Shown here: one piece after another, positions 1 to 50,466 of the stretch
How positions within the stretch are numbered: position 1 is the first letter of the stretch
Layout: each line of letters begins with the position of its first letter
Assembly (NCBI GenBank): GCA_019359505.1
Contig: JAHHHD010000037.1
Coordinates: 1-50,466 of the forward strand
DNA length: 50,466 nucleotides
Direction of reading: 5' to 3'
DNA from: Drouetiella hepatica Uher 2000/2452
GTDB taxonomy: Bacteria > Cyanobacteriota > Cyanobacteriia > Elainellales > Elainellaceae
Notes under the pieces: generated by a model
Database searches by the model: none
Seen by the model: only the letters and a program-made list of their open reading frames with translations
What the model was told of the DNA's origin: nothing
Made by a program: the position numbers and the translations under genes

Positions 1-765
1 TAAGATCATTAAATCTCAATTTAATCGTCTCCTAGAATCTTTATTAAATATTTTGATAGTCAATTCACCATCACTATACTCTCTCTCAAATCAATAAATG
101 GAGCTGAGTATTAATTGAAGGTTGAGTAGCATGATTTTGAGGTGAATAGTCTCAAAATCTAAAAGTTTTCCAGCACTAGATGCAGAATCCTTAGCCAGAA
201 CTGGAGCAATGGATAGATTTAATCAACTTGCGCAGAGTAATACAAGGCTACCAATTCCAAAAACACATAAAGTGATATGTTTAACGTTAATGGAGTTTCT
301 ATTTTCAGAGTAGTGCTGCTAATTATCTACAACTGCATATAGAAACATCTTGCATCCCGCAACAGCATTGCTCTTGTATTCAAGATTATTACTGCTGTAT
401 CCGGATCATCTAATTTTGGTGAACTATATTTCCGTATCACTCAAGTTAAGCTCTTTAAAGCAGAAATTCCTATTCAAGATTGGTAGCCTTCACACAAACT
501 TCAGGTACCTCGAAAAACCTATTAAGAGACAGCTAAGAAATCATTAATCTGCTGTCAAGCTACGTGTAAGGAAGAAATTAACGAAACGCTAGAAAATAAC
601 TACGGTAGTAAAGTATTTGAGTAAAAAAGTTTATTCGCAAAAAGTCTTAGTCTCATAAGCCTTTCCGAAGGCATGTTTACTTCTCTTTGCAAGGATTGAA
701 CCCTAGCTCATATCTAAGCTACATAAGTGCGGCAACCTTTGAAGACGGAGGCAGGTTCCGAAGTT
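1..765. other. AT-rich stretch with no convincing gene
   Basis: No reading frame here looks like a protein. The longest, 350-547 on the plus strand (65 codons), has no recognisable motif and no clear ribosome binding site. A small GC hairpin (gcctt/aaggc) lies near 659-672, downstream of the minus-strand glycosyltransferase, but it has no good T-tract for that direction. A minus-strand stretch near 690-705 resembles a tRNA T-loop but has no acceptor or anticodon arms. Confidence 0.5.
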
Positions 766-1767
766 TTATGATTCAGCAAGGCTCTTTTTTCCCAGACCTT
801 CAGGACAGGGAGTTACCCTTGAAGCTGCTTTTCGGCTGGAGGGTTTAAGGCATAAAGCGAATAGGCTACCCCATGCCATTAGGGTTGTAGGTCGGCTTAT
901 GATTGACCTGACCGCAGTAGTAAGAGCTTGCCATTTATGCCCAGCTTGATGTTCTTGCCAAGCTCGATGAATTAGTAGCTTTTGTATATGTTCCCCAGTC
1001 TTCATAGCTTTTCTTTCTGTACTTTGAGGTAGAGCTGGTGGACAGCCCCGCTCTAGGTCATCGCTACCTTGGAGGAGACGCTGCTGTTGAAATTCGATCG
1101 CCACCAAACTAAAAAATTCTCTTTCAACATTGCTTTGAACATGAGTAATTGAAGCGTCATGAAGGCGATATCTATAGAAGATTTCAGGCAGATAACAGAC
1201 TCTACATGTTTCTCCGATCCGCAACTGCAAATCAATATCTTCTGCCGTTTTGAAATATTGCCGACAGCCACCTATTTTTCTCAAGACTCTGGTTCGTACC
1301 GCATAAGTACAAAAGTGAGTTGAAGTTACACCAGCCCGCAATTCATCAGTAATTTCTCTGTGATCGCTGTGAACATCAAACTGAGCAATCAGACGCCCAG
1401 ATAGATCAATGGTTGAGAATCCGCCACACACCGCATCATACTCTGGATGTTGAAACAACCAATTCACCTGTGTTGCTATTCGTCCAAGAGGATAGTGATC
1501 ATCAGCATCGCACCGCATGATAATGTCGGACTTTGCAGCTGCCAATCCAGCGTTCAAGGAGGCTGAAATTCCTTGGCAAGGTCCATCTATAACTCTGATT
1601 CGCTCATCCTTGACAGCAAGCACGTGACTAAGTGACCTGTCTGTAGAACCATCGTTAACAACGATTACTTCTAGATCAATGGTTTGCTCTTGCAAGATCG
1701 AATTTAAAGTACTCGATATGAATGCTTCAGCGTTGTACATCGGTATAACAACACTCACTAATGGCAT
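766..1767 (-). CDS. Family 2 glycosyltransferase
   Basis: A 333-residue GT-A-fold glycosyltransferase that would transfer a sugar from a nucleotide donor onto a growing surface glycan at the cytoplasmic face of the membrane. The N-terminus shows the GT2 pattern: a VSVVIPMYN strand at residues 4-12, VNDGST around 37-42, and the metal/nucleotide-binding DADD at 87-90. The C-terminal third, after about 225, is family-variable and lacks clear membrane helices. It is the last gene of a minus-strand run of flippase, GT2, phosphatase-superfamily enzyme and GT2, but 320 bases separate it from the gene before it, so it may have its own promoter. The start is the ATG giving MPLVSVVIP, directly at the first conserved strand. 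Donor and acceptor cannot be read from sequence. Confidence 0.85.
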   Translation of the reverse strand: MPLVSVVIPMYNAEAFISSTLNSILQEQTIDLEVIVVNDGSTDRSLSHVLAVKDERIRVIDGPCQGISASLNAGLAAAKSDIIMRCDADDHYPLGRIATQVNWLFQHPEYDAVCGGFSTIDLSGRLIAQFDVHSDHREITDELRAGVTSTHFCTYAVRTRVLRKIGGCRQYFKTAEDIDLQLRIGETCRVCYLPEIFYRYRLHDASITHVQSNVEREFFSLVAIEFQQQRLLQGSDDLERGCPPALPQSTERKAMKTGEHIQKLLIHRAWQEHQAGHKWQALTTAVRSIISRPTTLMAWGSLFALCLKPSSRKAASRVTPCPEGLGKKSLAES

Positions 1768-2087
1768 AATTATGTATTTCCAAAGAATAGAATAAGTGTT
1801 GTAGACAGCATGAAAACTCTGTTATGGCATCTCTCAGTAGATCACAAGAGGATTCTAAGCCGTGAAGCGAAGACATCTCCACTTTTCATAACCTATCTCA
1901 ACAGGTTTATCTAAGATATGAGTAAAACCATTACTGGTTCATCAAAGTTCTTTAGTAATCCTATTAAGCGTTTAAGTGAAGTATGGGAGGCCTACTCCTA
2001 TGCAGGAATAAACCTCCTGAACTCTCTGTTCACAGACTATTTCAGCTCACCATAGCAGACTTAATACTGATGCTTCAATGTGTTGTA
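1768..2087. other. Intergenic stretch inside the minus-strand glycan cluster
   Basis: There is no coding frame. An imperfect inverted repeat at about 1983-2018 (gggagg...cctcct arms) lies just downstream of the phosphatase-superfamily gene and could attenuate or end its transcript. The remainder would hold a promoter for the downstream glycosyltransferase, but no clear -35/-10 pair stands out. Confidence 0.4.
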
Positions 2088-3773
2088 CTAGACACCGATG
2101 TAAGACTCTGCCTTCACGAGAGAAATGGGCTTACCATCAAAATGTGAGGGAATTTCGACATCCATGAGCTTCATGATTGTCGGAGCGATATCAACGGCTT
2201 GTCCATCTGGAATACTAGAACCTGGAGTAATTCCTGGTCCTTTTGCCATCAAGAATCCTCGTGACAAATAGTGCCCTCCGGTTCGATCATAAACAACAGG
2301 CCCAATGCGCCCACAATCTGGGCTATCCACTACATCGCTGATACCGGGTTTCCAAAGAACTACAAGATCGGAATCTGGCAGCTTCGGATCGTTATCGGCA
2401 GGCGATCGTCTTGTCCGCACAACCTCATCAACAATAGGTTCTCCCGTTCTGGCATCTTTGACTCGATAGAGAAATTGGGTAATCTCTTCACACAAAGCAT
2501 CATACTCAGAATGCTTGACAATACCGTCTTTCTCACGCCCCTCTAAGTTGATCCGGATATGTCCATCTGAGAAAGCCGGTAGCGCAAAAGCTTTCATCTG
2601 AGGCCAAGCAGAGCGATACCACATACCTGGCATCCAGTTTAAGTTGGCTGACGAACCCTCTAGCTTAGACATATCTGTGAGCTGAGGTTCGGGCCAGAGA
2701 CGAGAGAATAGCCCAGGCACCAGCTTTTTCACAAGTCGCTGCATCAGGGTGGGATTTGCCATGGTCGTGGTCTTCAGAATCTCGACCGGCCAAGGTAAGG
2801 AAGCGTCGGTAATGATAGGCGGTGGCGCATCTCCCGATTTGCCGGGTGCCAGAGCAACTTTTCCAGGGAAGCTAAATCGATAGAGAAGCTCAGGCAAAAA
2901 GACCAAGCTAAAGAGGTCAGTGTTATTAGCAGCAATACCGTGAACTGCGTAAACAAACACGTAAGCATCTTCGGGGGCTTCGGCAAGAATCTCCCCAACC
3001 GCCTGATCCACTGCTTCGTAGCAAGCCAGCATAGGGTCTTTCGCGGGATCATTGTCGCTTCTAAAGTGATCATACAAAGGATGATCGGACTGGCTGAGGT
3101 ACCAGAAATTATGCCCTGCGCTATGGGTTTCCCCAAACGTGGTTAGGAACAGATCCCAGTCCTGACGCTTCATCAAATCGCGAATGATTTCTGAACGAGT
3201 TGCGACTGCATCTTTGATTCCCTTCTCAACCCATTCCTCATACTCTTTATCCCACCAGAATCCAGCATCTTTGTAGAATACGGGATGTTCCCCATACTTC
3301 TGGATAATCTCTGGCAGAAGTTCAGGAGGACTAGAGCAATTATCTGTTGCCGGAAAATGCCCCCCCCAACCCAAGACTTGCAATCCATTAACTTTGTCGT
3401 ACAGCGAGGCGGACAACAGATCAAATAGGATGACACGGCGGTCTTCCATCAATCCGTAGAAGGGCGGATACTCCTTGAAGTCATAGGCCCCTCGAATGTC
3501 AAGGCTCATATCATAGGTTTCTGGATAAAACTTTTCAATCCCCCAGTAACCCGTCTTGTTGCTGGTGCAGCCAGTCCAAGTGTTCGCCCAAAGCCGTTCA
3601 GTAATGGAGGTTTCTCTGACTTGATCACAGTAAGTGACAGTGTTGGTCAAATGCCCGTAGGCTCCTTCGCTGCGGAGTTGGCTCAGGTTTTTGAGATGTC
3701 CTTGATCCATCCATTTTTCCATGACCCGATAATCAGCCGCATCTAGCCCAATTGCAATCACACGCTTTTTCAT
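2088..3773 (-). CDS. Alkaline-phosphatase-superfamily enzyme (type I phosphodiesterase/nucleotide pyrophosphatase-like)
   Basis: A 561-residue protein that begins MKKRVIAIGLDAADY, the usual opening of bacterial type I phosphodiesterase-like proteins, with the first metal-binding Asp in the GLDAAD segment. I chose the ATG at 3773 over the 33-codon longer frame because GGAG lies 9 bases upstream and the core starts there. Further family segments are ETHSAGHNFW in the middle and GGHYLSRGFLMAKGPG near the C-terminus. Where most relatives have Ser-Asp-His-Gly, this protein reads Ala-Val-His-Gly around His278, so one expected metal ligand is missing. No signal peptide or membrane helix is visible. 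It sits 38 bases behind a GT2 gene in a glycan operon, which suggests hydrolysis or transfer of a phospho-substituent on a glycan or lipid-linked intermediate. That role is inference. Confidence 0.75.
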   Translation of the reverse strand: MKKRVIAIGLDAADYRVMEKWMDQGHLKNLSQLRSEGAYGHLTNTVTYCDQVRETSITERLWANTWTGCTSNKTGYWGIEKFYPETYDMSLDIRGAYDFKEYPPFYGLMEDRRVILFDLLSASLYDKVNGLQVLGWGGHFPATDNCSSPPELLPEIIQKYGEHPVFYKDAGFWWDKEYEEWVEKGIKDAVATRSEIIRDLMKRQDWDLFLTTFGETHSAGHNFWYLSQSDHPLYDHFRSDNDPAKDPMLACYEAVDQAVGEILAEAPEDAYVFVYAVHGIAANNTDLFSLVFLPELLYRFSFPGKVALAPGKSGDAPPPIITDASLPWPVEILKTTTMANPTLMQRLVKKLVPGLFSRLWPEPQLTDMSKLEGSSANLNWMPGMWYRSAWPQMKAFALPAFSDGHIRINLEGREKDGIVKHSEYDALCEEITQFLYRVKDARTGEPIVDEVVRTRRSPADNDPKLPDSDLVVLWKPGISDVVDSPDCGRIGPVVYDRTGGHYLSRGFLMAKGPGITPGSSIPDGQAVDIAPTIMKLMDVEIPSHFDGKPISLVKAESYIGV

Positions 3774-3811
3774 GATTGTTCTCCGTTGTGAATCTTTTAC
3801 AAACTTTTGAG

Positions 3812-4750
3812 TTAAGCCTTTTGAGCTACCCCTGGTAGTAGCTTCAAGGCAGAAGACGTCAGTAGCTTCCAACCTCCTGCTGCGAAAGGAAGCGCCGCGA
3901 TCGCCTTCGTTCCATAAAGACTGGCGGTTCCAAGGTGTCCACTATTGAAAGCCCACCAGCCATACTGAAGCATGAAGCGGTATTGAGATGCAGCATCTTG
4001 GGTCGGTCGCCAAGGCTCTTCTGCCTCAAAATGCCCCTCAATCCCTCGTCGTAACCAGGCTCTTTCACAGATCTCTCTGGCTGCTTGACGCTGCAAGACT
4101 CCATTCTTTTCACTAATAGAACTCTTGAGCAGCCGATATTTCAAGATTGTGTCTTTAAGATTTGCTAGCGCACCAACTTCACCTAATTTGAGCCACACAT
4201 CCAAATCTTCAGCGCATGCCAGAGTTTCGTCATACCCGCCAATTTCTATTAGCGCTGTCCGACGAATCATAGCGCAGGGATTACAGATACTCCCATGTCC
4301 TGCTAGCGCCAATTTCTGAATCTGATTGTCATGCTCAGGAAGAAGAAGCCGCGTCAAAAAACGTCCCTTTTCGTCAATTAACTCGTGGGCGCCCCCAACA
4401 CAAACAACGTTGGAGTTGGCGTTAAGAAACTCGACTTGCAGGGTAAAACGATTGGGCAAAGCAACATCGTCAGCATCCATGACTGCAATGAGTTCACCCG
4501 TTGCCTGTGCTAGTAATTCGTTCCTCGTTCGGATAACGCCTTTGTTCTCTCGACTGATTAAGTGAATCCGCCTATCTTTAGCAGCATACTCCTCCAAAAT
4601 CTTCAGGGAGGCATCTTTTGAGCCGTCATCTAAAATGACGAACTCAAAATCTTTAAAGGTCTGCGACAGAATACTCTCTACCGCCTGAGCGACGTAGCGT
4701 TCAGCATTGTAAACTGGCATCAGAACTGAAACTAAAGGCTTGTGACTCAT
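3812..4750 (-). CDS. Family 2 glycosyltransferase
   Basis: A 312-residue GT2 enzyme with VSVLMPVYNAERYV at residues 7-20, LDDGS at 40-44 and DADD at 92-95, all in the right spacing for the GT-A fold. It is predicted to be cytoplasmic and to extend a lipid-linked surface glycan. It is similar in length and layout to the GT2 gene at 766-1767, so the two are likely distant paralogues adding different sugars. It lies 72 bases downstream of the flippase gene and 38 bases upstream of the phosphatase-superfamily gene, consistent with one transcript. The ATG at 4750 has only a weak ribosome binding site. Donor specificity is unknown. Confidence 0.87.
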   Translation of the reverse strand: MSHKPLVSVLMPVYNAERYVAQAVESILSQTFKDFEFVILDDGSKDASLKILEEYAAKDRRIHLISRENKGVIRTRNELLAQATGELIAVMDADDVALPNRFTLQVEFLNANSNVVCVGGAHELIDEKGRFLTRLLLPEHDNQIQKLALAGHGSICNPCAMIRRTALIEIGGYDETLACAEDLDVWLKLGEVGALANLKDTILKYRLLKSSISEKNGVLQRQAAREICERAWLRRGIEGHFEAEEPWRPTQDAASQYRFMLQYGWWAFNSGHLGTASLYGTKAIAALPFAAGGWKLLTSSALKLLPGVAQKA

Positions 4751-4822
4751 TGGAATTTAACTAGAAATTTCAACAGGGTGTATGGATCAAGGTATGCGGA
4801 TAGACAGTCTATAAAATGTGAC

Positions 4823-6184
4823 TTAGCTAAAGAAGTTGAAGAAGTAGAGGCTTCCGACGACTGAAGTTGCTAGAGCAATAATTGGCAAATCTACTTCGGG
4901 TTGCCAGATTGAGAGGCGTGCAAAGAAGATAGCTTTAAGAGGATAGAGAACCCAGGCAAAGCAAGATATTCCAATAATTACGCCGTTTTCGCCCCATATG
5001 TACCCTCCTACTACCATTGCCGTTAGCTCTACTGCTACCTGAACTGCCAGAAGGCTAGTCATCGTAAACGTTTTACCCATCGCCATTAAAGCATCGTCGT
5101 AGGTGAAAATCAGGACTCCAATTAGTGCGTTAATTGGAAGAACCTTCAGCATCCATCCTGCCTTGGCATAGCGATCGTCATAGAGAAAGCTAATGAGTGT
5201 CTCCCCAAACGCCATCAAGAACAAAGAAGCAACCCAGCTACCTGCAATTAAGAAGAGTCGAGTTTTTCGCAGTGTAACGTAGAGCTGTTCTGGACGCTCC
5301 CGAATTAGCTCGGAGTAGGAGGGGAACAGGACTTTACTCCCTAACTTCATAATTGTCTCGTTCACCAGACGAGCCATCGTAATGGCAACTGTATAGATTC
5401 CGAGCGCTTTTACATCTAGCAAACGACCGATGACTATGCGATCGCCCTGCCCTGCAAAAAAGGTCAGAACCGTACTCAGAAATATCCATCGACCAAACTG
5501 CTGGAGCGATCTGAATGCTTCCTTATCCCAGTGAAAGTAATTTCTTTCCCCTTTGAGGTACACATGGCTAAGGATCATTTTGGCAAGAGCAGCCACGATC
5601 CCACCACCTACCAGAGACCAGACAGACGGAAAAATCCAAGCCCAAACCACCATCACAGTGAGTCCTAAGACATAAGACCCTAAATCAAGTAGGGTTAGTC
5701 TACCCACTGATAGTTTGCGGTTTTCAGTCGCTAGCTTAGTGGAGTTAAATCCTGCGATCAGAGCCGTTAGCCCGCTGATGGGCAACAACTGCATGAGCAT
5801 AGGTTCGCGATAGAACTGTGACGCAGGTACAGCGATTACACAGGCAAAGATCCACAGCATTATTCCCCGACCGACCTGGATTGTCCAGGCAGTATTAAGG
5901 AATGCAGGCTCGTCACCCCGCTTGTTTTGGATAATGCCTGGAATGATACCCACATCCGAGAACATTTCCAGCCCCATGATAAAGACCTGGACGAGGGACA
6001 TGAGTCCAAATGCCTCAGGAAAAAGCAAGCGAGTAAGGACAAGATTTCCCCCTAGGCGCAGAACATATTGAGTGCATTCGCCGGCGAGCGTCCAGGCAGA
6101 GCCACTAATGGCTCTGCTCTTAAGCGATGGAGGTGGGTTGTTCTCGGCTTCAAGTGGCGAGTTTTCTGATTCTGCCCTAGACAT
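4823..6184 (-). CDS. Polysaccharide flippase (Wzx-like, MOP superfamily)
   Basis: A 453-residue integral membrane protein with about 12 hydrophobic segments spread along its length and a short polar N-terminus (about residues 1-24). The segment around residues 28-60 (SGSAWTLAGE... TRLLFPEAFG) is typical of the Polysacc_synt/Wzx branch of the MOP exporters, which move lipid-linked sugar repeats across the cytoplasmic membrane. It is the first gene of the minus-strand glycan run, so the promoter should lie just right of 6184, in the long empty region that follows. Together with two GT2 enzymes it indicates a Wzx-type route. No polymerase gene is adjacent here, though a candidate lies about 30 kb away at 36410. 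Confidence 0.85.
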   Translation of the reverse strand: MSRAESENSPLEAENNPPPSLKSRAISGSAWTLAGECTQYVLRLGGNLVLTRLLFPEAFGLMSLVQVFIMGLEMFSDVGIIPGIIQNKRGDEPAFLNTAWTIQVGRGIMLWIFACVIAVPASQFYREPMLMQLLPISGLTALIAGFNSTKLATENRKLSVGRLTLLDLGSYVLGLTVMVVWAWIFPSVWSLVGGGIVAALAKMILSHVYLKGERNYFHWDKEAFRSLQQFGRWIFLSTVLTFFAGQGDRIVIGRLLDVKALGIYTVAITMARLVNETIMKLGSKVLFPSYSELIRERPEQLYVTLRKTRLFLIAGSWVASLFLMAFGETLISFLYDDRYAKAGWMLKVLPINALIGVLIFTYDDALMAMGKTFTMTSLLAVQVAVELTAMVVGGYIWGENGVIIGISCFAWVLYPLKAIFFARLSIWQPEVDLPIIALATSVVGSLYFFNFFS

Positions 6185-7580
6185 TCCGTGCTCCTAGCGA
6201 CTTGAGTGATGATGCAATGGTCATTGAAAAATCCATGATTTTATGCATCTCATTGAACCCTGATTCTCTCTGGGCCTTCTGGCAAAAGTCCAGCTGCTTT
6301 GGGAGCTGCTAGATACCCTACGTCAAAAACTCGCATAGGGATATGCTAACCTCAACCCCTAAATCTCAGAAGAGTAGGTTTACTGTAAGGCTCACCTGCT
6401 GGTACTCAAAGTTCAGATTGGATAGAGTTCGGACGAAGACATTGAGAGATACAGATAACCCGAACCTAGGGCACAGGTTAATCTGTGAATCGATATCATC
6501 CATCAAATACCAAAGGTGTAGGGTAAAGCCACTAGATAAGTCGATCTTCACCTATTCTTTGCTTCTGATCGCTGTTATTTTGAGCGATCGTAAAGCTTAA
6601 ATAAAGCGCAGCTTCATTTGAAGGGTAAGTCTCCCTCCTATCCTGTAATTACCAGCAATACCCGTCAGAATTTAGAATTATCAGTGCAAATCTTCATATA
6701 CTTAAAAAGTTTGTATATGAGGTCAACATCTGAAATTCCACTGGATTACTGCTTTCATGCAAAGACTTCTGAAAAAGAGACTAAGCTTAATCCATACAAA
6801 GGTTATAACCTATAGGGACTACACTCCTAGAGTTATGTGAAATCTCTCTAAAACAACAGACTTAAAAGCTTAAGATTAAATCTTTTAAGCTACATAACTG
6901 ACCAATTTTAACGCTTTGGTAAGTTGCATTAGTTCTCTTTTCATGTTAATTGCCTTTGGAAATCCCAGCTCGGAGATATATAGTATCAAGCTCTATAAAT
7001 TAAGAGGATTTAATCTTATTTTTCTCTAAAATTATTGCAATAGTTTTAGAGAAAAAGTTGGAGTGGTAGAACAATTTTCACTTCTCTTCAAACGTGGGAT
7101 AAATCAATTCTCAACCCATGAAGACTGACAAGAAGTCTATGAGTAATCTGTAAAGGCAAAGTCAATGAAGTGAATAAACGGATTACCTCTGTAAAGCCTG
7201 CATGAAATGGTAATGGAATCACAGTACGTCTGCGATCGTATAGAGATGTAGGCTGTGCGGAGAATCTTACAAGCTCAGTAGTTTCATCTATATCACTGTG
7301 AGGATGCTAAATGGACAGACTTCATCGACATCTTGATGAGATCAAGTAACAGCCTTTTCAGTAATCCTATGGGTGGAACAAACCTTAACCTCACAAAAGC
7401 CATGTAGGATGCGCAGAATCACGGATGTAGATTTCTCTTGCCATCCGCATAACTGGATAGGATTCTAATTTGTACGGAGAGAGCAACCAGAAAAGTTTGA
7501 ATCCTCTTCTGGGTTGTCCTAGGATAAAGGCTGAACTTAGAGCCCTGCGTAGTCTGCCGCCACAGGAGATTTATTTAGCG
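6185..7580. other. 1.4 kb without a supported gene
   Basis: Short open frames at 6343-6600 and 6618-6815 have no protein-like composition, no recognisable motif and no good ribosome binding site. The region is AT-richer than its surroundings. It contains a 13-bp perfect AT-rich hairpin at 7019-7056 and an 8-bp one near 6861-6889. It lies between the divergent flippase and receiver genes, so it must hold both promoters, but its length leaves room for an unrecognised small RNA or a decayed gene. Confidence 0.5.
7019..7056. repeat. AT-rich perfect inverted repeat, 13-bp arms
   Basis: Arms 7019-7031 (tttttctctaaaa) and 7044-7056 are exact reverse complements. The 12-base loop contains the self-complementary octamer attgcaat. 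The T-tract is on the left and the A-tract on the right on the plus strand, which is the wrong order for an intrinsic terminator. Function is unknown. Confidence 0.6.
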
Positions 7581-8192
7581 ATGGCAAATCAAAAAGTCCT
7601 GATTATCGATGACAGCAAGACTATCCGAATGCAGGTTAGGGATATGCTCCCAAAAGGCAATTTTGAAGTTTTGGAAGCCGTCGATGGCGTTGAAGGGCTA
7701 GAAATTGTTAGTCGAGAAAATCTCAGCTTGATCTTAGTAGATTTCTTTATGCCTCGGATGAATGGCTGGGAGGTGGTGCAAAAGCTGCAAGATAATCCCA
7801 GGCTGAAGAGCATCCCAGTTGTGCTGATGTCTGGACGCAGAGAGGATGTCGAGAAAGCGGTTCCTGACCAGTTTGGCTATTTTGAATTTATCGGCAAGCC
7901 CTTTGAGCAGCCCGTGCTAGTCCAGGCTATTAAGTCAGCGATGGCAAAAGCTAGAAGTCGCCAGCAGCTACTTCAAAAAGCTCCACCAGCCGTTTCGCCA
8001 ATTGAGCCTGTTGCTCCAACCGCTCAACCTATGGGAGTGCCTACGCCATCTTCTGCCAATCCTGAAATTCAAACGTTACAGGCTGAGGTTAAAGCACTTC
8101 GCCATGAAAATGTGCAGTTAAAAACTGAAGTGGATGGATTGAAGAAGCAAGTCGCCCAAATTATGACATTTATTCGTCAGAAAATGAAATAA
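7581..8192 (+). CDS. Response regulator: receiver domain plus C-terminal coiled coil
   Basis: A 203-residue protein. Residues 1-125 are a complete receiver domain with the acidic pair D10/D11, phospho-acceptor D54 (in LVDFFMP), S84 and K106. No DNA-binding or enzymatic output domain follows. There is a Pro/Ala-rich linker (about 135-160) and then a heptad-like helix from about 165 to the end, so output is probably by oligomerisation or partner binding. The ATG at 7581 is preferred over the longer frame from 7470 because the receiver core starts there; AGGAG lies 13 bases upstream, which is slightly far. No kinase is adjacent. The architecture recalls PatA/CheY-type cyanobacterial regulators without their extra domains. 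Confidence 0.85.
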   Translation: MANQKVLIIDDSKTIRMQVRDMLPKGNFEVLEAVDGVEGLEIVSRENLSLILVDFFMPRMNGWEVVQKLQDNPRLKSIPVVLMSGRREDVEKAVPDQFGYFEFIGKPFEQPVLVQAIKSAMAKARSRQQLLQKAPPAVSPIEPVAPTAQPMGVPTPSSANPEIQTLQAEVKALRHENVQLKTEVDGLKKQVAQIMTFIRQKMK

Positions 8193-8228
8193 AAGAAGAG
8201 CAAAGGTAAGCTACCTTTGCTCTTCTTT
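8192..8228 (+). terminator. Intrinsic terminator, probably bidirectional
   Basis: A perfect 17-bp stem (arms 8192-8208 and 8212-8228) with a 3-base loop starts on the last base of the receiver gene's stop codon. The left arm is A/G-rich and the right arm ends ttcttt, the normal polarity for plus-strand termination. The gene at 8276-8593 converges on it, so it may serve both. Confidence 0.75.
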
Positions 8229-8275
8229 AAGAAATTGCTGCTTCGGTATCGGAGAGATAAGCGTTAGAGAAATCA

Positions 8276-8593
8276 CTAATCTTCGGTTTCTAACCCAGCA
8301 ACAATGACGGCACAAATGCTAAAAGCTGCCACCAAAGGCATAGGGCAATCTAAAAGGTAGGTAGAAACGATCGCTACAACGCTGGCTCCGATCGCCGTCA
8401 AGTATCCAACCTTCTCGTGAGTCGTCAAGCCATTCTCTTGCTTCAGATGATGAAGCACCTGGGCAGGAATAGGGACAGGCATTACGCCATTAGGTGGGAA
8501 CGCCCAGAACTCGTTGCGTCGTTCTGCGAACGGTTCAGACCAACCATTTTCAAAGCACCAGTTTTCGATCCAGGTTAGACAATAGTGATTCAT
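8276..8593 (-). CDS. Small membrane protein of unknown function
   Basis: A 105-residue protein I do not recognise by name, though it reads like a conserved cyanobacterial hypothetical. The N-terminal half is soluble and aromatic-rich (WIENWCFENGW at residues 8-18, NEFWAFPPNGVMPVPIP about 27-43). The C-terminal half (about 61-100) is two closely spaced hydrophobic segments ending in an acidic ETED tail. The ATG is the first in frame. It converges with the receiver gene across a shared hairpin. No function is proposed. Confidence 0.65.
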   Translation of the reverse strand: MNHYCLTWIENWCFENGWSEPFAERRNEFWAFPPNGVMPVPIPAQVLHHLKQENGLTTHEKVGYLTAIGASVVAIVSTYLLDCPMPLVAAFSICAVIVAGLETED

Positions 8594-8990
8594 AAAGCCA
8601 TTTTCTATGGGGTAATGATGAGCTAGTTAAAAGTAATGACTAAATATCAGCTCAAGCTTCTGTAGGAAGGAAAGCACCTCAAGACTCCTGAGCGAGTTTA
8701 TTTATTTGAGAGCCAGGTTAAAGAACAAAAATCTTTATTTATAAAGACTATCAGAGCTACCTCAAAGTCAGGTTTGAGGGAAATTAAAGTTTACGCAATG
8801 GGCGATCGAGTTTAAGTTGAGTAAAGTGCGATCGCTAACTCTGGCTATTTTTGCTTAATTTTTTGTCAAAATCAGCTTGCAGAGCGTGACTGAATCCGGC
8901 ATGATTTTCAGCATTGGTTTATTCACTAATTTTCAAAGAAGTTTTGTTAACAAAAGTTTCATTCTATTTTCTAAGGTCAATATTTCTCCT
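8594..8990. other. Divergent intergenic region
   Basis: This separates the minus-strand 105-residue gene from a plus-strand membrane protein gene and should contain both promoters. Two GATCG-containing HIP1-like sites occur at about 8800-8835. The plus-strand frame stays open upstream of 8991, back to a TTG at 8877, but that extension has no protein-like character. Confidence 0.4.
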
Positions 8991-9323
8991 ATGAACAGCC
9001 TCGCGCGAAAAGATTTTTTCTTCTGTTTGGGAATTTGGTTGGCGATCGAGATTGTCTGCTTTGCGCTATTACCGATGTTGAACTTAGCAGAATCCAGCCC
9101 ACCGCTTGAGGTGTGGTTTATGGTGAGCTTAGTTTGCGGCATTGGCGGAGCAGCGCTGATTGCTTACGGTACCCATATTGCAGCAAGAGGAAGAGCGCCC
9201 AGACGAATCACTCGTCTGACTATTTCGCTCTTGAGCTGGCTAGGGCTGGTGGGAATTGCTTTTCCATTAATGTTTGCGAGTGCCCAAATTTTTGCCAAGC
9301 TGTTTGCCCTGGCAAAAATCTAG
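8991..9323 (+). CDS. Small three-helix membrane protein of unknown function
   Basis: A 110-residue protein starting MNSLARKDFFF with three hydrophobic stretches: about residues 8-31, 41-62 and 78-103. A short basic loop (RGRAPRR) lies between helices 2 and 3, which by the positive-inside rule would be cytoplasmic. The ATG at 8991 was chosen because the 38 codons upstream in the same frame do not look like protein; no strong Shine-Dalgarno sequence is visible. It converges with the TPR gene 18 bases downstream. I do not recognise a family. Confidence 0.6.
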   Translation: MNSLARKDFFFCLGIWLAIEIVCFALLPMLNLAESSPPLEVWFMVSLVCGIGGAALIAYGTHIAARGRAPRRITRLTISLLSWLGLVGIAFPLMFASAQIFAKLFALAKI

Positions 9324-9341
9324 CGGTTTGTGGCTAACGTT

Positions 9342-10604
9342 TTAAGGTGTCGGCGCTGTGGGTTCAGGCTGAACGGGTACAGGTTGAGTAGCCTGTTCAA
9401 TTTGAGTCGTAAAGTAACCGACCTTATAATTCAGCTGCTGAGCAATCTGAAGCGCCTGTCGGAAGGCAGCGATCGCCTGACTCGTATTACCTGAGGCGCG
9501 GTAGAGCTGACCCATTTGATCATAGGTGTTCAGCTTACCCAACGTGTTGTAGGACTGCTGCTGCACGTCTATGAGAAGCTGATACACGACAATTGCATCT
9601 TCTGGACGGTTTAAGGAGCGGTAGAGCGCTGCCAGCCGCTCTAGGGCATCACTTGCCTGAGCATATTGCTGAACCGATCGCGCCGTTGCAAACGCCTCTT
9701 GATAGCTGGGAGCCGCTAGGTCAGCTCTTCCCATGGCAACATAACTGTCTCCCATGTCAATTTTAAGTAGAGGAATGGGGATAAAGTTCTTTTGCTTTCT
9801 ATAGAGATCAACCAACTGCTGCTGCATGGCAACTGCCTGAGTCGGCTGGCTATTTTGCTGATAGATATATGCCAACTGTTTTAAGTAAATTTCCTCGTTG
9901 GGGCGATCGCTCTGCTGTTGAGCAATTCCCAAAAGCTGCTCGTAGGCAGCGGCAGCACTAGGGTAATCAAAATAGGCGAGCTGCATTTCTGCCAGTGCCG
10001 TAAGGATTTGCTGCTCTAGCGCCTTATTTTGCTGCTGCCGAGCCTGGGCAAGGAGTTGATCATATAGCGTCACGGCAGGTGTACGGGCACGCATGGTCTG
10101 GTATGCCTGGGCAATTTTGAGCAGCAGGTCATAATCTATAGGGGTCTGAGCCTGCACCTGCTGTTGAATTTCTTGCAGCCGCGCGGTGATCACTCGAACC
10201 TCGGTCGTTTCGCTTTGTCGCCATGCCACCTCGCCTACCCGGCTAAGGGATTTAACTTCTTCGGCAGTTCCCAAGAAGCGACGCAGCCGTAGCTCCCGGT
10301 TCCAGGTTTCTAGTGCGCCTGGTAGATCGCCTGCCTGCAGTTTAGCTAATCCCTGACGCTGCAATTCATCTAGAGCCGTTGTCAGGACAATCTTTTCTTG
10401 AGCGCTCAGCGGACGATCGACTACCATTTCAGGCAGCAGCGGATCAGGGGCAGTAATTTCTAGAGGACTGGGTGGGAGAGCATCAGAGGCTTCTTCTGCT
10501 AGAGCGGGTAAGCCCATACAGAGCAGAGCGAGCGCTACTCCCAAAGCTCTAAACACCCTTTTCTGCTTGCCCTGATTGATCGATCGCCCTACTTGAAAAT
10601 TCAT
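9342..10604 (-). CDS. Exported tetratricopeptide-repeat protein
   Basis: A 420-residue protein with a signal peptide: basic residues about 5-18, hydrophobic core ALGVALALLC and an ALA-EE cleavage region near residue 36. Mature sequence from about 70 to 400 is a string of Ala/Gln/Leu-rich helical repeats of about 34-40 residues with TPR-type tyrosines and alanines (for example AIAAFRQALQIAQQL near the end). It ends in a Pro/Glu-rich tail. The role would be protein-protein contact in the periplasm or thylakoid lumen. The ATG at 10604 is used because it places the signal peptide at the N-terminus; the 12-codon longer frame would bury it. It has no operon partner, and the next gene, purD, is divergent. 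Confidence 0.8.
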   Translation of the reverse strand: MNFQVGRSINQGKQKRVFRALGVALALLCMGLPALAEEASDALPPSPLEITAPDPLLPEMVVDRPLSAQEKIVLTTALDELQRQGLAKLQAGDLPGALETWNRELRLRRFLGTAEEVKSLSRVGEVAWRQSETTEVRVITARLQEIQQQVQAQTPIDYDLLLKIAQAYQTMRARTPAVTLYDQLLAQARQQQNKALEQQILTALAEMQLAYFDYPSAAAAYEQLLGIAQQQSDRPNEEIYLKQLAYIYQQNSQPTQAVAMQQQLVDLYRKQKNFIPIPLLKIDMGDSYVAMGRADLAAPSYQEAFATARSVQQYAQASDALERLAALYRSLNRPEDAIVVYQLLIDVQQQSYNTLGKLNTYDQMGQLYRASGNTSQAIAAFRQALQIAQQLNYKVGYFTTQIEQATQPVPVQPEPTAPTP

Positions 10605-10909
10605 AGACCCGACTTCCAAAGCGATTAGGTTTAGTGACAAAATCTAGCCAACTTAATTTTCGCCAATTTCAACCCTACTTCGGGACTTTCAGAAAAGTCT
10701 TAATCTGAAATAGACATTTATGAATCGGCTTAAATTAATTATTCTAAGGTATGGTTGATTCTGCCCACGTGATTCTCTGACGTTAAATCTTTTGTCTAAA
10801 GAATTTTTCTAAAGAAGTAGGTTTTAGGACGTATCTTTGCTTCAGAGCTTCAAATTATGGGAATTATTTGGGTGAAAGGTCAAGAAATGCCAGCAAGGGT
10901 GAACAAAGC
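10605..10909. other. Divergent promoter region between the TPR gene and purD
   Basis: There is no coding frame. It is AT-rich around 10720-10755. No clear riboswitch fold or operator was recognised. Confidence 0.4.
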
Positions 10910-12253
10910 GTGAGAGTTTTGGTAGTTGGGAACGGTGGACGAGAACACGCCCTTGCATGGAAGCTTCTGCAATCGCCACGAGTCCAAGAAGTTTTCTGCG
11001 TTCCTGGCAATGGGGGTACGGCACAGCTCGATCGCTGTCGCAATATTGCCATGGGGGTTAGTGATTTTGAAGGTATTGCCCGTCTGGCATTGGTCAACAA
11101 CACGGGCTTGATTGTCGTCGGGCCGGAAGTTCCCCTAGCAGAAGGAATTACGGACTACTTACAGCAGCAGAATCTAACCGTCTTTGGTCCTACTCAGGCT
11201 GGGGCGCAAATTGAGTCTAGCAAGGCTTGGGCAAAGGCGTTGATGCGAGAAGCCAAGATTTCAACGGCGGCATCAGAAGTGTTCACAGATGCCGCTAGTG
11301 CGATCGCCTACATCAAATCTCAGGATGCCGAATCTCAGGATGCCGAATCTCAGAGCGTAAGAACTCAAGGCACACCGATCGTTATCAAGGCAGATGGCTT
11401 GGCTGCTGGGAAGGGCGTAACGGTGGCTATGACCGTAGAGGAAGCGATCGCTGCTGTAGAAGAAAGCTTTGGTGGTCAGTTTGGGGCAGCGGGTCAGCAA
11501 GTTTTGATTGAGGAATACCTGATAGGGCAGGAAGTATCTATTCTGGCAATCACAGATGGTCTGACGATTCGTCCGCTGCTGCCCGCCCAAGATCACAAAC
11601 AAGTTGGTGAGGGCGATACGGGAGCCAACACAGGCGGCATGGGTGCCTACGCCCCCACGCCAGTAGTTTCTCTGTCGCTAATGGAGCGGATTCAGACTGA
11701 GATATTGGAGCCAGCGATCGCCGCTTTACGCCGCCGAGGCATTGACTATCGGGGCGTTCTCTATGCAGGGTTAATGATCACGCCTGAGGGAGAGCCAAAG
11801 GTGATTGAATTTAACTGTCGCTTTGGCGATCCTGAAACTCAGGTGGTGCTGCCGCTGTTGGAGACTCCGCTAGATGAGGTGCTGCTTGCCTGCGTCGAGC
11901 AGCGTTTAGAACAGTTGCCGCCCCTAGCCTGGAAAGCTGAATCCGCTGCCTGTGTGGTAATTGCGGCAGGCGGCTACCCTGAAACCTACAAGAAGGGCTA
12001 TCCCATCCAGGGCATTGAACAAGCAGAAGCATCGGGTGTGGCATCTGGAACGATCGTTTTCCATGCTGGAACTAAGCTGAAGCAAGATCAGCTGGTGAGC
12101 GATGGAGGGCGAGTCTTGGCGGTGACGGCTCTAGGGGAAACTTTTGAGACGGCGATTGCCCATGCCTATGAAGCCGTGGAATGTATAGAGTTTAGAGACT
12201 TGTATTACCGCAAAGATATTGGTCATCGGATTCTGAAGAGCAGAGCGAGGTAA
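10910..12253 (+). CDS. purD: Phosphoribosylamine-glycine ligase (GAR synthetase)
   Basis: This enzyme joins glycine to 5-phosphoribosylamine with ATP in step two of purine synthesis. The 447-residue sequence opens VRVLVVGNGGREHALAWK, the PurD N-domain signature. It has the ATP-grasp segment IVIKADGLAAGKGVTVA, the GGMGAYAPTP motif and EFNCRFGDPETQ, which carries metal/ATP ligands. I use GTG at 10910 because the family starts exactly here; an AAGGG lies about 10 bases upstream, and the frame is open to a TTG at 10868. It is slightly longer than most family members because of a tandem insert (SQDAE repeated, 11318-11353) just before the ATP-grasp strand. It stands alone, 87 bases upstream of nblS on the same strand. 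Confidence 0.95.
   Translation: MRVLVVGNGGREHALAWKLLQSPRVQEVFCVPGNGGTAQLDRCRNIAMGVSDFEGIARLALVNNTGLIVVGPEVPLAEGITDYLQQQNLTVFGPTQAGAQIESSKAWAKALMREAKISTAASEVFTDAASAIAYIKSQDAESQDAESQSVRTQGTPIVIKADGLAAGKGVTVAMTVEEAIAAVEESFGGQFGAAGQQVLIEEYLIGQEVSILAITDGLTIRPLLPAQDHKQVGEGDTGANTGGMGAYAPTPVVSLSLMERIQTEILEPAIAALRRRGIDYRGVLYAGLMITPEGEPKVIEFNCRFGDPETQVVLPLLETPLDEVLLACVEQRLEQLPPLAWKAESAACVVIAAGGYPETYKKGYPIQGIEQAEASGVASGTIVFHAGTKLKQDQLVSDGGRVLAVTALGETFETAIAHAYEAVECIEFRDLYYRKDIGHRILKSRAR
11318..11353 (+). repeat. 15-bp in-frame tandem repeat inside purD
   Basis: Two full copies of tctcaggatgccgaa (11318-11332 and 11333-11347) plus six bases of a third encode SQDAE-SQDAE-SQ. The unit is a multiple of three, so copy-number change keeps the frame. 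Confidence 0.9.
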
Positions 12254-12340
12254 CTGCCCTGCGCCTTTATGGGTTAGAGTCGAACGAGGTAAAGTATTCT
12301 TAAGCAACGTTAAAATTAAGCAAAGTCAAAGTAAGCAACC

Positions 12341-14380
12341 TTGGTAGCCCTGCTGATCAAAATTCGAGAAACGATCGCCCGCTGGTGGTCAGACTTCACC
12401 CTTCAGACTCGTCTTATGGCGGCAGCAACTCTGGTGGTGTCGCTGCTGATGAGCGGTTTGACCTTTTGGGCGGTCAACACCATTCAGCAGGATGCTCGCT
12501 TGAATGACACTCGTTTTGGGCGAGATTTAGGGCTGTTGCTGGCAGCCAATGTCGCTCCTTTAGTCAGCGAGAGCAACCGGACAGAACTTGCCCGTTTTTC
12601 CCACAGCTTCTTCGGCAGCACCTCTAGCGTTCGCTACATGATTTACGCGGACGAAGACGGCGAGATTTTCTTTGGCATTCCCTACTCAGAGTCTGAGGTT
12701 CAAAATTCTCTGACGATCCGACGGCGGATTCAGCTTCCTGAAAATTATGCTGAGAACGCTGAGGAACCCATGGTGCGGCAACATATTACGCCCGATGGAG
12801 AAGTGACAGATGTATTTGTGCCCCTGAATCACAACGGCAAATATCTGGGCGTAATGGCGATCGGCATTAACCCCAATCCCACAGTAGTTGCCTCTTCGTA
12901 CTTGACGCGAGACGTGACGATCGCCGTATTTATCTCGATCTGGGTCATGGTGATTCTGGGCGCCGTATTTAACGCGCTCATTATCACGAAGCCGATTAAA
13001 GAGCTGCTGTTGGGCGTGAAAAACATTGCAGCCGGAAATTTTAGGCAGCGAGTCGATCTGCCTGTGCGGGGTGAGTTGGGAGAGCTAATTCTCAATTTCA
13101 ATGAAATGGCAGAGCGCTTAGAGAGCTATGACGAACAGAATATTGATGAACTGACCGCCGAAAAAGCCAAGCTGGAAACTCTAGTATCGACGATCGCTGA
13201 TGGGGCGGTTTTGCTAGATACCGACATGAACGTTATCCTCACGAATCCGACGGCTCAGCGGATTTTTGGCTGGGAGAGCCATGAGGAAATCATCGGTAAA
13301 AATGTGCTCTACCATCTGCCCAACGCGGTCAAAGTGGAGCTGACTCGCCCCCTCTACCAGTTGGCTTCTGGCAGCGCCTCCGATGAGCTGAAGGACGGCG
13401 CAGAGTACCGCATTACGATTCCTGATCCGATCAGTCGCACGGTACGAATATTGCTGAATACGGTCTTTGATCAGTACCGTGAGAATATTCGCGGCATTGC
13501 TATTACAGTGCAAGACATCACTCGTGAAGTCGAGTTAAACGAAGCTAAGAGCCAGTTCATCAGCAACGTCTCCCACGAATTACGTACGCCTTTGTTCAAC
13601 ATAAAGTCGTTTATCGAAACGCTGCATGAGTACGGCGAAGATCTGAGTGAGGTAGAAAAACGCGAATTTCTAGAAACGGCTAACCGAGAGACCGATCGCC
13701 TCACCCGTTTGGTTAATGACGTTCTCGATTTGTCTAAGCTAGAGTCTCACCGCCGCTACAACCTGGAACCTGTTGAGATTGTTCAACCGATCGAGCAGAC
13801 TTTGCGAACCCATCGCCTCAACGCCAGAGATAAGGGAATTGAGCTGATGCAGGATATTCAGCCAGATCTGCCTTCTGTGTTAGGTAATTACGATTTGCTG
13901 CTGCAAGTGTTCTCTAATTTAGTCGGGAATGGGCTGAAGTTTACGGAAGCAGGTGGCTCAGTAACGATTCGAGCCTATGCCTTGGAGCCAGAGCCTAGTC
14001 ATCAGCTCAGCCATGACTCATCCAGCCATCACCAGTCCGTCCAACCCGTTCAGCCCCAACCCATGCAGGTTCGAATTGAGGTTGTCGATACAGGAATCGG
14101 CATCGATCCAGAAGATCAGCAGGCTATTTTCGATCGCTTCTTCCGAGTCGAAAATCGAGTCCACACTCTAGAGGGTACTGGGCTGGGATTATCGATCGTG
14201 CAGAACATTATCGAGAAGCACCACAGTCAAGTGCACTTAGTTAGCGAAGTGGGAGCTGGCACCACCTTTTGGTTTGATTTACCGATCTATCAAGAAGGCA
14301 CAGTGCTGTTTGATGAATTGCCGATTCCTGAAGCCATTGCCTCAGCGCAGGCTGCCTCATCTGTAAGTGCTACTGCTTAA
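12341..14380 (+). CDS. nblS: Sensor histidine kinase NblS (Hik33/DspA)
   Basis: A 679-residue membrane kinase with the NblS layout: TM1 about 26-46, a periplasmic sensor of about 145 residues, TM2 about 191-214, HAMP 215-263, PAS about 275-395, HisKA with the phospho-His H412 (SHELRTPLF), and HATPase with N530, DTGIG at 583-587 and GTGLGL at 612-617. In other cyanobacteria NblS/Hik33 controls responses to high light, cold, osmotic and nutrient stress, working with RpaB and the small protein SipA (a sipA gene is at 31958). The frame begins at TTG (12341); conserved sequence starts a few residues later, so a rare start codon appears genuine. A His/Ser/Gln/Pro-rich insert occupies about 550-575 in the ATPase domain. 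Its 3' end overlaps the convergent hypothetical gene by 11 bases. Confidence 0.92.
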   Translation: MVALLIKIRETIARWWSDFTLQTRLMAAATLVVSLLMSGLTFWAVNTIQQDARLNDTRFGRDLGLLLAANVAPLVSESNRTELARFSHSFFGSTSSVRYMIYADEDGEIFFGIPYSESEVQNSLTIRRRIQLPENYAENAEEPMVRQHITPDGEVTDVFVPLNHNGKYLGVMAIGINPNPTVVASSYLTRDVTIAVFISIWVMVILGAVFNALIITKPIKELLLGVKNIAAGNFRQRVDLPVRGELGELILNFNEMAERLESYDEQNIDELTAEKAKLETLVSTIADGAVLLDTDMNVILTNPTAQRIFGWESHEEIIGKNVLYHLPNAVKVELTRPLYQLASGSASDELKDGAEYRITIPDPISRTVRILLNTVFDQYRENIRGIAITVQDITREVELNEAKSQFISNVSHELRTPLFNIKSFIETLHEYGEDLSEVEKREFLETANRETDRLTRLVNDVLDLSKLESHRRYNLEPVEIVQPIEQTLRTHRLNARDKGIELMQDIQPDLPSVLGNYDLLLQVFSNLVGNGLKFTEAGGSVTIRAYALEPEPSHQLSHDSSSHHQSVQPVQPQPMQVRIEVVDTGIGIDPEDQQAIFDRFFRVENRVHTLEGTGLGLSIVQNIIEKHHSQVHLVSEVGAGTTFWFDLPIYQEGTVLFDELPIPEAIASAQAASSVSATA

Positions 14381-14837
14381 CATCGCCATTGAACAGCTCA
14401 AAAATCTGGCGACAAAAGAGCTTCAGCTTCTCTCTAACCTCATCTGTTGGCGCCTTGGAGCCGATAAACCTCCAGTCTTTGATGGTGGACAGCCTCCACT
14501 GCTCGCCCAAATGCGTGAATCCTGCTACCTCTAGACCGATCGCCCGTCGAGATGCAGCAGCATCCTCTACTGAATCACTGTAGAAGCGAATTTGCACCAA
14601 AATACTACGGCTTTGAATAGAGCGACTCCAGCCCGGTAAATGAAAGCCAATATCAATGGAGTCAGGATCGGTTTGTTCTCTGGTATCAGGATCATTTGCC
14701 CAGGGCTTCAGGTCTGCGCGCGCATCGGGAAACTGCGCTTTAAATAGAGTCACAACAGCCGCAATTTTAGTGGCTAAGTCTAGACCGATCGCCTGCTCTG
14801 CTGCGTTCACTCCAATCTCTCCTTCATCCTTTGTCAC
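14370..14837 (-). CDS. Conserved hypothetical protein, convergent with nblS
   Basis: A 155-residue soluble protein with no signal peptide or membrane helix and a mixed alpha/beta composition. It resembles uncharacterised cyanobacterial proteins, but I cannot name a family. Distinctive segments are KPWANDPDTREQTDPDSIDIGFHLPGW in two parts (about 44-70) and QWRLSTIKDWRFIGSKAP near 112-129. The frame begins at GTG (14837), giving MTKDEGEIG; no ATG is available close by in frame. The stop codon TAG at 14370-14372 lies inside the end of nblS, giving an 11-base tail-to-tail overlap, so the two messages are complementary at their 3' ends. Confidence 0.65.
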   Translation of the reverse strand: MTKDEGEIGVNAAEQAIGLDLATKIAAVVTLFKAQFPDARADLKPWANDPDTREQTDPDSIDIGFHLPGWSRSIQSRSILVQIRFYSDSVEDAAASRRAIGLEVAGFTHLGEQWRLSTIKDWRFIGSKAPTDEVREKLKLFCRQIFELFNGDVKQ

Positions 14838-15107
14838 ATTATGGGCAGATCACGCTAGGAATGGGCAGTACCGACTGATACGATTTGGGCAGATTTTGGC
14901 TAGCCAAGATTTTCAAGGGAGTCAAGGAGGTGAAACCCCTTTTGCAAAGATAGAGTCTGGCAAAGTAGCTTCTCAGAAGCAACACAGTATTTGTAAAGAA
15001 TTGTAGACTTAGGAAATTTTGTAGCAAAGATCACGAATGTTACCGATAGAAAATCAGCAGTGCTGAGCCAAAATGCAGGTTGAACCTGCTACATTAAGCT
15101 GAAATTT

Positions 15108-15584
15108 ATGCCTGATTACAAAACCTTCCATCAAAGAGCTGATGACTCATTTGAGAAAATTATGGCTCGAATCTTACCTGAAGCAAAAGTCACCTTCACC
15201 GCCGACCAACTTAGTGCGCTAAAGCTTGCCTGTCATCAAGTGAATTGGAAAAATAGCCACTCGATTGATATTCGCTTATCCATTCCTAGCTATCCTCGTC
15301 GTTTTTATGTGGTTTTTCTAGCGGGTAGAGAACGCCGCTCGGCTCAAAGATACTCCCTAGGCAATAGTCATAAAGCCCTTGCTACTCTGACTGCTTTAAT
15401 AATCTTGTCACTAGGATGCACAGTCATCTATGGGTTGCTTCAGCTCGCTCTTGCCGCGTCTCAGCGTGACAATATTTACCCAACTGCGATTCCCTGGCTA
15501 CAAACCCAAGACGCCTGTGAGCAAACGGGCAGATTTTGGGAAGAGGGAAGATGCTGGGACGCGATGCAGAGTCCAGATTTTTAG
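15108..15584 (+). CDS. Hypothetical protein with one transmembrane helix
   Basis: A 158-residue protein with a soluble N-terminal domain (about 1-85, including IDIRLSIPSYPRRFYVVFLAGRERR in two parts), one hydrophobic helix at about 93-115 and a short C-terminal domain after it with a Cys pair (CEQTGRFWEEGRCW), which could form a disulfide if that side is lumenal or periplasmic. Four or more Arg/Lys just before the helix predict a cytoplasmic N-terminus. The ATG is the first in frame. It is isolated, with 270 bases before and 341 after. I do not recognise a family. Confidence 0.65.
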   Translation: MPDYKTFHQRADDSFEKIMARILPEAKVTFTADQLSALKLACHQVNWKNSHSIDIRLSIPSYPRRFYVVFLAGRERRSAQRYSLGNSHKALATLTALIILSLGCTVIYGLLQLALAASQRDNIYPTAIPWLQTQDACEQTGRFWEEGRCWDAMQSPDF

Positions 15585-15925
15585 TTGTGAGCAACAATGG
15601 ACAACTTTGAAAAAATTGCTCCGCTCTCTCGAAGGGGGGAAGCGCGATCGCTATTCTGAGGATATTGTTACAAAGGTATACTAACGTTCCATGTTTTTCT
15701 AAGGATGCGTTAGCGTTAATTTACTGGATTTCGATCGCCTATTTTAGAGTTAGCTATGCGTCCTGGATCTGGAGATTGTGTAGAACCTGAATCCCTGCTC
15801 AGCTTTTGTCGCTACAGAGTTGAATCAGGGCTAAATCGGTCTTATCGCATCAATCTTTCATCCTTCAGAGCCACCGCAGAGTTGATCGCAAGCTTTTAGT
15901 TGCAATTATTGTCAGGAGCAGATTC
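15585..15925. other. Upstream region of ppsA
   Basis: No supported gene; a plus-strand frame overlapping the end of the previous gene is a shadow. It ends with AGGAG about 9 bases before the ppsA ATG. Promoter elements could not be assigned with confidence. Confidence 0.4.
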
Positions 15926-18394
15926 ATGATTATTGCCCATCAACCTAGCGCGAACCCGATTAGTCAGGGTTCTAGGGAAAAGTCTTTGGTTCTTTGGTTT
16001 GAAGAAGTGGGCATTGCAGATATCCATTTAGTAGGTGGAAAAAATGCCTCCTTGGGAGAAATGATTGGGCAGCTCCTATCCAAAGGGGTGAATGTCCCAA
16101 CAGGATTTGCCACCACTGCTTATTCATTTCGCTACTTCATTGAAAATGCAGGATTGGAAGCGCGGCTGCGGCAGCTTTTATCTGACTTAGATGTTGATGA
16201 TATTGCCAATTTGCAAGAGCGGGGTAAGCAAGCCCGATCGCTGATTCTCAACACTCCTTTTCCAACTGAGCTAGAAGATGCCATCACGAAAGCCTATCTC
16301 GAACTCTCTCAGCGCTATGGAGTTGATCAGGGAGCAGATCTGGATGTAGCGGTTCGCTCTAGTGCTACAGCTGAAGACTTACCAGATGCTAGCTTTGCCG
16401 GACAGCAGGAAACCTATCTCAATATTCAAGGTGTGAATGCGGTGCTAGAAGCCTGTCATCGCTGCTACGCCTCTTTATTCACCGATCGCGCTCTTTCCTA
16501 TCGAGTCACCCAAGGCTTTGATCATCTGGATGTGGCGCTGTCTGTAGGCGTACAAAAGATGGTGCGATCGGATTTGGCTACCGCTGGCGTTATGTTTTCG
16601 ATCGACACAGAGACAGGCTTCAAAAACGCGGCGCTCATTACAGCAGCCTATGGTCTGGGCGAAAACGTGGTTCAGGGTGCTGTTGTGCCAGATGAGTACT
16701 ATGTCTTCAAACCGACGCTCAAGACTGGATTTAAGCCGATTCTGGAGAAGCGGCTGGGCAGTAAAGATATGCGAATGGTCTATGACACGACTGGCGGTAA
16801 GCTAGTTAAAAATATTCCTGTGGAGGAGAGCGATCGCCAGAAATTTGCTCTCAGCGACGACGAAATTCTTACCCTGGCACGTTGGGCTTGTACGATTGAA
16901 GACCACTATTCCAGCGTGCATGGCGGGGATACGCCAATGGATATGGAATGGGCAAAAGATGGGCATACAGGTGAACTGTTTATTGTCCAAGCGCGTCCAG
17001 AAACGGTGCAGTCGCGCAAATCTGGAACCGTTCTGCGTACCTACAAATTGAAGGATTCCCATCCGCCAGAGCCGCTGTTTACCGGACGGGCAGTGGGCGA
17101 CTTGATTGGGCAAGGTCAGGTGAGGGTGCTGACGCAGGTCGATCGCCTGGATGAGTTCCAGCCCGGAGAAGTTCTAGTCGCCGATAAGACTGATCCCGAC
17201 TGGGAGCCGATTATGAAAAAAGCTAGCGCCCTGGTGACAAAGCAGGGCGGGCGTACCTGCCATGCAGCGATCATTGCCCGTGAGCTGGGCATCCCGGCGG
17301 TAGTGGGTTGCGGTGATGCGATCGAGACTTTGCAAGATGGTCAGGAGATTACGGTTTCTTGTGCTGACAGTGATGAAGGCAAAATCTACGCGGGGCTATT
17401 GCCCTATGAAGTTGAGGAGCTGCATCTGGATGAGCTGCCTCAGATCCGCACCAAGATTTTGATGAATGTTGGCAATCCGCAGGAGGCATTTTCTCTAGCG
17501 GCACTGCCTTCTAACGGTGTGGGACTAGCAAGATCAGAGTTCATTATTGCCAATCAGATTAAGGTTCATCCTCTTGCTCTGATCTACTTTGATCAACTGC
17601 GAGACAAGGGCGCTAAGTGGGAAATTTCTCAGCTCACAGCGCACTATGCCCACAAGCCTGATTTCTTTGTGGATAAGTTAGCTCAGGGCATTGGCAAGCT
17701 GGCAGCCGCTTTTTATCCCAATCCGGTGATCGTCCGTATGTCGGATTTGAAAAGCAATGAGTATGCCAACTTAATTGGCGGCAGACAGTTTGAACCCGAT
17801 GAGGAAAATCCGATGCTGGGCTGGCGCGGTGCCTCTCGTTATTACGACCCCAAGTACAGTGAGGCATTTGGGCTGGAGTGCAAGGCGATGAAGCGCGTCC
17901 GGGATGAGATGGGTTTGACCAATGCCATTTCTATGATTCCGTTCTGCCGCACTCCCGAAGAAGGGCGAAAGGTCTTGGCAGAAATGGCGAAGAACGGGCT
18001 GGTGCAGGGCGAAAACGGATTGCAGGTCTATGTCATGTGTGAGCTGCCCAGCAACGTCATCTTGGCGGATGAGTTTGGCGACATCTTTGACGGTTTCTCG
18101 ATCGGCTCCAATGATTTGACGCAGTTAACTTTAGGGGTCGATCGCGATTCTTCGCTGGTAGCTCACGTGTTTGACGAGCGCAGTGAAGCCGTCAAGACTA
18201 TGGTGCGGGTTGTGATTCAAAAGGCGAAGGCAAAGGGTCGTAAGGTCGGCATTTGCGGTCAGGCACCCAGCGACTACCCAGAGTTTGCCAAGTTTTTGGT
18301 AGAGCAAGGGATTGATAGCATCAGCCTCAATCCTGACTCGGTGGTAAAAACGCTGCTGGCGATCGCTCAGACTGAATCTGAGGTAGTGAGATAA
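15926..18394 (+). CDS. ppsA: Phosphoenolpyruvate synthase
   Basis: An 822-residue enzyme converting pyruvate, ATP and water to phosphoenolpyruvate, AMP and phosphate. Domains in order are: N-terminal ATP-binding domain (about 25-370; GGKNASLGEM at 38-47 and VRSSATAEDLPDASFAGQQE in the PPDK_N core), a mobile phospho-His domain with GGRTCHAAIIARE (H446), and a C-terminal PEP/pyruvate TIM barrel ending in SIGSNDLTQL and GICGQAPSD with the catalytic Cys. Length and the lack of a pyrophosphate-type central insert favour PEP synthase over pyruvate phosphate dikinase. The start has AGGAG 9 bases upstream. It is transcribed alone and followed by an intrinsic terminator at 18546. It probably supports gluconeogenic flux in darkness or on organic carbon. 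Confidence 0.93.
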   Translation: MIIAHQPSANPISQGSREKSLVLWFEEVGIADIHLVGGKNASLGEMIGQLLSKGVNVPTGFATTAYSFRYFIENAGLEARLRQLLSDLDVDDIANLQERGKQARSLILNTPFPTELEDAITKAYLELSQRYGVDQGADLDVAVRSSATAEDLPDASFAGQQETYLNIQGVNAVLEACHRCYASLFTDRALSYRVTQGFDHLDVALSVGVQKMVRSDLATAGVMFSIDTETGFKNAALITAAYGLGENVVQGAVVPDEYYVFKPTLKTGFKPILEKRLGSKDMRMVYDTTGGKLVKNIPVEESDRQKFALSDDEILTLARWACTIEDHYSSVHGGDTPMDMEWAKDGHTGELFIVQARPETVQSRKSGTVLRTYKLKDSHPPEPLFTGRAVGDLIGQGQVRVLTQVDRLDEFQPGEVLVADKTDPDWEPIMKKASALVTKQGGRTCHAAIIARELGIPAVVGCGDAIETLQDGQEITVSCADSDEGKIYAGLLPYEVEELHLDELPQIRTKILMNVGNPQEAFSLAALPSNGVGLARSEFIIANQIKVHPLALIYFDQLRDKGAKWEISQLTAHYAHKPDFFVDKLAQGIGKLAAAFYPNPVIVRMSDLKSNEYANLIGGRQFEPDEENPMLGWRGASRYYDPKYSEAFGLECKAMKRVRDEMGLTNAISMIPFCRTPEEGRKVLAEMAKNGLVQGENGLQVYVMCELPSNVILADEFGDIFDGFSIGSNDLTQLTLGVDRDSSLVAHVFDERSEAVKTMVRVVIQKAKAKGRKVGICGQAPSDYPEFAKFLVEQGIDSISLNPDSVVKTLLAIAQTESEVVR

Positions 18395-18444
18395 GCCAGA
18401 TGGCTCTGTGAGATTGATCGGAAAACGTTTGTGGTCAAGCTTTT

Positions 18445-18519
18445 ATAGCTGTCGCCAGTTTACTTAGGACATTTTGGGTGGGGCGCTTCGCGCCCCACCC
18501 AAAATGTCCCCGTCCTAAC
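18445..18519. mobile_element. Putative IS630-related fragment or MITE with long palindrome
   Basis: Bases 18445-18466 match 20 of 22 bases of the sequence upstream of the transposase at 50313-50334 (atagctgtcgccag...), and ttaggacatt at 18464-18473 is identical to 50363-50372. A perfect 19-bp stem follows (arms 18468-18486 and 18490-18508, loop ttc), and gtcctaac at 18512-18519 mirrors gttaggac. The stem has a GGGGCGC core, with T on the left and A on the right. It lies between the convergent ppsA and hybrid-kinase genes. It is most simply a non-autonomous or decayed copy of the element whose start is at the window edge. Confidence 0.6.
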
Positions 18520-18545
18520 CGCCAAGGCGGTTGCCATATTTTTAG

Positions 18546-18574
18546 TCCCTTTCCTGTTTAGGAGAGGGATTTTT
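18546..18574 (+). terminator. Intrinsic terminator of ppsA
   Basis: A 10-bp stem with one G-T pair (arms 18546-18555 and 18560-18569, loop gttt) is followed at once by five Ts (18570-18574), the correct polarity for plus-strand transcription from ppsA. A second small stem (aaccgcc/ggcggtt) lies just before it at 18517-18532. Confidence 0.7.
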
Positions 18575-18615
18575 CATGTCTCTACTCAGCCATGCCTTAT
18601 ATAAGCTTCTCCCTT

Positions 18616-20940
18616 TTACTTTTCCTTTGCGGTTACAAGATGCATTAACTTTTGCAACAGGTGATCAGGACGCACAGGTTGGGGTAGCCAGCCGTCTACA
18701 TCTAGGTCTCCAGTATTAAGTTTAGAGTTTTGCTCTTCGGAGCTAAATTCTGGAACGGTTGACATTAAAGCAATAATCTTCAAGTGCTGAGTGGACGGAT
18801 TACGTCGCAAGCGATGAATCAGCCGATCGCCATCCATGTCGGGCAGCTGCATATTGGTGATAACGGCGATCGGTCGCAGAGCCTCAATCTGGCTGACTGC
18901 GGTAGAGCCTTCCAGCATCCAAATCACCTGATAACCCGCGGCAGTGAGGACATCGCAGATTAGGTTTGCCGTTTCCTCATTGTGTTCGATCAAAACCACC
19001 CGTCCTTGCGGCGGTTCGGGCAGACCTTCCTTGAGTAGAGGCTCTTGCTGATCCGATCGCTGCATGGGAATACAAACGGTGAAAACTGTACCAATGCCTT
19101 CGATCGATTTCACCTGAATCGAGCCGCTATGCAAATCGACAAGCTGTTTAGTCAGCGCCAAACCCAACCCTGTGCCTTCATACTGACGACGGTAGCCCGT
19201 GTCTAGCTGCTGAAATTTTTGAAACAGCTCAGGAATTAAAGGTTCAGGAATGCCAATGCCTGTATCCTTTACCTGAAAAACTGCCAGATTATCTTCCACA
19301 AATACGCACAGCGTCACTTTGCCGCCCTTGGGCGTAAACTTGATAGCGTTGCCCAGCAAGTTGAACAAGATTTGCCGAATTCGATGCGGATCGGCAATGA
19401 AGCGATCGCCCGCAGGTTCAATTTGCAGATCAAGTCCTAGGCTCACCTCTTGTAAGACAGCCTGCCCAGTGAAGGTTTTCAGAGCTTGCTGAGCTAGCCG
19501 AGAAAGGGAAAATTCCTCCAAATTCAGAGCAATCTTACTGGCTTCGGCTTGAGACAAGTCTAAAATGTCGTTGATCATCGCCAGCAGATGCTTACCGCTA
19601 TCGTGGATGGTCTGCAAAAAGCTTTGCTGACGATCGCTCAACGTCTCTGCTGACCAGCGCTGGAGGGTTGCCGACATGCCGATAATACAGGTCAGCGGCG
19701 TACGCAATTCGTGACTGACGGAAGCCAAGAATTCGCTCTTGGCTCGGTTGGCAGACTGCGAGGCAAGTACCATGTCTTGCAGGGCTTGTGTTCGTTCAAT
19801 GACGCGCTGTTCCAGAGTTTGTTTTTGCTGTTGCAGTTCAGCATAGAGCTGGGCTTGGCTAATGGCAATTGCCAGATGTTCGGCTATCTGCTGCAAGAAT
19901 TTCTGCTCACCCTCCTGCCACTGGCGTGGCTCAAAGCACTGGTGGGCAATCAGCAATCCCCAAATCCGATCGCCAATGGTGATCGGCGCAACCAGCTTTG
20001 ATCGGATCTGTGCCCGCTGGAGAAACTCAAGAAAACAGGGCATTTTTCTGTAGCGAGCCTCCACATCTTGGACAGCAATTGCCAAATTTTGCCGCTGGAC
20101 ATTTTGGTAGCGCGAAGTTTGCACAAAGCAATGTGCCTCAGAAAAGTCCAGAACTGAAGGAATTTCTGTAGACAAGCGGGCTTCGTAAATAACTGAGCCG
20201 CCCTGCTGAGCGGGGTAATCAGACGATTCTTGAATCTCTACAGGTTTGGCGTCAGAAACCGCTTGATTCAGGCGATAGATTACCAGGCGATCGACCTCTA
20301 AGCACTGCTGCATCTGCTCTACAGCCGTTTGCAAAATAATAGGCAGCTCTAGACTTTGACGAATTTGAGCCGCAACCTGATTGAGTAAACGCTCTTGCTT
20401 TATCTGCTGAAGCAACGCCTTTTCAGTCGAGGAGGCGGAACTGACCTGATCGAGAGGCTGAGGCATGGGTAGCTGAGCTGAGAGGGCTGCCACTAAGCGC
20501 AGCGTAAATTCACTTTGAGTCCCGGCATGATTAGGCTGAACCTGCGTATGAACCTGCTGAAATGTCCTCTGTAGCAGAGCTTGAGGTCGCGCTAGCGCGA
20601 TCGCCTGATCTAGAAAATCGCGGATTGCCTCTGGCTCAAAGGTCAGCGTCATGGGGGCAACGGTTTCCGTTTGAGAGAACGCTATCTTGCCCAGCAATAG
20701 AATGCTAAAAGCGGGCGAGACCATGAGCGTAAAATGAGTGACATGCAGGTGAGTCGCGATCGCCTCTGCGGTCAAGCCTTCGTTTAGCAGATTGACTTCT
20801 GAAAAGACCTCTGCCCTCAGCTCTTCAGCCATTTGCCGAATCAACGTTTGCAAGAGGGAAAATGCCGAAAAGGGGAAAGATTGACTAAGATTTGAACAGT
20901 AATTGGGCATCATCACGCCAAAATCAAGGCTCTGCGTCAT
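18616..20940 (-). CDS. Hybrid histidine kinase with GAF domain and degenerate receiver
   Basis: A 774-residue soluble protein. Residues 1-180 form an N-terminal region I do not recognise, with a hydrophobic helix-rich segment about 68-88. A GAF domain covers about 195-362 (ending APITIGDRIWGLLIAHQ and the phytochrome-type helix). A coiled coil (365-400) leads to HisKA with H410 (SHELRTPLT) and HATPase with N531, DTGIG at 559-563 and GTGLGL at 589-594, so the kinase core is intact. The C-terminal receiver (about 646-770) has lost the key residues: E652-H653 replace the acidic pair, N696 replaces the phospho-acceptor Asp and Q754 replaces the conserved Lys. The GAF lacks an obvious bilin-binding Cys-His pair. 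The gene stands alone. Confidence 0.88.
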   Translation of the reverse strand: MTQSLDFGVMMPNYCSNLSQSFPFSAFSLLQTLIRQMAEELRAEVFSEVNLLNEGLTAEAIATHLHVTHFTLMVSPAFSILLLGKIAFSQTETVAPMTLTFEPEAIRDFLDQAIALARPQALLQRTFQQVHTQVQPNHAGTQSEFTLRLVAALSAQLPMPQPLDQVSSASSTEKALLQQIKQERLLNQVAAQIRQSLELPIILQTAVEQMQQCLEVDRLVIYRLNQAVSDAKPVEIQESSDYPAQQGGSVIYEARLSTEIPSVLDFSEAHCFVQTSRYQNVQRQNLAIAVQDVEARYRKMPCFLEFLQRAQIRSKLVAPITIGDRIWGLLIAHQCFEPRQWQEGEQKFLQQIAEHLAIAISQAQLYAELQQQKQTLEQRVIERTQALQDMVLASQSANRAKSEFLASVSHELRTPLTCIIGMSATLQRWSAETLSDRQQSFLQTIHDSGKHLLAMINDILDLSQAEASKIALNLEEFSLSRLAQQALKTFTGQAVLQEVSLGLDLQIEPAGDRFIADPHRIRQILFNLLGNAIKFTPKGGKVTLCVFVEDNLAVFQVKDTGIGIPEPLIPELFQKFQQLDTGYRRQYEGTGLGLALTKQLVDLHSGSIQVKSIEGIGTVFTVCIPMQRSDQQEPLLKEGLPEPPQGRVVLIEHNEETANLICDVLTAAGYQVIWMLEGSTAVSQIEALRPIAVITNMQLPDMDGDRLIHRLRRNPSTQHLKIIALMSTVPEFSSEEQNSKLNTGDLDVDGWLPQPVRPDHLLQKLMHLVTAKEK

Positions 20941-20985
20941 GTCTAACTGCTAGAACAGGGAGCATTTAGGTAGTGTTTCAAATGT

Positions 20986-21040
20986 GTTGTTGATTTTTTT
21001 GAAAGGGGCGCGGAGCGCCCCTTTCAAAAAAATCAACAAC
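20986..21040. repeat. Perfect 26-bp-arm hairpin in a divergent promoter region
   Basis: Arms 20986-21011 and 21015-21040 are exact reverse complements around loop gga. The core is GGGGCGC-gga-GCGCCCC, flanked by seven Ts on the left and seven As on the right inside the stem. Similarity continues imperfectly outside the arms (gtagtgtt on the left; the right flank reads gtgatgtt on the opposite strand). It lies between divergently transcribed genes, so a terminator role is unlikely. It resembles the hairpins at 18468 and 28653 in design but not in arm sequence. Confidence 0.85.
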
Positions 21041-21224
21041 ATGTCTAGAACATCACCAAGCGTTTGCTAGTTCATCCAGCGAAGAATACTTATATATCTA
21101 GCTTAGCGGATGCCCTGTGCCTAAAAAGGTTCGCTGTCCTTAACGATCGTTTTTCTAAAGCTTTCACCTCAGTTTTTGCAAGGAAAAGCCTCGATCGCTA
21201 CATAATTCCAGCTAGGATGCTCTA

Positions 21225-22214
21225 GTGCCCTTTTCAATAAATCCGCTTAGGCATATGGTTGCTGCAAACGTTTCTCCTAACAATTCTTCCAACACGCTAT
21301 CTCGCCTGATCAACGGCATCTTATCCATCAAGCCCCTCTCTGATCTGGCTAAGCATCAGGCGAGATCGATGATGATTAAACGCGCTGAGTCGATTGGGGT
21401 GTATTGGCGCAAAGAAGTGGAGGTTTTGCGATCGCGCCACAGTGCAGCCGAGTTTTCGCCTGAATGGGATGATGCTCTACGCCAGACTCTTAACCCTGAT
21501 CTGGTCTATCCAGACTACTATTTGCGATCGTTTCATGCCTATGAGCAGGGAAACCTGAGCTGGGAAGCCGCAATGGAGGTCGAGGTGGCGGCTCATGCCG
21601 TTCATGCGCGGATTTTTCCAGATGCGGGGGCACAAGGCGATGCCATGCTGCGGCAAAGCTACCATGCCGTGATGCAGCCAGCGATCGCAACGCCGCCTCA
21701 AGATATTCTCGATCTCGGCTGTAGCGTCGGCATGAGCACGTTTGCTCTACAAGATATCTATCCGCACGCGCAGATTACAGGTTTGGACTTGTCACCCTAT
21801 TTTTTAGCGATCGCCCAATACCGCGCTCAGAATGTCGTCAGCACCGAAAAGCCGATTCACTGGCTCCATGCCGCTGCCGAATCAACTGGGCTGCCGGATG
21901 CCTCATTTGACCTGGTATCCACCCATCTGATGTTTCATGAATTGCCTCAGAGTGCAGCGATCGCCATTCTGAAAGAGGCGCGTCGCTTGCTGCGTCCGGG
22001 CGGGCACCTCAGCATCATGGACATGAACCCGAAATCGGAGATATACGCCAAGATGCCGCCCTACATCTTGACGCTGCTCAAAAGTACGGAACCCTATTTA
22101 GATCAATACTTCACGCTGGATCTAGAGCAGGCGATCGCCGATGCCGGATTCACGCCACCGACCCTGACCTGCAACAGTCCGCGCCACCGCACGGTGATTG
22201 CTCAAGTCCGCTAG
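21225..22214 (+). CDS. Class I SAM-dependent methyltransferase
   Basis: A protein of about 329 residues with an N-terminal helical extension of about 160 residues and then a Rossmann methyltransferase domain: motif I ILDLGCSVGMST, acidic end of strand 2 in TGLDLSPYF, then FDLVSTHLMFHELP and LRPGGHLSIMD. The VHARIFPD and PDYYLRSFHAYEQGN segments recur in similar form in the gene at 24661, so the two are paralogues. The start is uncertain: GTG at 21225 has AGGA 9 bases upstream, and ATG at 21255 would remove ten residues. Substrate is unknown; such proteins in cyanobacteria are usually annotated as UbiE-type or generic methyltransferases. It converges with rtcB. Confidence 0.82.
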   Translation: MPFSINPLRHMVAANVSPNNSSNTLSRLINGILSIKPLSDLAKHQARSMMIKRAESIGVYWRKEVEVLRSRHSAAEFSPEWDDALRQTLNPDLVYPDYYLRSFHAYEQGNLSWEAAMEVEVAAHAVHARIFPDAGAQGDAMLRQSYHAVMQPAIATPPQDILDLGCSVGMSTFALQDIYPHAQITGLDLSPYFLAIAQYRAQNVVSTEKPIHWLHAAAESTGLPDASFDLVSTHLMFHELPQSAAIAILKEARRLLRPGGHLSIMDMNPKSEIYAKMPPYILTLLKSTEPYLDQYFTLDLEQAIADAGFTPPTLTCNSPRHRTVIAQVR

Positions 22215-22226
22215 GGGGAAGCAAAG

Positions 22227-22274
22227 GATGGGTGGATGAGTCGATGGGTGGATGAGTCGATGGGTGGATGAGTC
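22227..22274. repeat. 16-bp minisatellite, three copies, between convergent genes
   Basis: Three exact head-to-tail copies of gatgggtggatgagtc run from 22227 to 22274. The sequence after them (cccatctaccca, then cacccatc) is roughly the reverse complement, so the RNA could fold back. It sits between the methyltransferase stop and the rtcB stop and may act in 3'-end formation for both. Confidence 0.9.
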
Positions 22275-22307
22275 GATTCCCATCTACCCACACACCCATC
22301 TATCCCT

Positions 22308-23489
22308 CTATCCCTTGACGCAAACCACCTGCTTTAGGGTGGCGACGACATCCACCAGATCTGCCTGGTTTTTCATCACCTGGGCGATCGGCTTGTAGGC
22401 TCCCGGAATTTCGTCCAGAACGCCCTCGTCTTTGCGGCACTCTACGTCTCGCGTTTGCTGGATCAGGTCATCTAGGGTGAAGTTGAGCTTGGCTTTGTTG
22501 CGCGACATCAGCCGCCCTGCCCCATGAGAGCAAGAGCAATAGCTATCGGCGCAGCCTTTCCCTTTCACAATGAAGGACTGTGCCCCCATTGAACCCGGAA
22601 TGATACCATAGTCTTCCTCACGGGCGCGCACAGCTCCCTTGCGAGTCACATAGACCTCTTCGCCAAAGTGGACTTCCTTTTCGGCATAGTTGTGATGGCA
22701 GTTGACTTGCAGCAGCGGCTTGGTAGGCTTGCCGCCCGCTACATGCTTCTCCACCACCTTTTGGAAACGCGCCATCATCACCTCACGGTTAAATTTGGCG
22801 TATCCCTGTGCCCATTGCAGATCGCGCCAATAGGCGACAAATTCTGTTGTGCCCTGGACGAAGTATGCCAGATCGGGGTCGGGCAACTGGGTATCGCTCA
22901 GCTTCATTAGGTCTTTGGCAGTGCCAATATGACGCTGTGCCAGCATATTGCCGATGTTGCGGGAGCCAGAGTGCAGCATCAGCCACACCTGATTATTAGC
23001 GTCCAGACAAACCTCCAGAAAGTGGTTGCCGCCGCCGAGGGAGCCAAGCTGTTTCATGGCTTTTGACTCTAGATGCTGCACTCCCATATGCAGTTCTTTA
23101 AAGTCTTGCCAGCCCTGCCAATTAGTGACAGATTTCTCGATCTCCTTGTTTTCGCTGAAGCCAACAGGAATTGCTGCCTCTAGATCAAGGCGAATTTGCT
23201 TCAGCTTGCCCTCCAGGCGATCGCCCTCAAAAGGCAATTTGATCGCCGCCATGCCACAGCCAATATCCACCCCAACCGCTGCGGGGACGATCGCCTCCTG
23301 CGTCGCCACCACCGAACCCACCAATGCCCCTTTGCCGAGATGAACATCCGGCATCAGCGCCACATGCTTAAACACGAAAGGTAGAGAGGCGACATTTTTC
23401 GCCATTTTGATTTCTTCATTGCCTAGCTCATGATTTGCCCAGGAAAGGACGGGCGCACGAGTTTTAAAGGGAACCTGTTCGTAAGGCAT
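22308..23489 (-). CDS. rtcB: RNA-splicing ligase RtcB
   Basis: A 393-residue GTP- and Mn-dependent ligase that joins 2',3'-cyclic phosphate or 3'-phosphate ends to 5'-OH RNA, acting in RNA repair. Family signatures are all present: DVHLGKG, VGVDIGCGMAA, GGGNHFLEV, LMLHSGSRNIG, NCHHNYAEKE, IPGSMGAQSFIVKGKG and CSHGAGRLMSR, whose His (H322) is the guanylylated nucleophile by analogy with Pyrococcus RtcB. The protein is compact and belongs to the shorter bacterial form. The ATG gives MPYEQVPFK. No archease or RtcR regulator is adjacent; downstream it converges with a methyltransferase and upstream lies an empty stretch. Confidence 0.95.
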   Translation of the reverse strand: MPYEQVPFKTRAPVLSWANHELGNEEIKMAKNVASLPFVFKHVALMPDVHLGKGALVGSVVATQEAIVPAAVGVDIGCGMAAIKLPFEGDRLEGKLKQIRLDLEAAIPVGFSENKEIEKSVTNWQGWQDFKELHMGVQHLESKAMKQLGSLGGGNHFLEVCLDANNQVWLMLHSGSRNIGNMLAQRHIGTAKDLMKLSDTQLPDPDLAYFVQGTTEFVAYWRDLQWAQGYAKFNREVMMARFQKVVEKHVAGGKPTKPLLQVNCHHNYAEKEVHFGEEVYVTRKGAVRAREEDYGIIPGSMGAQSFIVKGKGCADSYCSCSHGAGRLMSRNKAKLNFTLDDLIQQTRDVECRKDEGVLDEIPGAYKPIAQVMKNQADLVDVVATLKQVVCVKG

Positions 23490-24049
23490 TTGAGTTTACC
23501 TGCGCTTGTTTATTGATGCTTATAGTGTTGTTTTCAGGTCTTATGTGCCTGCTTCCAACGAGCTTTTTCTTCGAGCTGTGCCCGCTGATTCTGTCTGCGC
23601 GTTAGAGGGTTCGGCTCTTGCTGGAATTTTGGGTGGCTAAGCGGGAAAGGTTTAGTCTTCCCTAGGCGATCGCCTCCTGCACTCTGGTCGTTCCTGTTGA
23701 CAGTCCTGAAAGCGGCGAGCCTCAAGTATCAGCAAAGACTTTCTGAAGACTATCTTCACCTGCCCAGATTTGTAGCTCTCGCAGACCGGGCGTATTGATG
23801 GTCAATGCGTTTCAGCATAGTAAGAATCAGCCTGTTTCCCCTAACCCACCCTCGCCTTCAATAGACCAGCATTTGGTAGTAACAGTACGCAGTACACGGT
23901 ACAGATGTAACAGTACTGGGCGTAACTTGTGAGAGAACCCCTGCCCCTAGTGGGTCAACGGATTGGAACCCTTGGGTACCAAGTAAGCTATGCTCGCTTC
24001 TATCGAGTTGGCTACCAACAGGCTGATTTTTGATCAAGATTTCATTCAG
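23490..24049. other. 560-base stretch with no well-supported gene
   Basis: The only sizeable frame is 23534-23725 on the minus strand (63 codons from a TTG). It encodes a basic, Gln/Arg-rich peptide (QNQRAQLEEKARWKQAHK near its end) that could be a small real protein or chance. A 10-base direct repeat gtaacagtac occurs at 23879-23888 and 23907-23916 in a cluster of gtac words, perhaps a regulatory site. No operator was identified. Confidence 0.4.
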
Positions 24050-24508
24050 CTACTCCATCAGTTCTATATTCCAATTAGCTTGCTGAATTTGCGTATCTAA
24101 CTGCCGAATTTCGCGGGCAAGGCGATCGGTTTGGGTCTGCAAATCTGCCACATTAACGGTGCTGATCAGCTTAATTTCTGAAGCGCTGTAGCGGTTAACG
24201 GTGCTAGCCGCCGCATCAACCAAAGTGTTGTAGGCGCGTTGCTTCAGTAACAGGGTATCTCGTGCAGCCAGAGCATCGGCGATCGTCTCCTCGTTTTGAA
24301 ACACGGTCAGGGCATTGGTTTTGTTAATTTGCTGAATCAGGCGCGTCAGCTGAGTGACGATTGCATCCACTTCGGCAATGAGAACCTGTGGATTTTCAGG
24401 AGGGGCTTCACCCTCTTGAATAACGGCGCTTCTAACTAGGCGCTGCTGCAACTGTGCCAGCCGCTTTTGGCAGTCGGCTCTCAGAATCAGGGCTTCAGCA
24501 AGTTTCAT
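24050..24508 (-). CDS. DIP1984-family protein
   Basis: A 152-residue, almost wholly helical protein that starts MKLAEALILRADCQKRLAQL and contains VQEGEAPPENP, INKTNA, RYSASEIKLISTV and a closing QIQQANWNIE, which is the layout I recall for the DIP1984 (septicolysin-like) family. Its biochemical function is not established. The ATG at 24508 is preferred to a start five codons upstream because the family begins with MKLAEAL. The ends of the long helices form a probable antiparallel coiled coil (about 1-60 and 120-150). It is divergent from the methyltransferase at 24661. The AT-rich tatag/atatatg sequence at 24530-24552 probably includes the promoter. Confidence 0.75.
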   Translation of the reverse strand: MKLAEALILRADCQKRLAQLQQRLVRSAVIQEGEAPPENPQVLIAEVDAIVTQLTRLIQQINKTNALTVFQNEETIADALAARDTLLLKQRAYNTLVDAAASTVNRYSASEIKLISTVNVADLQTQTDRLAREIRQLDTQIQQANWNIELME

Positions 24509-24660
24509 GGCAACAGCTCTCACCAGATATAGACATATACTACATATATGCTACAAGCACTACAATTGTCAATAGCTTGCTGCAAGGAATCCCCGTTTTG
24601 AGTTGGGATTTATTAAACTTTTCAACAGAGCCTCGCAAACCTATCCTCACAGTGATTCTT

Positions 24661-25521
24661 ATGGCGGTTCGCAAAGACACGATTTTTGAACGCTTTCTTG
24701 CCCCAATCTTCCAGAATTTCTTGATCGATCGCGATGCCCTGATGCGCTACTACAAGAGCCGCGATTGGGAACAGGTCAGCAATCGCTTCCGCCAGCCCAA
24801 CTTCACCTATCCTAACTACTACCAGGCACACAACTTTCATGGCGTGGAAGGGGGCTATCTTAGCCTAGGAGCCGCTCTGTCCTATGATCCGATTACCCAG
24901 TATGTGCTGCCGCCCAATGAAGCCTGGGTGCGGCAGGAGTTGATCGATCGCATTCGCTGCTATCCGCGTCGCATTCTGGATTTGGGCTGTGGCACAGGTT
25001 CGATGACGCTGATGCTGAAGCAGAAATTCCCCCAGGCTGAGGTGATTGGGCTAGATTTCTCGCCCTATATGCTGGCTGTTGCCGACGACAAGGCCAACGC
25101 TGCTGAAGTAGCGATCGCGTTTTTGCAGGGCAACGCTGAAGCCACAAACTTTGCCACCGAAAGTTTTGATGTGGTGACGGCGGCACTTCTATTTCACGAA
25201 ACGCCACCCGAAGTTTCAAAAAATATCCTACGCGAGGGCTTGCGTCTGCTGAAATCCGGTGGAGAAGCGCTAATTTTTGACGGCAATCAGTCCACGCTGC
25301 GCCAAACTGAATGGCTAACGGAAATTTTTGAAGAGCCTTACATCAAAGCCTATGCCAAAGGCAACCTTGATGCCTGGATGGGGGCGGCTGGATTTGAGGA
25401 TGTGCGAACAGAGCAAGTGTGGTGGGTTCATCAGATAACGCGTGGAGTGAAGCCCTTACCCGCTCGATCGCCCGATCATCCCAATGTAGCGGCAGAAAAC
25501 AATCCTGCCTTCGCGTTCTAA
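24661..25521 (+). CDS. Class I SAM-dependent methyltransferase, paralogue of the 21225 gene
   Basis: A 286-residue protein with a helical N-terminus and a methyltransferase core: ILDLGCGTGSMT (motif I), VIGLDFSPYML (motif II), FDVVTAALLFHETPPE and LLKSGGEALIFD. The pre-core segment PNYYQAHNFHGVEGGYLS parallels PDYYLRSFHAYEQGNLS in the 21225 gene, and both have the uncommon FHE motif after strand 4, so they share recent ancestry. The ATG at 24661 is used; the frame remains open upstream, but that part overlaps the divergent DIP1984 gene and is not protein-like. Substrate is unknown. It is followed by a bidirectional terminator shared with the peroxiredoxin gene. Confidence 0.82.
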   Translation: MAVRKDTIFERFLAPIFQNFLIDRDALMRYYKSRDWEQVSNRFRQPNFTYPNYYQAHNFHGVEGGYLSLGAALSYDPITQYVLPPNEAWVRQELIDRIRCYPRRILDLGCGTGSMTLMLKQKFPQAEVIGLDFSPYMLAVADDKANAAEVAIAFLQGNAEATNFATESFDVVTAALLFHETPPEVSKNILREGLRLLKSGGEALIFDGNQSTLRQTEWLTEIFEEPYIKAYAKGNLDAWMGAAGFEDVRTEQVWWVHQITRGVKPLPARSPDHPNVAAENNPAFAF

Positions 25522-25530
25522 AGCAAATAA

Positions 25531-25579
25531 GCTAAAAGAGCTGCCCCGTCTATAAAACAGACAAAGCAGCTCTTTTAGC
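25531..25579. terminator. Bidirectional intrinsic terminator
   Basis: Perfect 14-bp arms 25531-25544 (gctaaaagagctgc) and 25566-25579 enclose a loop that itself contains a small gtct/agac stem. A-rich left and T-rich right sides, and its position between two convergent stop codons 64 bases apart, fit termination of both the methyltransferase and the peroxiredoxin. Confidence 0.8.
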
Positions 25580-25585
25580 CGCATC

Positions 25586-26224
25586 TTACTTGTTAGGCTG
25601 AGGAGTCATCCGCAGGTAAGGCTTAACCGCCGTATAGCCCTTAGGGAACTTCTGTTCTAGCTCTGCCGGATCGGTGATGGAAGGCACAATGACGCAATCG
25701 TCGCCATCTTTCCAGTCTGCCGGGGTCGCAACACTATAATAATCTGTCAGCTGGAGTGAGTCAATCACCCGCAGTAGCTCGTCAAAGTTGCGTCCGGTGC
25801 TGGCTGGATAGGTCAAGGTCAGGCGAAGCTTTTTGTTGGGGTCGATGATGAATACCGATCGCACCGTCAGCGTGTTGTTGGCATTGGGGTGGATCATGTC
25901 ATAGAGATCAGACACCTTGCGATCGGGATCTGCCAAAATCGGGTAGTTGAGCGCGGTGCCCTGGGTTTCTTCAATGTCACCCACCCAGCTCTTGTGAGAG
26001 TCTACGTCATCAACGCTAAGCGCCAATGCCTTAACGTTGCGCTTGTCAAATTCGGGCTTGAGCTTTGCCACTGTACCCAGCTCAGTGGTGCAAACTGGAG
26101 TAAAGTCTTTGGGGTGAGAGAAGAGAATAACCCAGCTATCGCCTGCCCATGCGAAGAAATCAATGTCGCCGTGGGTAGAGGCTTGAGTAAAGTTGGGGAC
26201 TGTGTCGCCGAGTCGGAGTGCCAT
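25586..26224 (-). CDS. 1-Cys peroxiredoxin (Prx6-type)
   Basis: A 212-residue thiol peroxidase that reduces hydrogen and lipid peroxides. Residues starting MALRLGDTVPNF are typical. The active-site segment SHPKDFTPVCTTELG holds the peroxidatic Cys in PxxxTxxC form, and the C-terminal domain from about residue 130 (FIIDPNKKLRLTLTYPASTGRNFDELLRVIDSLQ in pieces) with PADWKDGDDCVIVPS marks the Prx6/1-Cys group. There is no second catalytic Cys at the usual 2-Cys position. The ATG at 26224 fits the family start; a 17-codon extension is open but not conserved-looking. It is transcribed alone, convergent with a methyltransferase. Confidence 0.92.
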   Translation of the reverse strand: MALRLGDTVPNFTQASTHGDIDFFAWAGDSWVILFSHPKDFTPVCTTELGTVAKLKPEFDKRNVKALALSVDDVDSHKSWVGDIEETQGTALNYPILADPDRKVSDLYDMIHPNANNTLTVRSVFIIDPNKKLRLTLTYPASTGRNFDELLRVIDSLQLTDYYSVATPADWKDGDDCVIVPSITDPAELEQKFPKGYTAVKPYLRMTPQPNK

Positions 26225-26551
26225 AACTGAACTTCCTGTCTGTCGCTTTAAGTACGAAATTCGCTTTAACTGCAAAATTCTAGACCATTACTGATCATCT
26301 CACAAACCCCGGTATTCCGCCCGGAGTTTAGACCTTTCTTTATGTTTCGAGAGTTCTAAATATTAGATTTATTGCAAATTAAGCTGCAAGTTAAGCTGGG
26401 TGGAGGCGCAGCCTTCACCAAACTTAATCCCAAAACTTTAATCTGCGAGAAGTCTATTTCAGAAAGTAGGTTCAGAGGCGATATCTTTAGCTACTATTAC
26501 TTTCTCTGAATATCGTGCTTTGAATATCGTGCTCTGGACATTACACCCCCT
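26225..26551. other. Divergent region between peroxiredoxin and DUF3288 genes
   Basis: No coding frame. The octamer aatatcgtgctctgg-like word appears twice near 26508-26535 (gaatatcgtgct direct repeat). Promoters for both flanking genes must lie here. Confidence 0.4.
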
Positions 26552-26857
26552 ATGGCAGAACCGACCTCCAAAAACCAGCAGCCTAAAGATCAGCAGCATC
26601 CCCAGTGGGAGAGCGATCGCCAGGTTGCCAATACGCTTCTAGCCGGAGAGCCTAGCGATTACAATTTGGCAGAACTGGCTCGTCTACGCATCCGCTATCG
26701 GGGCTTTCCCGGAGCCAGAGATATTCAGGCCGACATGGAAAAAGTACTGAACCGATGGCAGCTTACTGAGGAAGCGCTATTTGCCAAAACCCGCCAAATT
26801 CATCAGACCTCTCAGATTTACCGAGGGCGCAGCAACCAGCGAGAAGACTGGAGCTAA
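26552..26857 (+). CDS. DUF3288-family protein
   Basis: A 101-residue soluble protein with the core LLAGEPSDYNLAELARLRIR and YRGFPGARDIQADMEKVL, which I recall from the cyanobacterium-specific DUF3288 family. It is highly charged, helical and has no Cys or membrane segment. The first 18 residues are Gln/Lys-rich and probably disordered. Function is unknown. The ATG follows a pyrimidine-rich leader and lacks a strong Shine-Dalgarno sequence. It is 98 bases upstream of the MgtC-type gene on the same strand, so the two may be cotranscribed. Confidence 0.75.
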   Translation: MAEPTSKNQQPKDQQHPQWESDRQVANTLLAGEPSDYNLAELARLRIRYRGFPGARDIQADMEKVLNRWQLTEEALFAKTRQIHQTSQIYRGRSNQREDWS

Positions 26858-26955
26858 CTTGCTTTGGCGGTCGTATATGTGTCGCGCATATTTGCAGGTG
26901 CATATATGCGCAGGTGTACCTTGAATCAGAGAATCAGAACATTTGTCGCTTCGCC

Positions 26956-27411
26956 ATGCCTCCCCTAGATCCTACAGATTGGTTCAGTACCCTAGCTCGA
27001 TTGAGCCTTGCCCTTTTTGTGGGTGGCTTGGTGGGGCTAGAGAGACAGATCGATCGCAAACCCGCAGGTCTGCGTACCCACATGCTCGTCAGCCTAGGAG
27101 CCTCTCTATTTGTGATGACAGGGCTGCAACTCAGCCCCAATGCTCTCGAAAACACCAGCCGCATCATTCAAGGCATCGTGTCTGGCATTGGCTTCTTAGG
27201 AGCCGGAGAAATTTTTGCAAAATCCAGAACCACTCCCGATGAGGTCAAAATCCAGGGACTCACCTCCGCAGCGGCAATCTGGGTATCGGCATCTTTGGGC
27301 GTGGCAGCGGGTTGTGGGCTGTGGTTTATGGCATTGAGTGGGGCGATCGCCACCATCTTTGTCTTACTGGTGATTAAACGCACCGAAAAGAAACTCGATC
27401 GCAATAGCTAA
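26956..27411 (+). CDS. MgtC/SapB-family membrane protein
   Basis: A 151-residue protein of four or five hydrophobic helices with the MgtC-family signatures GGLVGLERQ (about 22-30), RPAGLRTHMLVSLGASLF-type segment (about 36-53), GIGFLGAGEIF and VQGLTSAAAIWVSASLG-type region. MgtC proteins modulate P-type ATPases and ATP synthase under Mg limitation in other bacteria; the role in cyanobacteria is not established. It is the short SapB form and lacks the C-terminal ACT-like domain of full MgtC. The ATG at 26956 is chosen because the helix-1 region starts there, although the frame is open from a GTG at 26914. A palindromic gcatatatgc at about 26900 lies just upstream. Confidence 0.85.
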   Translation: MPPLDPTDWFSTLARLSLALFVGGLVGLERQIDRKPAGLRTHMLVSLGASLFVMTGLQLSPNALENTSRIIQGIVSGIGFLGAGEIFAKSRTTPDEVKIQGLTSAAAIWVSASLGVAAGCGLWFMALSGAIATIFVLLVIKRTEKKLDRNS

Positions 27412-27476
27412 CCTCAGTGGATCGCAAAGCTTACACTCGATCCCCCCAATCCCTTAAAAAGGAGGCTACAGAAATT

Positions 27477-28277
27477 TCACTTGAGTTCGAGAAACAAGTC
27501 TACCAGCGACAGCACAATTTCTACCACAATCAAGATCACCACATACCACTCCATCCGCAGGCCTGTATTGTGCTGAAGCAAATCCAGCACTGTTTCTGCC
27601 GTGCGCGAAATCAGATCTAGCTTGCGTTCTAGTACGGTGTGCCGCTCCCGAATTTCATATTCGTTTTCCAAGCGTGCATAGAGCCGCTCTAGGGCAGGAG
27701 AGTCCCATAGCAGCTCTGGCTTGTCAATAATTTCTACCCGCCCAACAATCTTGTGCTGAATCATCAGAGTTCTGCCGAGCTGTCGCAACAGCTCCTTCCC
27801 CCAGCGCTCGTCTCTGGCACTGCGTTGAAGGCTATCGGCAAAGGGTTCAATTTGGTCAAAGACTTTGGCGGTGCCACCTTCATAGTGAGCCAAAACAACA
27901 CTCTTACCCAGCACGTCAGCAACGATTTGGAACCGACTAATATCAAATTCTTGCAGCCAAATTGTGCCGTTCTCAATTCGCCCGCCAACGTTATCCTGCA
28001 TCAGAACGGCTTCCTCTGTCTCAGGCTTGGCAAATGGCTCAATTACTAACGGCTTTAGGTAAGACAGAAAAGAAGCCTCTTCAATCGGGTTTAGCCCAAA
28101 CAGGACAACGGCTCCGTATCGGAAAAGCACTGCACAACCCCGATCGCCCGCTTCTACCACCAGGGGCAGCGTTGCCAAATGAGCTGTCGTTTCCAGTGAT
28201 TTGAGATCTAGCCGCTCTCCCAAAAACAGAGCGCGACCCTTGACCATAGCTTTGTCGGTGAAGAGTAGTTTCTCCAT
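27477..28277 (-). CDS. RMD1/DUF155-family protein with C-terminal membrane helix
   Basis: A 266-residue protein of the RMD1 (DUF155) family, found from bacteria to yeast and mitochondria (RMND1). The N-terminal domain (about 15-170) has alternating strands including GCAVLFRYGAVVLFGL, which is typical. A helical region follows (DERWGKELLRQLGRTLMIQHKIVGRVEIIDKPELLWDSP in pieces, then coiled coil to about 235), and a single C-terminal helix WYVVILIVVEIVLSLVDLF anchors it. The eukaryotic relatives organise translation or sporulation membranes; the bacterial role is unknown. The ATG at 28277 starts MEKLLFTDKAM; the longer frame from a TTG at 28376 overlaps the upstream gene and is unlikely. Confidence 0.78.
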   Translation of the reverse strand: MEKLLFTDKAMVKGRALFLGERLDLKSLETTAHLATLPLVVEAGDRGCAVLFRYGAVVLFGLNPIEEASFLSYLKPLVIEPFAKPETEEAVLMQDNVGGRIENGTIWLQEFDISRFQIVADVLGKSVVLAHYEGGTAKVFDQIEPFADSLQRSARDERWGKELLRQLGRTLMIQHKIVGRVEIIDKPELLWDSPALERLYARLENEYEIRERHTVLERKLDLISRTAETVLDLLQHNTGLRMEWYVVILIVVEIVLSLVDLFLELK

Positions 28278-28368
28278 ACTCCGATTATGAACGGTCTTCT
28301 TCAGATAAAACAGTGCCTGGTGTGGCGAAAGACAAAGTAGACAGCAAAATGCAGTACGGACAGCGCTC

Positions 28369-28611
28369 TTATTCAATCGCCTCTGGTTTTTTGTTGGCTT
28401 CGGGCTGGTAGTAATCTTGGGCTTGAATGGTGCCTATTCGATCGCGATCCTGATTGATGCAGGCTGGAGTTTTGGCATACTGGCAAACCCTTGCCCAGAG
28501 AACGGCGCGGGTGCCCGGAGCACCAGTGGAAAATAGGACGCGATCGCCACCAATCATTTTGATGATTTTTACCTTGCAGGTAGGGCAGACCTGAACTCCG
28601 GCTTCTGTCAT
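28369..28611 (-). CDS. Small four-cysteine protein, possible zinc-binding fold
   Basis: An 80-residue protein with Cys9-X2-Cys12 (CPTC) and Cys43-X7-Cys51 that could form one zinc site, followed by a polar Lys/Glu/Pro tail. The centre (MIGGDRVLFSTGAPGTRAVLWARVCQY in two parts) looks like a conserved fold rather than chance. It ends 91 bases before the RMD1-family start, on the same strand, so the two are probably cotranscribed. I do not recognise a named family. The ATG at 28611 is the first in frame. Confidence 0.65.
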   Translation of the reverse strand: MTEAGVQVCPTCKVKIIKMIGGDRVLFSTGAPGTRAVLWARVCQYAKTPACINQDRDRIGTIQAQDYYQPEANKKPEAIE

Positions 28612-28930
28612 AGCACTCTCTCTTTTCTAGTACCGCTCTAAAGTCCAAACAGGGTAGATATTTTTTGAGAGCCGCGCTTCGCGCGGCTCTCAAAAAATAT
28701 CTACCTCACAATCAGTTTAAATGGGTATGCCTTTTTCTGAGTAATTGCTCAATCATGCTGGACAAAATCACGCTTTGCGACTCCCATATGAGTACGTAAT
28801 TCTCAGTAGTTTTTTTGGTTTTCAAGTAATCTTTGAATAAGACTATCTGCTAGCCCTTAGACGAAATTCTCATCTTTTAGCGTGATTTTGCCAGTGAGTA
28901 TACTGCTTTCAGACTTTCAAGACTAAAAAC
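28612..28930. other. Divergent intergenic region containing a long hairpin
   Basis: No gene is seen. It holds the 25-bp-arm hairpin at 28653-28705 and otherwise AT-rich sequence. It should contain promoters for the four-cysteine gene (minus) and the helical-repeat gene (plus). An isolated direct repeat caaaatcacgctttgcga/tagcgtgattttgcc-like inverted match occurs at about 28764-28781 and 28878-28893. Confidence 0.45.
28653..28705. repeat. Perfect 25-bp-arm hairpin in a divergent promoter region
   Basis: Arms 28653-28677 and 28681-28705 are exact reverse complements around loop ttc. The core is GAGAGCCGCGC-ttc-GCGCGGCTCTC with six Ts on the left and six As on the right within the stem. It lies between divergent genes and shares its design (GC core, three-base loop, T-left/A-right) with the palindromes at 18468 and 20986, although the arm sequences differ. 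Confidence 0.85.
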
Positions 28931-29071
28931 ATGAGTAATAACCAGGATGACTTAGGCGGTACGATTAGGCACTCTAGCCTAGAGAGCATCTATCATCCGT
29001 CTATGCCTGAAGCTTATGGTTCTCGCTACATCCATCCTCCCATCCCATGCCACTTCCTTCCTTTTCACTGA
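28931..29071 (+). other. Short overlapping frame that may be the displaced N-terminus of the helical-repeat gene
   Basis: An ATG at 28931 opens 46 codons (MSNNQDDLGGTIRHSS...) ending at TGA 29069-29071, in a different frame from the gene at 29016 that it overlaps. The peptide is polar and proline/histidine-rich, like a natural leader segment, and neither start has a strong ribosome binding site. It may be a leader peptide, an upstream part separated by a frameshift, or chance. Confidence 0.3.
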
Positions 29072-30326
29072 AGTGATAAGGGATCTAGCAAGCGACCCCA
29101 ATTCCCTCCGCATTAAGAAACTGCTTTTGTTTGCCTCTACACAAAATTGGGAAAATGATCTGCGCCAGCTAGAACAGATAGATTTTATAGATCTGGTGGG
29201 AAGCTTACTGGCGATCGCTCCCACGCTAGAACGGCTCCAGTCGCACATTCATGCTATTGCTGGCTCTCTCAATAAATCGGCTGAATATACTCTCGTAGCC
29301 AACACCATTATCAATCGCGTCAGTCGGCTGTATCTAGACTGTCCCGTAAGAGCGAGCGGACAAAAAGACTATGAAGCAGTCATACAAAGGCTGGCATGTG
29401 ACCCTGACTCCCTTCGAATCAAGAAACTCCTGGTTCTAGCCAGTAGAAATATCTGGGAGACTGACGTAAAGCGGCTTGACGATCTGACTTTTCTGGATCT
29501 AGTTCAAGAAATCTATAGCCTAATGCCTACCCTAGAGAGTCTTAAGGCAGTTCTAGACAACTTGGCTAAGACCTTGAGTAAGCAAGCTGAGTATGGCGCG
29601 ATCGCCGAGCGAGTTTGCCTCATCTTTCAGCCGCTTTATTCACCTAAACTGCCGCTAGCATCACAGGCGTATGAGCCGATAGAAATGACCTTGACAGAAG
29701 GCATGGAAGAATCATCCTTGATGCAACTACTCAGAGAGCCACCCATCGGGTCAGTTGAGTCAGCCATGCCGCCTGCTCAGGCAGCTGAATATGCTTACAT
29801 CCGACAGTCGTTGCTCCCCGACCTCTTTGATTTGCGGCTTAACATCATCCAATCTGCTAACCCTCTACGGGTGAAAATTCTCCTCTTTTCTCTACTGCAT
29901 GAAGTGTTTACACCCGGTGCTGAGCATGATTTACTGCTCAAAAATCATGAGCTAGATGACTTGTTGAATATCTTGCTGCAAACTCATAAACTTCTACATG
30001 AGCTGGAGTCGAGGCTGCTGAGTACCGCAAAATCACTCAAGGAGCCAAATGACTATATTCAGATTGCTCAGGTGATTGTGCGATCGCTTAAGCCTTTGTA
30101 TATTTATCTGCCACTCAAGGCAGTTGCCGCCTCCGTACCCAAAGATGAAAGCCCCACCAATATCATCAGCGTAGAGGCAGATCTCCCTGAAATAACGGAG
30201 CCAGATGCTGTGAAACCAGATGCTTTGAAACCAGATGCTCTGAAAGGCGATCGCTCCCTGCATGAGCAATCTGAGTACACCTGTCAGGTGCTGTCTTTCC
30301 CCATCTGCAAAGAGGTGAACTCATGA
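29016..30326 (+). CDS. Protein with three tandem helical repeats, coupled to a pentapeptide protein
   Basis: A 436-residue protein I cannot assign to a named family. It contains three related units of about 90 residues: 18-107, 118-209 and about 275-364. Units 1 and 2 share ASDPNSLRIKKLLLFAS versus ACDPDSLRIKKLLVLAS, then a short Asp/Leu motif (IDFIDLVG versus LTFLDLVQ), PTLE, and a closing SAEYT/QAEYG helix; unit 3 is more diverged (ANPLRVKILLFSLL, NDYIQIAQVIVRSLKPLY). All are predicted helical. The tail (396-410) is PDA-V/L-K three times from a 15-bp repeat. There is no signal peptide. Its stop overlaps the next start as ATGA (30323-30326), so the pentapeptide protein is translationally coupled, implying joint function. 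The start may lie further upstream (see the frame at 28931). Confidence 0.75.
   Translation: MVLATSILPSHATSFLFTEVIRDLASDPNSLRIKKLLLFASTQNWENDLRQLEQIDFIDLVGSLLAIAPTLERLQSHIHAIAGSLNKSAEYTLVANTIINRVSRLYLDCPVRASGQKDYEAVIQRLACDPDSLRIKKLLVLASRNIWETDVKRLDDLTFLDLVQEIYSLMPTLESLKAVLDNLAKTLSKQAEYGAIAERVCLIFQPLYSPKLPLASQAYEPIEMTLTEGMEESSLMQLLREPPIGSVESAMPPAQAAEYAYIRQSLLPDLFDLRLNIIQSANPLRVKILLFSLLHEVFTPGAEHDLLLKNHELDDLLNILLQTHKLLHELESRLLSTAKSLKEPNDYIQIAQVIVRSLKPLYIYLPLKAVAASVPKDESPTNIISVEADLPEITEPDAVKPDALKPDALKGDRSLHEQSEYTCQVLSFPICKEVNS
30201..30245 (+). repeat. 15-bp in-frame tandem repeat in the helical-repeat gene
   Basis: Three copies of ccagatgctNtgaaa (30201-30215, 30216-30230, 30231-30245), differing at one position, encode PDAVK, PDALK, PDALK in a probably disordered linker before the C-terminus. 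Confidence 0.9.
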
Positions 30327-31318
30327 TCAAGGTGAATGAACTGCTCAAGCGCTACAAAGCAGGTGAACTTAGCTTCTGCGGCGAAAACCTCACGGGAATC
30401 AATTTGGCTCATGCCGATCTCATTGGCATCAATTTGCAGGAATCAGATTTACACAGCGCTACTTTTGTCCTGGCGTACCTCAACCGAGCCAAACTGACCA
30501 AAGCTAACTTGATGGCAACTCGACTGGGGGGTGTCAATCTCAGCCAAGCCGATCTGGTTCGAGCTAATCTGCGGGATGCCGACCTACATGGAGCTATTCT
30601 TCAGGGAGCCGATCTGCGTAGCGCTGACCTAACCCTGGCTAACCTGCTAGATGCCAACCTCATTGACGCTGACTTACGCAATACCAATCTGAGTGGCGCT
30701 AACCTGACGGGAGCCTGCTTGCGAGGAGCAAATCTGCGGGAAGAAAATCGTAAATATGCAGCAAATTTGCGAGGAGCCACCTTGAGAAAAGCAGATTTAC
30801 GAGGGGCTAATCTGACGGGAGCCGACCTAGCACGGGTTGATTTGCGGGGTGCCAATCTCAGCGAGGCTACTTTACGAGGAGCCGATCTCAGCGGAGCCGA
30901 TCTGACGGAAGCTACGCTCAAAGCAACCACCCTGACGGAAGCTAATTTAGAACGGGCCGTCCTGCGGGGTGCAAATTTGATGAACGCTAGGCTAGAGCGT
31001 ACCAATTTGACGGAAGCTGACTTGGCTAGCGTCAACCTTCAAGGCGCAAACCTTGCTGATGCCAAGCTGATACGATCGCATTTGGCAAAAGCTAACCTGA
31101 CGCTTGCTCGCCTAAACCGAGCTGACCTCAGCCGCGCTAACCTCTGGGGAGCCACACTCCGCGATGCGCACCTAATTGAAGCCTATTTAGCGAGAGCAAT
31201 TCTCACCAACGCCGATCTCACAAATGCCAACCTGATGAGAGCAGAAATGAGCAGCGCCAACTTAACAGAGGCAATTTTGACAGGCGCAACCTTACCCGAC
31301 GGCAGAATTCACCAATAG
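30323..31318 (+). CDS. Pentapeptide-repeat protein
   Basis: A 331-residue protein made almost entirely of A(D/N)LXX pentapeptides from about residue 25 to 325, predicting a right-handed quadrilateral beta-helix several nanometres long. The first 20 residues (MIKVNELLKRYKAGELSF) form a capping helix common in cyanobacterial members. The register is broken once, around residues 139-148 (REENRKYAAN), which would make a loop or kink. There is no signal peptide, so it is cytoplasmic. Pentapeptide proteins of this type lack known enzymatic activity; some mimic DNA and some scaffold complexes. The start overlaps the previous stop by ATGA, so it is made with the helical-repeat protein and is a candidate binding partner. 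Confidence 0.9.
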   Translation: MIKVNELLKRYKAGELSFCGENLTGINLAHADLIGINLQESDLHSATFVLAYLNRAKLTKANLMATRLGGVNLSQADLVRANLRDADLHGAILQGADLRSADLTLANLLDANLIDADLRNTNLSGANLTGACLRGANLREENRKYAANLRGATLRKADLRGANLTGADLARVDLRGANLSEATLRGADLSGADLTEATLKATTLTEANLERAVLRGANLMNARLERTNLTEADLASVNLQGANLADAKLIRSHLAKANLTLARLNRADLSRANLWGATLRDAHLIEAYLARAILTNADLTNANLMRAEMSSANLTEAILTGATLPDGRIHQ

Positions 31319-31429
31319 GCTGAGCTATTCACTCAGCCGCAATCTATCCTAAATGTCCTAAGCAAACTGGCACAGCTACAAAACCTAAAGATAGGCTATC
31401 CTGATCTCTAGCTGCGCTGATTTGCTTCT

Positions 31430-31897
31430 ATGGTTTCTAGCCCTCAATCCATTCGGTCTACTCCTGGATTAACGTTAGGGAAACTGCGACGGGTTCACCA
31501 TATTGCTTTGCATGTTCAAGACATCAACGCCTCTCGCTGTTTCTATGGCAAGCTGTTAGGGCTACGTGAGCTGCAAGGCGACGAAGTACCCGAAACTCTA
31601 CGGCAAGCTTTTGAAGCTGGAGAAGTCGCCAACTTCATCACGCCCGATGGCACTATTCTGGATCTGTTCTGGAAACCCAACCTCACTCCGCCTCACCCCG
31701 ATCCAAATCAGGAGTTTACCCGCGCTGGGCACTTGGCGTTTGACATTGATCCTCAGTGGTTTGACCAGGCGGTGGATGTGCTGCACCAAAATGAAGTTGC
31801 GATCGCTCATGGCCCTGTGACTCGCCCCACGGGTCGCGGTGTCTATTTTTACGATCCAGATGGTTTTCTGGTAGAAATCCGCTGCGATCCGTCATAG
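31430..31897 (+). CDS. VOC (glyoxalase/dioxygenase-fold) protein
   Basis: A 155-residue metalloprotein-like fold of two beta-alpha-beta-beta-beta units. Residues 22-32 (VHHIALHVQDI) and 99-105 (AGHLAFD), together with E149 in LVEIRCDP, sit where VOC enzymes bind a divalent metal (candidate ligands H24, H101 and E149). RGVYFYDPDGF before the last strand is standard. The first 18 residues are a polar extension. It lies 112 bases after the pentapeptide gene and 61 before sipA on the same strand, but intergenic spacing suggests separate regulation. Reaction unknown; glyoxalase I is possible but usually shorter and better conserved. Confidence 0.82.
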   Translation: MVSSPQSIRSTPGLTLGKLRRVHHIALHVQDINASRCFYGKLLGLRELQGDEVPETLRQAFEAGEVANFITPDGTILDLFWKPNLTPPHPDPNQEFTRAGHLAFDIDPQWFDQAVDVLHQNEVAIAHGPVTRPTGRGVYFYDPDGFLVEIRCDPS

Positions 31898-31957
31898 GTT
31901 CAGAAGTTTCTTAAATTATCCCTCCCTATTTCCCCCTCCAATTCTCTTAACTCTCTC

Positions 31958-32182
31958 ATGACAGAAACCTCAGAATTTATGATTGGCGATCGCGTCCGGG
32001 TGAAATCTATTCCCCCCTATGTCAAAACCGCAGAACCTATGCCGATGATGCGTCCCTCCAACGTAATTCATCTGGGTGAGGAAGGAATTGTGATCGATCG
32101 TCGTCCGGGAGGATTCTGGGGAGTACGGTTTTCAAGAGGCATGTTTTTGATGGACAGCCAGTTTATTGAGGCGGCAGAGTAA
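31958..32182 (+). CDS. sipA: SipA, NblS-interacting protein (DUF3148)
   Basis: A 74-residue small beta-barrel (SH3-like) protein. The sequence IGDRVRVKSIPPYVKTAEPM near the N-terminus, then LGEEGIVIDRRPGGFWGVRF and a closing FLMDSQFIE, is the pattern I recall for cyanobacterial SipA/DUF3148. SipA of Synechococcus elongatus was identified as a protein that binds the ATPase domain of the kinase NblS and modulates its output. In this window nblS lies at 12341, about 17.6 kb away. The ATG at 31958 follows a pyrimidine-rich leader without a strong Shine-Dalgarno sequence. Confidence 0.8.
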   Translation: MTETSEFMIGDRVRVKSIPPYVKTAEPMPMMRPSNVIHLGEEGIVIDRRPGGFWGVRFSRGMFLMDSQFIEAAE

Positions 32183-32285
32183 AATCTAATCCTGACATTG
32201 CTTCTAGATGTTTTTGCGTAATGGCTTGTTGGGTAATGGTCTAAAGGAGTGAACGAAGGCGGATCGGATGGCTTCATTTCGTCAT

Positions 32286-33275
32286 TCAGCAACGCTTGCT
32301 TAGTTCATCCAAAATGCTTAGCTCATCCAAAATGCTTAGCTCATCCAAAATGCTTAGCTCACCCAGATCTCCATCTAGACGAGCAGAAATGCCCACAGGC
32401 AGGGCGGCATTCTCGCCATCGTGCCCAAATAGCAGACCTGAAACGACCGGGATGCCTAAACCGCCCAAACGATCGCGTAGCACTTCAGCAACGGTGAAAC
32501 TGGGAATATGGGCAGGCGGCTCACACTGACTAAATCGCCCTAGGGCAATCCCTCGCACGTCCTTAAGAGCGCCGCTCATACGCCACTGGGTTAACATGCG
32601 ATCGATCCGGTAGGGCGCTTCAGAAACATCTTCAAAGGCTAGAATCACGCCTGCTAAGTTGGGTTGAGCTGGAGTATTTAACAGGTGCGTTGCTACAGTG
32701 AGATTGGCGGGCAGCAGAATGCCCTCGGCTTTCCCTCCTCCCCAGCCCTCTCCCTTTAAAGGTGGTAGCGATCGCCCTTCTACCCAATCAAATAATCGCT
32801 GGAGTGACCATTCGGGTTCAGCGGCGATCGTCGTCAACAAAGGGGCGTGAACGCCAGAAATTCCCTGAATACTGAGGCTCCATAGCAGGCTTGTGATATC
32901 TGAAAAGCCAATCAGCCACTTAGGTTCAGTCGTTTTATAATCAGCGGATTCAGGTGCAGCCCACCGCCAATCTTCCAGAATTCTTGTGCCACCGTAACCG
33001 CCACGGGTACACAGGATACCCCGACAGTCCGGATCGGTGAGGGCATGGGCAAGCTGCGATCGCCTCTCTTCATCAGTTCCCGCCAAATAGCCCCAGCGCC
33101 GATCGTAACCCGGACTTATCTCAACTTGGTAGCCGCGCGATCGCCAAATTTTTACGCCCTCTTGAAATGCTTTTTGCTCTCGTAAAGCTCCGCTGGGCGC
33201 AATTACCCGCAGTAAATCCCCTGCCTGAAGCGGAGCAGGAACCCTTGCGGCGACTCGTACTTGAGCATCTTTCAA
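32286..33275 (-). CDS. ldcA: LD-carboxypeptidase (peptidase family S66)
   Basis: A 329-residue cytoplasmic enzyme that removes the terminal D-Ala from recycled murein tetrapeptides. Signatures: LRVIAPSGA near the N-terminus, CTRGGYGGTRIL (89-100), nucleophile S125 in GFSDIT, E215 in FEDVSE and H285 in LFGHDGENA, matching the S66 Ser-Glu-His triad. Two oddities: residues 169-184 (LPPLKGEGWGGGKAEG) look like an in-frame repeat-derived insert, and the last 20 residues are LSILDE repeated three times from an 18-bp tandem repeat. The start is TTG at 33275; a stop lies a few codons upstream in frame and no ATG or GTG fits. It has no cell-wall gene next to it. Confidence 0.9.
   Translation of the reverse strand: MKDAQVRVAARVPAPLQAGDLLRVIAPSGALREQKAFQEGVKIWRSRGYQVEISPGYDRRWGYLAGTDEERRSQLAHALTDPDCRGILCTRGGYGGTRILEDWRWAAPESADYKTTEPKWLIGFSDITSLLWSLSIQGISGVHAPLLTTIAAEPEWSLQRLFDWVEGRSLPPLKGEGWGGGKAEGILLPANLTVATHLLNTPAQPNLAGVILAFEDVSEAPYRIDRMLTQWRMSGALKDVRGIALGRFSQCEPPAHIPSFTVAEVLRDRLGGLGIPVVSGLLFGHDGENAALPVGISARLDGDLGELSILDELSILDELSILDELSKRC
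32305..32358. repeat. 18-bp tandem repeat at the 3' end of the LD-carboxypeptidase gene
   Basis: Three exact copies of tcatccaaaatgcttagc lie at 32305-32322, 32323-32340 and 32341-32358, flanked by partial copies. Read on the minus strand they encode LSILDE units at the C-terminus. Since 18 is a multiple of three, copy change alters tail length without shifting the frame. Confidence 0.95.
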
Positions 33276-33390
33276 AGCGTGCAGCAGCTAAGTGGACGCT
33301 TACGATTGTTCCGCATTTGGGAATCAGAAGCAACTGGTTTTGGAAAAACGGTTTCCCCTGCTACAAACCTTTCATGCTCTGAGGTAGGGG

Positions 33391-34875
33391 CTAATAGCGT
33401 TCTAACGTAAATAGTTTTGAGGTCTGGGCATTTGAGGTCTGGGCATCGTTAGCATTCATGTAGAGGTGATATTTATTACGACCTGCTTCTTTAGCACAAT
33501 AGAGAGCCGTATCTGCATTCTTGAGCAACGTTTCTGTATCCTCTCCATCTTGAGGATAGGCAGCAATGCCAATGCTGATGCTGATGTGCAGCCGATGACC
33601 TGCCAGATTAAATTCTTCACGCAGAGATTCCAAAATTCGTTGGGCGATCGTCGTTGCATCCCTAATGTCGTGGATATTGGGTAGTAGCAGGGTAAATTCA
33701 TCGCCTGCCCAGCGGGCAACAATATCGCTTTCTCTCAGACATTGGGTGAGTCGTTCTGCTACGCTTTGCAGCAGTAAATCTCCGGCCGCATGTCCTAGCG
33801 TGTCGTTGATGTTTTTGAATCGATCTAAATCTAAAAACATGACGGACAGCTGAGTTTTGTCTTGTTTTGCCCGATCCAGCGTTGCCTTTAGCCGCTCATT
33901 AAACAGCATCCGATTGGGCAGTCCAGTCAATAAATCGTGGGAAGCCTGATAGCGAATGATAGCCTCATTGCTATGACGAAGGGTGACATCTCTAAAGCTC
34001 CAAACTCGACCCACAATTTTGCCATTTAGCCACTGTGGCAAAGAATAACGCTCAAAGATTCGACCATCTTTCAGCTTCAACACGTCTTCATAGGTAGCTG
34101 CCGATGAGCTAAGTGCAGCCTCGGCTGAGCTAAAGCCCTCACTCGTAAAAAACGCATTGGGATCTTGAAGTTGATCCAAAATGGTATGGAACGGAATGGA
34201 GTTCTGTTGATCCAGATGTTTCGCGGTAGGTTGCGCGGTAAATCTTACGGTAGGTTCTGCCGTGATACCCCACATTTCTACGAATTTTTGATTAAAGCCT
34301 TCGATCCTACCCGTTTTGCTAATGACCAAAATGCCGTCTACGGTCGATTCGAGGGTGGCTTGCAGCCGCGAAAGAGCATGTTCTAGTTCTAAGTGAGTGC
34401 AGTGGCGATCGCTAATGTCTCGTTTAATCGCCACATAGTTTGTGATTTCACCCATGCCGTCATAAACCGGAAAAACAGTCGCATCTTGATGGTAGGTTGA
34501 GCCATCTTTGCGTTTCCCAGTGCAGCAACCTGTCCAGGATTTGCCGGAGGCGATCGTGCCCCAAATATCTTGGGATACCTCTTCATACGGCTCTATTCGC
34601 AGCAAAGTAGCAGGCGTTTGCCCCAGAACCTCCTCGCGCCGATACCCTGTAATCCTCTCGAAAGCCCGATTCACATAAACCAGCTGGAACTGAAGATCAC
34701 AGATCTCGATCGCGTCTGTTGCTTGCTCTAAGATGGCGGTTGCCAGTGACGGATGAACCATGTCATGAGGAAAAGCTTTAGCGAGAGAGGAAGTTGAGAG
34801 CATAAGATTCAAGAAACATTGATCTAAAACCGCTCCCACAACTGGCAGCACATCTTCCGTCATTAGCATTTCCAT
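33391..34875 (-). CDS. PAS-PAS-GGDEF diguanylate cyclase
   Basis: A 494-residue soluble protein. PAS1 covers about 45-155 (AIEICDLQFQLVYVNRAFERITGY), PAS2 about 165-300, and the GGDEF domain about 310-480. The active-site motif reads AGDEF (390-394) rather than GGDEF. An RxxD inhibitory site (RESD, 381-384) sits exactly five residues before it, and substrate and metal residues in FLDLDRFKNINDTLGHAAGD are intact, so cyclic-di-GMP synthesis is likely; Ala at the first position is tolerated in some characterised cyclases. No EAL domain follows. The ATG at 34875 has GAGG 7 bases upstream. PAS1 with a KRDISDR exit helix suggests redox, light or ligand sensing. It is transcribed alone. Confidence 0.9.
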   Translation of the reverse strand: MEMLMTEDVLPVVGAVLDQCFLNLMLSTSSLAKAFPHDMVHPSLATAILEQATDAIEICDLQFQLVYVNRAFERITGYRREEVLGQTPATLLRIEPYEEVSQDIWGTIASGKSWTGCCTGKRKDGSTYHQDATVFPVYDGMGEITNYVAIKRDISDRHCTHLELEHALSRLQATLESTVDGILVISKTGRIEGFNQKFVEMWGITAEPTVRFTAQPTAKHLDQQNSIPFHTILDQLQDPNAFFTSEGFSSAEAALSSSAATYEDVLKLKDGRIFERYSLPQWLNGKIVGRVWSFRDVTLRHSNEAIIRYQASHDLLTGLPNRMLFNERLKATLDRAKQDKTQLSVMFLDLDRFKNINDTLGHAAGDLLLQSVAERLTQCLRESDIVARWAGDEFTLLLPNIHDIRDATTIAQRILESLREEFNLAGHRLHISISIGIAAYPQDGEDTETLLKNADTALYCAKEAGRNKYHLYMNANDAQTSNAQTSKLFTLERY

Positions 34876-35261
34876 CCCAATCCTCGGTTTTACGCACCCT
34901 GACTTGAACTTGGCAGAAAATCTTTGACTCGTCTGTGGCTAATCTTTGACCGGGTAAGTATCCGTGTTTGAAAAGATTTTTTATATAATATTATATACAT
35001 GTAAGCATCAGTATAGCCGTCTTCGGATTTGCCGCACTAAGCCCTTTGGCGGATATGCAAGCAAATGTTTATTGGTTTGAAAAGGTCACTACAGACAGCT
35101 TTCAAACCAATAAACCGACAGAATGCGATCGATAAATTGGATTCAGAAGAGCAAGCATGAACCTTGCAACTTTTATGAACTCAACATTTCACCAACTCAA
35201 AGACGGGCATCACCCAAAACACAAATTTATACCGCTTCTCCCCGCCACAAAAAGCCATAGC
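34876..35261. other. Intergenic stretch with a long-loop hairpin
   Basis: No gene. It contains an AT-rich run (ttatataatattatatacatg at about 34980-35000, split here only for description) that could be the promoter of the cyclase gene on the minus strand, and the hairpin at 35067-35115. Confidence 0.4.
35067..35115. repeat. Inverted repeat, perfect 16-bp arms, 17-base loop
   Basis: Arms 35067-35082 (gtttattggtttgaaa) and 35100-35115 are exact reverse complements. There is no T-tract after either arm, and the orientation is T-left/A-right, so this is not a standard terminator. It could be a small mobile-element relic or an RNA structure. Confidence 0.7.
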
Positions 35262-36107
35262 TTAGCGGGTAGCACACAGTAAACCAAAGCGGATCAGACC
35301 TTGACGATAGCCCTGCTGCATCAGACCTAGGGAAAGCGCAGCTTGGATAGTTGTCCAGCCAGAACTGAGTAGACCCAAGACCGCAGCGGGCGTGATGGCA
35401 GAATCAATGACAACATCCCAGAAAGGCGCAACGGCTGTAGACCAATCGGCAGTGCGAATGGTTTGGAACCCTTGAGCTTGGGCGATCGCCTCATATTCCG
35501 GCAGAGAAATTACGTAAGGCAAGCAGTATACCTGGTAGATTTTCTCTAAAAGCTTTTGCTCATCGGAAGTCAAAGGCGGATTGGGAGGCGCGATCGGACG
35601 GTGGCACCAGGTCACAAAAATAAACTTGCCGCCCGGTTTCAGCACCCGGTAGCATTCCTGCAAAAATTTCTGCTTGTCAGGCATATGTTCGCCGCTCTCT
35701 AGCGACCACACCAAGTCAAACGACTGATCGGCAAACGGCATTTCTAAAGCATCAGCCACCTGAAAGACTGTGCGATCGCCCAAACCTGCGGCTTGGGCAC
35801 GCGCGATCGCCCGATTTGACTGCACCGGACTCAGCGTAATGCCCGTTGCCGCAGCGTTATATTTCTGGGCTAGGTATAGCGAACTGCCGCCAATACCGCA
35901 GCCCACATCCAGGATCTGAGTCGCCTGTTGGACATCCGCCCACTTTAAAAGCTCTTCAATCAGGTCAATTTGCGCTTGCCGTCGCTCTTTGCGATCGGTG
36001 CCTGCTTCACCGTAGTAGCCGTGGTGCATATGCTCACCCCAAATCTGCTCCCACAGACCGGAAGATGCGTCGTAAAACTGCTGAATTTGCTGCTGAAGAG
36101 TGGGCAT
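35262..36107 (-). CDS. Tocopherol O-methyltransferase-like protein
   Basis: A 281-residue methyltransferase. The opening IQQFYDASSGLWEQIWGEHM, then HGYYG, closely follows the Synechocystis gamma-tocopherol methyltransferase (slr0089), as do LDVGCGIGGSSLYLAQ (66-81), WSLESGEHMPDKQKFL, TWCHRPI, YQVYCLPYVISLPEYE and TADWSTAVAPFWD. That enzyme converts gamma- to alpha-tocopherol with SAM at the chloroplast or thylakoid membrane, the last step of vitamin E synthesis. This copy lacks the N-terminal membrane/signal extension of slr0089. The ATG gives MPTLQQQIQ. The group also contains related plant and bacterial C-methyltransferases, so the exact substrate is not certain. It is divergent from the membrane polymerase gene. 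Confidence 0.85.
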   Translation of the reverse strand: MPTLQQQIQQFYDASSGLWEQIWGEHMHHGYYGEAGTDRKERRQAQIDLIEELLKWADVQQATQILDVGCGIGGSSLYLAQKYNAAATGITLSPVQSNRAIARAQAAGLGDRTVFQVADALEMPFADQSFDLVWSLESGEHMPDKQKFLQECYRVLKPGGKFIFVTWCHRPIAPPNPPLTSDEQKLLEKIYQVYCLPYVISLPEYEAIAQAQGFQTIRTADWSTAVAPFWDVVIDSAITPAAVLGLLSSGWTTIQAALSLGLMQQGYRQGLIRFGLLCATR

Positions 36108-36409
36108 AGATAAAAAGAGTGCATGGCTTCTTGCTTAGTTTACGACGTGCCTTGCCCTCAGTTTGCGAATCCTCCCAGCCAAATCTCCCAGCCAAACCTC
36201 CCAGTAAAACCCGCAGTTCGATCAGCGCCTCGATCAGCTCACTCATACGAAGCGCCGAGGGGATAGGGGGGACGGCATTCCCCGCCGGGAGTTTTGGGAA
36301 GATCCTCAAGGCTATTGGTCTGTCTTCCAGACCTTCATTTCTCGTTAGCCTACTTAGGTTAACGGGAACAACTAGAGAGAGAAAATCCAGACGGGATAGG
36401 GCCAAACCT
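36108..36409. other. Divergent region before the membrane polymerase gene
   Basis: The plus-strand frame is open here from a GTG at 36119, but the encoded residues look unlike protein and codon use is poor. A minus-strand frame also covers the region without family signs. I treat it as promoter sequence for both neighbours; a longer N-terminus for the polymerase remains possible. Confidence 0.4.
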
Positions 36410-38170
36410 GTGTTGAAAACTCATCAAACACCCCATCCAATCCCTGTGGATCAGCCTGCTCCGGCTGGCTCTACAAGTCAATCCAAAAGCAAATCCAAAA
36501 GCAAGTCCAAAAGCAAATCTAAAAGTAAATCTAAAAGTAAATCTAAAAGCAAATCTAAGTGCCAAACTGTTAGCGCTAAGCCACCTCTGAGCTTGAAAGA
36601 GCAGAGGGCTGAAAAGCGAAAATACGATCGCATCCGCAAAGAAATCATTAGCTTTGCAGTCAGCGCGCTCTGCTTCGGCGGCATCATTGGCGTATTGGTG
36701 GGCATCCTTGGCGGCATCAAAATGGCGATCGCCAGCACACTAGGTGTCGTCATCTTGGCACTCGCCTTCAAATACCCCCGCTTCGCCCTATGGGCATTTT
36801 TGATCTACGTCCCCTTTGGCGGCACCATCACCTACGCGATCGGCAACAGTCCCTTGCTGCAATTGGCAAAAGATGGACTATACATTCCGGCTCTAATTGG
36901 CGTCATGCAGCACTGCAAACGCGATCGCCTCCCCTTTCTGATCCCTAAGCAAATCTTGCCCGCGCTGATGGCGCTACTCATGCTGTGCGGCATGACGTTG
37001 CTCGTGGTCAACGGCTATCAGCAGTTTTTTGGCAAAGGCGGAGAACAGCCGATCGCCATGGGCATTCTAGGACTCAAGGTGATGTTGGGCTATCTGCCGC
37101 TGATCCCTTGCGCTTACTACCTGCTGCGTACCAAGCAGGAGTTTTATTTCCTGATGCGTCTGATGCTAGTGCTAATCATTATCTGCTGCGCGCTGGCAAT
37201 GGTGCAGTACCTCATGCTGCTGACGGGTAAATGTGCTGGAACCCGACTCTCCACAGGCAGCAGTCTATTCAAAGCCTCGCTAGAAGCCCGATGTGTGGTG
37301 GGTGGAGCATTACTCTATAGCCCGCAGGAAGGAGTGATTCGCTTACCCGGAACCTTTGTAGCCCCCTGGCAGTGGGGCTGGTTCTTGATTTCCAGCAGCT
37401 TCCTAGCGTTTCCTTCTGCCTTCAACGAACCCAAACCTCTCTGGCGAATTCTGGGGCTGGTGGCGCTGGGCAGCGTCTTTGTCATGGCGGTGATTTCGGG
37501 ACAGCGGATTGCTCTGGCATTGGTGCCTATCATCATTGCTCTGCTGCTGCTCGTGACCGGACAAGTCGCTAACCTCAAACGATTTATCCCGATCGCCGCT
37601 GGATTAGCGCTCATTCTCAGCGTTGTTGCCCTGCAAAACCCCGCAACCGTGCAAGAGCGCATTGATAGTTTTGTTAGTCGCTGGAACGCTGCTCCACCCT
37701 ACGAATTCATTTTTGGACAATTTCACTGGGCGATGAAAGACGGCAATCTTCTGGGCAATGGTCTGGGACGTGCCACCAACTCAGCTCGTGCCCTGGGCGA
37801 AACTCAGCTCGTCGAAACCTACTACCCAAAAATGATCTATGAGATTGGACCTTTTGGCACGATCGCCTTCCTTGTCCTAGTTTCTGTCCTCACCTACACC
37901 GCCTTCAAAGCCTATGGCTTGGTGCGCGATCGCAGTCTACGAGCCTATGGAGCCGCCCTTGCCTGGTTCATTTTATTCATCAGCTACAACACCTACTACT
38001 ACCCGCTAGATGTCGATCCGGTTGCGGTTTACTACTGGTTCTTTGCTGGAGCCGTATTGAAACTCCCCGAACTTGATCGGCTTGCCCAGCTCGAAGTCGC
38101 CCAGCCAGAGGTGCTGTCGTCCCCAAAACGCGCCCGGAAAAAACAGCTAAAGCGATCGGCTTTCACCTAG
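36410..38170 (+). CDS. O-antigen ligase/polymerase-like membrane protein with Ser-Lys repeat tail
   Basis: An integral membrane protein of about 586 residues with roughly 11-12 hydrophobic helices from about residue 77 on. The large loop and following helix (about 420-480) with GNGLGRATNSARALGE and YYPKMIYEIGPFG fit the Wzy_C/O-antigen ligase domain, which joins or polymerises lipid-linked glycans on the periplasmic face. The cytoplasmic N-terminus is unusual: residues 25-50 are Ser-Lys repeated 13 times, followed by a basic helix KEQRAEKRKYDRIRKE before the first membrane segment. The start is uncertain; GTG at 36410 and TTG at 36413 are in frame just before the first plausible residues. Three glycosyltransferase genes follow on the same strand, so it belongs to a glycan-assembly cluster. 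Confidence 0.78.
   Translation: MLKTHQTPHPIPVDQPAPAGSTSQSKSKSKSKSKSKSKSKSKSKSKSKSKCQTVSAKPPLSLKEQRAEKRKYDRIRKEIISFAVSALCFGGIIGVLVGILGGIKMAIASTLGVVILALAFKYPRFALWAFLIYVPFGGTITYAIGNSPLLQLAKDGLYIPALIGVMQHCKRDRLPFLIPKQILPALMALLMLCGMTLLVVNGYQQFFGKGGEQPIAMGILGLKVMLGYLPLIPCAYYLLRTKQEFYFLMRLMLVLIIICCALAMVQYLMLLTGKCAGTRLSTGSSLFKASLEARCVVGGALLYSPQEGVIRLPGTFVAPWQWGWFLISSSFLAFPSAFNEPKPLWRILGLVALGSVFVMAVISGQRIALALVPIIIALLLLVTGQVANLKRFIPIAAGLALILSVVALQNPATVQERIDSFVSRWNAAPPYEFIFGQFHWAMKDGNLLGNGLGRATNSARALGETQLVETYYPKMIYEIGPFGTIAFLVLVSVLTYTAFKAYGLVRDRSLRAYGAALAWFILFISYNTYYYPLDVDPVAVYYWFFAGAVLKLPELDRLAQLEVAQPEVLSSPKRARKKQLKRSAFT
36482..36559 (+). repeat. 12-bp in-frame tandem repeat encoding Ser-Lys
   Basis: Six and a half copies of tccaaaagcaaa, with synonymous changes (tct, agt, aag), run from 36482 to 36559. 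The changes preserve Ser and Lys, suggesting the basic tract is under selection rather than a fresh expansion. Confidence 0.95.
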
Positions 38171-38189
38171 TTTAGGAAACTAATCCAAA

Positions 38190-39164
38190 ATGCTCCTCTC
38201 TCTCATCATCCCCACTTACGGACGCGAAACGGTTTTGTGCGAGACGATCGCCAGCGTATTGCAGCAAAACTATTCCCACTATGAAGTGCTGGTGATTGAC
38301 CAGACTTCTACCCACACGCCAGACACTCAGGCTTATCTAGAAACTTTAGCAGCAGCGCAGAAAATTCGCTGGTTTCGGTTGAATTGGGCAAGCCTGCCCG
38401 GAGCGCGTAACTACGGCGTGAGGCGGGCTTTAGGAGAAATTATTTTATTTTTGGACGATGATGTGCTGCTGCCGCAAGGGTTTCTAGAAGCCCATGCGCA
38501 AAACTATACCAATCCTCAGATTGGCGCGGTTGCAGGCAGAGTGTTCGATCGCCTAAAGCTAGCTGATGCAATACCCGGACTGCAAATTGAGTACCTGCCG
38601 CCTGAAGCCATGGATGCCGGAATTGCTTGGTATCACATTGATCTGGTTCATACCGTCAAACCCCAACAGGTGATTACGGCAAGGGGCTGCAATATGTCCT
38701 TTCGGCGATCGCTTTTCTATGACCATGGCATCTGGTTTGACGAGCGCTTCAAAGGCAGCGCCGTGCGAGAAGAATCTGATTTTTGTCTGCACATTCGCCA
38801 GACGGGGTTAAAAATCTGGTACGACCCAGCTGCGCATCTGGTGCATTTGGGCGAGGAAACGGGGGGATGTCACGATGTCAGCACGCGATCGCTGCAATAC
38901 CAGATCACTTTTTACCACAACCATTTTCTGATGGCGCTGAAAAACCTGACGCTCTGGCAAGGGCTACGTTTGGCTGCCAAGCTGTTTGACTGCCATGTAT
39001 TGGGACATCCGCCCTGCTACAAAAGCGGCTCTCCGCTCAAAATCATCACGCGCGGTCTGTTTTACGCTGTGGGTTTTGGCAGCGCAGTGGGAACGCTAAT
39101 CAAGTCCCTCAGCCATAACGGACAGGTCTATAGCCAGGGCGATCGCGCCTTGAAAAATAGTTAA
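38190..39164 (+). CDS. Family 2 glycosyltransferase
   Basis: A 324-residue GT2 enzyme: SLIIPTYGRE at 4-13, LVIDQTS at about 34-40, GARNYGVRRA, then LDDDV at about 91-95 for metal and donor binding. GCNMSFRRSLFYDHG and EESDFCLHIRQTG in the C-terminal half give the catalytic ED-type acidic pair. There is no membrane helix. It starts 20 bases after the polymerase stop, AGGA lying 13 bases before the ATG, and should be cotranscribed with it. Sugar specificity unknown. Confidence 0.87.
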   Translation: MLLSLIIPTYGRETVLCETIASVLQQNYSHYEVLVIDQTSTHTPDTQAYLETLAAAQKIRWFRLNWASLPGARNYGVRRALGEIILFLDDDVLLPQGFLEAHAQNYTNPQIGAVAGRVFDRLKLADAIPGLQIEYLPPEAMDAGIAWYHIDLVHTVKPQQVITARGCNMSFRRSLFYDHGIWFDERFKGSAVREESDFCLHIRQTGLKIWYDPAAHLVHLGEETGGCHDVSTRSLQYQITFYHNHFLMALKNLTLWQGLRLAAKLFDCHVLGHPPCYKSGSPLKIITRGLFYAVGFGSAVGTLIKSLSHNGQVYSQGDRALKNS

Positions 39165-39207
39165 AACCCTGTTCCCACTCCCTGCTCCCCCTATCTCCCC
39201 ATTCTCT

Positions 39208-40446
39208 ATGGCATCCCTGAGCCACCCTACTCAACCGATCGCCTCCCTATTCACTCCGTCACCGCTGCGAATTCTGGTAGTCAGCCACACCTACATTGTC
39301 GATCTCAACTGCGAGAAGCTGAGGGCAATGACACAAGAACCCGGTGTCGAAGTGACGGTGGTTGTGCCCCGGCAATGGCGACCGGGCGGAGTGCAAAATC
39401 ACGTTGTCAAACCTCGACCCTGGCAGGACGGCAATTTTCGAGTGGTGCCTGTGGCTAACTTCAGTCAAAACAATCAGGGGCTACTGTGTTTTGGAGCAGG
39501 AATTGTGACGCTGCTGCAAGAATTTCGTCCTCACATCATCCAGGTAGAGCAAGGCTCAAAGTCGATCGCCTATGCCCAACTCATTACCCTCAATCGCATA
39601 CTGGGACTCGGCGCCAAAAATCTGTTCTTTACCTGGTGGAATTTGCCCTACACCCTTAGGTTCCCGGTTTCAGCATTGGAGGCCTACAACCTGCACCATA
39701 CCGACGGGGCGATCGTCGGCAATCAGGATGGCGTAGAGGTTTTGCGCCAGCGCGGCTATGCAGGCGCGGCTCAGGTGATACCGCAGTTAGGAATCGATGA
39801 AACCCGGTTTTGTCCGCAGCCGCAGCCGGAACTTGCCGCTGCTCTGGGCATTCAGCCCCACGAGTTTGTGGTGGGGTTTGTCGGGCGGTTTGTGCCTGAA
39901 AAGGGATTGCTGACCCTGTGTGATGCTTTAGCAGGGCTGGTGGACGGCAGACCTTGGAAATGGCTGCTGCTGGGGCGAGGTGAGCTGAAGACGGCTTTGA
40001 TGGCAAAAGCTGGGGCGGCAGGAATAGGCGATCGCCTCATCTGGGTTGAGAGCGTCCCCCATGACGATGTGCCCCGCTACATTAACCTGATGAACGTGCT
40101 GGTGCTGCCCTCTGAAACCAGTGAACAGTTCACCACGCTAACTTCTAAAGGCTGGAAAGAGCAGTTTGGGCATGTGCTGATTGAAGCCATGGCGTGCCAG
40201 GTGCCCGTGATTGGCTCGGATTCTGGCGAAATTCCCTACGTGATTGACGAATCTGGACTGATCTTTCCTGAAGGCAATGTCGTTGCCCTGAGAGAAAGTC
40301 TGCTGTGGCTGATGCAGCAGCCGCAGGTGGCAACACTCTTCTCAAAGCAAGCCTACGATCGCGCTCTAACCTGCTACACCAATCGGGCTTTGGCTCAGCA
40401 GCAGCTTGGATTTTATCAACAGTTGCTCAGCGGGGAGAAGTCATGA
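39208..40446 (+). CDS. Family 4 glycosyltransferase
   Basis: A 412-residue GT-B-fold retaining glycosyltransferase. The C-terminal half has GFVGRFVPEKGLLTLCDAL, LLLGRGELK and the E-X7-E type segment FGHVLIEAMACQVPVIGS that binds the nucleotide sugar. The first 20 residues before LRILVVSHTY are a polar leader. It follows the GT2 gene by 43 bases of C-rich sequence resembling a short tandem repeat (ccctgttcccactccctgct). Its stop overlaps the next start as ATGA, so expression of the two GT4 enzymes is coupled. Confidence 0.88.
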   Translation: MASLSHPTQPIASLFTPSPLRILVVSHTYIVDLNCEKLRAMTQEPGVEVTVVVPRQWRPGGVQNHVVKPRPWQDGNFRVVPVANFSQNNQGLLCFGAGIVTLLQEFRPHIIQVEQGSKSIAYAQLITLNRILGLGAKNLFFTWWNLPYTLRFPVSALEAYNLHHTDGAIVGNQDGVEVLRQRGYAGAAQVIPQLGIDETRFCPQPQPELAAALGIQPHEFVVGFVGRFVPEKGLLTLCDALAGLVDGRPWKWLLLGRGELKTALMAKAGAAGIGDRLIWVESVPHDDVPRYINLMNVLVLPSETSEQFTTLTSKGWKEQFGHVLIEAMACQVPVIGSDSGEIPYVIDESGLIFPEGNVVALRESLLWLMQQPQVATLFSKQAYDRALTCYTNRALAQQQLGFYQQLLSGEKS

Positions 40447-41642
40447 GTCGATCGCTGCGGGTTTTACAAATTGTGCCGTCAATCTCGCTAGTCTACGGCG
40501 GTCCCAGCCAGATGGTATTGGGTTTTTCGCAGGGTTTAGCAGCACAGGGCGCAGAGGTGACGATTCTGACCACCGATGCCAACGGCGATGTGGATCAAGA
40601 CCCGCTAGACGTGCCGCTAAACTGTGCGATCGCGCAAGATGGCTACCAAATTCGCTACTTCCGCTCTGCGCCCTTTCGCCGCTACAAGTTTTCTTTAGGG
40701 CTGCTCACCTGGCTGGCGCTCTATGCCCATGAGTTTGATATTGCCCATATTCACGCGCTGTTTTCTCCAGTTAGCTCGATAGCGGCGGCGATCGCCCGTT
40801 CTCAAAACTTGCCCTATGTCCTGCGTCCTTTAGGCACTCTCGATCCGGCAGATTTGCAGAAAAAGCGGCAGTTAAAGCGACTTTACGCGGCGCTCCTGGA
40901 ACGCCACAATCTTGCCGGGGCGGCAGCGCTACATTTCACCAGCGATCAGGAAGCCAAAGTCTCCGAGCGGTTTGGGGTGGTGACGCGAGACTGGGTGATG
41001 CCTCTAGGCGTAACCGCTGGGGATGCAGTCAGCGCTGAGGCGATCGCTGCAACGCGACAAGAATACAGAGTTTCGAGCGATCGTCCCCTGGTTTTATTCA
41101 TGTCTCGGATCGATCCCAAGAAGGGGCTGGATTTGCTGCTGCCCGCCCTCGAACAGCTCTATGCCGAAGGTCGCACATTTCATCTAGTGATAGCTGGAGC
41201 CAATCCGCAGGATGCTAGCTACGAGAATCAGATTCGCGCTCAGGTGCAGGCTTCGCCTCTAGCAAACTGCACCACCTTCACAGGATTTGTCTCTGGCGAG
41301 GCTAAATCCGCGCTGCTTCAGGCGGCTGACCTGTTTGTGCTGCCCTCCTACTATGAAAACTTTGGCGTTGCCGTTGCCGAAGCCATGGCAGCAGGGGTGC
41401 CTGTTGTGATCTCAGATCAGGTGCATATCTGGTCAGGCATTCAGCGATCGCACTCTGGCTGGGTTGTCCCCTGCGCCATCCCGGCGCTCACAGAAGCAAT
41501 TCGTCTGGCGCTGCATCATCCCGGCGATCGCCGTCAGCGGGGAGCCAACGCTCAAGCTTATGCCAGACAGCACTTTAGCTGGGAAGCGATCGCCCAGCAG
41601 ATGCTAGGAGCCTACGAGCAGGTTGTGCATTACCAGCCCTAG
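40443..41642 (+). CDS. Family 4 glycosyltransferase
   Basis: A 399-residue GT-B enzyme beginning MSRSLRVLQIVPSISLVYGGP, with the glycine-rich loop of GT4 proteins right at the N-terminus. LFMSRIDPKKGLDLLLPALEQ, TFTGFVSGEAKSALLQAADLF and NFGVAVAEAMAAGVPVVIS are the donor-site elements. The ATG at 40443 overlaps the previous stop by four bases; the open frame upstream of it is a shadow of the preceding gene. Last gene of the glycan cluster; the next gene begins 95 bases later and is a kinase. Confidence 0.9.
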   Translation: MSRSLRVLQIVPSISLVYGGPSQMVLGFSQGLAAQGAEVTILTTDANGDVDQDPLDVPLNCAIAQDGYQIRYFRSAPFRRYKFSLGLLTWLALYAHEFDIAHIHALFSPVSSIAAAIARSQNLPYVLRPLGTLDPADLQKKRQLKRLYAALLERHNLAGAAALHFTSDQEAKVSERFGVVTRDWVMPLGVTAGDAVSAEAIAATRQEYRVSSDRPLVLFMSRIDPKKGLDLLLPALEQLYAEGRTFHLVIAGANPQDASYENQIRAQVQASPLANCTTFTGFVSGEAKSALLQAADLFVLPSYYENFGVAVAEAMAAGVPVVISDQVHIWSGIQRSHSGWVVPCAIPALTEAIRLALHHPGDRRQRGANAQAYARQHFSWEAIAQQMLGAYEQVVHYQP

Positions 41643-41737
41643 CTCATAACGCCTAAGGTCAACACCACAAGGATTTTATAATCCGAAATCGCACCCCTTA
41701 GGTTAGACTCAGCATCAAGTCTTTTTTTGCAGATGCT

Positions 41738-44524
41738 ATGCGATCGCCTTCTGCTCGGCTGAGCTTCCAGACACTGCCGCTACGCTTCCTGTTGATGGTG
41801 CCCCTTATCCTGCAAATTATCTTGCAGCTAGGGTGGTTTGCAGAGCTGAAGCGTTATCCCTCGTACTGGCTGAGTTTGATATCACTGGCGATCGCTGCTC
41901 TTGTCGGTTCCCTGACTGTCCTTAGAGTTTCAGGGCTTGCCCTGCATCGGGTAGAAGAGGCTACTCAGGCTGCTTTTGAAAACAGTATGTTTGAAAATGC
42001 GCTAGATGGTATGTTTCAAACCAGTTTGGAAGGCAACTATCTCAGGGTCAATTCTGCCTTAGCCAAGATGTATGGCTACAGCTCCCCAGAAGCGCTGATT
42101 GCAGACCAGCCCAACGCGGCCAATCATCTCTATACTGAGGGCGATCGCCGTAGCGAATTTGTGACTTTGATGCAGCAGCAGGGTGCAGTCTCTAACTTTG
42201 AATCTCAGATTTATCGACAGAATGGCGACATCCTCTGGATTTCAGAAACGGCGTGGGTTGTGCGAGATCAGGTGGGGCAACCTGTCTACTTTGAAGGCAC
42301 TGTTAAAGACATTACCGCAGCAAAATACATTGAAGCCGATCGCCAGCGCATCGAGCAAGAGCGGCAGCAGGTTGAAGCCGAGCTAAGCGCCCAGCAGGCT
42401 TTCTTACGCAAAGTCATTGATGCGGTGCCCAGCGCCATCTTTGTCAAAGATCAGCAGGGTAAATTTTTGGTGGTTAACCAGGCGGGCGCGGCAATGTACG
42501 GCAATACCGTCGAAGAAACCTTGGGTCTGCGGGATGTAGACTTTAATCCTCACCACGAAGAGATAAAAGATTTTTTGGACAGCAACCAGCAGGTGATGGC
42601 GACGCGCCAGCCGCTCAGCTTTTCGGCTCAGCCCATGACCAATGCCAAAGGAGAAGTGCATTGGTATAAAACGGTGATCAGCCCTTTCATTGATGACAAC
42701 GAGCAGGTGCAGGGCATTATTGGCTCTGCGACCAACGTGACTGAACTGAAGCAGGTTGAAGAGGCGCTGCGACTGAGTGAAGCCAAAAATCGCGCTATGC
42801 TATCAGCGATTCCAGATGTCATGGGGCACCTTCGAGGGGATGGCACTCACATCAGCTATGTGATATCCAAACACAGCACCCACGATCTGCTGCCCTCCGG
42901 CTATAACGTTGTGGGTAAGAGCATTTTTGAAACGCTGCCGTTGGATCTGGCACAGCAGCGCATGGAGGCGATTCAACGAACGCTGGAAACTGGGGAGCTT
43001 CAATCCTATGAACAGATTGTCCAGATGGGCGATCGCTTGCAATACGAAGAGGTGCGAATTGTCGTTAGCGGTGACGATGAAGTGCTGGTGATCATTCGAG
43101 ACATCAGCGATCGTAAACAGGCTGAACTCGCCCTGCAAGCTAGCGAAGCCAAAAATCGCGCCATTCTGTCCGCTGTTCCCGATCTGATGATGCGAGTCAG
43201 CGCTGAAGGTTACTACCTGGACTACGTCAGATCCGATCAGATTACGGATTTGATGCCTACTGACTACACGCCTTTGGGTAGGAGCATTTTTGAGGTGATG
43301 CCCCCTGACGCAGCCCAGCAGCGACTGCACTATATTCAGCAGACTCTAGCAACGGGCATGCCTCAAGTCTATGAACAGGAAATCCATGTGGGCGATCGGC
43401 TGCAATACGAAGAAGTGCGGATCGTGGTCAGCGGCGAGAACGAAGTGCTGGTGATGGTGCGAGATGTGAGCGATCGCAAACGAGCCGAACGGGCGCTGGT
43501 GCAAAAAAATCACGAGCTAGCAGAAGCCTTGCAGCAGCTGCAATCCGCTCAGCAAGGGCTAATTCAGGCGGAGAAACTGGCGGCTCTGGGGCAACTCGTG
43601 GCGGGCATTGCCCACGAAATTAATACGCCGCTAGGAGCCATTCGCGCCGCTAGCAGCAACACCGCCAAAGCCCTAGAAGAATCGCTGCAACAGTTGCCCA
43701 AGCTTTTCCAAGTGCTTTCAGCCGATCAGCAAGCTCGCTTTTTTGCGCTGGTCGATCGGATCTTGCACAGCAATATCCAGGCAACGGCTCGTGAAAAGCG
43801 CCAATGGAAGCGATCGCTCACCGAGCAGTTAGAAGGTCACGGCATTGCCGATGCCCGCACCGTTGCCGATACGCTAGTGGATGTTGGCATTTATGACCAG
43901 ACTGAGCCATTCTTGCCGCTGCTCCAAGATGCAAACGCCGATTTTATTCTTCAGCTTGCCTACAATCTGGCTCGGTTGCAGGGCAATAGCCAAAACATCA
44001 CCATTGCCGTCGAACGCGCCGCCAAAGTCGTGTTTGCGCTGAAGAACTATGCTCGCTACGATCACAGCGGACAAAAAACGCTAGCCCAACTCACAGACGG
44101 ACTGGAAACGATCCTGACGCTCTACCAAAACCCAATTAAGCAAGGCATCGAAGTGACGCGTTGCTATGACGCTCTACCGCCCATGCTCTGCTATCCTGAC
44201 GAGCTAAATCAGGTCTGGACAAATCTGATCCACAATGCTATTCAGGCAATGGAGGGCAAGGGTCAGCTGACTATTGGCACAAGGCAAGCCCTTCAGGCGG
44301 GAAGAAACTTCGCGATCGTCACGATTGCCGACACGGGCTGCGGCATTCCGCCAGAGGTGCTGCCCCGAATTTTTGAGCCGTTCTTCACCACCAAGCTAGC
44401 GGGAGAAGGCAATGGGCTAGGGCTGGATATTAGCCGTAAAATCATCGATCGCCACTCAGGACACATCGCGATCGAGAGCCAGCCTGGATGCACAGTCTTT
44501 GAAGTCTGGCTACCTATCGAGTGA
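41738..44524 (+). CDS. Membrane-anchored multi-PAS histidine kinase with enlarged DHp region
   Basis: A 928-residue kinase. Two N-terminal membrane helices (about 17-34 and 44-62) enclose almost no periplasmic loop. Four PAS domains follow: about 72-190, 220-345, 350-460 and 470-580. PAS3 and PAS4 are internal duplicates (MGDRLQYEEVRIVVSGDDEV versus VGDRLQYEEVRIVVSGENEV, 17 of 20 identical). The HisKA motif is GIAHEINTPLG with H626; the N-box Asn is N833 and GNGLGL lies near the end. H to N spans 207 residues, against 117-121 in the other four intact kinases here, owing to a roughly 90-residue insert between the first DHp helix and the next. No receiver is fused; the receiver gene follows 78 bases on, a likely partner. 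Confidence 0.9.
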   Translation: MRSPSARLSFQTLPLRFLLMVPLILQIILQLGWFAELKRYPSYWLSLISLAIAALVGSLTVLRVSGLALHRVEEATQAAFENSMFENALDGMFQTSLEGNYLRVNSALAKMYGYSSPEALIADQPNAANHLYTEGDRRSEFVTLMQQQGAVSNFESQIYRQNGDILWISETAWVVRDQVGQPVYFEGTVKDITAAKYIEADRQRIEQERQQVEAELSAQQAFLRKVIDAVPSAIFVKDQQGKFLVVNQAGAAMYGNTVEETLGLRDVDFNPHHEEIKDFLDSNQQVMATRQPLSFSAQPMTNAKGEVHWYKTVISPFIDDNEQVQGIIGSATNVTELKQVEEALRLSEAKNRAMLSAIPDVMGHLRGDGTHISYVISKHSTHDLLPSGYNVVGKSIFETLPLDLAQQRMEAIQRTLETGELQSYEQIVQMGDRLQYEEVRIVVSGDDEVLVIIRDISDRKQAELALQASEAKNRAILSAVPDLMMRVSAEGYYLDYVRSDQITDLMPTDYTPLGRSIFEVMPPDAAQQRLHYIQQTLATGMPQVYEQEIHVGDRLQYEEVRIVVSGENEVLVMVRDVSDRKRAERALVQKNHELAEALQQLQSAQQGLIQAEKLAALGQLVAGIAHEINTPLGAIRAASSNTAKALEESLQQLPKLFQVLSADQQARFFALVDRILHSNIQATAREKRQWKRSLTEQLEGHGIADARTVADTLVDVGIYDQTEPFLPLLQDANADFILQLAYNLARLQGNSQNITIAVERAAKVVFALKNYARYDHSGQKTLAQLTDGLETILTLYQNPIKQGIEVTRCYDALPPMLCYPDELNQVWTNLIHNAIQAMEGKGQLTIGTRQALQAGRNFAIVTIADTGCGIPPEVLPRIFEPFFTTKLAGEGNGLGLDISRKIIDRHSGHIAIESQPGCTVFEVWLPIE

Positions 44525-44602
44525 ATGTCATCGAGCAAATGTCATAGAGTAACTCCTGGGAGAATATGCTGGTTTAAGTGATGGCAGAGCAGCTTTAAAT
44601 TA

Positions 44603-45022
44603 ATGGTAGAGAAGCCGACTAAAGCGATATTGTTTGTAGATGACGAAGGAGTGATCCTGGAAACGCTGAAGGAGCAGCTTAAGCGATTATTTGGGCATCA
44701 GTATATTTATGAAGCCGCAAGCAGCGCTGACGAAGCCTGGGAAGTTTTAGAAGATTTATTGACGGAGAACGTCGAGGTTTTAATTTTAGTTTCAGATTGG
44801 CTGATGCCCGGTACCAAGGGAGACGAATTTCTGATTCAAATTCATCAAAAATATCCCCATATCGTCAAAGTGATGCTGACCGGACAGGCAGATGAAGTGG
44901 CGATCGCCCGTGCCTACGAACAGGCAAACCTCCATCGCTGCCTCAGTAAACCCTGGTCTGAGGAGGATCTAGCCGATGCGATTTTGTCCGGGCTTGAGCA
45001 AGGTGGATTGCGCCAAAAGTAA
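44603..45022 (+). CDS. Single-domain response regulator
   Basis: A 139-residue receiver: D13/D14 acidic pair, phospho-acceptor D65 (VSDWLMPG), T93 and K116 (SKPW). TGQ and KPW after strands 4 and 5 are typical of receivers from RpfG/HD-GYP and cyanobacterial kinase lineages. No output domain. It resembles the N-terminal receiver of the next protein ([12 protein letters not shown] versus [12 protein letters not shown], and [12 protein letters not shown] versus [12 protein letters not shown]), so one arose from the other by tandem duplication. It sits between a kinase without a receiver and a hybrid kinase with two, and may shuttle phosphate between them. Only 2 bases separate it from the next gene. 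Confidence 0.9.
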
Positions 45023-45024
45023 CC

Positions 45025-46986
45025 ATGCCTCAATTTGCAATTCTCTGTATCGACGATGAAAACATAGTGCTAGAAAGCCTGAAGGAGCAGCTCAAGCGTC
45101 CTTTTGGCAAAAATTATTACATTGAAGTGGCTCAGAGCAGCGAAGATGCCCTAGACATTCTGGAAGAATTGCAGCTAGAAGAGGTCGAAGTAGCGCTGAT
45201 TATTTCCGACCAGATTATGCCAGGAATGAAGGGCGATGAGCTGCTGATCCAGGTTCACAGCCGCTTTCCTCAGATTCTTAAGGTGCTGTTGACCGGACAA
45301 GCCAGCGCCGAAGCTGTGGGCAATGCCGTCAACCATGCCAACCTGTATCGATATATTGCCAAACCCTGGGACGAGGCAGACCTGATCTTGACGGTGACAG
45401 AGGCTCTGCGCCGCCATCGTCAGGATCAGCAGTTGGCACAGCAAAATCAACAGCTTCAGCAGATTAACCACGAGCTGGAGCAGCTCAACTCATCTTTAGA
45501 GCAGAAAGTGAGCGATCGCACCGCAGAGCTAGTCACCGCCAAAGATGCTGCTGAGGTAGCAAACCGGGCAAAGAGCGCCTTTCTTGCCAACATGAGCCAC
45601 GAGCTACGGACGCCGCTGAATGGCATTCTGGGCTATACCCAAATTCTCCTGCGCGATCGCACCCTGACGACCAAGCAAAAAGCCGGAATCCAAGTCATTC
45701 AACAAAGCGGATCGCACCTGCTAACGCTGATTAACGACATTCTCGATATCGCCAAAATTGAGGCGGAAAAGCTAGAGCTAGTCACACAAGATTTCTATCT
45801 CCCTGCCTGCCTAGAAAGCGCGATCGATCTATGCCACATCAAGGCTGAGCAGAAAGACGTAGCGTTAGTTTATCAGGCTGAAGGGTTGCCCCAAATAGTC
45901 CATGGCGACGACAAGCGGCTCCGGCAAGTTTTGCTGAATCTATTGAGCAATGCCATTAAATTTACGCAGCAGGGCACAGTGACGCTGAAGGTGACAAGCA
46001 GGAGGCAGGAGGCAGGAGCCGGGAGGCAGGAGGCAGGAGCCGGGAGCCGGGAGCCAGCTTATTTAGTCTGCTTTCAGATTGAAGATACGGGCGCGGGAAT
46101 TGCCTCAGACGATTTAGAAGATATCTTTTTGCCGTTTGAGCGGGTGGGCGATCGGCATCAGCACATTGAAGGCACAGGGCTGGGGCTAACCATTACCCGC
46201 AAGCTTGTAGAGCTAATGGGTGGAGCGTTACAGGTCAAAAGCCAGCTTGGAAAAGGCAGTCAATTTTGGTTTGAGCTAGCGTTACCAGGGGCGATCGGGA
46301 CCCTCTTGCCCTCGTTACACTCTCTGGCAACTATCCAAGGCTATGAAGGCGCAAGGCGCAAAATTTTGGTGGCGGACGATCGCCCAGACAATCGAGCGGT
46401 AATTATTGATTTGTTGCAGCCGCTAGGATTTCATCTGATTGAGGTCAACAATGGACAAGAGGGGCTAGCCTGTGCCTTACAGCAGTGTCCTGATGCTATC
46501 ATTGCGGACTTGGTGATGCCTGGAATGGATGGGTTTGAATTGACTCGTCAGTTGCGTCAGATTCCAGAATTTCGGGAAATTCCAATCATTGCTTCTTCTG
46601 CTAGCGTGTTTGAATTTAATCGCAAAGCGAGTCAGGATGCAGGATTTAGTGACTTTTTACCCAAACCTATTCAAATAGAAGATTTGTTGAAGATTTTGCA
46701 GCATTATTTAAGCCTAGAGTGGATTTGCGAGAATGAACCAGATTCACCGCCTCCGCTCTATTTAACAAAAGAGCTGATTATGCCCCCTCGGTCAGAGCTA
46801 GAGATTTTGTATGAGGCGGCGCAAATTGGGCATATTGAGAGAGTTATTCAAGAAGCGGAGCGCTTAGAAACCTTAGATCTCTGTTATGAAGCCTTTGCTG
46901 ACCGGGTAAAGCAATTTGCTGAACAGTTCGATGATGTGGCGATCGTTAAATTGATTGAGACTCAGACTGATCGAGTCCCAGACTGA
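45025..46986 (+). CDS. Hybrid kinase: REC-coiled coil-HisKA-HATPase-REC
   Basis: A 653-residue soluble protein. REC1 (about 4-125) has D62; a glutamine-rich coiled coil (130-185) leads to HisKA with H192 and HATPase with N309, DTGAG at 354-358 and GTGLGL at 383-388. REC2 (about 446-560) has D495 and K547. A helical C-terminal domain (about 585-645; [16 protein letters not shown]) is often seen in cyanobacterial hybrids. A 7-residue tandem insert (RQEAGAG twice) lies at 327-340 in the ATPase domain loop between the N-box strand and DTGAG. Since receivers flank the kinase, it may both receive from and pass phosphate to neighbours. Start: ATG 2 bases after the previous stop. Confidence 0.92.
46003..46055 (+). 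repeat. 21-bp in-frame tandem repeat in a kinase ATPase domain
   Basis: Two copies of a 21-bp unit (46003-46023 and 46024-46044) built from 7-bp words aggaggc/aggagcc/gggaggc are followed by two shorter words. They encode RQEAGAG twice and then SREP, in the surface loop before the DTGAG motif. Confidence 0.92.
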
Positions 46987-47031
46987 TTGAGACTCAGGCT
47001 GATTGAGACTCAGGCTGATTGAGACTCAGGC
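46984..47031 (+). repeat. 16-bp tandem repeat spanning the end of the hybrid-kinase gene
   Basis: Three exact copies of tgattgagactcaggc run from 46984 to 47031, preceded by a diverged copy inside the kinase gene (ttgattgagactcagactgatc around 46951). The kinase stop codon is the first tga of the array. Sixteen is not a multiple of three, so copies are read in different frames. Confidence 0.95.
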
Positions 47032-47104
47032 TGATCGAGCGCCAGATTGTGCCAACTGCGTCAAGCTCCTCAAGTTCGCTTCTTCCGCCAATTGTGTGCG
47101 ACCC

Positions 47105-50100
47105 ATGAATCTAGCCTCAAGACCCCGAATTTTGATTGTCGATGACCTCCCCACCAACATTAAAGTCCTGTCGGACTTGTTGCTCGACTATGGGTTTGAG
47201 GTGCTGATTGCCAAGGATGGTGAGAATGCCCTGCAAAAATTGCAGCGGGTGGTGCCTGATTTAATTTTGCTGGATGTGCTGATGCCTGGCTTAGACGGGT
47301 TTGAAACCTGCCGATTGCTGAAAGGCTCGCCGATGACGCAAAATATTCCCGTAATTTTTATGACGGCGCTCTCCGATCCGGTAGACAAAATTAAGGGCTT
47401 GATGCTAGGAGCCGTGGATTACGTCACCAAGCCGTTGCAACATGAAGAAGTGATTGCCCGTGTCAATGTCCATCTGAAGCTTCGCATTCTTACCCGGCAG
47501 CTAGAAGAACAAAATGCCTTGCTGCAAGAGGAAGTGCGATCGCGCAAACTTGCAGAGACTGCCCTACGCAGTTCGGAGGAAAAGTTTTCCAAAGCCTTCC
47601 GCTCTAATCCAGGGCCAATGATCATTACCACCCTGGCTGATAGGCGATTTTTGGAGGCAAACCAAAACTTTTGCAGCATCACCCACTATGCTCAGGAAGA
47701 AATTCACGGCAAAACGGTCAGCGAACTCAACCTATGGGTAGATCCAGAGGCGGGCGATCGCTTTTTTCAAACCCTGCAAACAGAAGGTGTTGTCCACAAG
47801 CAAGAGCTAGAAATTCGCACCCAGCCCGGAGAAATTCGTACGCTTCAAGTGTCTGCTGAAGTTATTCAGGTGAACGACACACCCTGCGCTTTAGCAATGA
47901 CCTATGACATCACCCACTGTAAGCAGGCGGCGGCTGCCCTGCAAGAAAAGGAGCAGTTTCTTCGCAGCATCTATGAAGGGATAGGCATTTCCATTTTTAT
48001 CGTGGATGTGTCGGAAAGCGGCGAATTTCGCAACGCAGGAGTTAACGCCCGACATGAGGAAGTAACGGGTTACGGCAGCCATGATTTTTTGGGTAAGTCC
48101 TACGAAGATCTATTTCCGGCAGACATTGTTGCCGCTTGGTATCAAAATTACCGAGCCTGCATTGCAGCGGGCAAAACCATTCTCTACGAAGAGTTTGTGC
48201 CGTTTCAAGGGATTGATCACTGGTGGCTGACCACACTTACCCCCCTACGTAACTCCCAGGGGCGAATTCATCAGCTTGTGGGCACTTGTTTAGAGATTAC
48301 CGATCGCAAAAAGGCGGAGGCAGCCCTACGCAAAAGTCAGTCAGACCTGGCTACTGCTCAGCGAGTTGCCCATATTGGCAGCTGGGAATACGACTTCATC
48401 GCAGGCAAAATCACCTGGTCAGAAGAGAAGTTCCGTATTTTTGGGCGCAATCCCAGTTTGTCAGAACCTAGCGTCGAAGAACTATTGATGTATTACCATC
48501 CAGACGATCGTTTGCGGGTGAAAGAGCAAATCGATCGGGCGATCGAAAGGGGTGAGATGCTGGAGTTTGAAGCTCGGATCTGCCGTCCAGATGGCGAAAT
48601 TCGGTATACAAGGGTTAAGGGAGAAGCTATTCGGAGTGAAGCTGGACAGGTTGTAGGGCTATTTGGCGTAGTGCTGGATATCACCGATCGCCAGCAGGCT
48701 GAAGCAGCACTCCGTCAGAGCGAAGCGCGCTACCGAGCGATCGTCCAAGATCAGACTGAGCTGATTATGCGCCTGCAAAAAGATGGCACCATTACGTTTG
48801 TTAACGACGCATTCTGCCGCTATTTTCAGCTCACACCTGAAGCGATCGTGGGCACCCGGTTTCATCCTGAAGTGTCAGAAGACGATCGCGCCAGAATTGC
48901 CGCTCAGCTCCATTCCCTAACGGCAGAATGCCCGGTGAAAACGATCGATCACCCGGTGATTGTGGACGGTCAGGTGCGCTGGACGCAGTGGATTAACCGC
49001 TGGATTGGCGATGACCAGGGCAATTTTTTGGAATTTCAGAGCGTGGGAAGGGATATTAGCGATCGCAAGCAAATGGAGGCGGAACTGCAAAACGCCAGGG
49101 ATGTGGCGGATGCTGCAAACCTTGCCAAAAGCACTTTTTTAGCCAACATGAGTCATGAGCTGCGTACGCCGCTCCATGCCATTCTGGGTTTTACAGAGCT
49201 ATTGGCTCTAGAAGAAAACCTGTCTGAATTTCAGACGGACAGCCTCAAAATTATCAACAACAGCGGCGAACATCTGCTGGAGTTAATCAATGACGTGTTG
49301 GAGGTCTCCAAAATTGAGGCGGGTAAGGCAGTCGTCAGCCTAAGCATGGTTGACCTACGAGGTCTCTTCAAAAATCTGGAGGATATGCTTCAGCTCAGAG
49401 CTGTGGCAAAAGGTCTAGAGCTGCTGTTTCAGCTAGCAGACGACTTGCCGCATTATGTCCAAACCGATGAGGGCAAACTCCGGCAAATTTTGCTCAATCT
49501 ACTGGGAAATGCCATAAAGTTTACGCCGTCGGGTCGCGTAACGCTGCGGGCTGAAGTCAGGGCGATCGTCCCTCCTCGCCTCGATTCCGCTCTATCCCAT
49601 CAGCTGATCTTTGAAGTTGAAGATACCGGATTAGGCATTGCCGACGACGAACTGAATACCTTATTTGATGCCTTTACCCAGACTGAGGCAGGTCGTCAAT
49701 CTCAGAAAGGGACAGGTCTGGGGTTATTTATTAGCCGTCAGCTTGTGCGGCTTTTGCAGGGCGACATTGCGGTTGAGAGCAGGGTTGGACAGGGAACTTG
49801 CTTCAAGTGCAATATTGCTGTGGGTTTGCCCAGCGCCCAGGCAGATGCTCCAGATCAGCCGATGCGTCGGGCGATCGGGTTACAGCCCAACCATCCCAGC
49901 CTACGAATTCTAGTGGCAGAAGACACGCTAGCCAATCAGCTCTTGTTTGTTCAGTTGCTCTCTAATATCGGCTTTGAAGTGCGAACCGCAGAAGACGGAC
50001 GGGAAGCGATCGCCCTTTGGAACAACTGGAACCCTCACCTGATTTTAATGGACATGCGGATGCCCAATATGGACGGCTACGAGGCAACCCGGCAGATCAA

Positions 50101-50281
50101 AGCTACTGCAAGGGGCTGGAAAACGGTGATTATCGCTGTTACGGCTAGCGTTTTAGAGGAGGAACGCACCGATATTCTTGCGGCGGGCTGTGATGATTTA
50201 CTGTGCAAGCCCTTCAAAGAGCAGATGCTATTGCAGAAGTTAGCTGAATATCTAGATGTGCATTACGTCTATGCCGAATAG
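47105..50281 (+). CDS. Hybrid kinase: REC-multiPAS-HisKA-HATPase-REC
   Basis: A 1058-residue soluble protein. REC1 (about 8-125) has D13/D14 and D57; four PAS segments lie at about 160-280, 290-410, 420-540 and 545-665, the third with a PAC-type end (VLDITDRQQAE). HisKA has H684 ([11 protein letters not shown]), HATPase has N802 and GTGLGL, and REC2 has D983 (LMDMRMP). There is no membrane helix. ATG at 47105 starts MNLASRPRILIVDD; the frame is open back to 47003 only because the 16-bp repeat upstream carries no stop in that frame. As the last gene of the four-gene signalling run, it would receive from an upstream kinase through REC1. The PAS content suggests redox, light or small-molecule sensing. 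Confidence 0.92.
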   Translation: MNLASRPRILIVDDLPTNIKVLSDLLLDYGFEVLIAKDGENALQKLQRVVPDLILLDVLMPGLDGFETCRLLKGSPMTQNIPVIFMTALSDPVDKIKGLMLGAVDYVTKPLQHEEVIARVNVHLKLRILTRQLEEQNALLQEEVRSRKLAETALRSSEEKFSKAFRSNPGPMIITTLADRRFLEANQNFCSITHYAQEEIHGKTVSELNLWVDPEAGDRFFQTLQTEGVVHKQELEIRTQPGEIRTLQVSAEVIQVNDTPCALAMTYDITHCKQAAAALQEKEQFLRSIYEGIGISIFIVDVSESGEFRNAGVNARHEEVTGYGSHDFLGKSYEDLFPADIVAAWYQNYRACIAAGKTILYEEFVPFQGIDHWWLTTLTPLRNSQGRIHQLVGTCLEITDRKKAEAALRKSQSDLATAQRVAHIGSWEYDFIAGKITWSEEKFRIFGRNPSLSEPSVEELLMYYHPDDRLRVKEQIDRAIERGEMLEFEARICRPDGEIRYTRVKGEAIRSEAGQVVGLFGVVLDITDRQQAEAALRQSEARYRAIVQDQTELIMRLQKDGTITFVNDAFCRYFQLTPEAIVGTRFHPEVSEDDRARIAAQLHSLTAECPVKTIDHPVIVDGQVRWTQWINRWIGDDQGNFLEFQSVGRDISDRKQMEAELQNARDVADAANLAKSTFLANMSHELRTPLHAILGFTELLALEENLSEFQTDSLKIINNSGEHLLELINDVLEVSKIEAGKAVVSLSMVDLRGLFKNLEDMLQLRAVAKGLELLFQLADDLPHYVQTDEGKLRQILLNLLGNAIKFTPSGRVTLRAEVRAIVPPRLDSALSHQLIFEVEDTGLGIADDELNTLFDAFTQTEAGRQSQKGTGLGLFISRQLVRLLQGDIAVESRVGQGTCFKCNIAVGLPSAQADAPDQPMRRAIGLQPNHPSLRILVAEDTLANQLLFVQLLSNIGFEVRTAEDGREAIALWNNWNPHLILMDMRMPNMDGYEATRQIKATARGWKTVIIAVTASVLEEERTDILAAGCDDLLCKPFKEQMLLQKLAEYLDVHYVYAE

Positions 50282-50312
50282 CACATGCCGGATAGCACAA
50301 ACTGATCTATCC

Positions 50313-50405
50313 ATAGCTGTCGCCAGCTTGCTTATATCAATTTATAGCGCTACGAGAACGAGTTAGGACATTATTGTAGAGGTAGAGAAGCGTTCAAATA
50401 CGACT
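50313..50405 (+). mobile_element. Left end of an IS630-type insertion sequence (partial)
   Basis: The region upstream of the transposase start has the sequence atagctgtcgccag...ctta (50313-50334) and ttaggacatt (50363-50372). A near copy, minus about 28 bases, exists at 18445-18473. The TA at 50314-50315 followed by gctgtcgccag would fit the TA target used by IS630/mariner elements. The right end is outside the window. Confidence 0.6.
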
Positions 50406-50466
50406 ATGCCTGCTCCTTACAGTTACGACCTGCGCCAAAAAGCAATCGAAGCCGTTAAAGGCGGTG
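50406..50466 (+). CDS. IS630-type transposase, N-terminal fragment cut by the window edge
   Basis: The 20 codons visible, MPAPYSYDLRQKAIEAVKGG, match the start of helix-turn-helix domains in cyanobacterial IS630-family transposases (the YS.DLR.KAI...GG pattern). The gene continues beyond 50466; nothing can be said about completeness or catalytic residues. Confidence 0.75.
   Translation, partial: MPAPYSYDLRQKAIEAVKGG

What the first reader, a model, noticed from the sequence alone, without database searches (positions are those of the whole stretch)
18445..18519. IS630-end-like sequence joined to a perfect palindrome, matching the element at the window edge
Bases 18445-18466 agree with 50313-50334 at 20 of 22 positions, and ttaggacatt at 18464-18473 is identical to 50363-50372, with about 28 bases missing between the two blocks. 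The matched sequence runs straight into a 19-bp perfect stem and ends in gtcctaac, the complement of gttaggac near the IS. This looks like a non-autonomous, MITE-type derivative mobilised in trans by the IS630-type transposase, or a decayed insertion. The two loci share no other homology nearby, so chance is unlikely.
Basis: partly seen in the sequence, partly recalled or inferred. Interest (0 to 1): 0.6.

Follow-up and report, generated by a model that had tools for sequence, protein, structure and literature searches.

The report
IS630-type hairpin MITE family, cyanobacterium
The palindrome is one of at least 150 scattered copies of a 95-base jumping-gene passenger with IS630-type ends in a cyanobacterial genome, and its copies differ while most of their hairpins stay perfectly paired, as expected if DNA replication keeps copying one arm from the other.

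Summary
Window 18444-18538 is a complete 95-bp repeat: a 27-nt end TATAGC(N14)TTAGGAC, a 20-bp perfect hairpin with a 3-nt loop, and an inverted 27-nt end. The genome holds at least 150 copies, all different, at unrelated sites. IS630 elements of this genome end in the same TATAGC(N14)TTAGGAC; the pattern with 14-15 middle bases occurs 179 times, reversed 0. The IS at the window edge begins at about 50343; the block at 50313-50334 lies outside it and is a broken arm of another copy. A different, 963-964-bp IS630 matches the repeat better. Of 11 copies compared with congeners, 6 had both flanks aligned; all 6 lack the element there, once with a clean junction. It is most likely an IS630-type MITE of the RUP kind. 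The less ordinary part: stems vary between copies but 104 of 150 are perfect over at least 18 bp (42 different stems), loops occur in both orientations, and single changes show no G-U preference. That fits replication template switching rather than RNA function. New member of a known kind.

The parts
18444..18538 (+). Complete copy of the 95-bp IS630-type MITE (family 1), including one TA at each end
   Evidence: CM match 18441-18541, 120.5 bits, third best of 150; boundaries from 150 copies; core printed
18444..18470 (+). Left end, 27 nt, TATAGC(N14)TTAGGAC
   Evidence: Listed among the 179 genome matches of the pattern, reversed control 0
18467..18509 (.). 20-bp perfect hairpin, arms 18467-18486 and 18490-18509, loop TTC
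   Evidence: fold z-score -8.95 for 18400-18580
18512..18538 (-). Right end, 27 nt; reads TATGGCAACCGCCTTGGCGGTTAGGAC on the minus strand
   Evidence: family right-end class
31351..31380 (-). Truncated left arm of another family-1 copy, without hairpin
50312..50334 (+). Truncated left arm of another family-1 copy, in the DNA flanking the IS630
   Evidence: outside the IS
50333..50344 (+). TATATCAATTTA: possible remnant of a third repeat that had inserted in that arm (compare L016, where TATGCCAATTTAAATTGATG interrupts a family-1 copy)
   Evidence: inferred from one parallel
50343..50466 (+). Left end and 5' part of IS630 type A; end TATAGCGCTACGAGAACGAGTTAGGAC, transposase frame starts 50406 (MPAPYSYDLRQKAIEAVKGG), cut by the contig end

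Best explanation
The feature is one copy of a non-autonomous IS630/Tc1-mariner-type MITE. Its two 27-bp ends, TATAGC(N14)TTAGGAC, are what an IS630 transposase would bind; the element would be cut out and pasted into TA dinucleotides, leaving TA on both sides. The likeliest source of transposase is a 963-964-bp IS630 elsewhere in the same genome ('IS630-B', two overlapping frames: IS630-type HTH, then DDE) or a lost relative of it; the window-edge IS630-A is a poorer fit. The central hairpin is kept perfect at DNA level: after mutation, replication template switching recopies one arm from the other and sometimes flips the 3-nt loop. Shown: copy number, boundaries, the shared end pattern, absence in relatives, paired stem changes without G-U preference, both loop orientations. 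Inferred: mobilisation in trans, which IS does it, cut-and-paste at TA, template switching as the correcting process.
For: 150 of 150 scored candidates in the own genome match the model at E <= 1.1e-16; scoring stopped at 150 of 3001 first-look candidates. In the 150 copies conservation starts at TATAGC and stops at GCYATA; the 12 bases examined on each side are nearly random. Flank positions 2 and 3 show a mirror-symmetric preference (p 7e-10 to 7e-4), as at a palindromic target centred on TA. TATAGCN{14,15}TTAGGAC: 179 matches, reversed control 0, with ends of IS630-A and IS630-B among those listed. IS630-B bears PF01710 and PF13358, and its ends match the MITE left end at 20-21 of 27. Absent in congeners at 6 of 6 copies with both flanks aligned, of 11 copies given (55, 59, 61). 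Stem: 104 of 150 perfect over at least 18 bp, 42 different stems; 51 two-sided Watson-Crick changes in 18 pairs against a shuffled mean of 4.1, maximum 10; one-sided transitions G-U 54, non-pairing 51; loops TTC 44 and GAA 28 among the 118 copies with stems of at least 15 bp.
Against: No transposition was observed. All 150 copies differ, median pairwise identity 0.84, so there is no sign of recent movement, whereas IS630-A stretches agree at 97-100%. The MITE's two ends agree with each other at only 19 of 27, and the right end fits IS630-B less well (16-19 of 27). Family 2, which fits IS630-A best (9 of 14), also fits one IS630-B end at 8 of 14, so partner matching is not sharp. Matching flank ends for a TA duplication is uninformative, because TA is near-invariant in all copies (88 observed, 87 shuffled). 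Only one of seven empty-site comparisons is clean; there the relative has CG where TA is expected and the own copy's right end reads TG. In the 18 less variable pairs, cells that are not Watson-Crick (125) outnumber two-sided Watson-Crick changes (51), and 32 of 150 copies have no perfect stem over 7 bp by the strict measure used. Loop and outer arms being unlinked could also reflect a star-like history.
Confidence: 0.88

Rival explanations
1. It is an RNA or transcription element (intrinsic terminator or small RNA) kept by selection at gene ends.
For: Strong hairpin (z -8.95); two-sided stem changes; the right-arm hairpin of the window copy is followed by a T run that comes from flanking DNA.
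Against: No orientation or position bias to genes: 42 and 34 tandem, 36 convergent, 31 divergent, 5 with one side unassigned, 2 inside an ORF, of 150 (crude ORF calls, no background expectation computed). One-sided transitions are 54 G-U against 51 non-pairing. Loops in two orientations are not expected. The main stem has no T run. No Rfam match in the window at gathering scores.
Confidence: 0.05
2. It is a REP/REPIN-type repeat moved by a RAYT (TnpA of the IS200/IS605 type), not by an IS630 transposase.
For: Short palindromic, intergenic, high copy; other palindromes with GGTAG starts exist in the window.
Against: Ends are TATAGC...GCYATA with TA at both sides and match IS630 ends; sharp two-sided boundaries with inverted ends.
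Confidence: 0.04
3. The stem's perfect pairing reflects the founder copies: several master elements, each with its own perfect hairpin, rather than ongoing correction.
For: Two pairs are common polymorphisms (136 of 187 two-sided cells), which look like subfamilies.
Against: 42 different perfect stems among 104 copies, 35 of them seen once; 51 further two-sided changes in 14 of the other 18 pairs. At 8.1% change per site outside the stem about 5 of 150 stems of 20 bp would stay perfect by decay alone (my arithmetic); 73 are. Loop orientation is unlinked to the outer arms (0.52 against 0.52, n = 72).
Confidence: 0.15
4. IS630-A, the element at the window edge, is the mobilising partner.
For: Same 13 defining bases and TTAGGACATT; it looks like the recently active IS630 here: 14 of 14 scored stretches agree at 97-100% (of 178 first-look candidates).
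Against: Its left end shares 1 of 14 middle bases with the MITE left end, its right ends 4 of 14; IS630-B 7-8 of 14. Another MITE family of this genome matches IS630-A better (9 of 14).
Confidence: 0.2

Closest known systems
RUP of Streptococcus pneumoniae with IS630-Spn1
   Same: About 100-bp repeat (107 bp) whose inverted ends resemble those of an IS630 in the same genome; mobilisation in trans proposed (PMC3049150, passages read)
   Different: Sequences were not compared; here a 20-bp perfect GC-rich hairpin in the centre and unequal ends; cyanobacterial host
ISY100 of Synechocystis (IS630/Tc1-mariner)
   Same: Cyanobacterial IS630, 947 bp, short imperfect inverted ends, TA target (PMC2170065, passages read)
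   Different: An autonomous IS with 24-bp ends and a single 282-aa protein; IS630-B here has two overlapping frames; end sequences were not compared
Nezha MITE of cyanobacteria
   Same: Cyanobacterial MITE proposed to be moved by an IS of its host (named in PMC3049150, passage read)
MITEs of Anabaena sp. 90
   Same: 147 short folded repeats, 132 intergenic, in a cyanobacterium (PMC3542288, passages read)
   Different: Classed there as type II, without matching IS ends; here matching IS630 ends are found
Template switching at short inverted repeats
   Same: Arms made identical and loop inverted, including TTC to GAA (PMC8604942, abstract and passages read)
   Different: Described there between yeast strains in coding DNA; here read from many copies of one repeat in one bacterial genome

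Membership tests
MITE of IS630/Tc1-mariner type | Short, multi-copy element with terminal inverted repeats and no transposase of its own | tested here: met
   95 bp in 111 of 150 copies, range 87-110; at least 150 copies; ends inverted, consensus ends 19 of 27 alike
MITE of IS630/Tc1-mariner type | Ends match those of an IS630 in the same genome | tested here: met
   TATAGC(N14)TTAGGAC at IS630-A and -B ends; left end 20-21 of 27 to IS630-B
MITE of IS630/Tc1-mariner type | TA target duplication | tested here: inconclusive
   TA at left 113, right 112, both 85 of 150, but flank matching gives 88 against 87 shuffled; symmetric flank bias; one junction whose length fits one TA
MITE of IS630/Tc1-mariner type | Presence/absence polymorphism at orthologous sites | tested here: met
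   6 of 6 copies with both flanks aligned are empty in a congener, of 11 copies given (55, 59, 61)
MITE of IS630/Tc1-mariner type | Moved by the IS transposase | not testable with these tools
   needs a binding or transposition assay
REP/REPIN with RAYT | GTAG- or CGTC-tagged palindrome, RAYT gene in genome | not tested
   RAYT not searched; the conserved ends are TATAGC, not GTAG
Rfam RNA family | Match at gathering score | tested here: not met
   0 matches in the whole window
Intrinsic terminator | GC-rich stem directly followed by a T run | tested here: not met
   The 20-bp stem is not listed; of 2 listed sites one is the right-arm hairpin with flanking T's, one a separate stem at 18544-18571

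The most novel reading that the evidence does not exclude
The hairpin is an exchangeable DNA cassette that helps IS630-type transposition in cis: at least two MITE families of this genome pair different IS630-type ends with unrelated, but similarly long and mostly perfect, 3-nt-loop hairpins (family 1 GGACATTT.GGGTGGGGCGC, family 2 GAGTTATTTTTTGAGAGCCGCGC), both with loops in both orientations, and one copy (L017) appears to mix them. The hairpin would be kept by selection for mobility (for example drawing the two ends together when extruded), with template switching as the means of repair.
Probability: 0.15. Interest if true: 0.65.

Novelty: new member of a known kind. Interest (0 to 1): 0.4.

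Why it matters
At least 150 dispersed copies of one palindrome in a single genome, all different yet most with perfect stems, give a ready-made record of how short palindromes mutate in a bacterium. It could let one measure arm correction and loop flipping without an assay, and it warns that two-sided stem changes in multi-copy DNA repeats are not by themselves evidence of a functional RNA. It also gives these cyanobacterial IS630 elements a recognisable end signature, TATAGC(N14)TTAGGAC, which links several MITE families to possible partners.

Tried and rejected
The orthologous site of the window copy could not be shown as a clean empty site: none of three congeners carries the repeat behind the ppsA-like gene (name recalled from the protein type, not from a call) in what was readable (156 nt in G001, about 500 nt displayed in G002 and in G003), but synteny to the downstream kinase is lost. 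Joined flanks against DNA held gave 5 matches across the junction, none a usable empty site in the same genome. Comparing flank ends for target duplications cannot decide, as TA is near-invariant. Of 11 copies given to the congener comparison, 5 had no flank pair on one contig; two further same-contig pairs (copy C5:406921 in G001, copy C66:62445 in G003) were not aligned in detail. The genome-contig scan for a 40-base pattern found one record only, a MAG of an uncultured cyanobacterium, isolate PMM_0036, apparently the same contig as G002:C622; records of the window's own genome may be left out there. PF13358 loci of G002, G003, G010 and G021 (14 loci) gave a matching end in one only, L264, of type A, so no better partner was found. 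With two mismatches allowed the reversed end pattern gives 23 hits in 720 kb, so ends with mismatches are weaker evidence. R1 matches displayed from G006, G013, G015, G018, G023 and G026 are other hairpins without TATAGC ends. The paper on small repeats in cyanobacteria that I recalled (Genome Research 2008) was not found under the DOI I tried. A search for parts of the sequence in print listed 6 papers, unrelated by title; searches for IS630-type MITEs in cyanobacteria, and for MITEs with template switching or palindromes, showed no description of this family in the listings; some searches were also seen as listings only. PMC2246112 (passages) says that end signals of its ungrouped IS630 elements were too weak to recognise. 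No structure prediction was run, as the finding is DNA.

Full report
OBSERVATION. They are far from chance: ATAGCTGTCGCCAG occurs 66 times in the 6.42-Mb genome with no match for the pattern read backwards, and TTAGGACATT followed within 0-6 bases by GGGTGGGGCG occurs 40 times, control 0. The window is a whole contig (C12) of that genome.

ANATOMY. Printing the loci and aligning 27 complete copies shows one unit: TATAGCTGTCGCCAGTTTGC TTAGGAC, a hairpin, then GTCCTAA CCGCCTTGGCGG TTGCYATA. All 150 differ; 111 are 95 bp long, median pairwise identity is 0.84, and together they hold 14.2 kb. Conservation begins abruptly at the first T of TATAGC and ends at the last A of GCYATA; the 12 bases examined on each side are nearly random.

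RELATION TO IS630. Loci of the DDE_3 family (PF13358) in the own genome (13 matches, 12 loci) were read for ends. Two 963-964-bp elements (IS630-B, L062 and L063) carry TATAGC(N14)TTAGGAC at both ends, one of the four with one mismatch. L061 (one end) and the type-A loci L065, L067, L069 and L071 carry it too. The other five loci (L064, L066, L068, L070, L072) show no such end with up to two mismatches. With 14 or 15 middle bases the pattern occurs 179 times in the genome, 0 times reversed. Among the places listed (the list is cut) are both ends of the repeat, IS630-A left and right ends, one IS630-B end and further classes. The window-edge stretch has 14 matches in the own genome, all that were scored of 178 first-look candidates. 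Of the 13 others, 12 begin at query positions 36-39 (window 50340-50343) and one at 27; they agree at 97-100%. Eleven of the 13 lie at contig ends; for two (C49, C59) I did not see the contig length.

WHY THE TWO LOOKED ALIKE. The block at 50312-50334 is a broken left arm of another copy of the repeat. In L016 a family-1 arm is interrupted at nearly the same place by TATGCCAATTTAAATTGATG; at the window edge the arm is followed by TATATCAATTTA and then the IS. The simplest reading, inferred from this one parallel, is nesting: a third repeat inserted into a family-1 copy, and IS630-A inserted into a TA of that repeat. TTAGGACATT at 50363 is the inner box of the real IS end, 20 bases from TATAGC, as it is in the repeat.

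WHICH PARTNER. In the 14 middle bases the repeat's left end shares 8, 7, 7 and 8 with the four IS630-B ends, 1 with IS630-A left and 4 with IS630-A right. The right end shares 4-6 with B and 2-4 with A. IS630-B carries an IS630-type HTH (PF01710) in one frame and DDE_3 in an overlapping frame; the frames change near a run of lysine codons, which suggests but does not prove a programmed frameshift. Family 2 (below, under Noticed in passing) fits IS630-A best (9 of 14), but also one IS630-B end (8 of 14). I give IS630-B or a lost relative as the source of transposase about 0.55, within the overall confidence that this is an IS630-type MITE (0.88).

MOBILITY. Three stretches with 11 copies were compared with congeners (with G001-G003, with G002 and G003). 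Six copies had both flanks on one contig of a congener and were aligned, seven comparisons in all; the element is missing in all seven. Copy C5:392452 against G002 is clean: the relative runs ACATT-CG and straight on where the own genome has ACATT-TA, the element and a right end reading TG. The other six comparisons carry further indels. For the window copy, none of three congeners has the repeat behind the ppsA-like gene in the 156 to about 500 nt readable, and downstream synteny is lost. Flank positions 2 and 3 outside TA show the same preference on both strands (p 7e-10 to 7e-4); positions 1 and 4 are below 0.05 on one side only. Comparing flank ends for a duplication is uninformative (88 observed, 87 shuffled).

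THE HAIRPIN. On the 27-copy alignment 12 of 18 stem pairs have two-sided changes, 38 cells against 9.6 in shuffles, and slid controls fall to 2-9. Of 150 copies, 104 have a perfect stem of at least 18 bp and 73 of at least 20; 14 have 15-17 and 32 have none over 7 bp by this strict measure, which allows no mismatch near the loop. The 104 hold 42 different stems, 35 seen once. Change outside the stem is 8.1% per site, which by decay alone would leave about 5 of 150 with 20 perfect pairs (my arithmetic). Outside two common polymorphic pairs there are 51 two-sided Watson-Crick changes, in 14 of 18 pairs, shuffled mean 4.1, maximum 10; the same pairs hold 125 cells that are not Watson-Crick. Among one-sided transitions in all 20 pairs, 54 give G-U and 51 give no pair, so there is no sign of RNA-type tolerance. 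Loops are TTC in 44 and GAA in 28 of the 118 copies with stems of at least 15 bp. Loop orientation is independent of the outer arms (0.52 against 0.52 expected, n = 72), as recurrent flipping or a star-like history would give. Arm homogenisation and loop inversion, including TTC to GAA, are published marks of replication template switching (PMC8604942, abstract and passages).

CONTEXT AND RIVALS. 148 of 150 copies lie outside ORFs of 100 aa or more, and gene orientation around them is flat: 42 and 34 tandem, 36 convergent, 31 divergent, 5 with one side unassigned (crude ORF calls). There is no Rfam match, and the main stem is not terminator-like. An RNA or terminator role is therefore unlikely. 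A RAYT was not searched.

DISTRIBUTION. Of 27 loci from relatives 20 were displayed, and 8 show TATAGC-type ends with the same or other arms and hairpins, in congeners (G002, G003) and other genera (G010, G012, G021); a ninth, L079 of G017, is similar but weaker. IS630 elements of other genomes, found with a query that contains the end, carry the pattern with 0-1 mismatch (L211-L219).

KNOWN OR NEW. This works like RUP with IS630-Spn1 (PMC3049150, passages) and fits what is reported of ISY100 (PMC2170065, passages). The searches named in Tried and rejected showed no description of this family. It is a new member of a known kind; the palindrome record is the part worth following.

Noticed in passing
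L131 about 9670-9775, L108 2104, L120 481, L124 2396 and others: A second MITE family (about 100 bp): ends like TATRGC(A/C)YTACGTAATTGAGTTAGGAC, hairpin GAGTTATTTTTTGAGAGCCGCGC with loop GGA or TCC in both orientations; 14 distinct places in the own-genome DNA held. Its end fits IS630-A best.
   Followed up: partly
L017 from 1500 (G000:C22:171640): A copy with a family-1 left end, then a hairpin and right side resembling family 2: apparently a mosaic element.
   Followed up: no
G000:C5:316785, C5:382463: A further end class, TATAGC-TGTATTCACCTAGG-TTAGGAC and a close variant, possibly a third family.
   Followed up: no
L024/L044 (one place), L033, L034: TAGGGGTTTAGCATTGCTAAGCCC-type repeat at or inside the left arm of family-1 loci; a different short repeat.
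   Followed up: no
window 20969-21057 and 28653-28705: Two other hairpins beginning GGTAG: one has GGGGCGC at its centre, the other the GAGAGCCGCGC hairpin of family 2 without its ends.
   Followed up: no
7 of 150 copies, e.g. G000:C15:16340, C22:273018, C62:75320: Direct repeats of 9-10 nt within about 43 nt on both sides, against 0.9 expected from shuffled pairs; mostly not adjacent to the ends. Unexplained; local duplications possible.
   Followed up: partly
L232, about 100 nt behind the ppsA-like gene of G003: The congener carries a different perfect hairpin behind the gene where the window has the MITE.
   Followed up: no
G000 contig ends C12, C15, C17, C21, C35, C43, C46, C47, C53, C57, C75: The assembly breaks at nearly identical IS630-A copies, so recent spread of this IS is likely.
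   Followed up: partly
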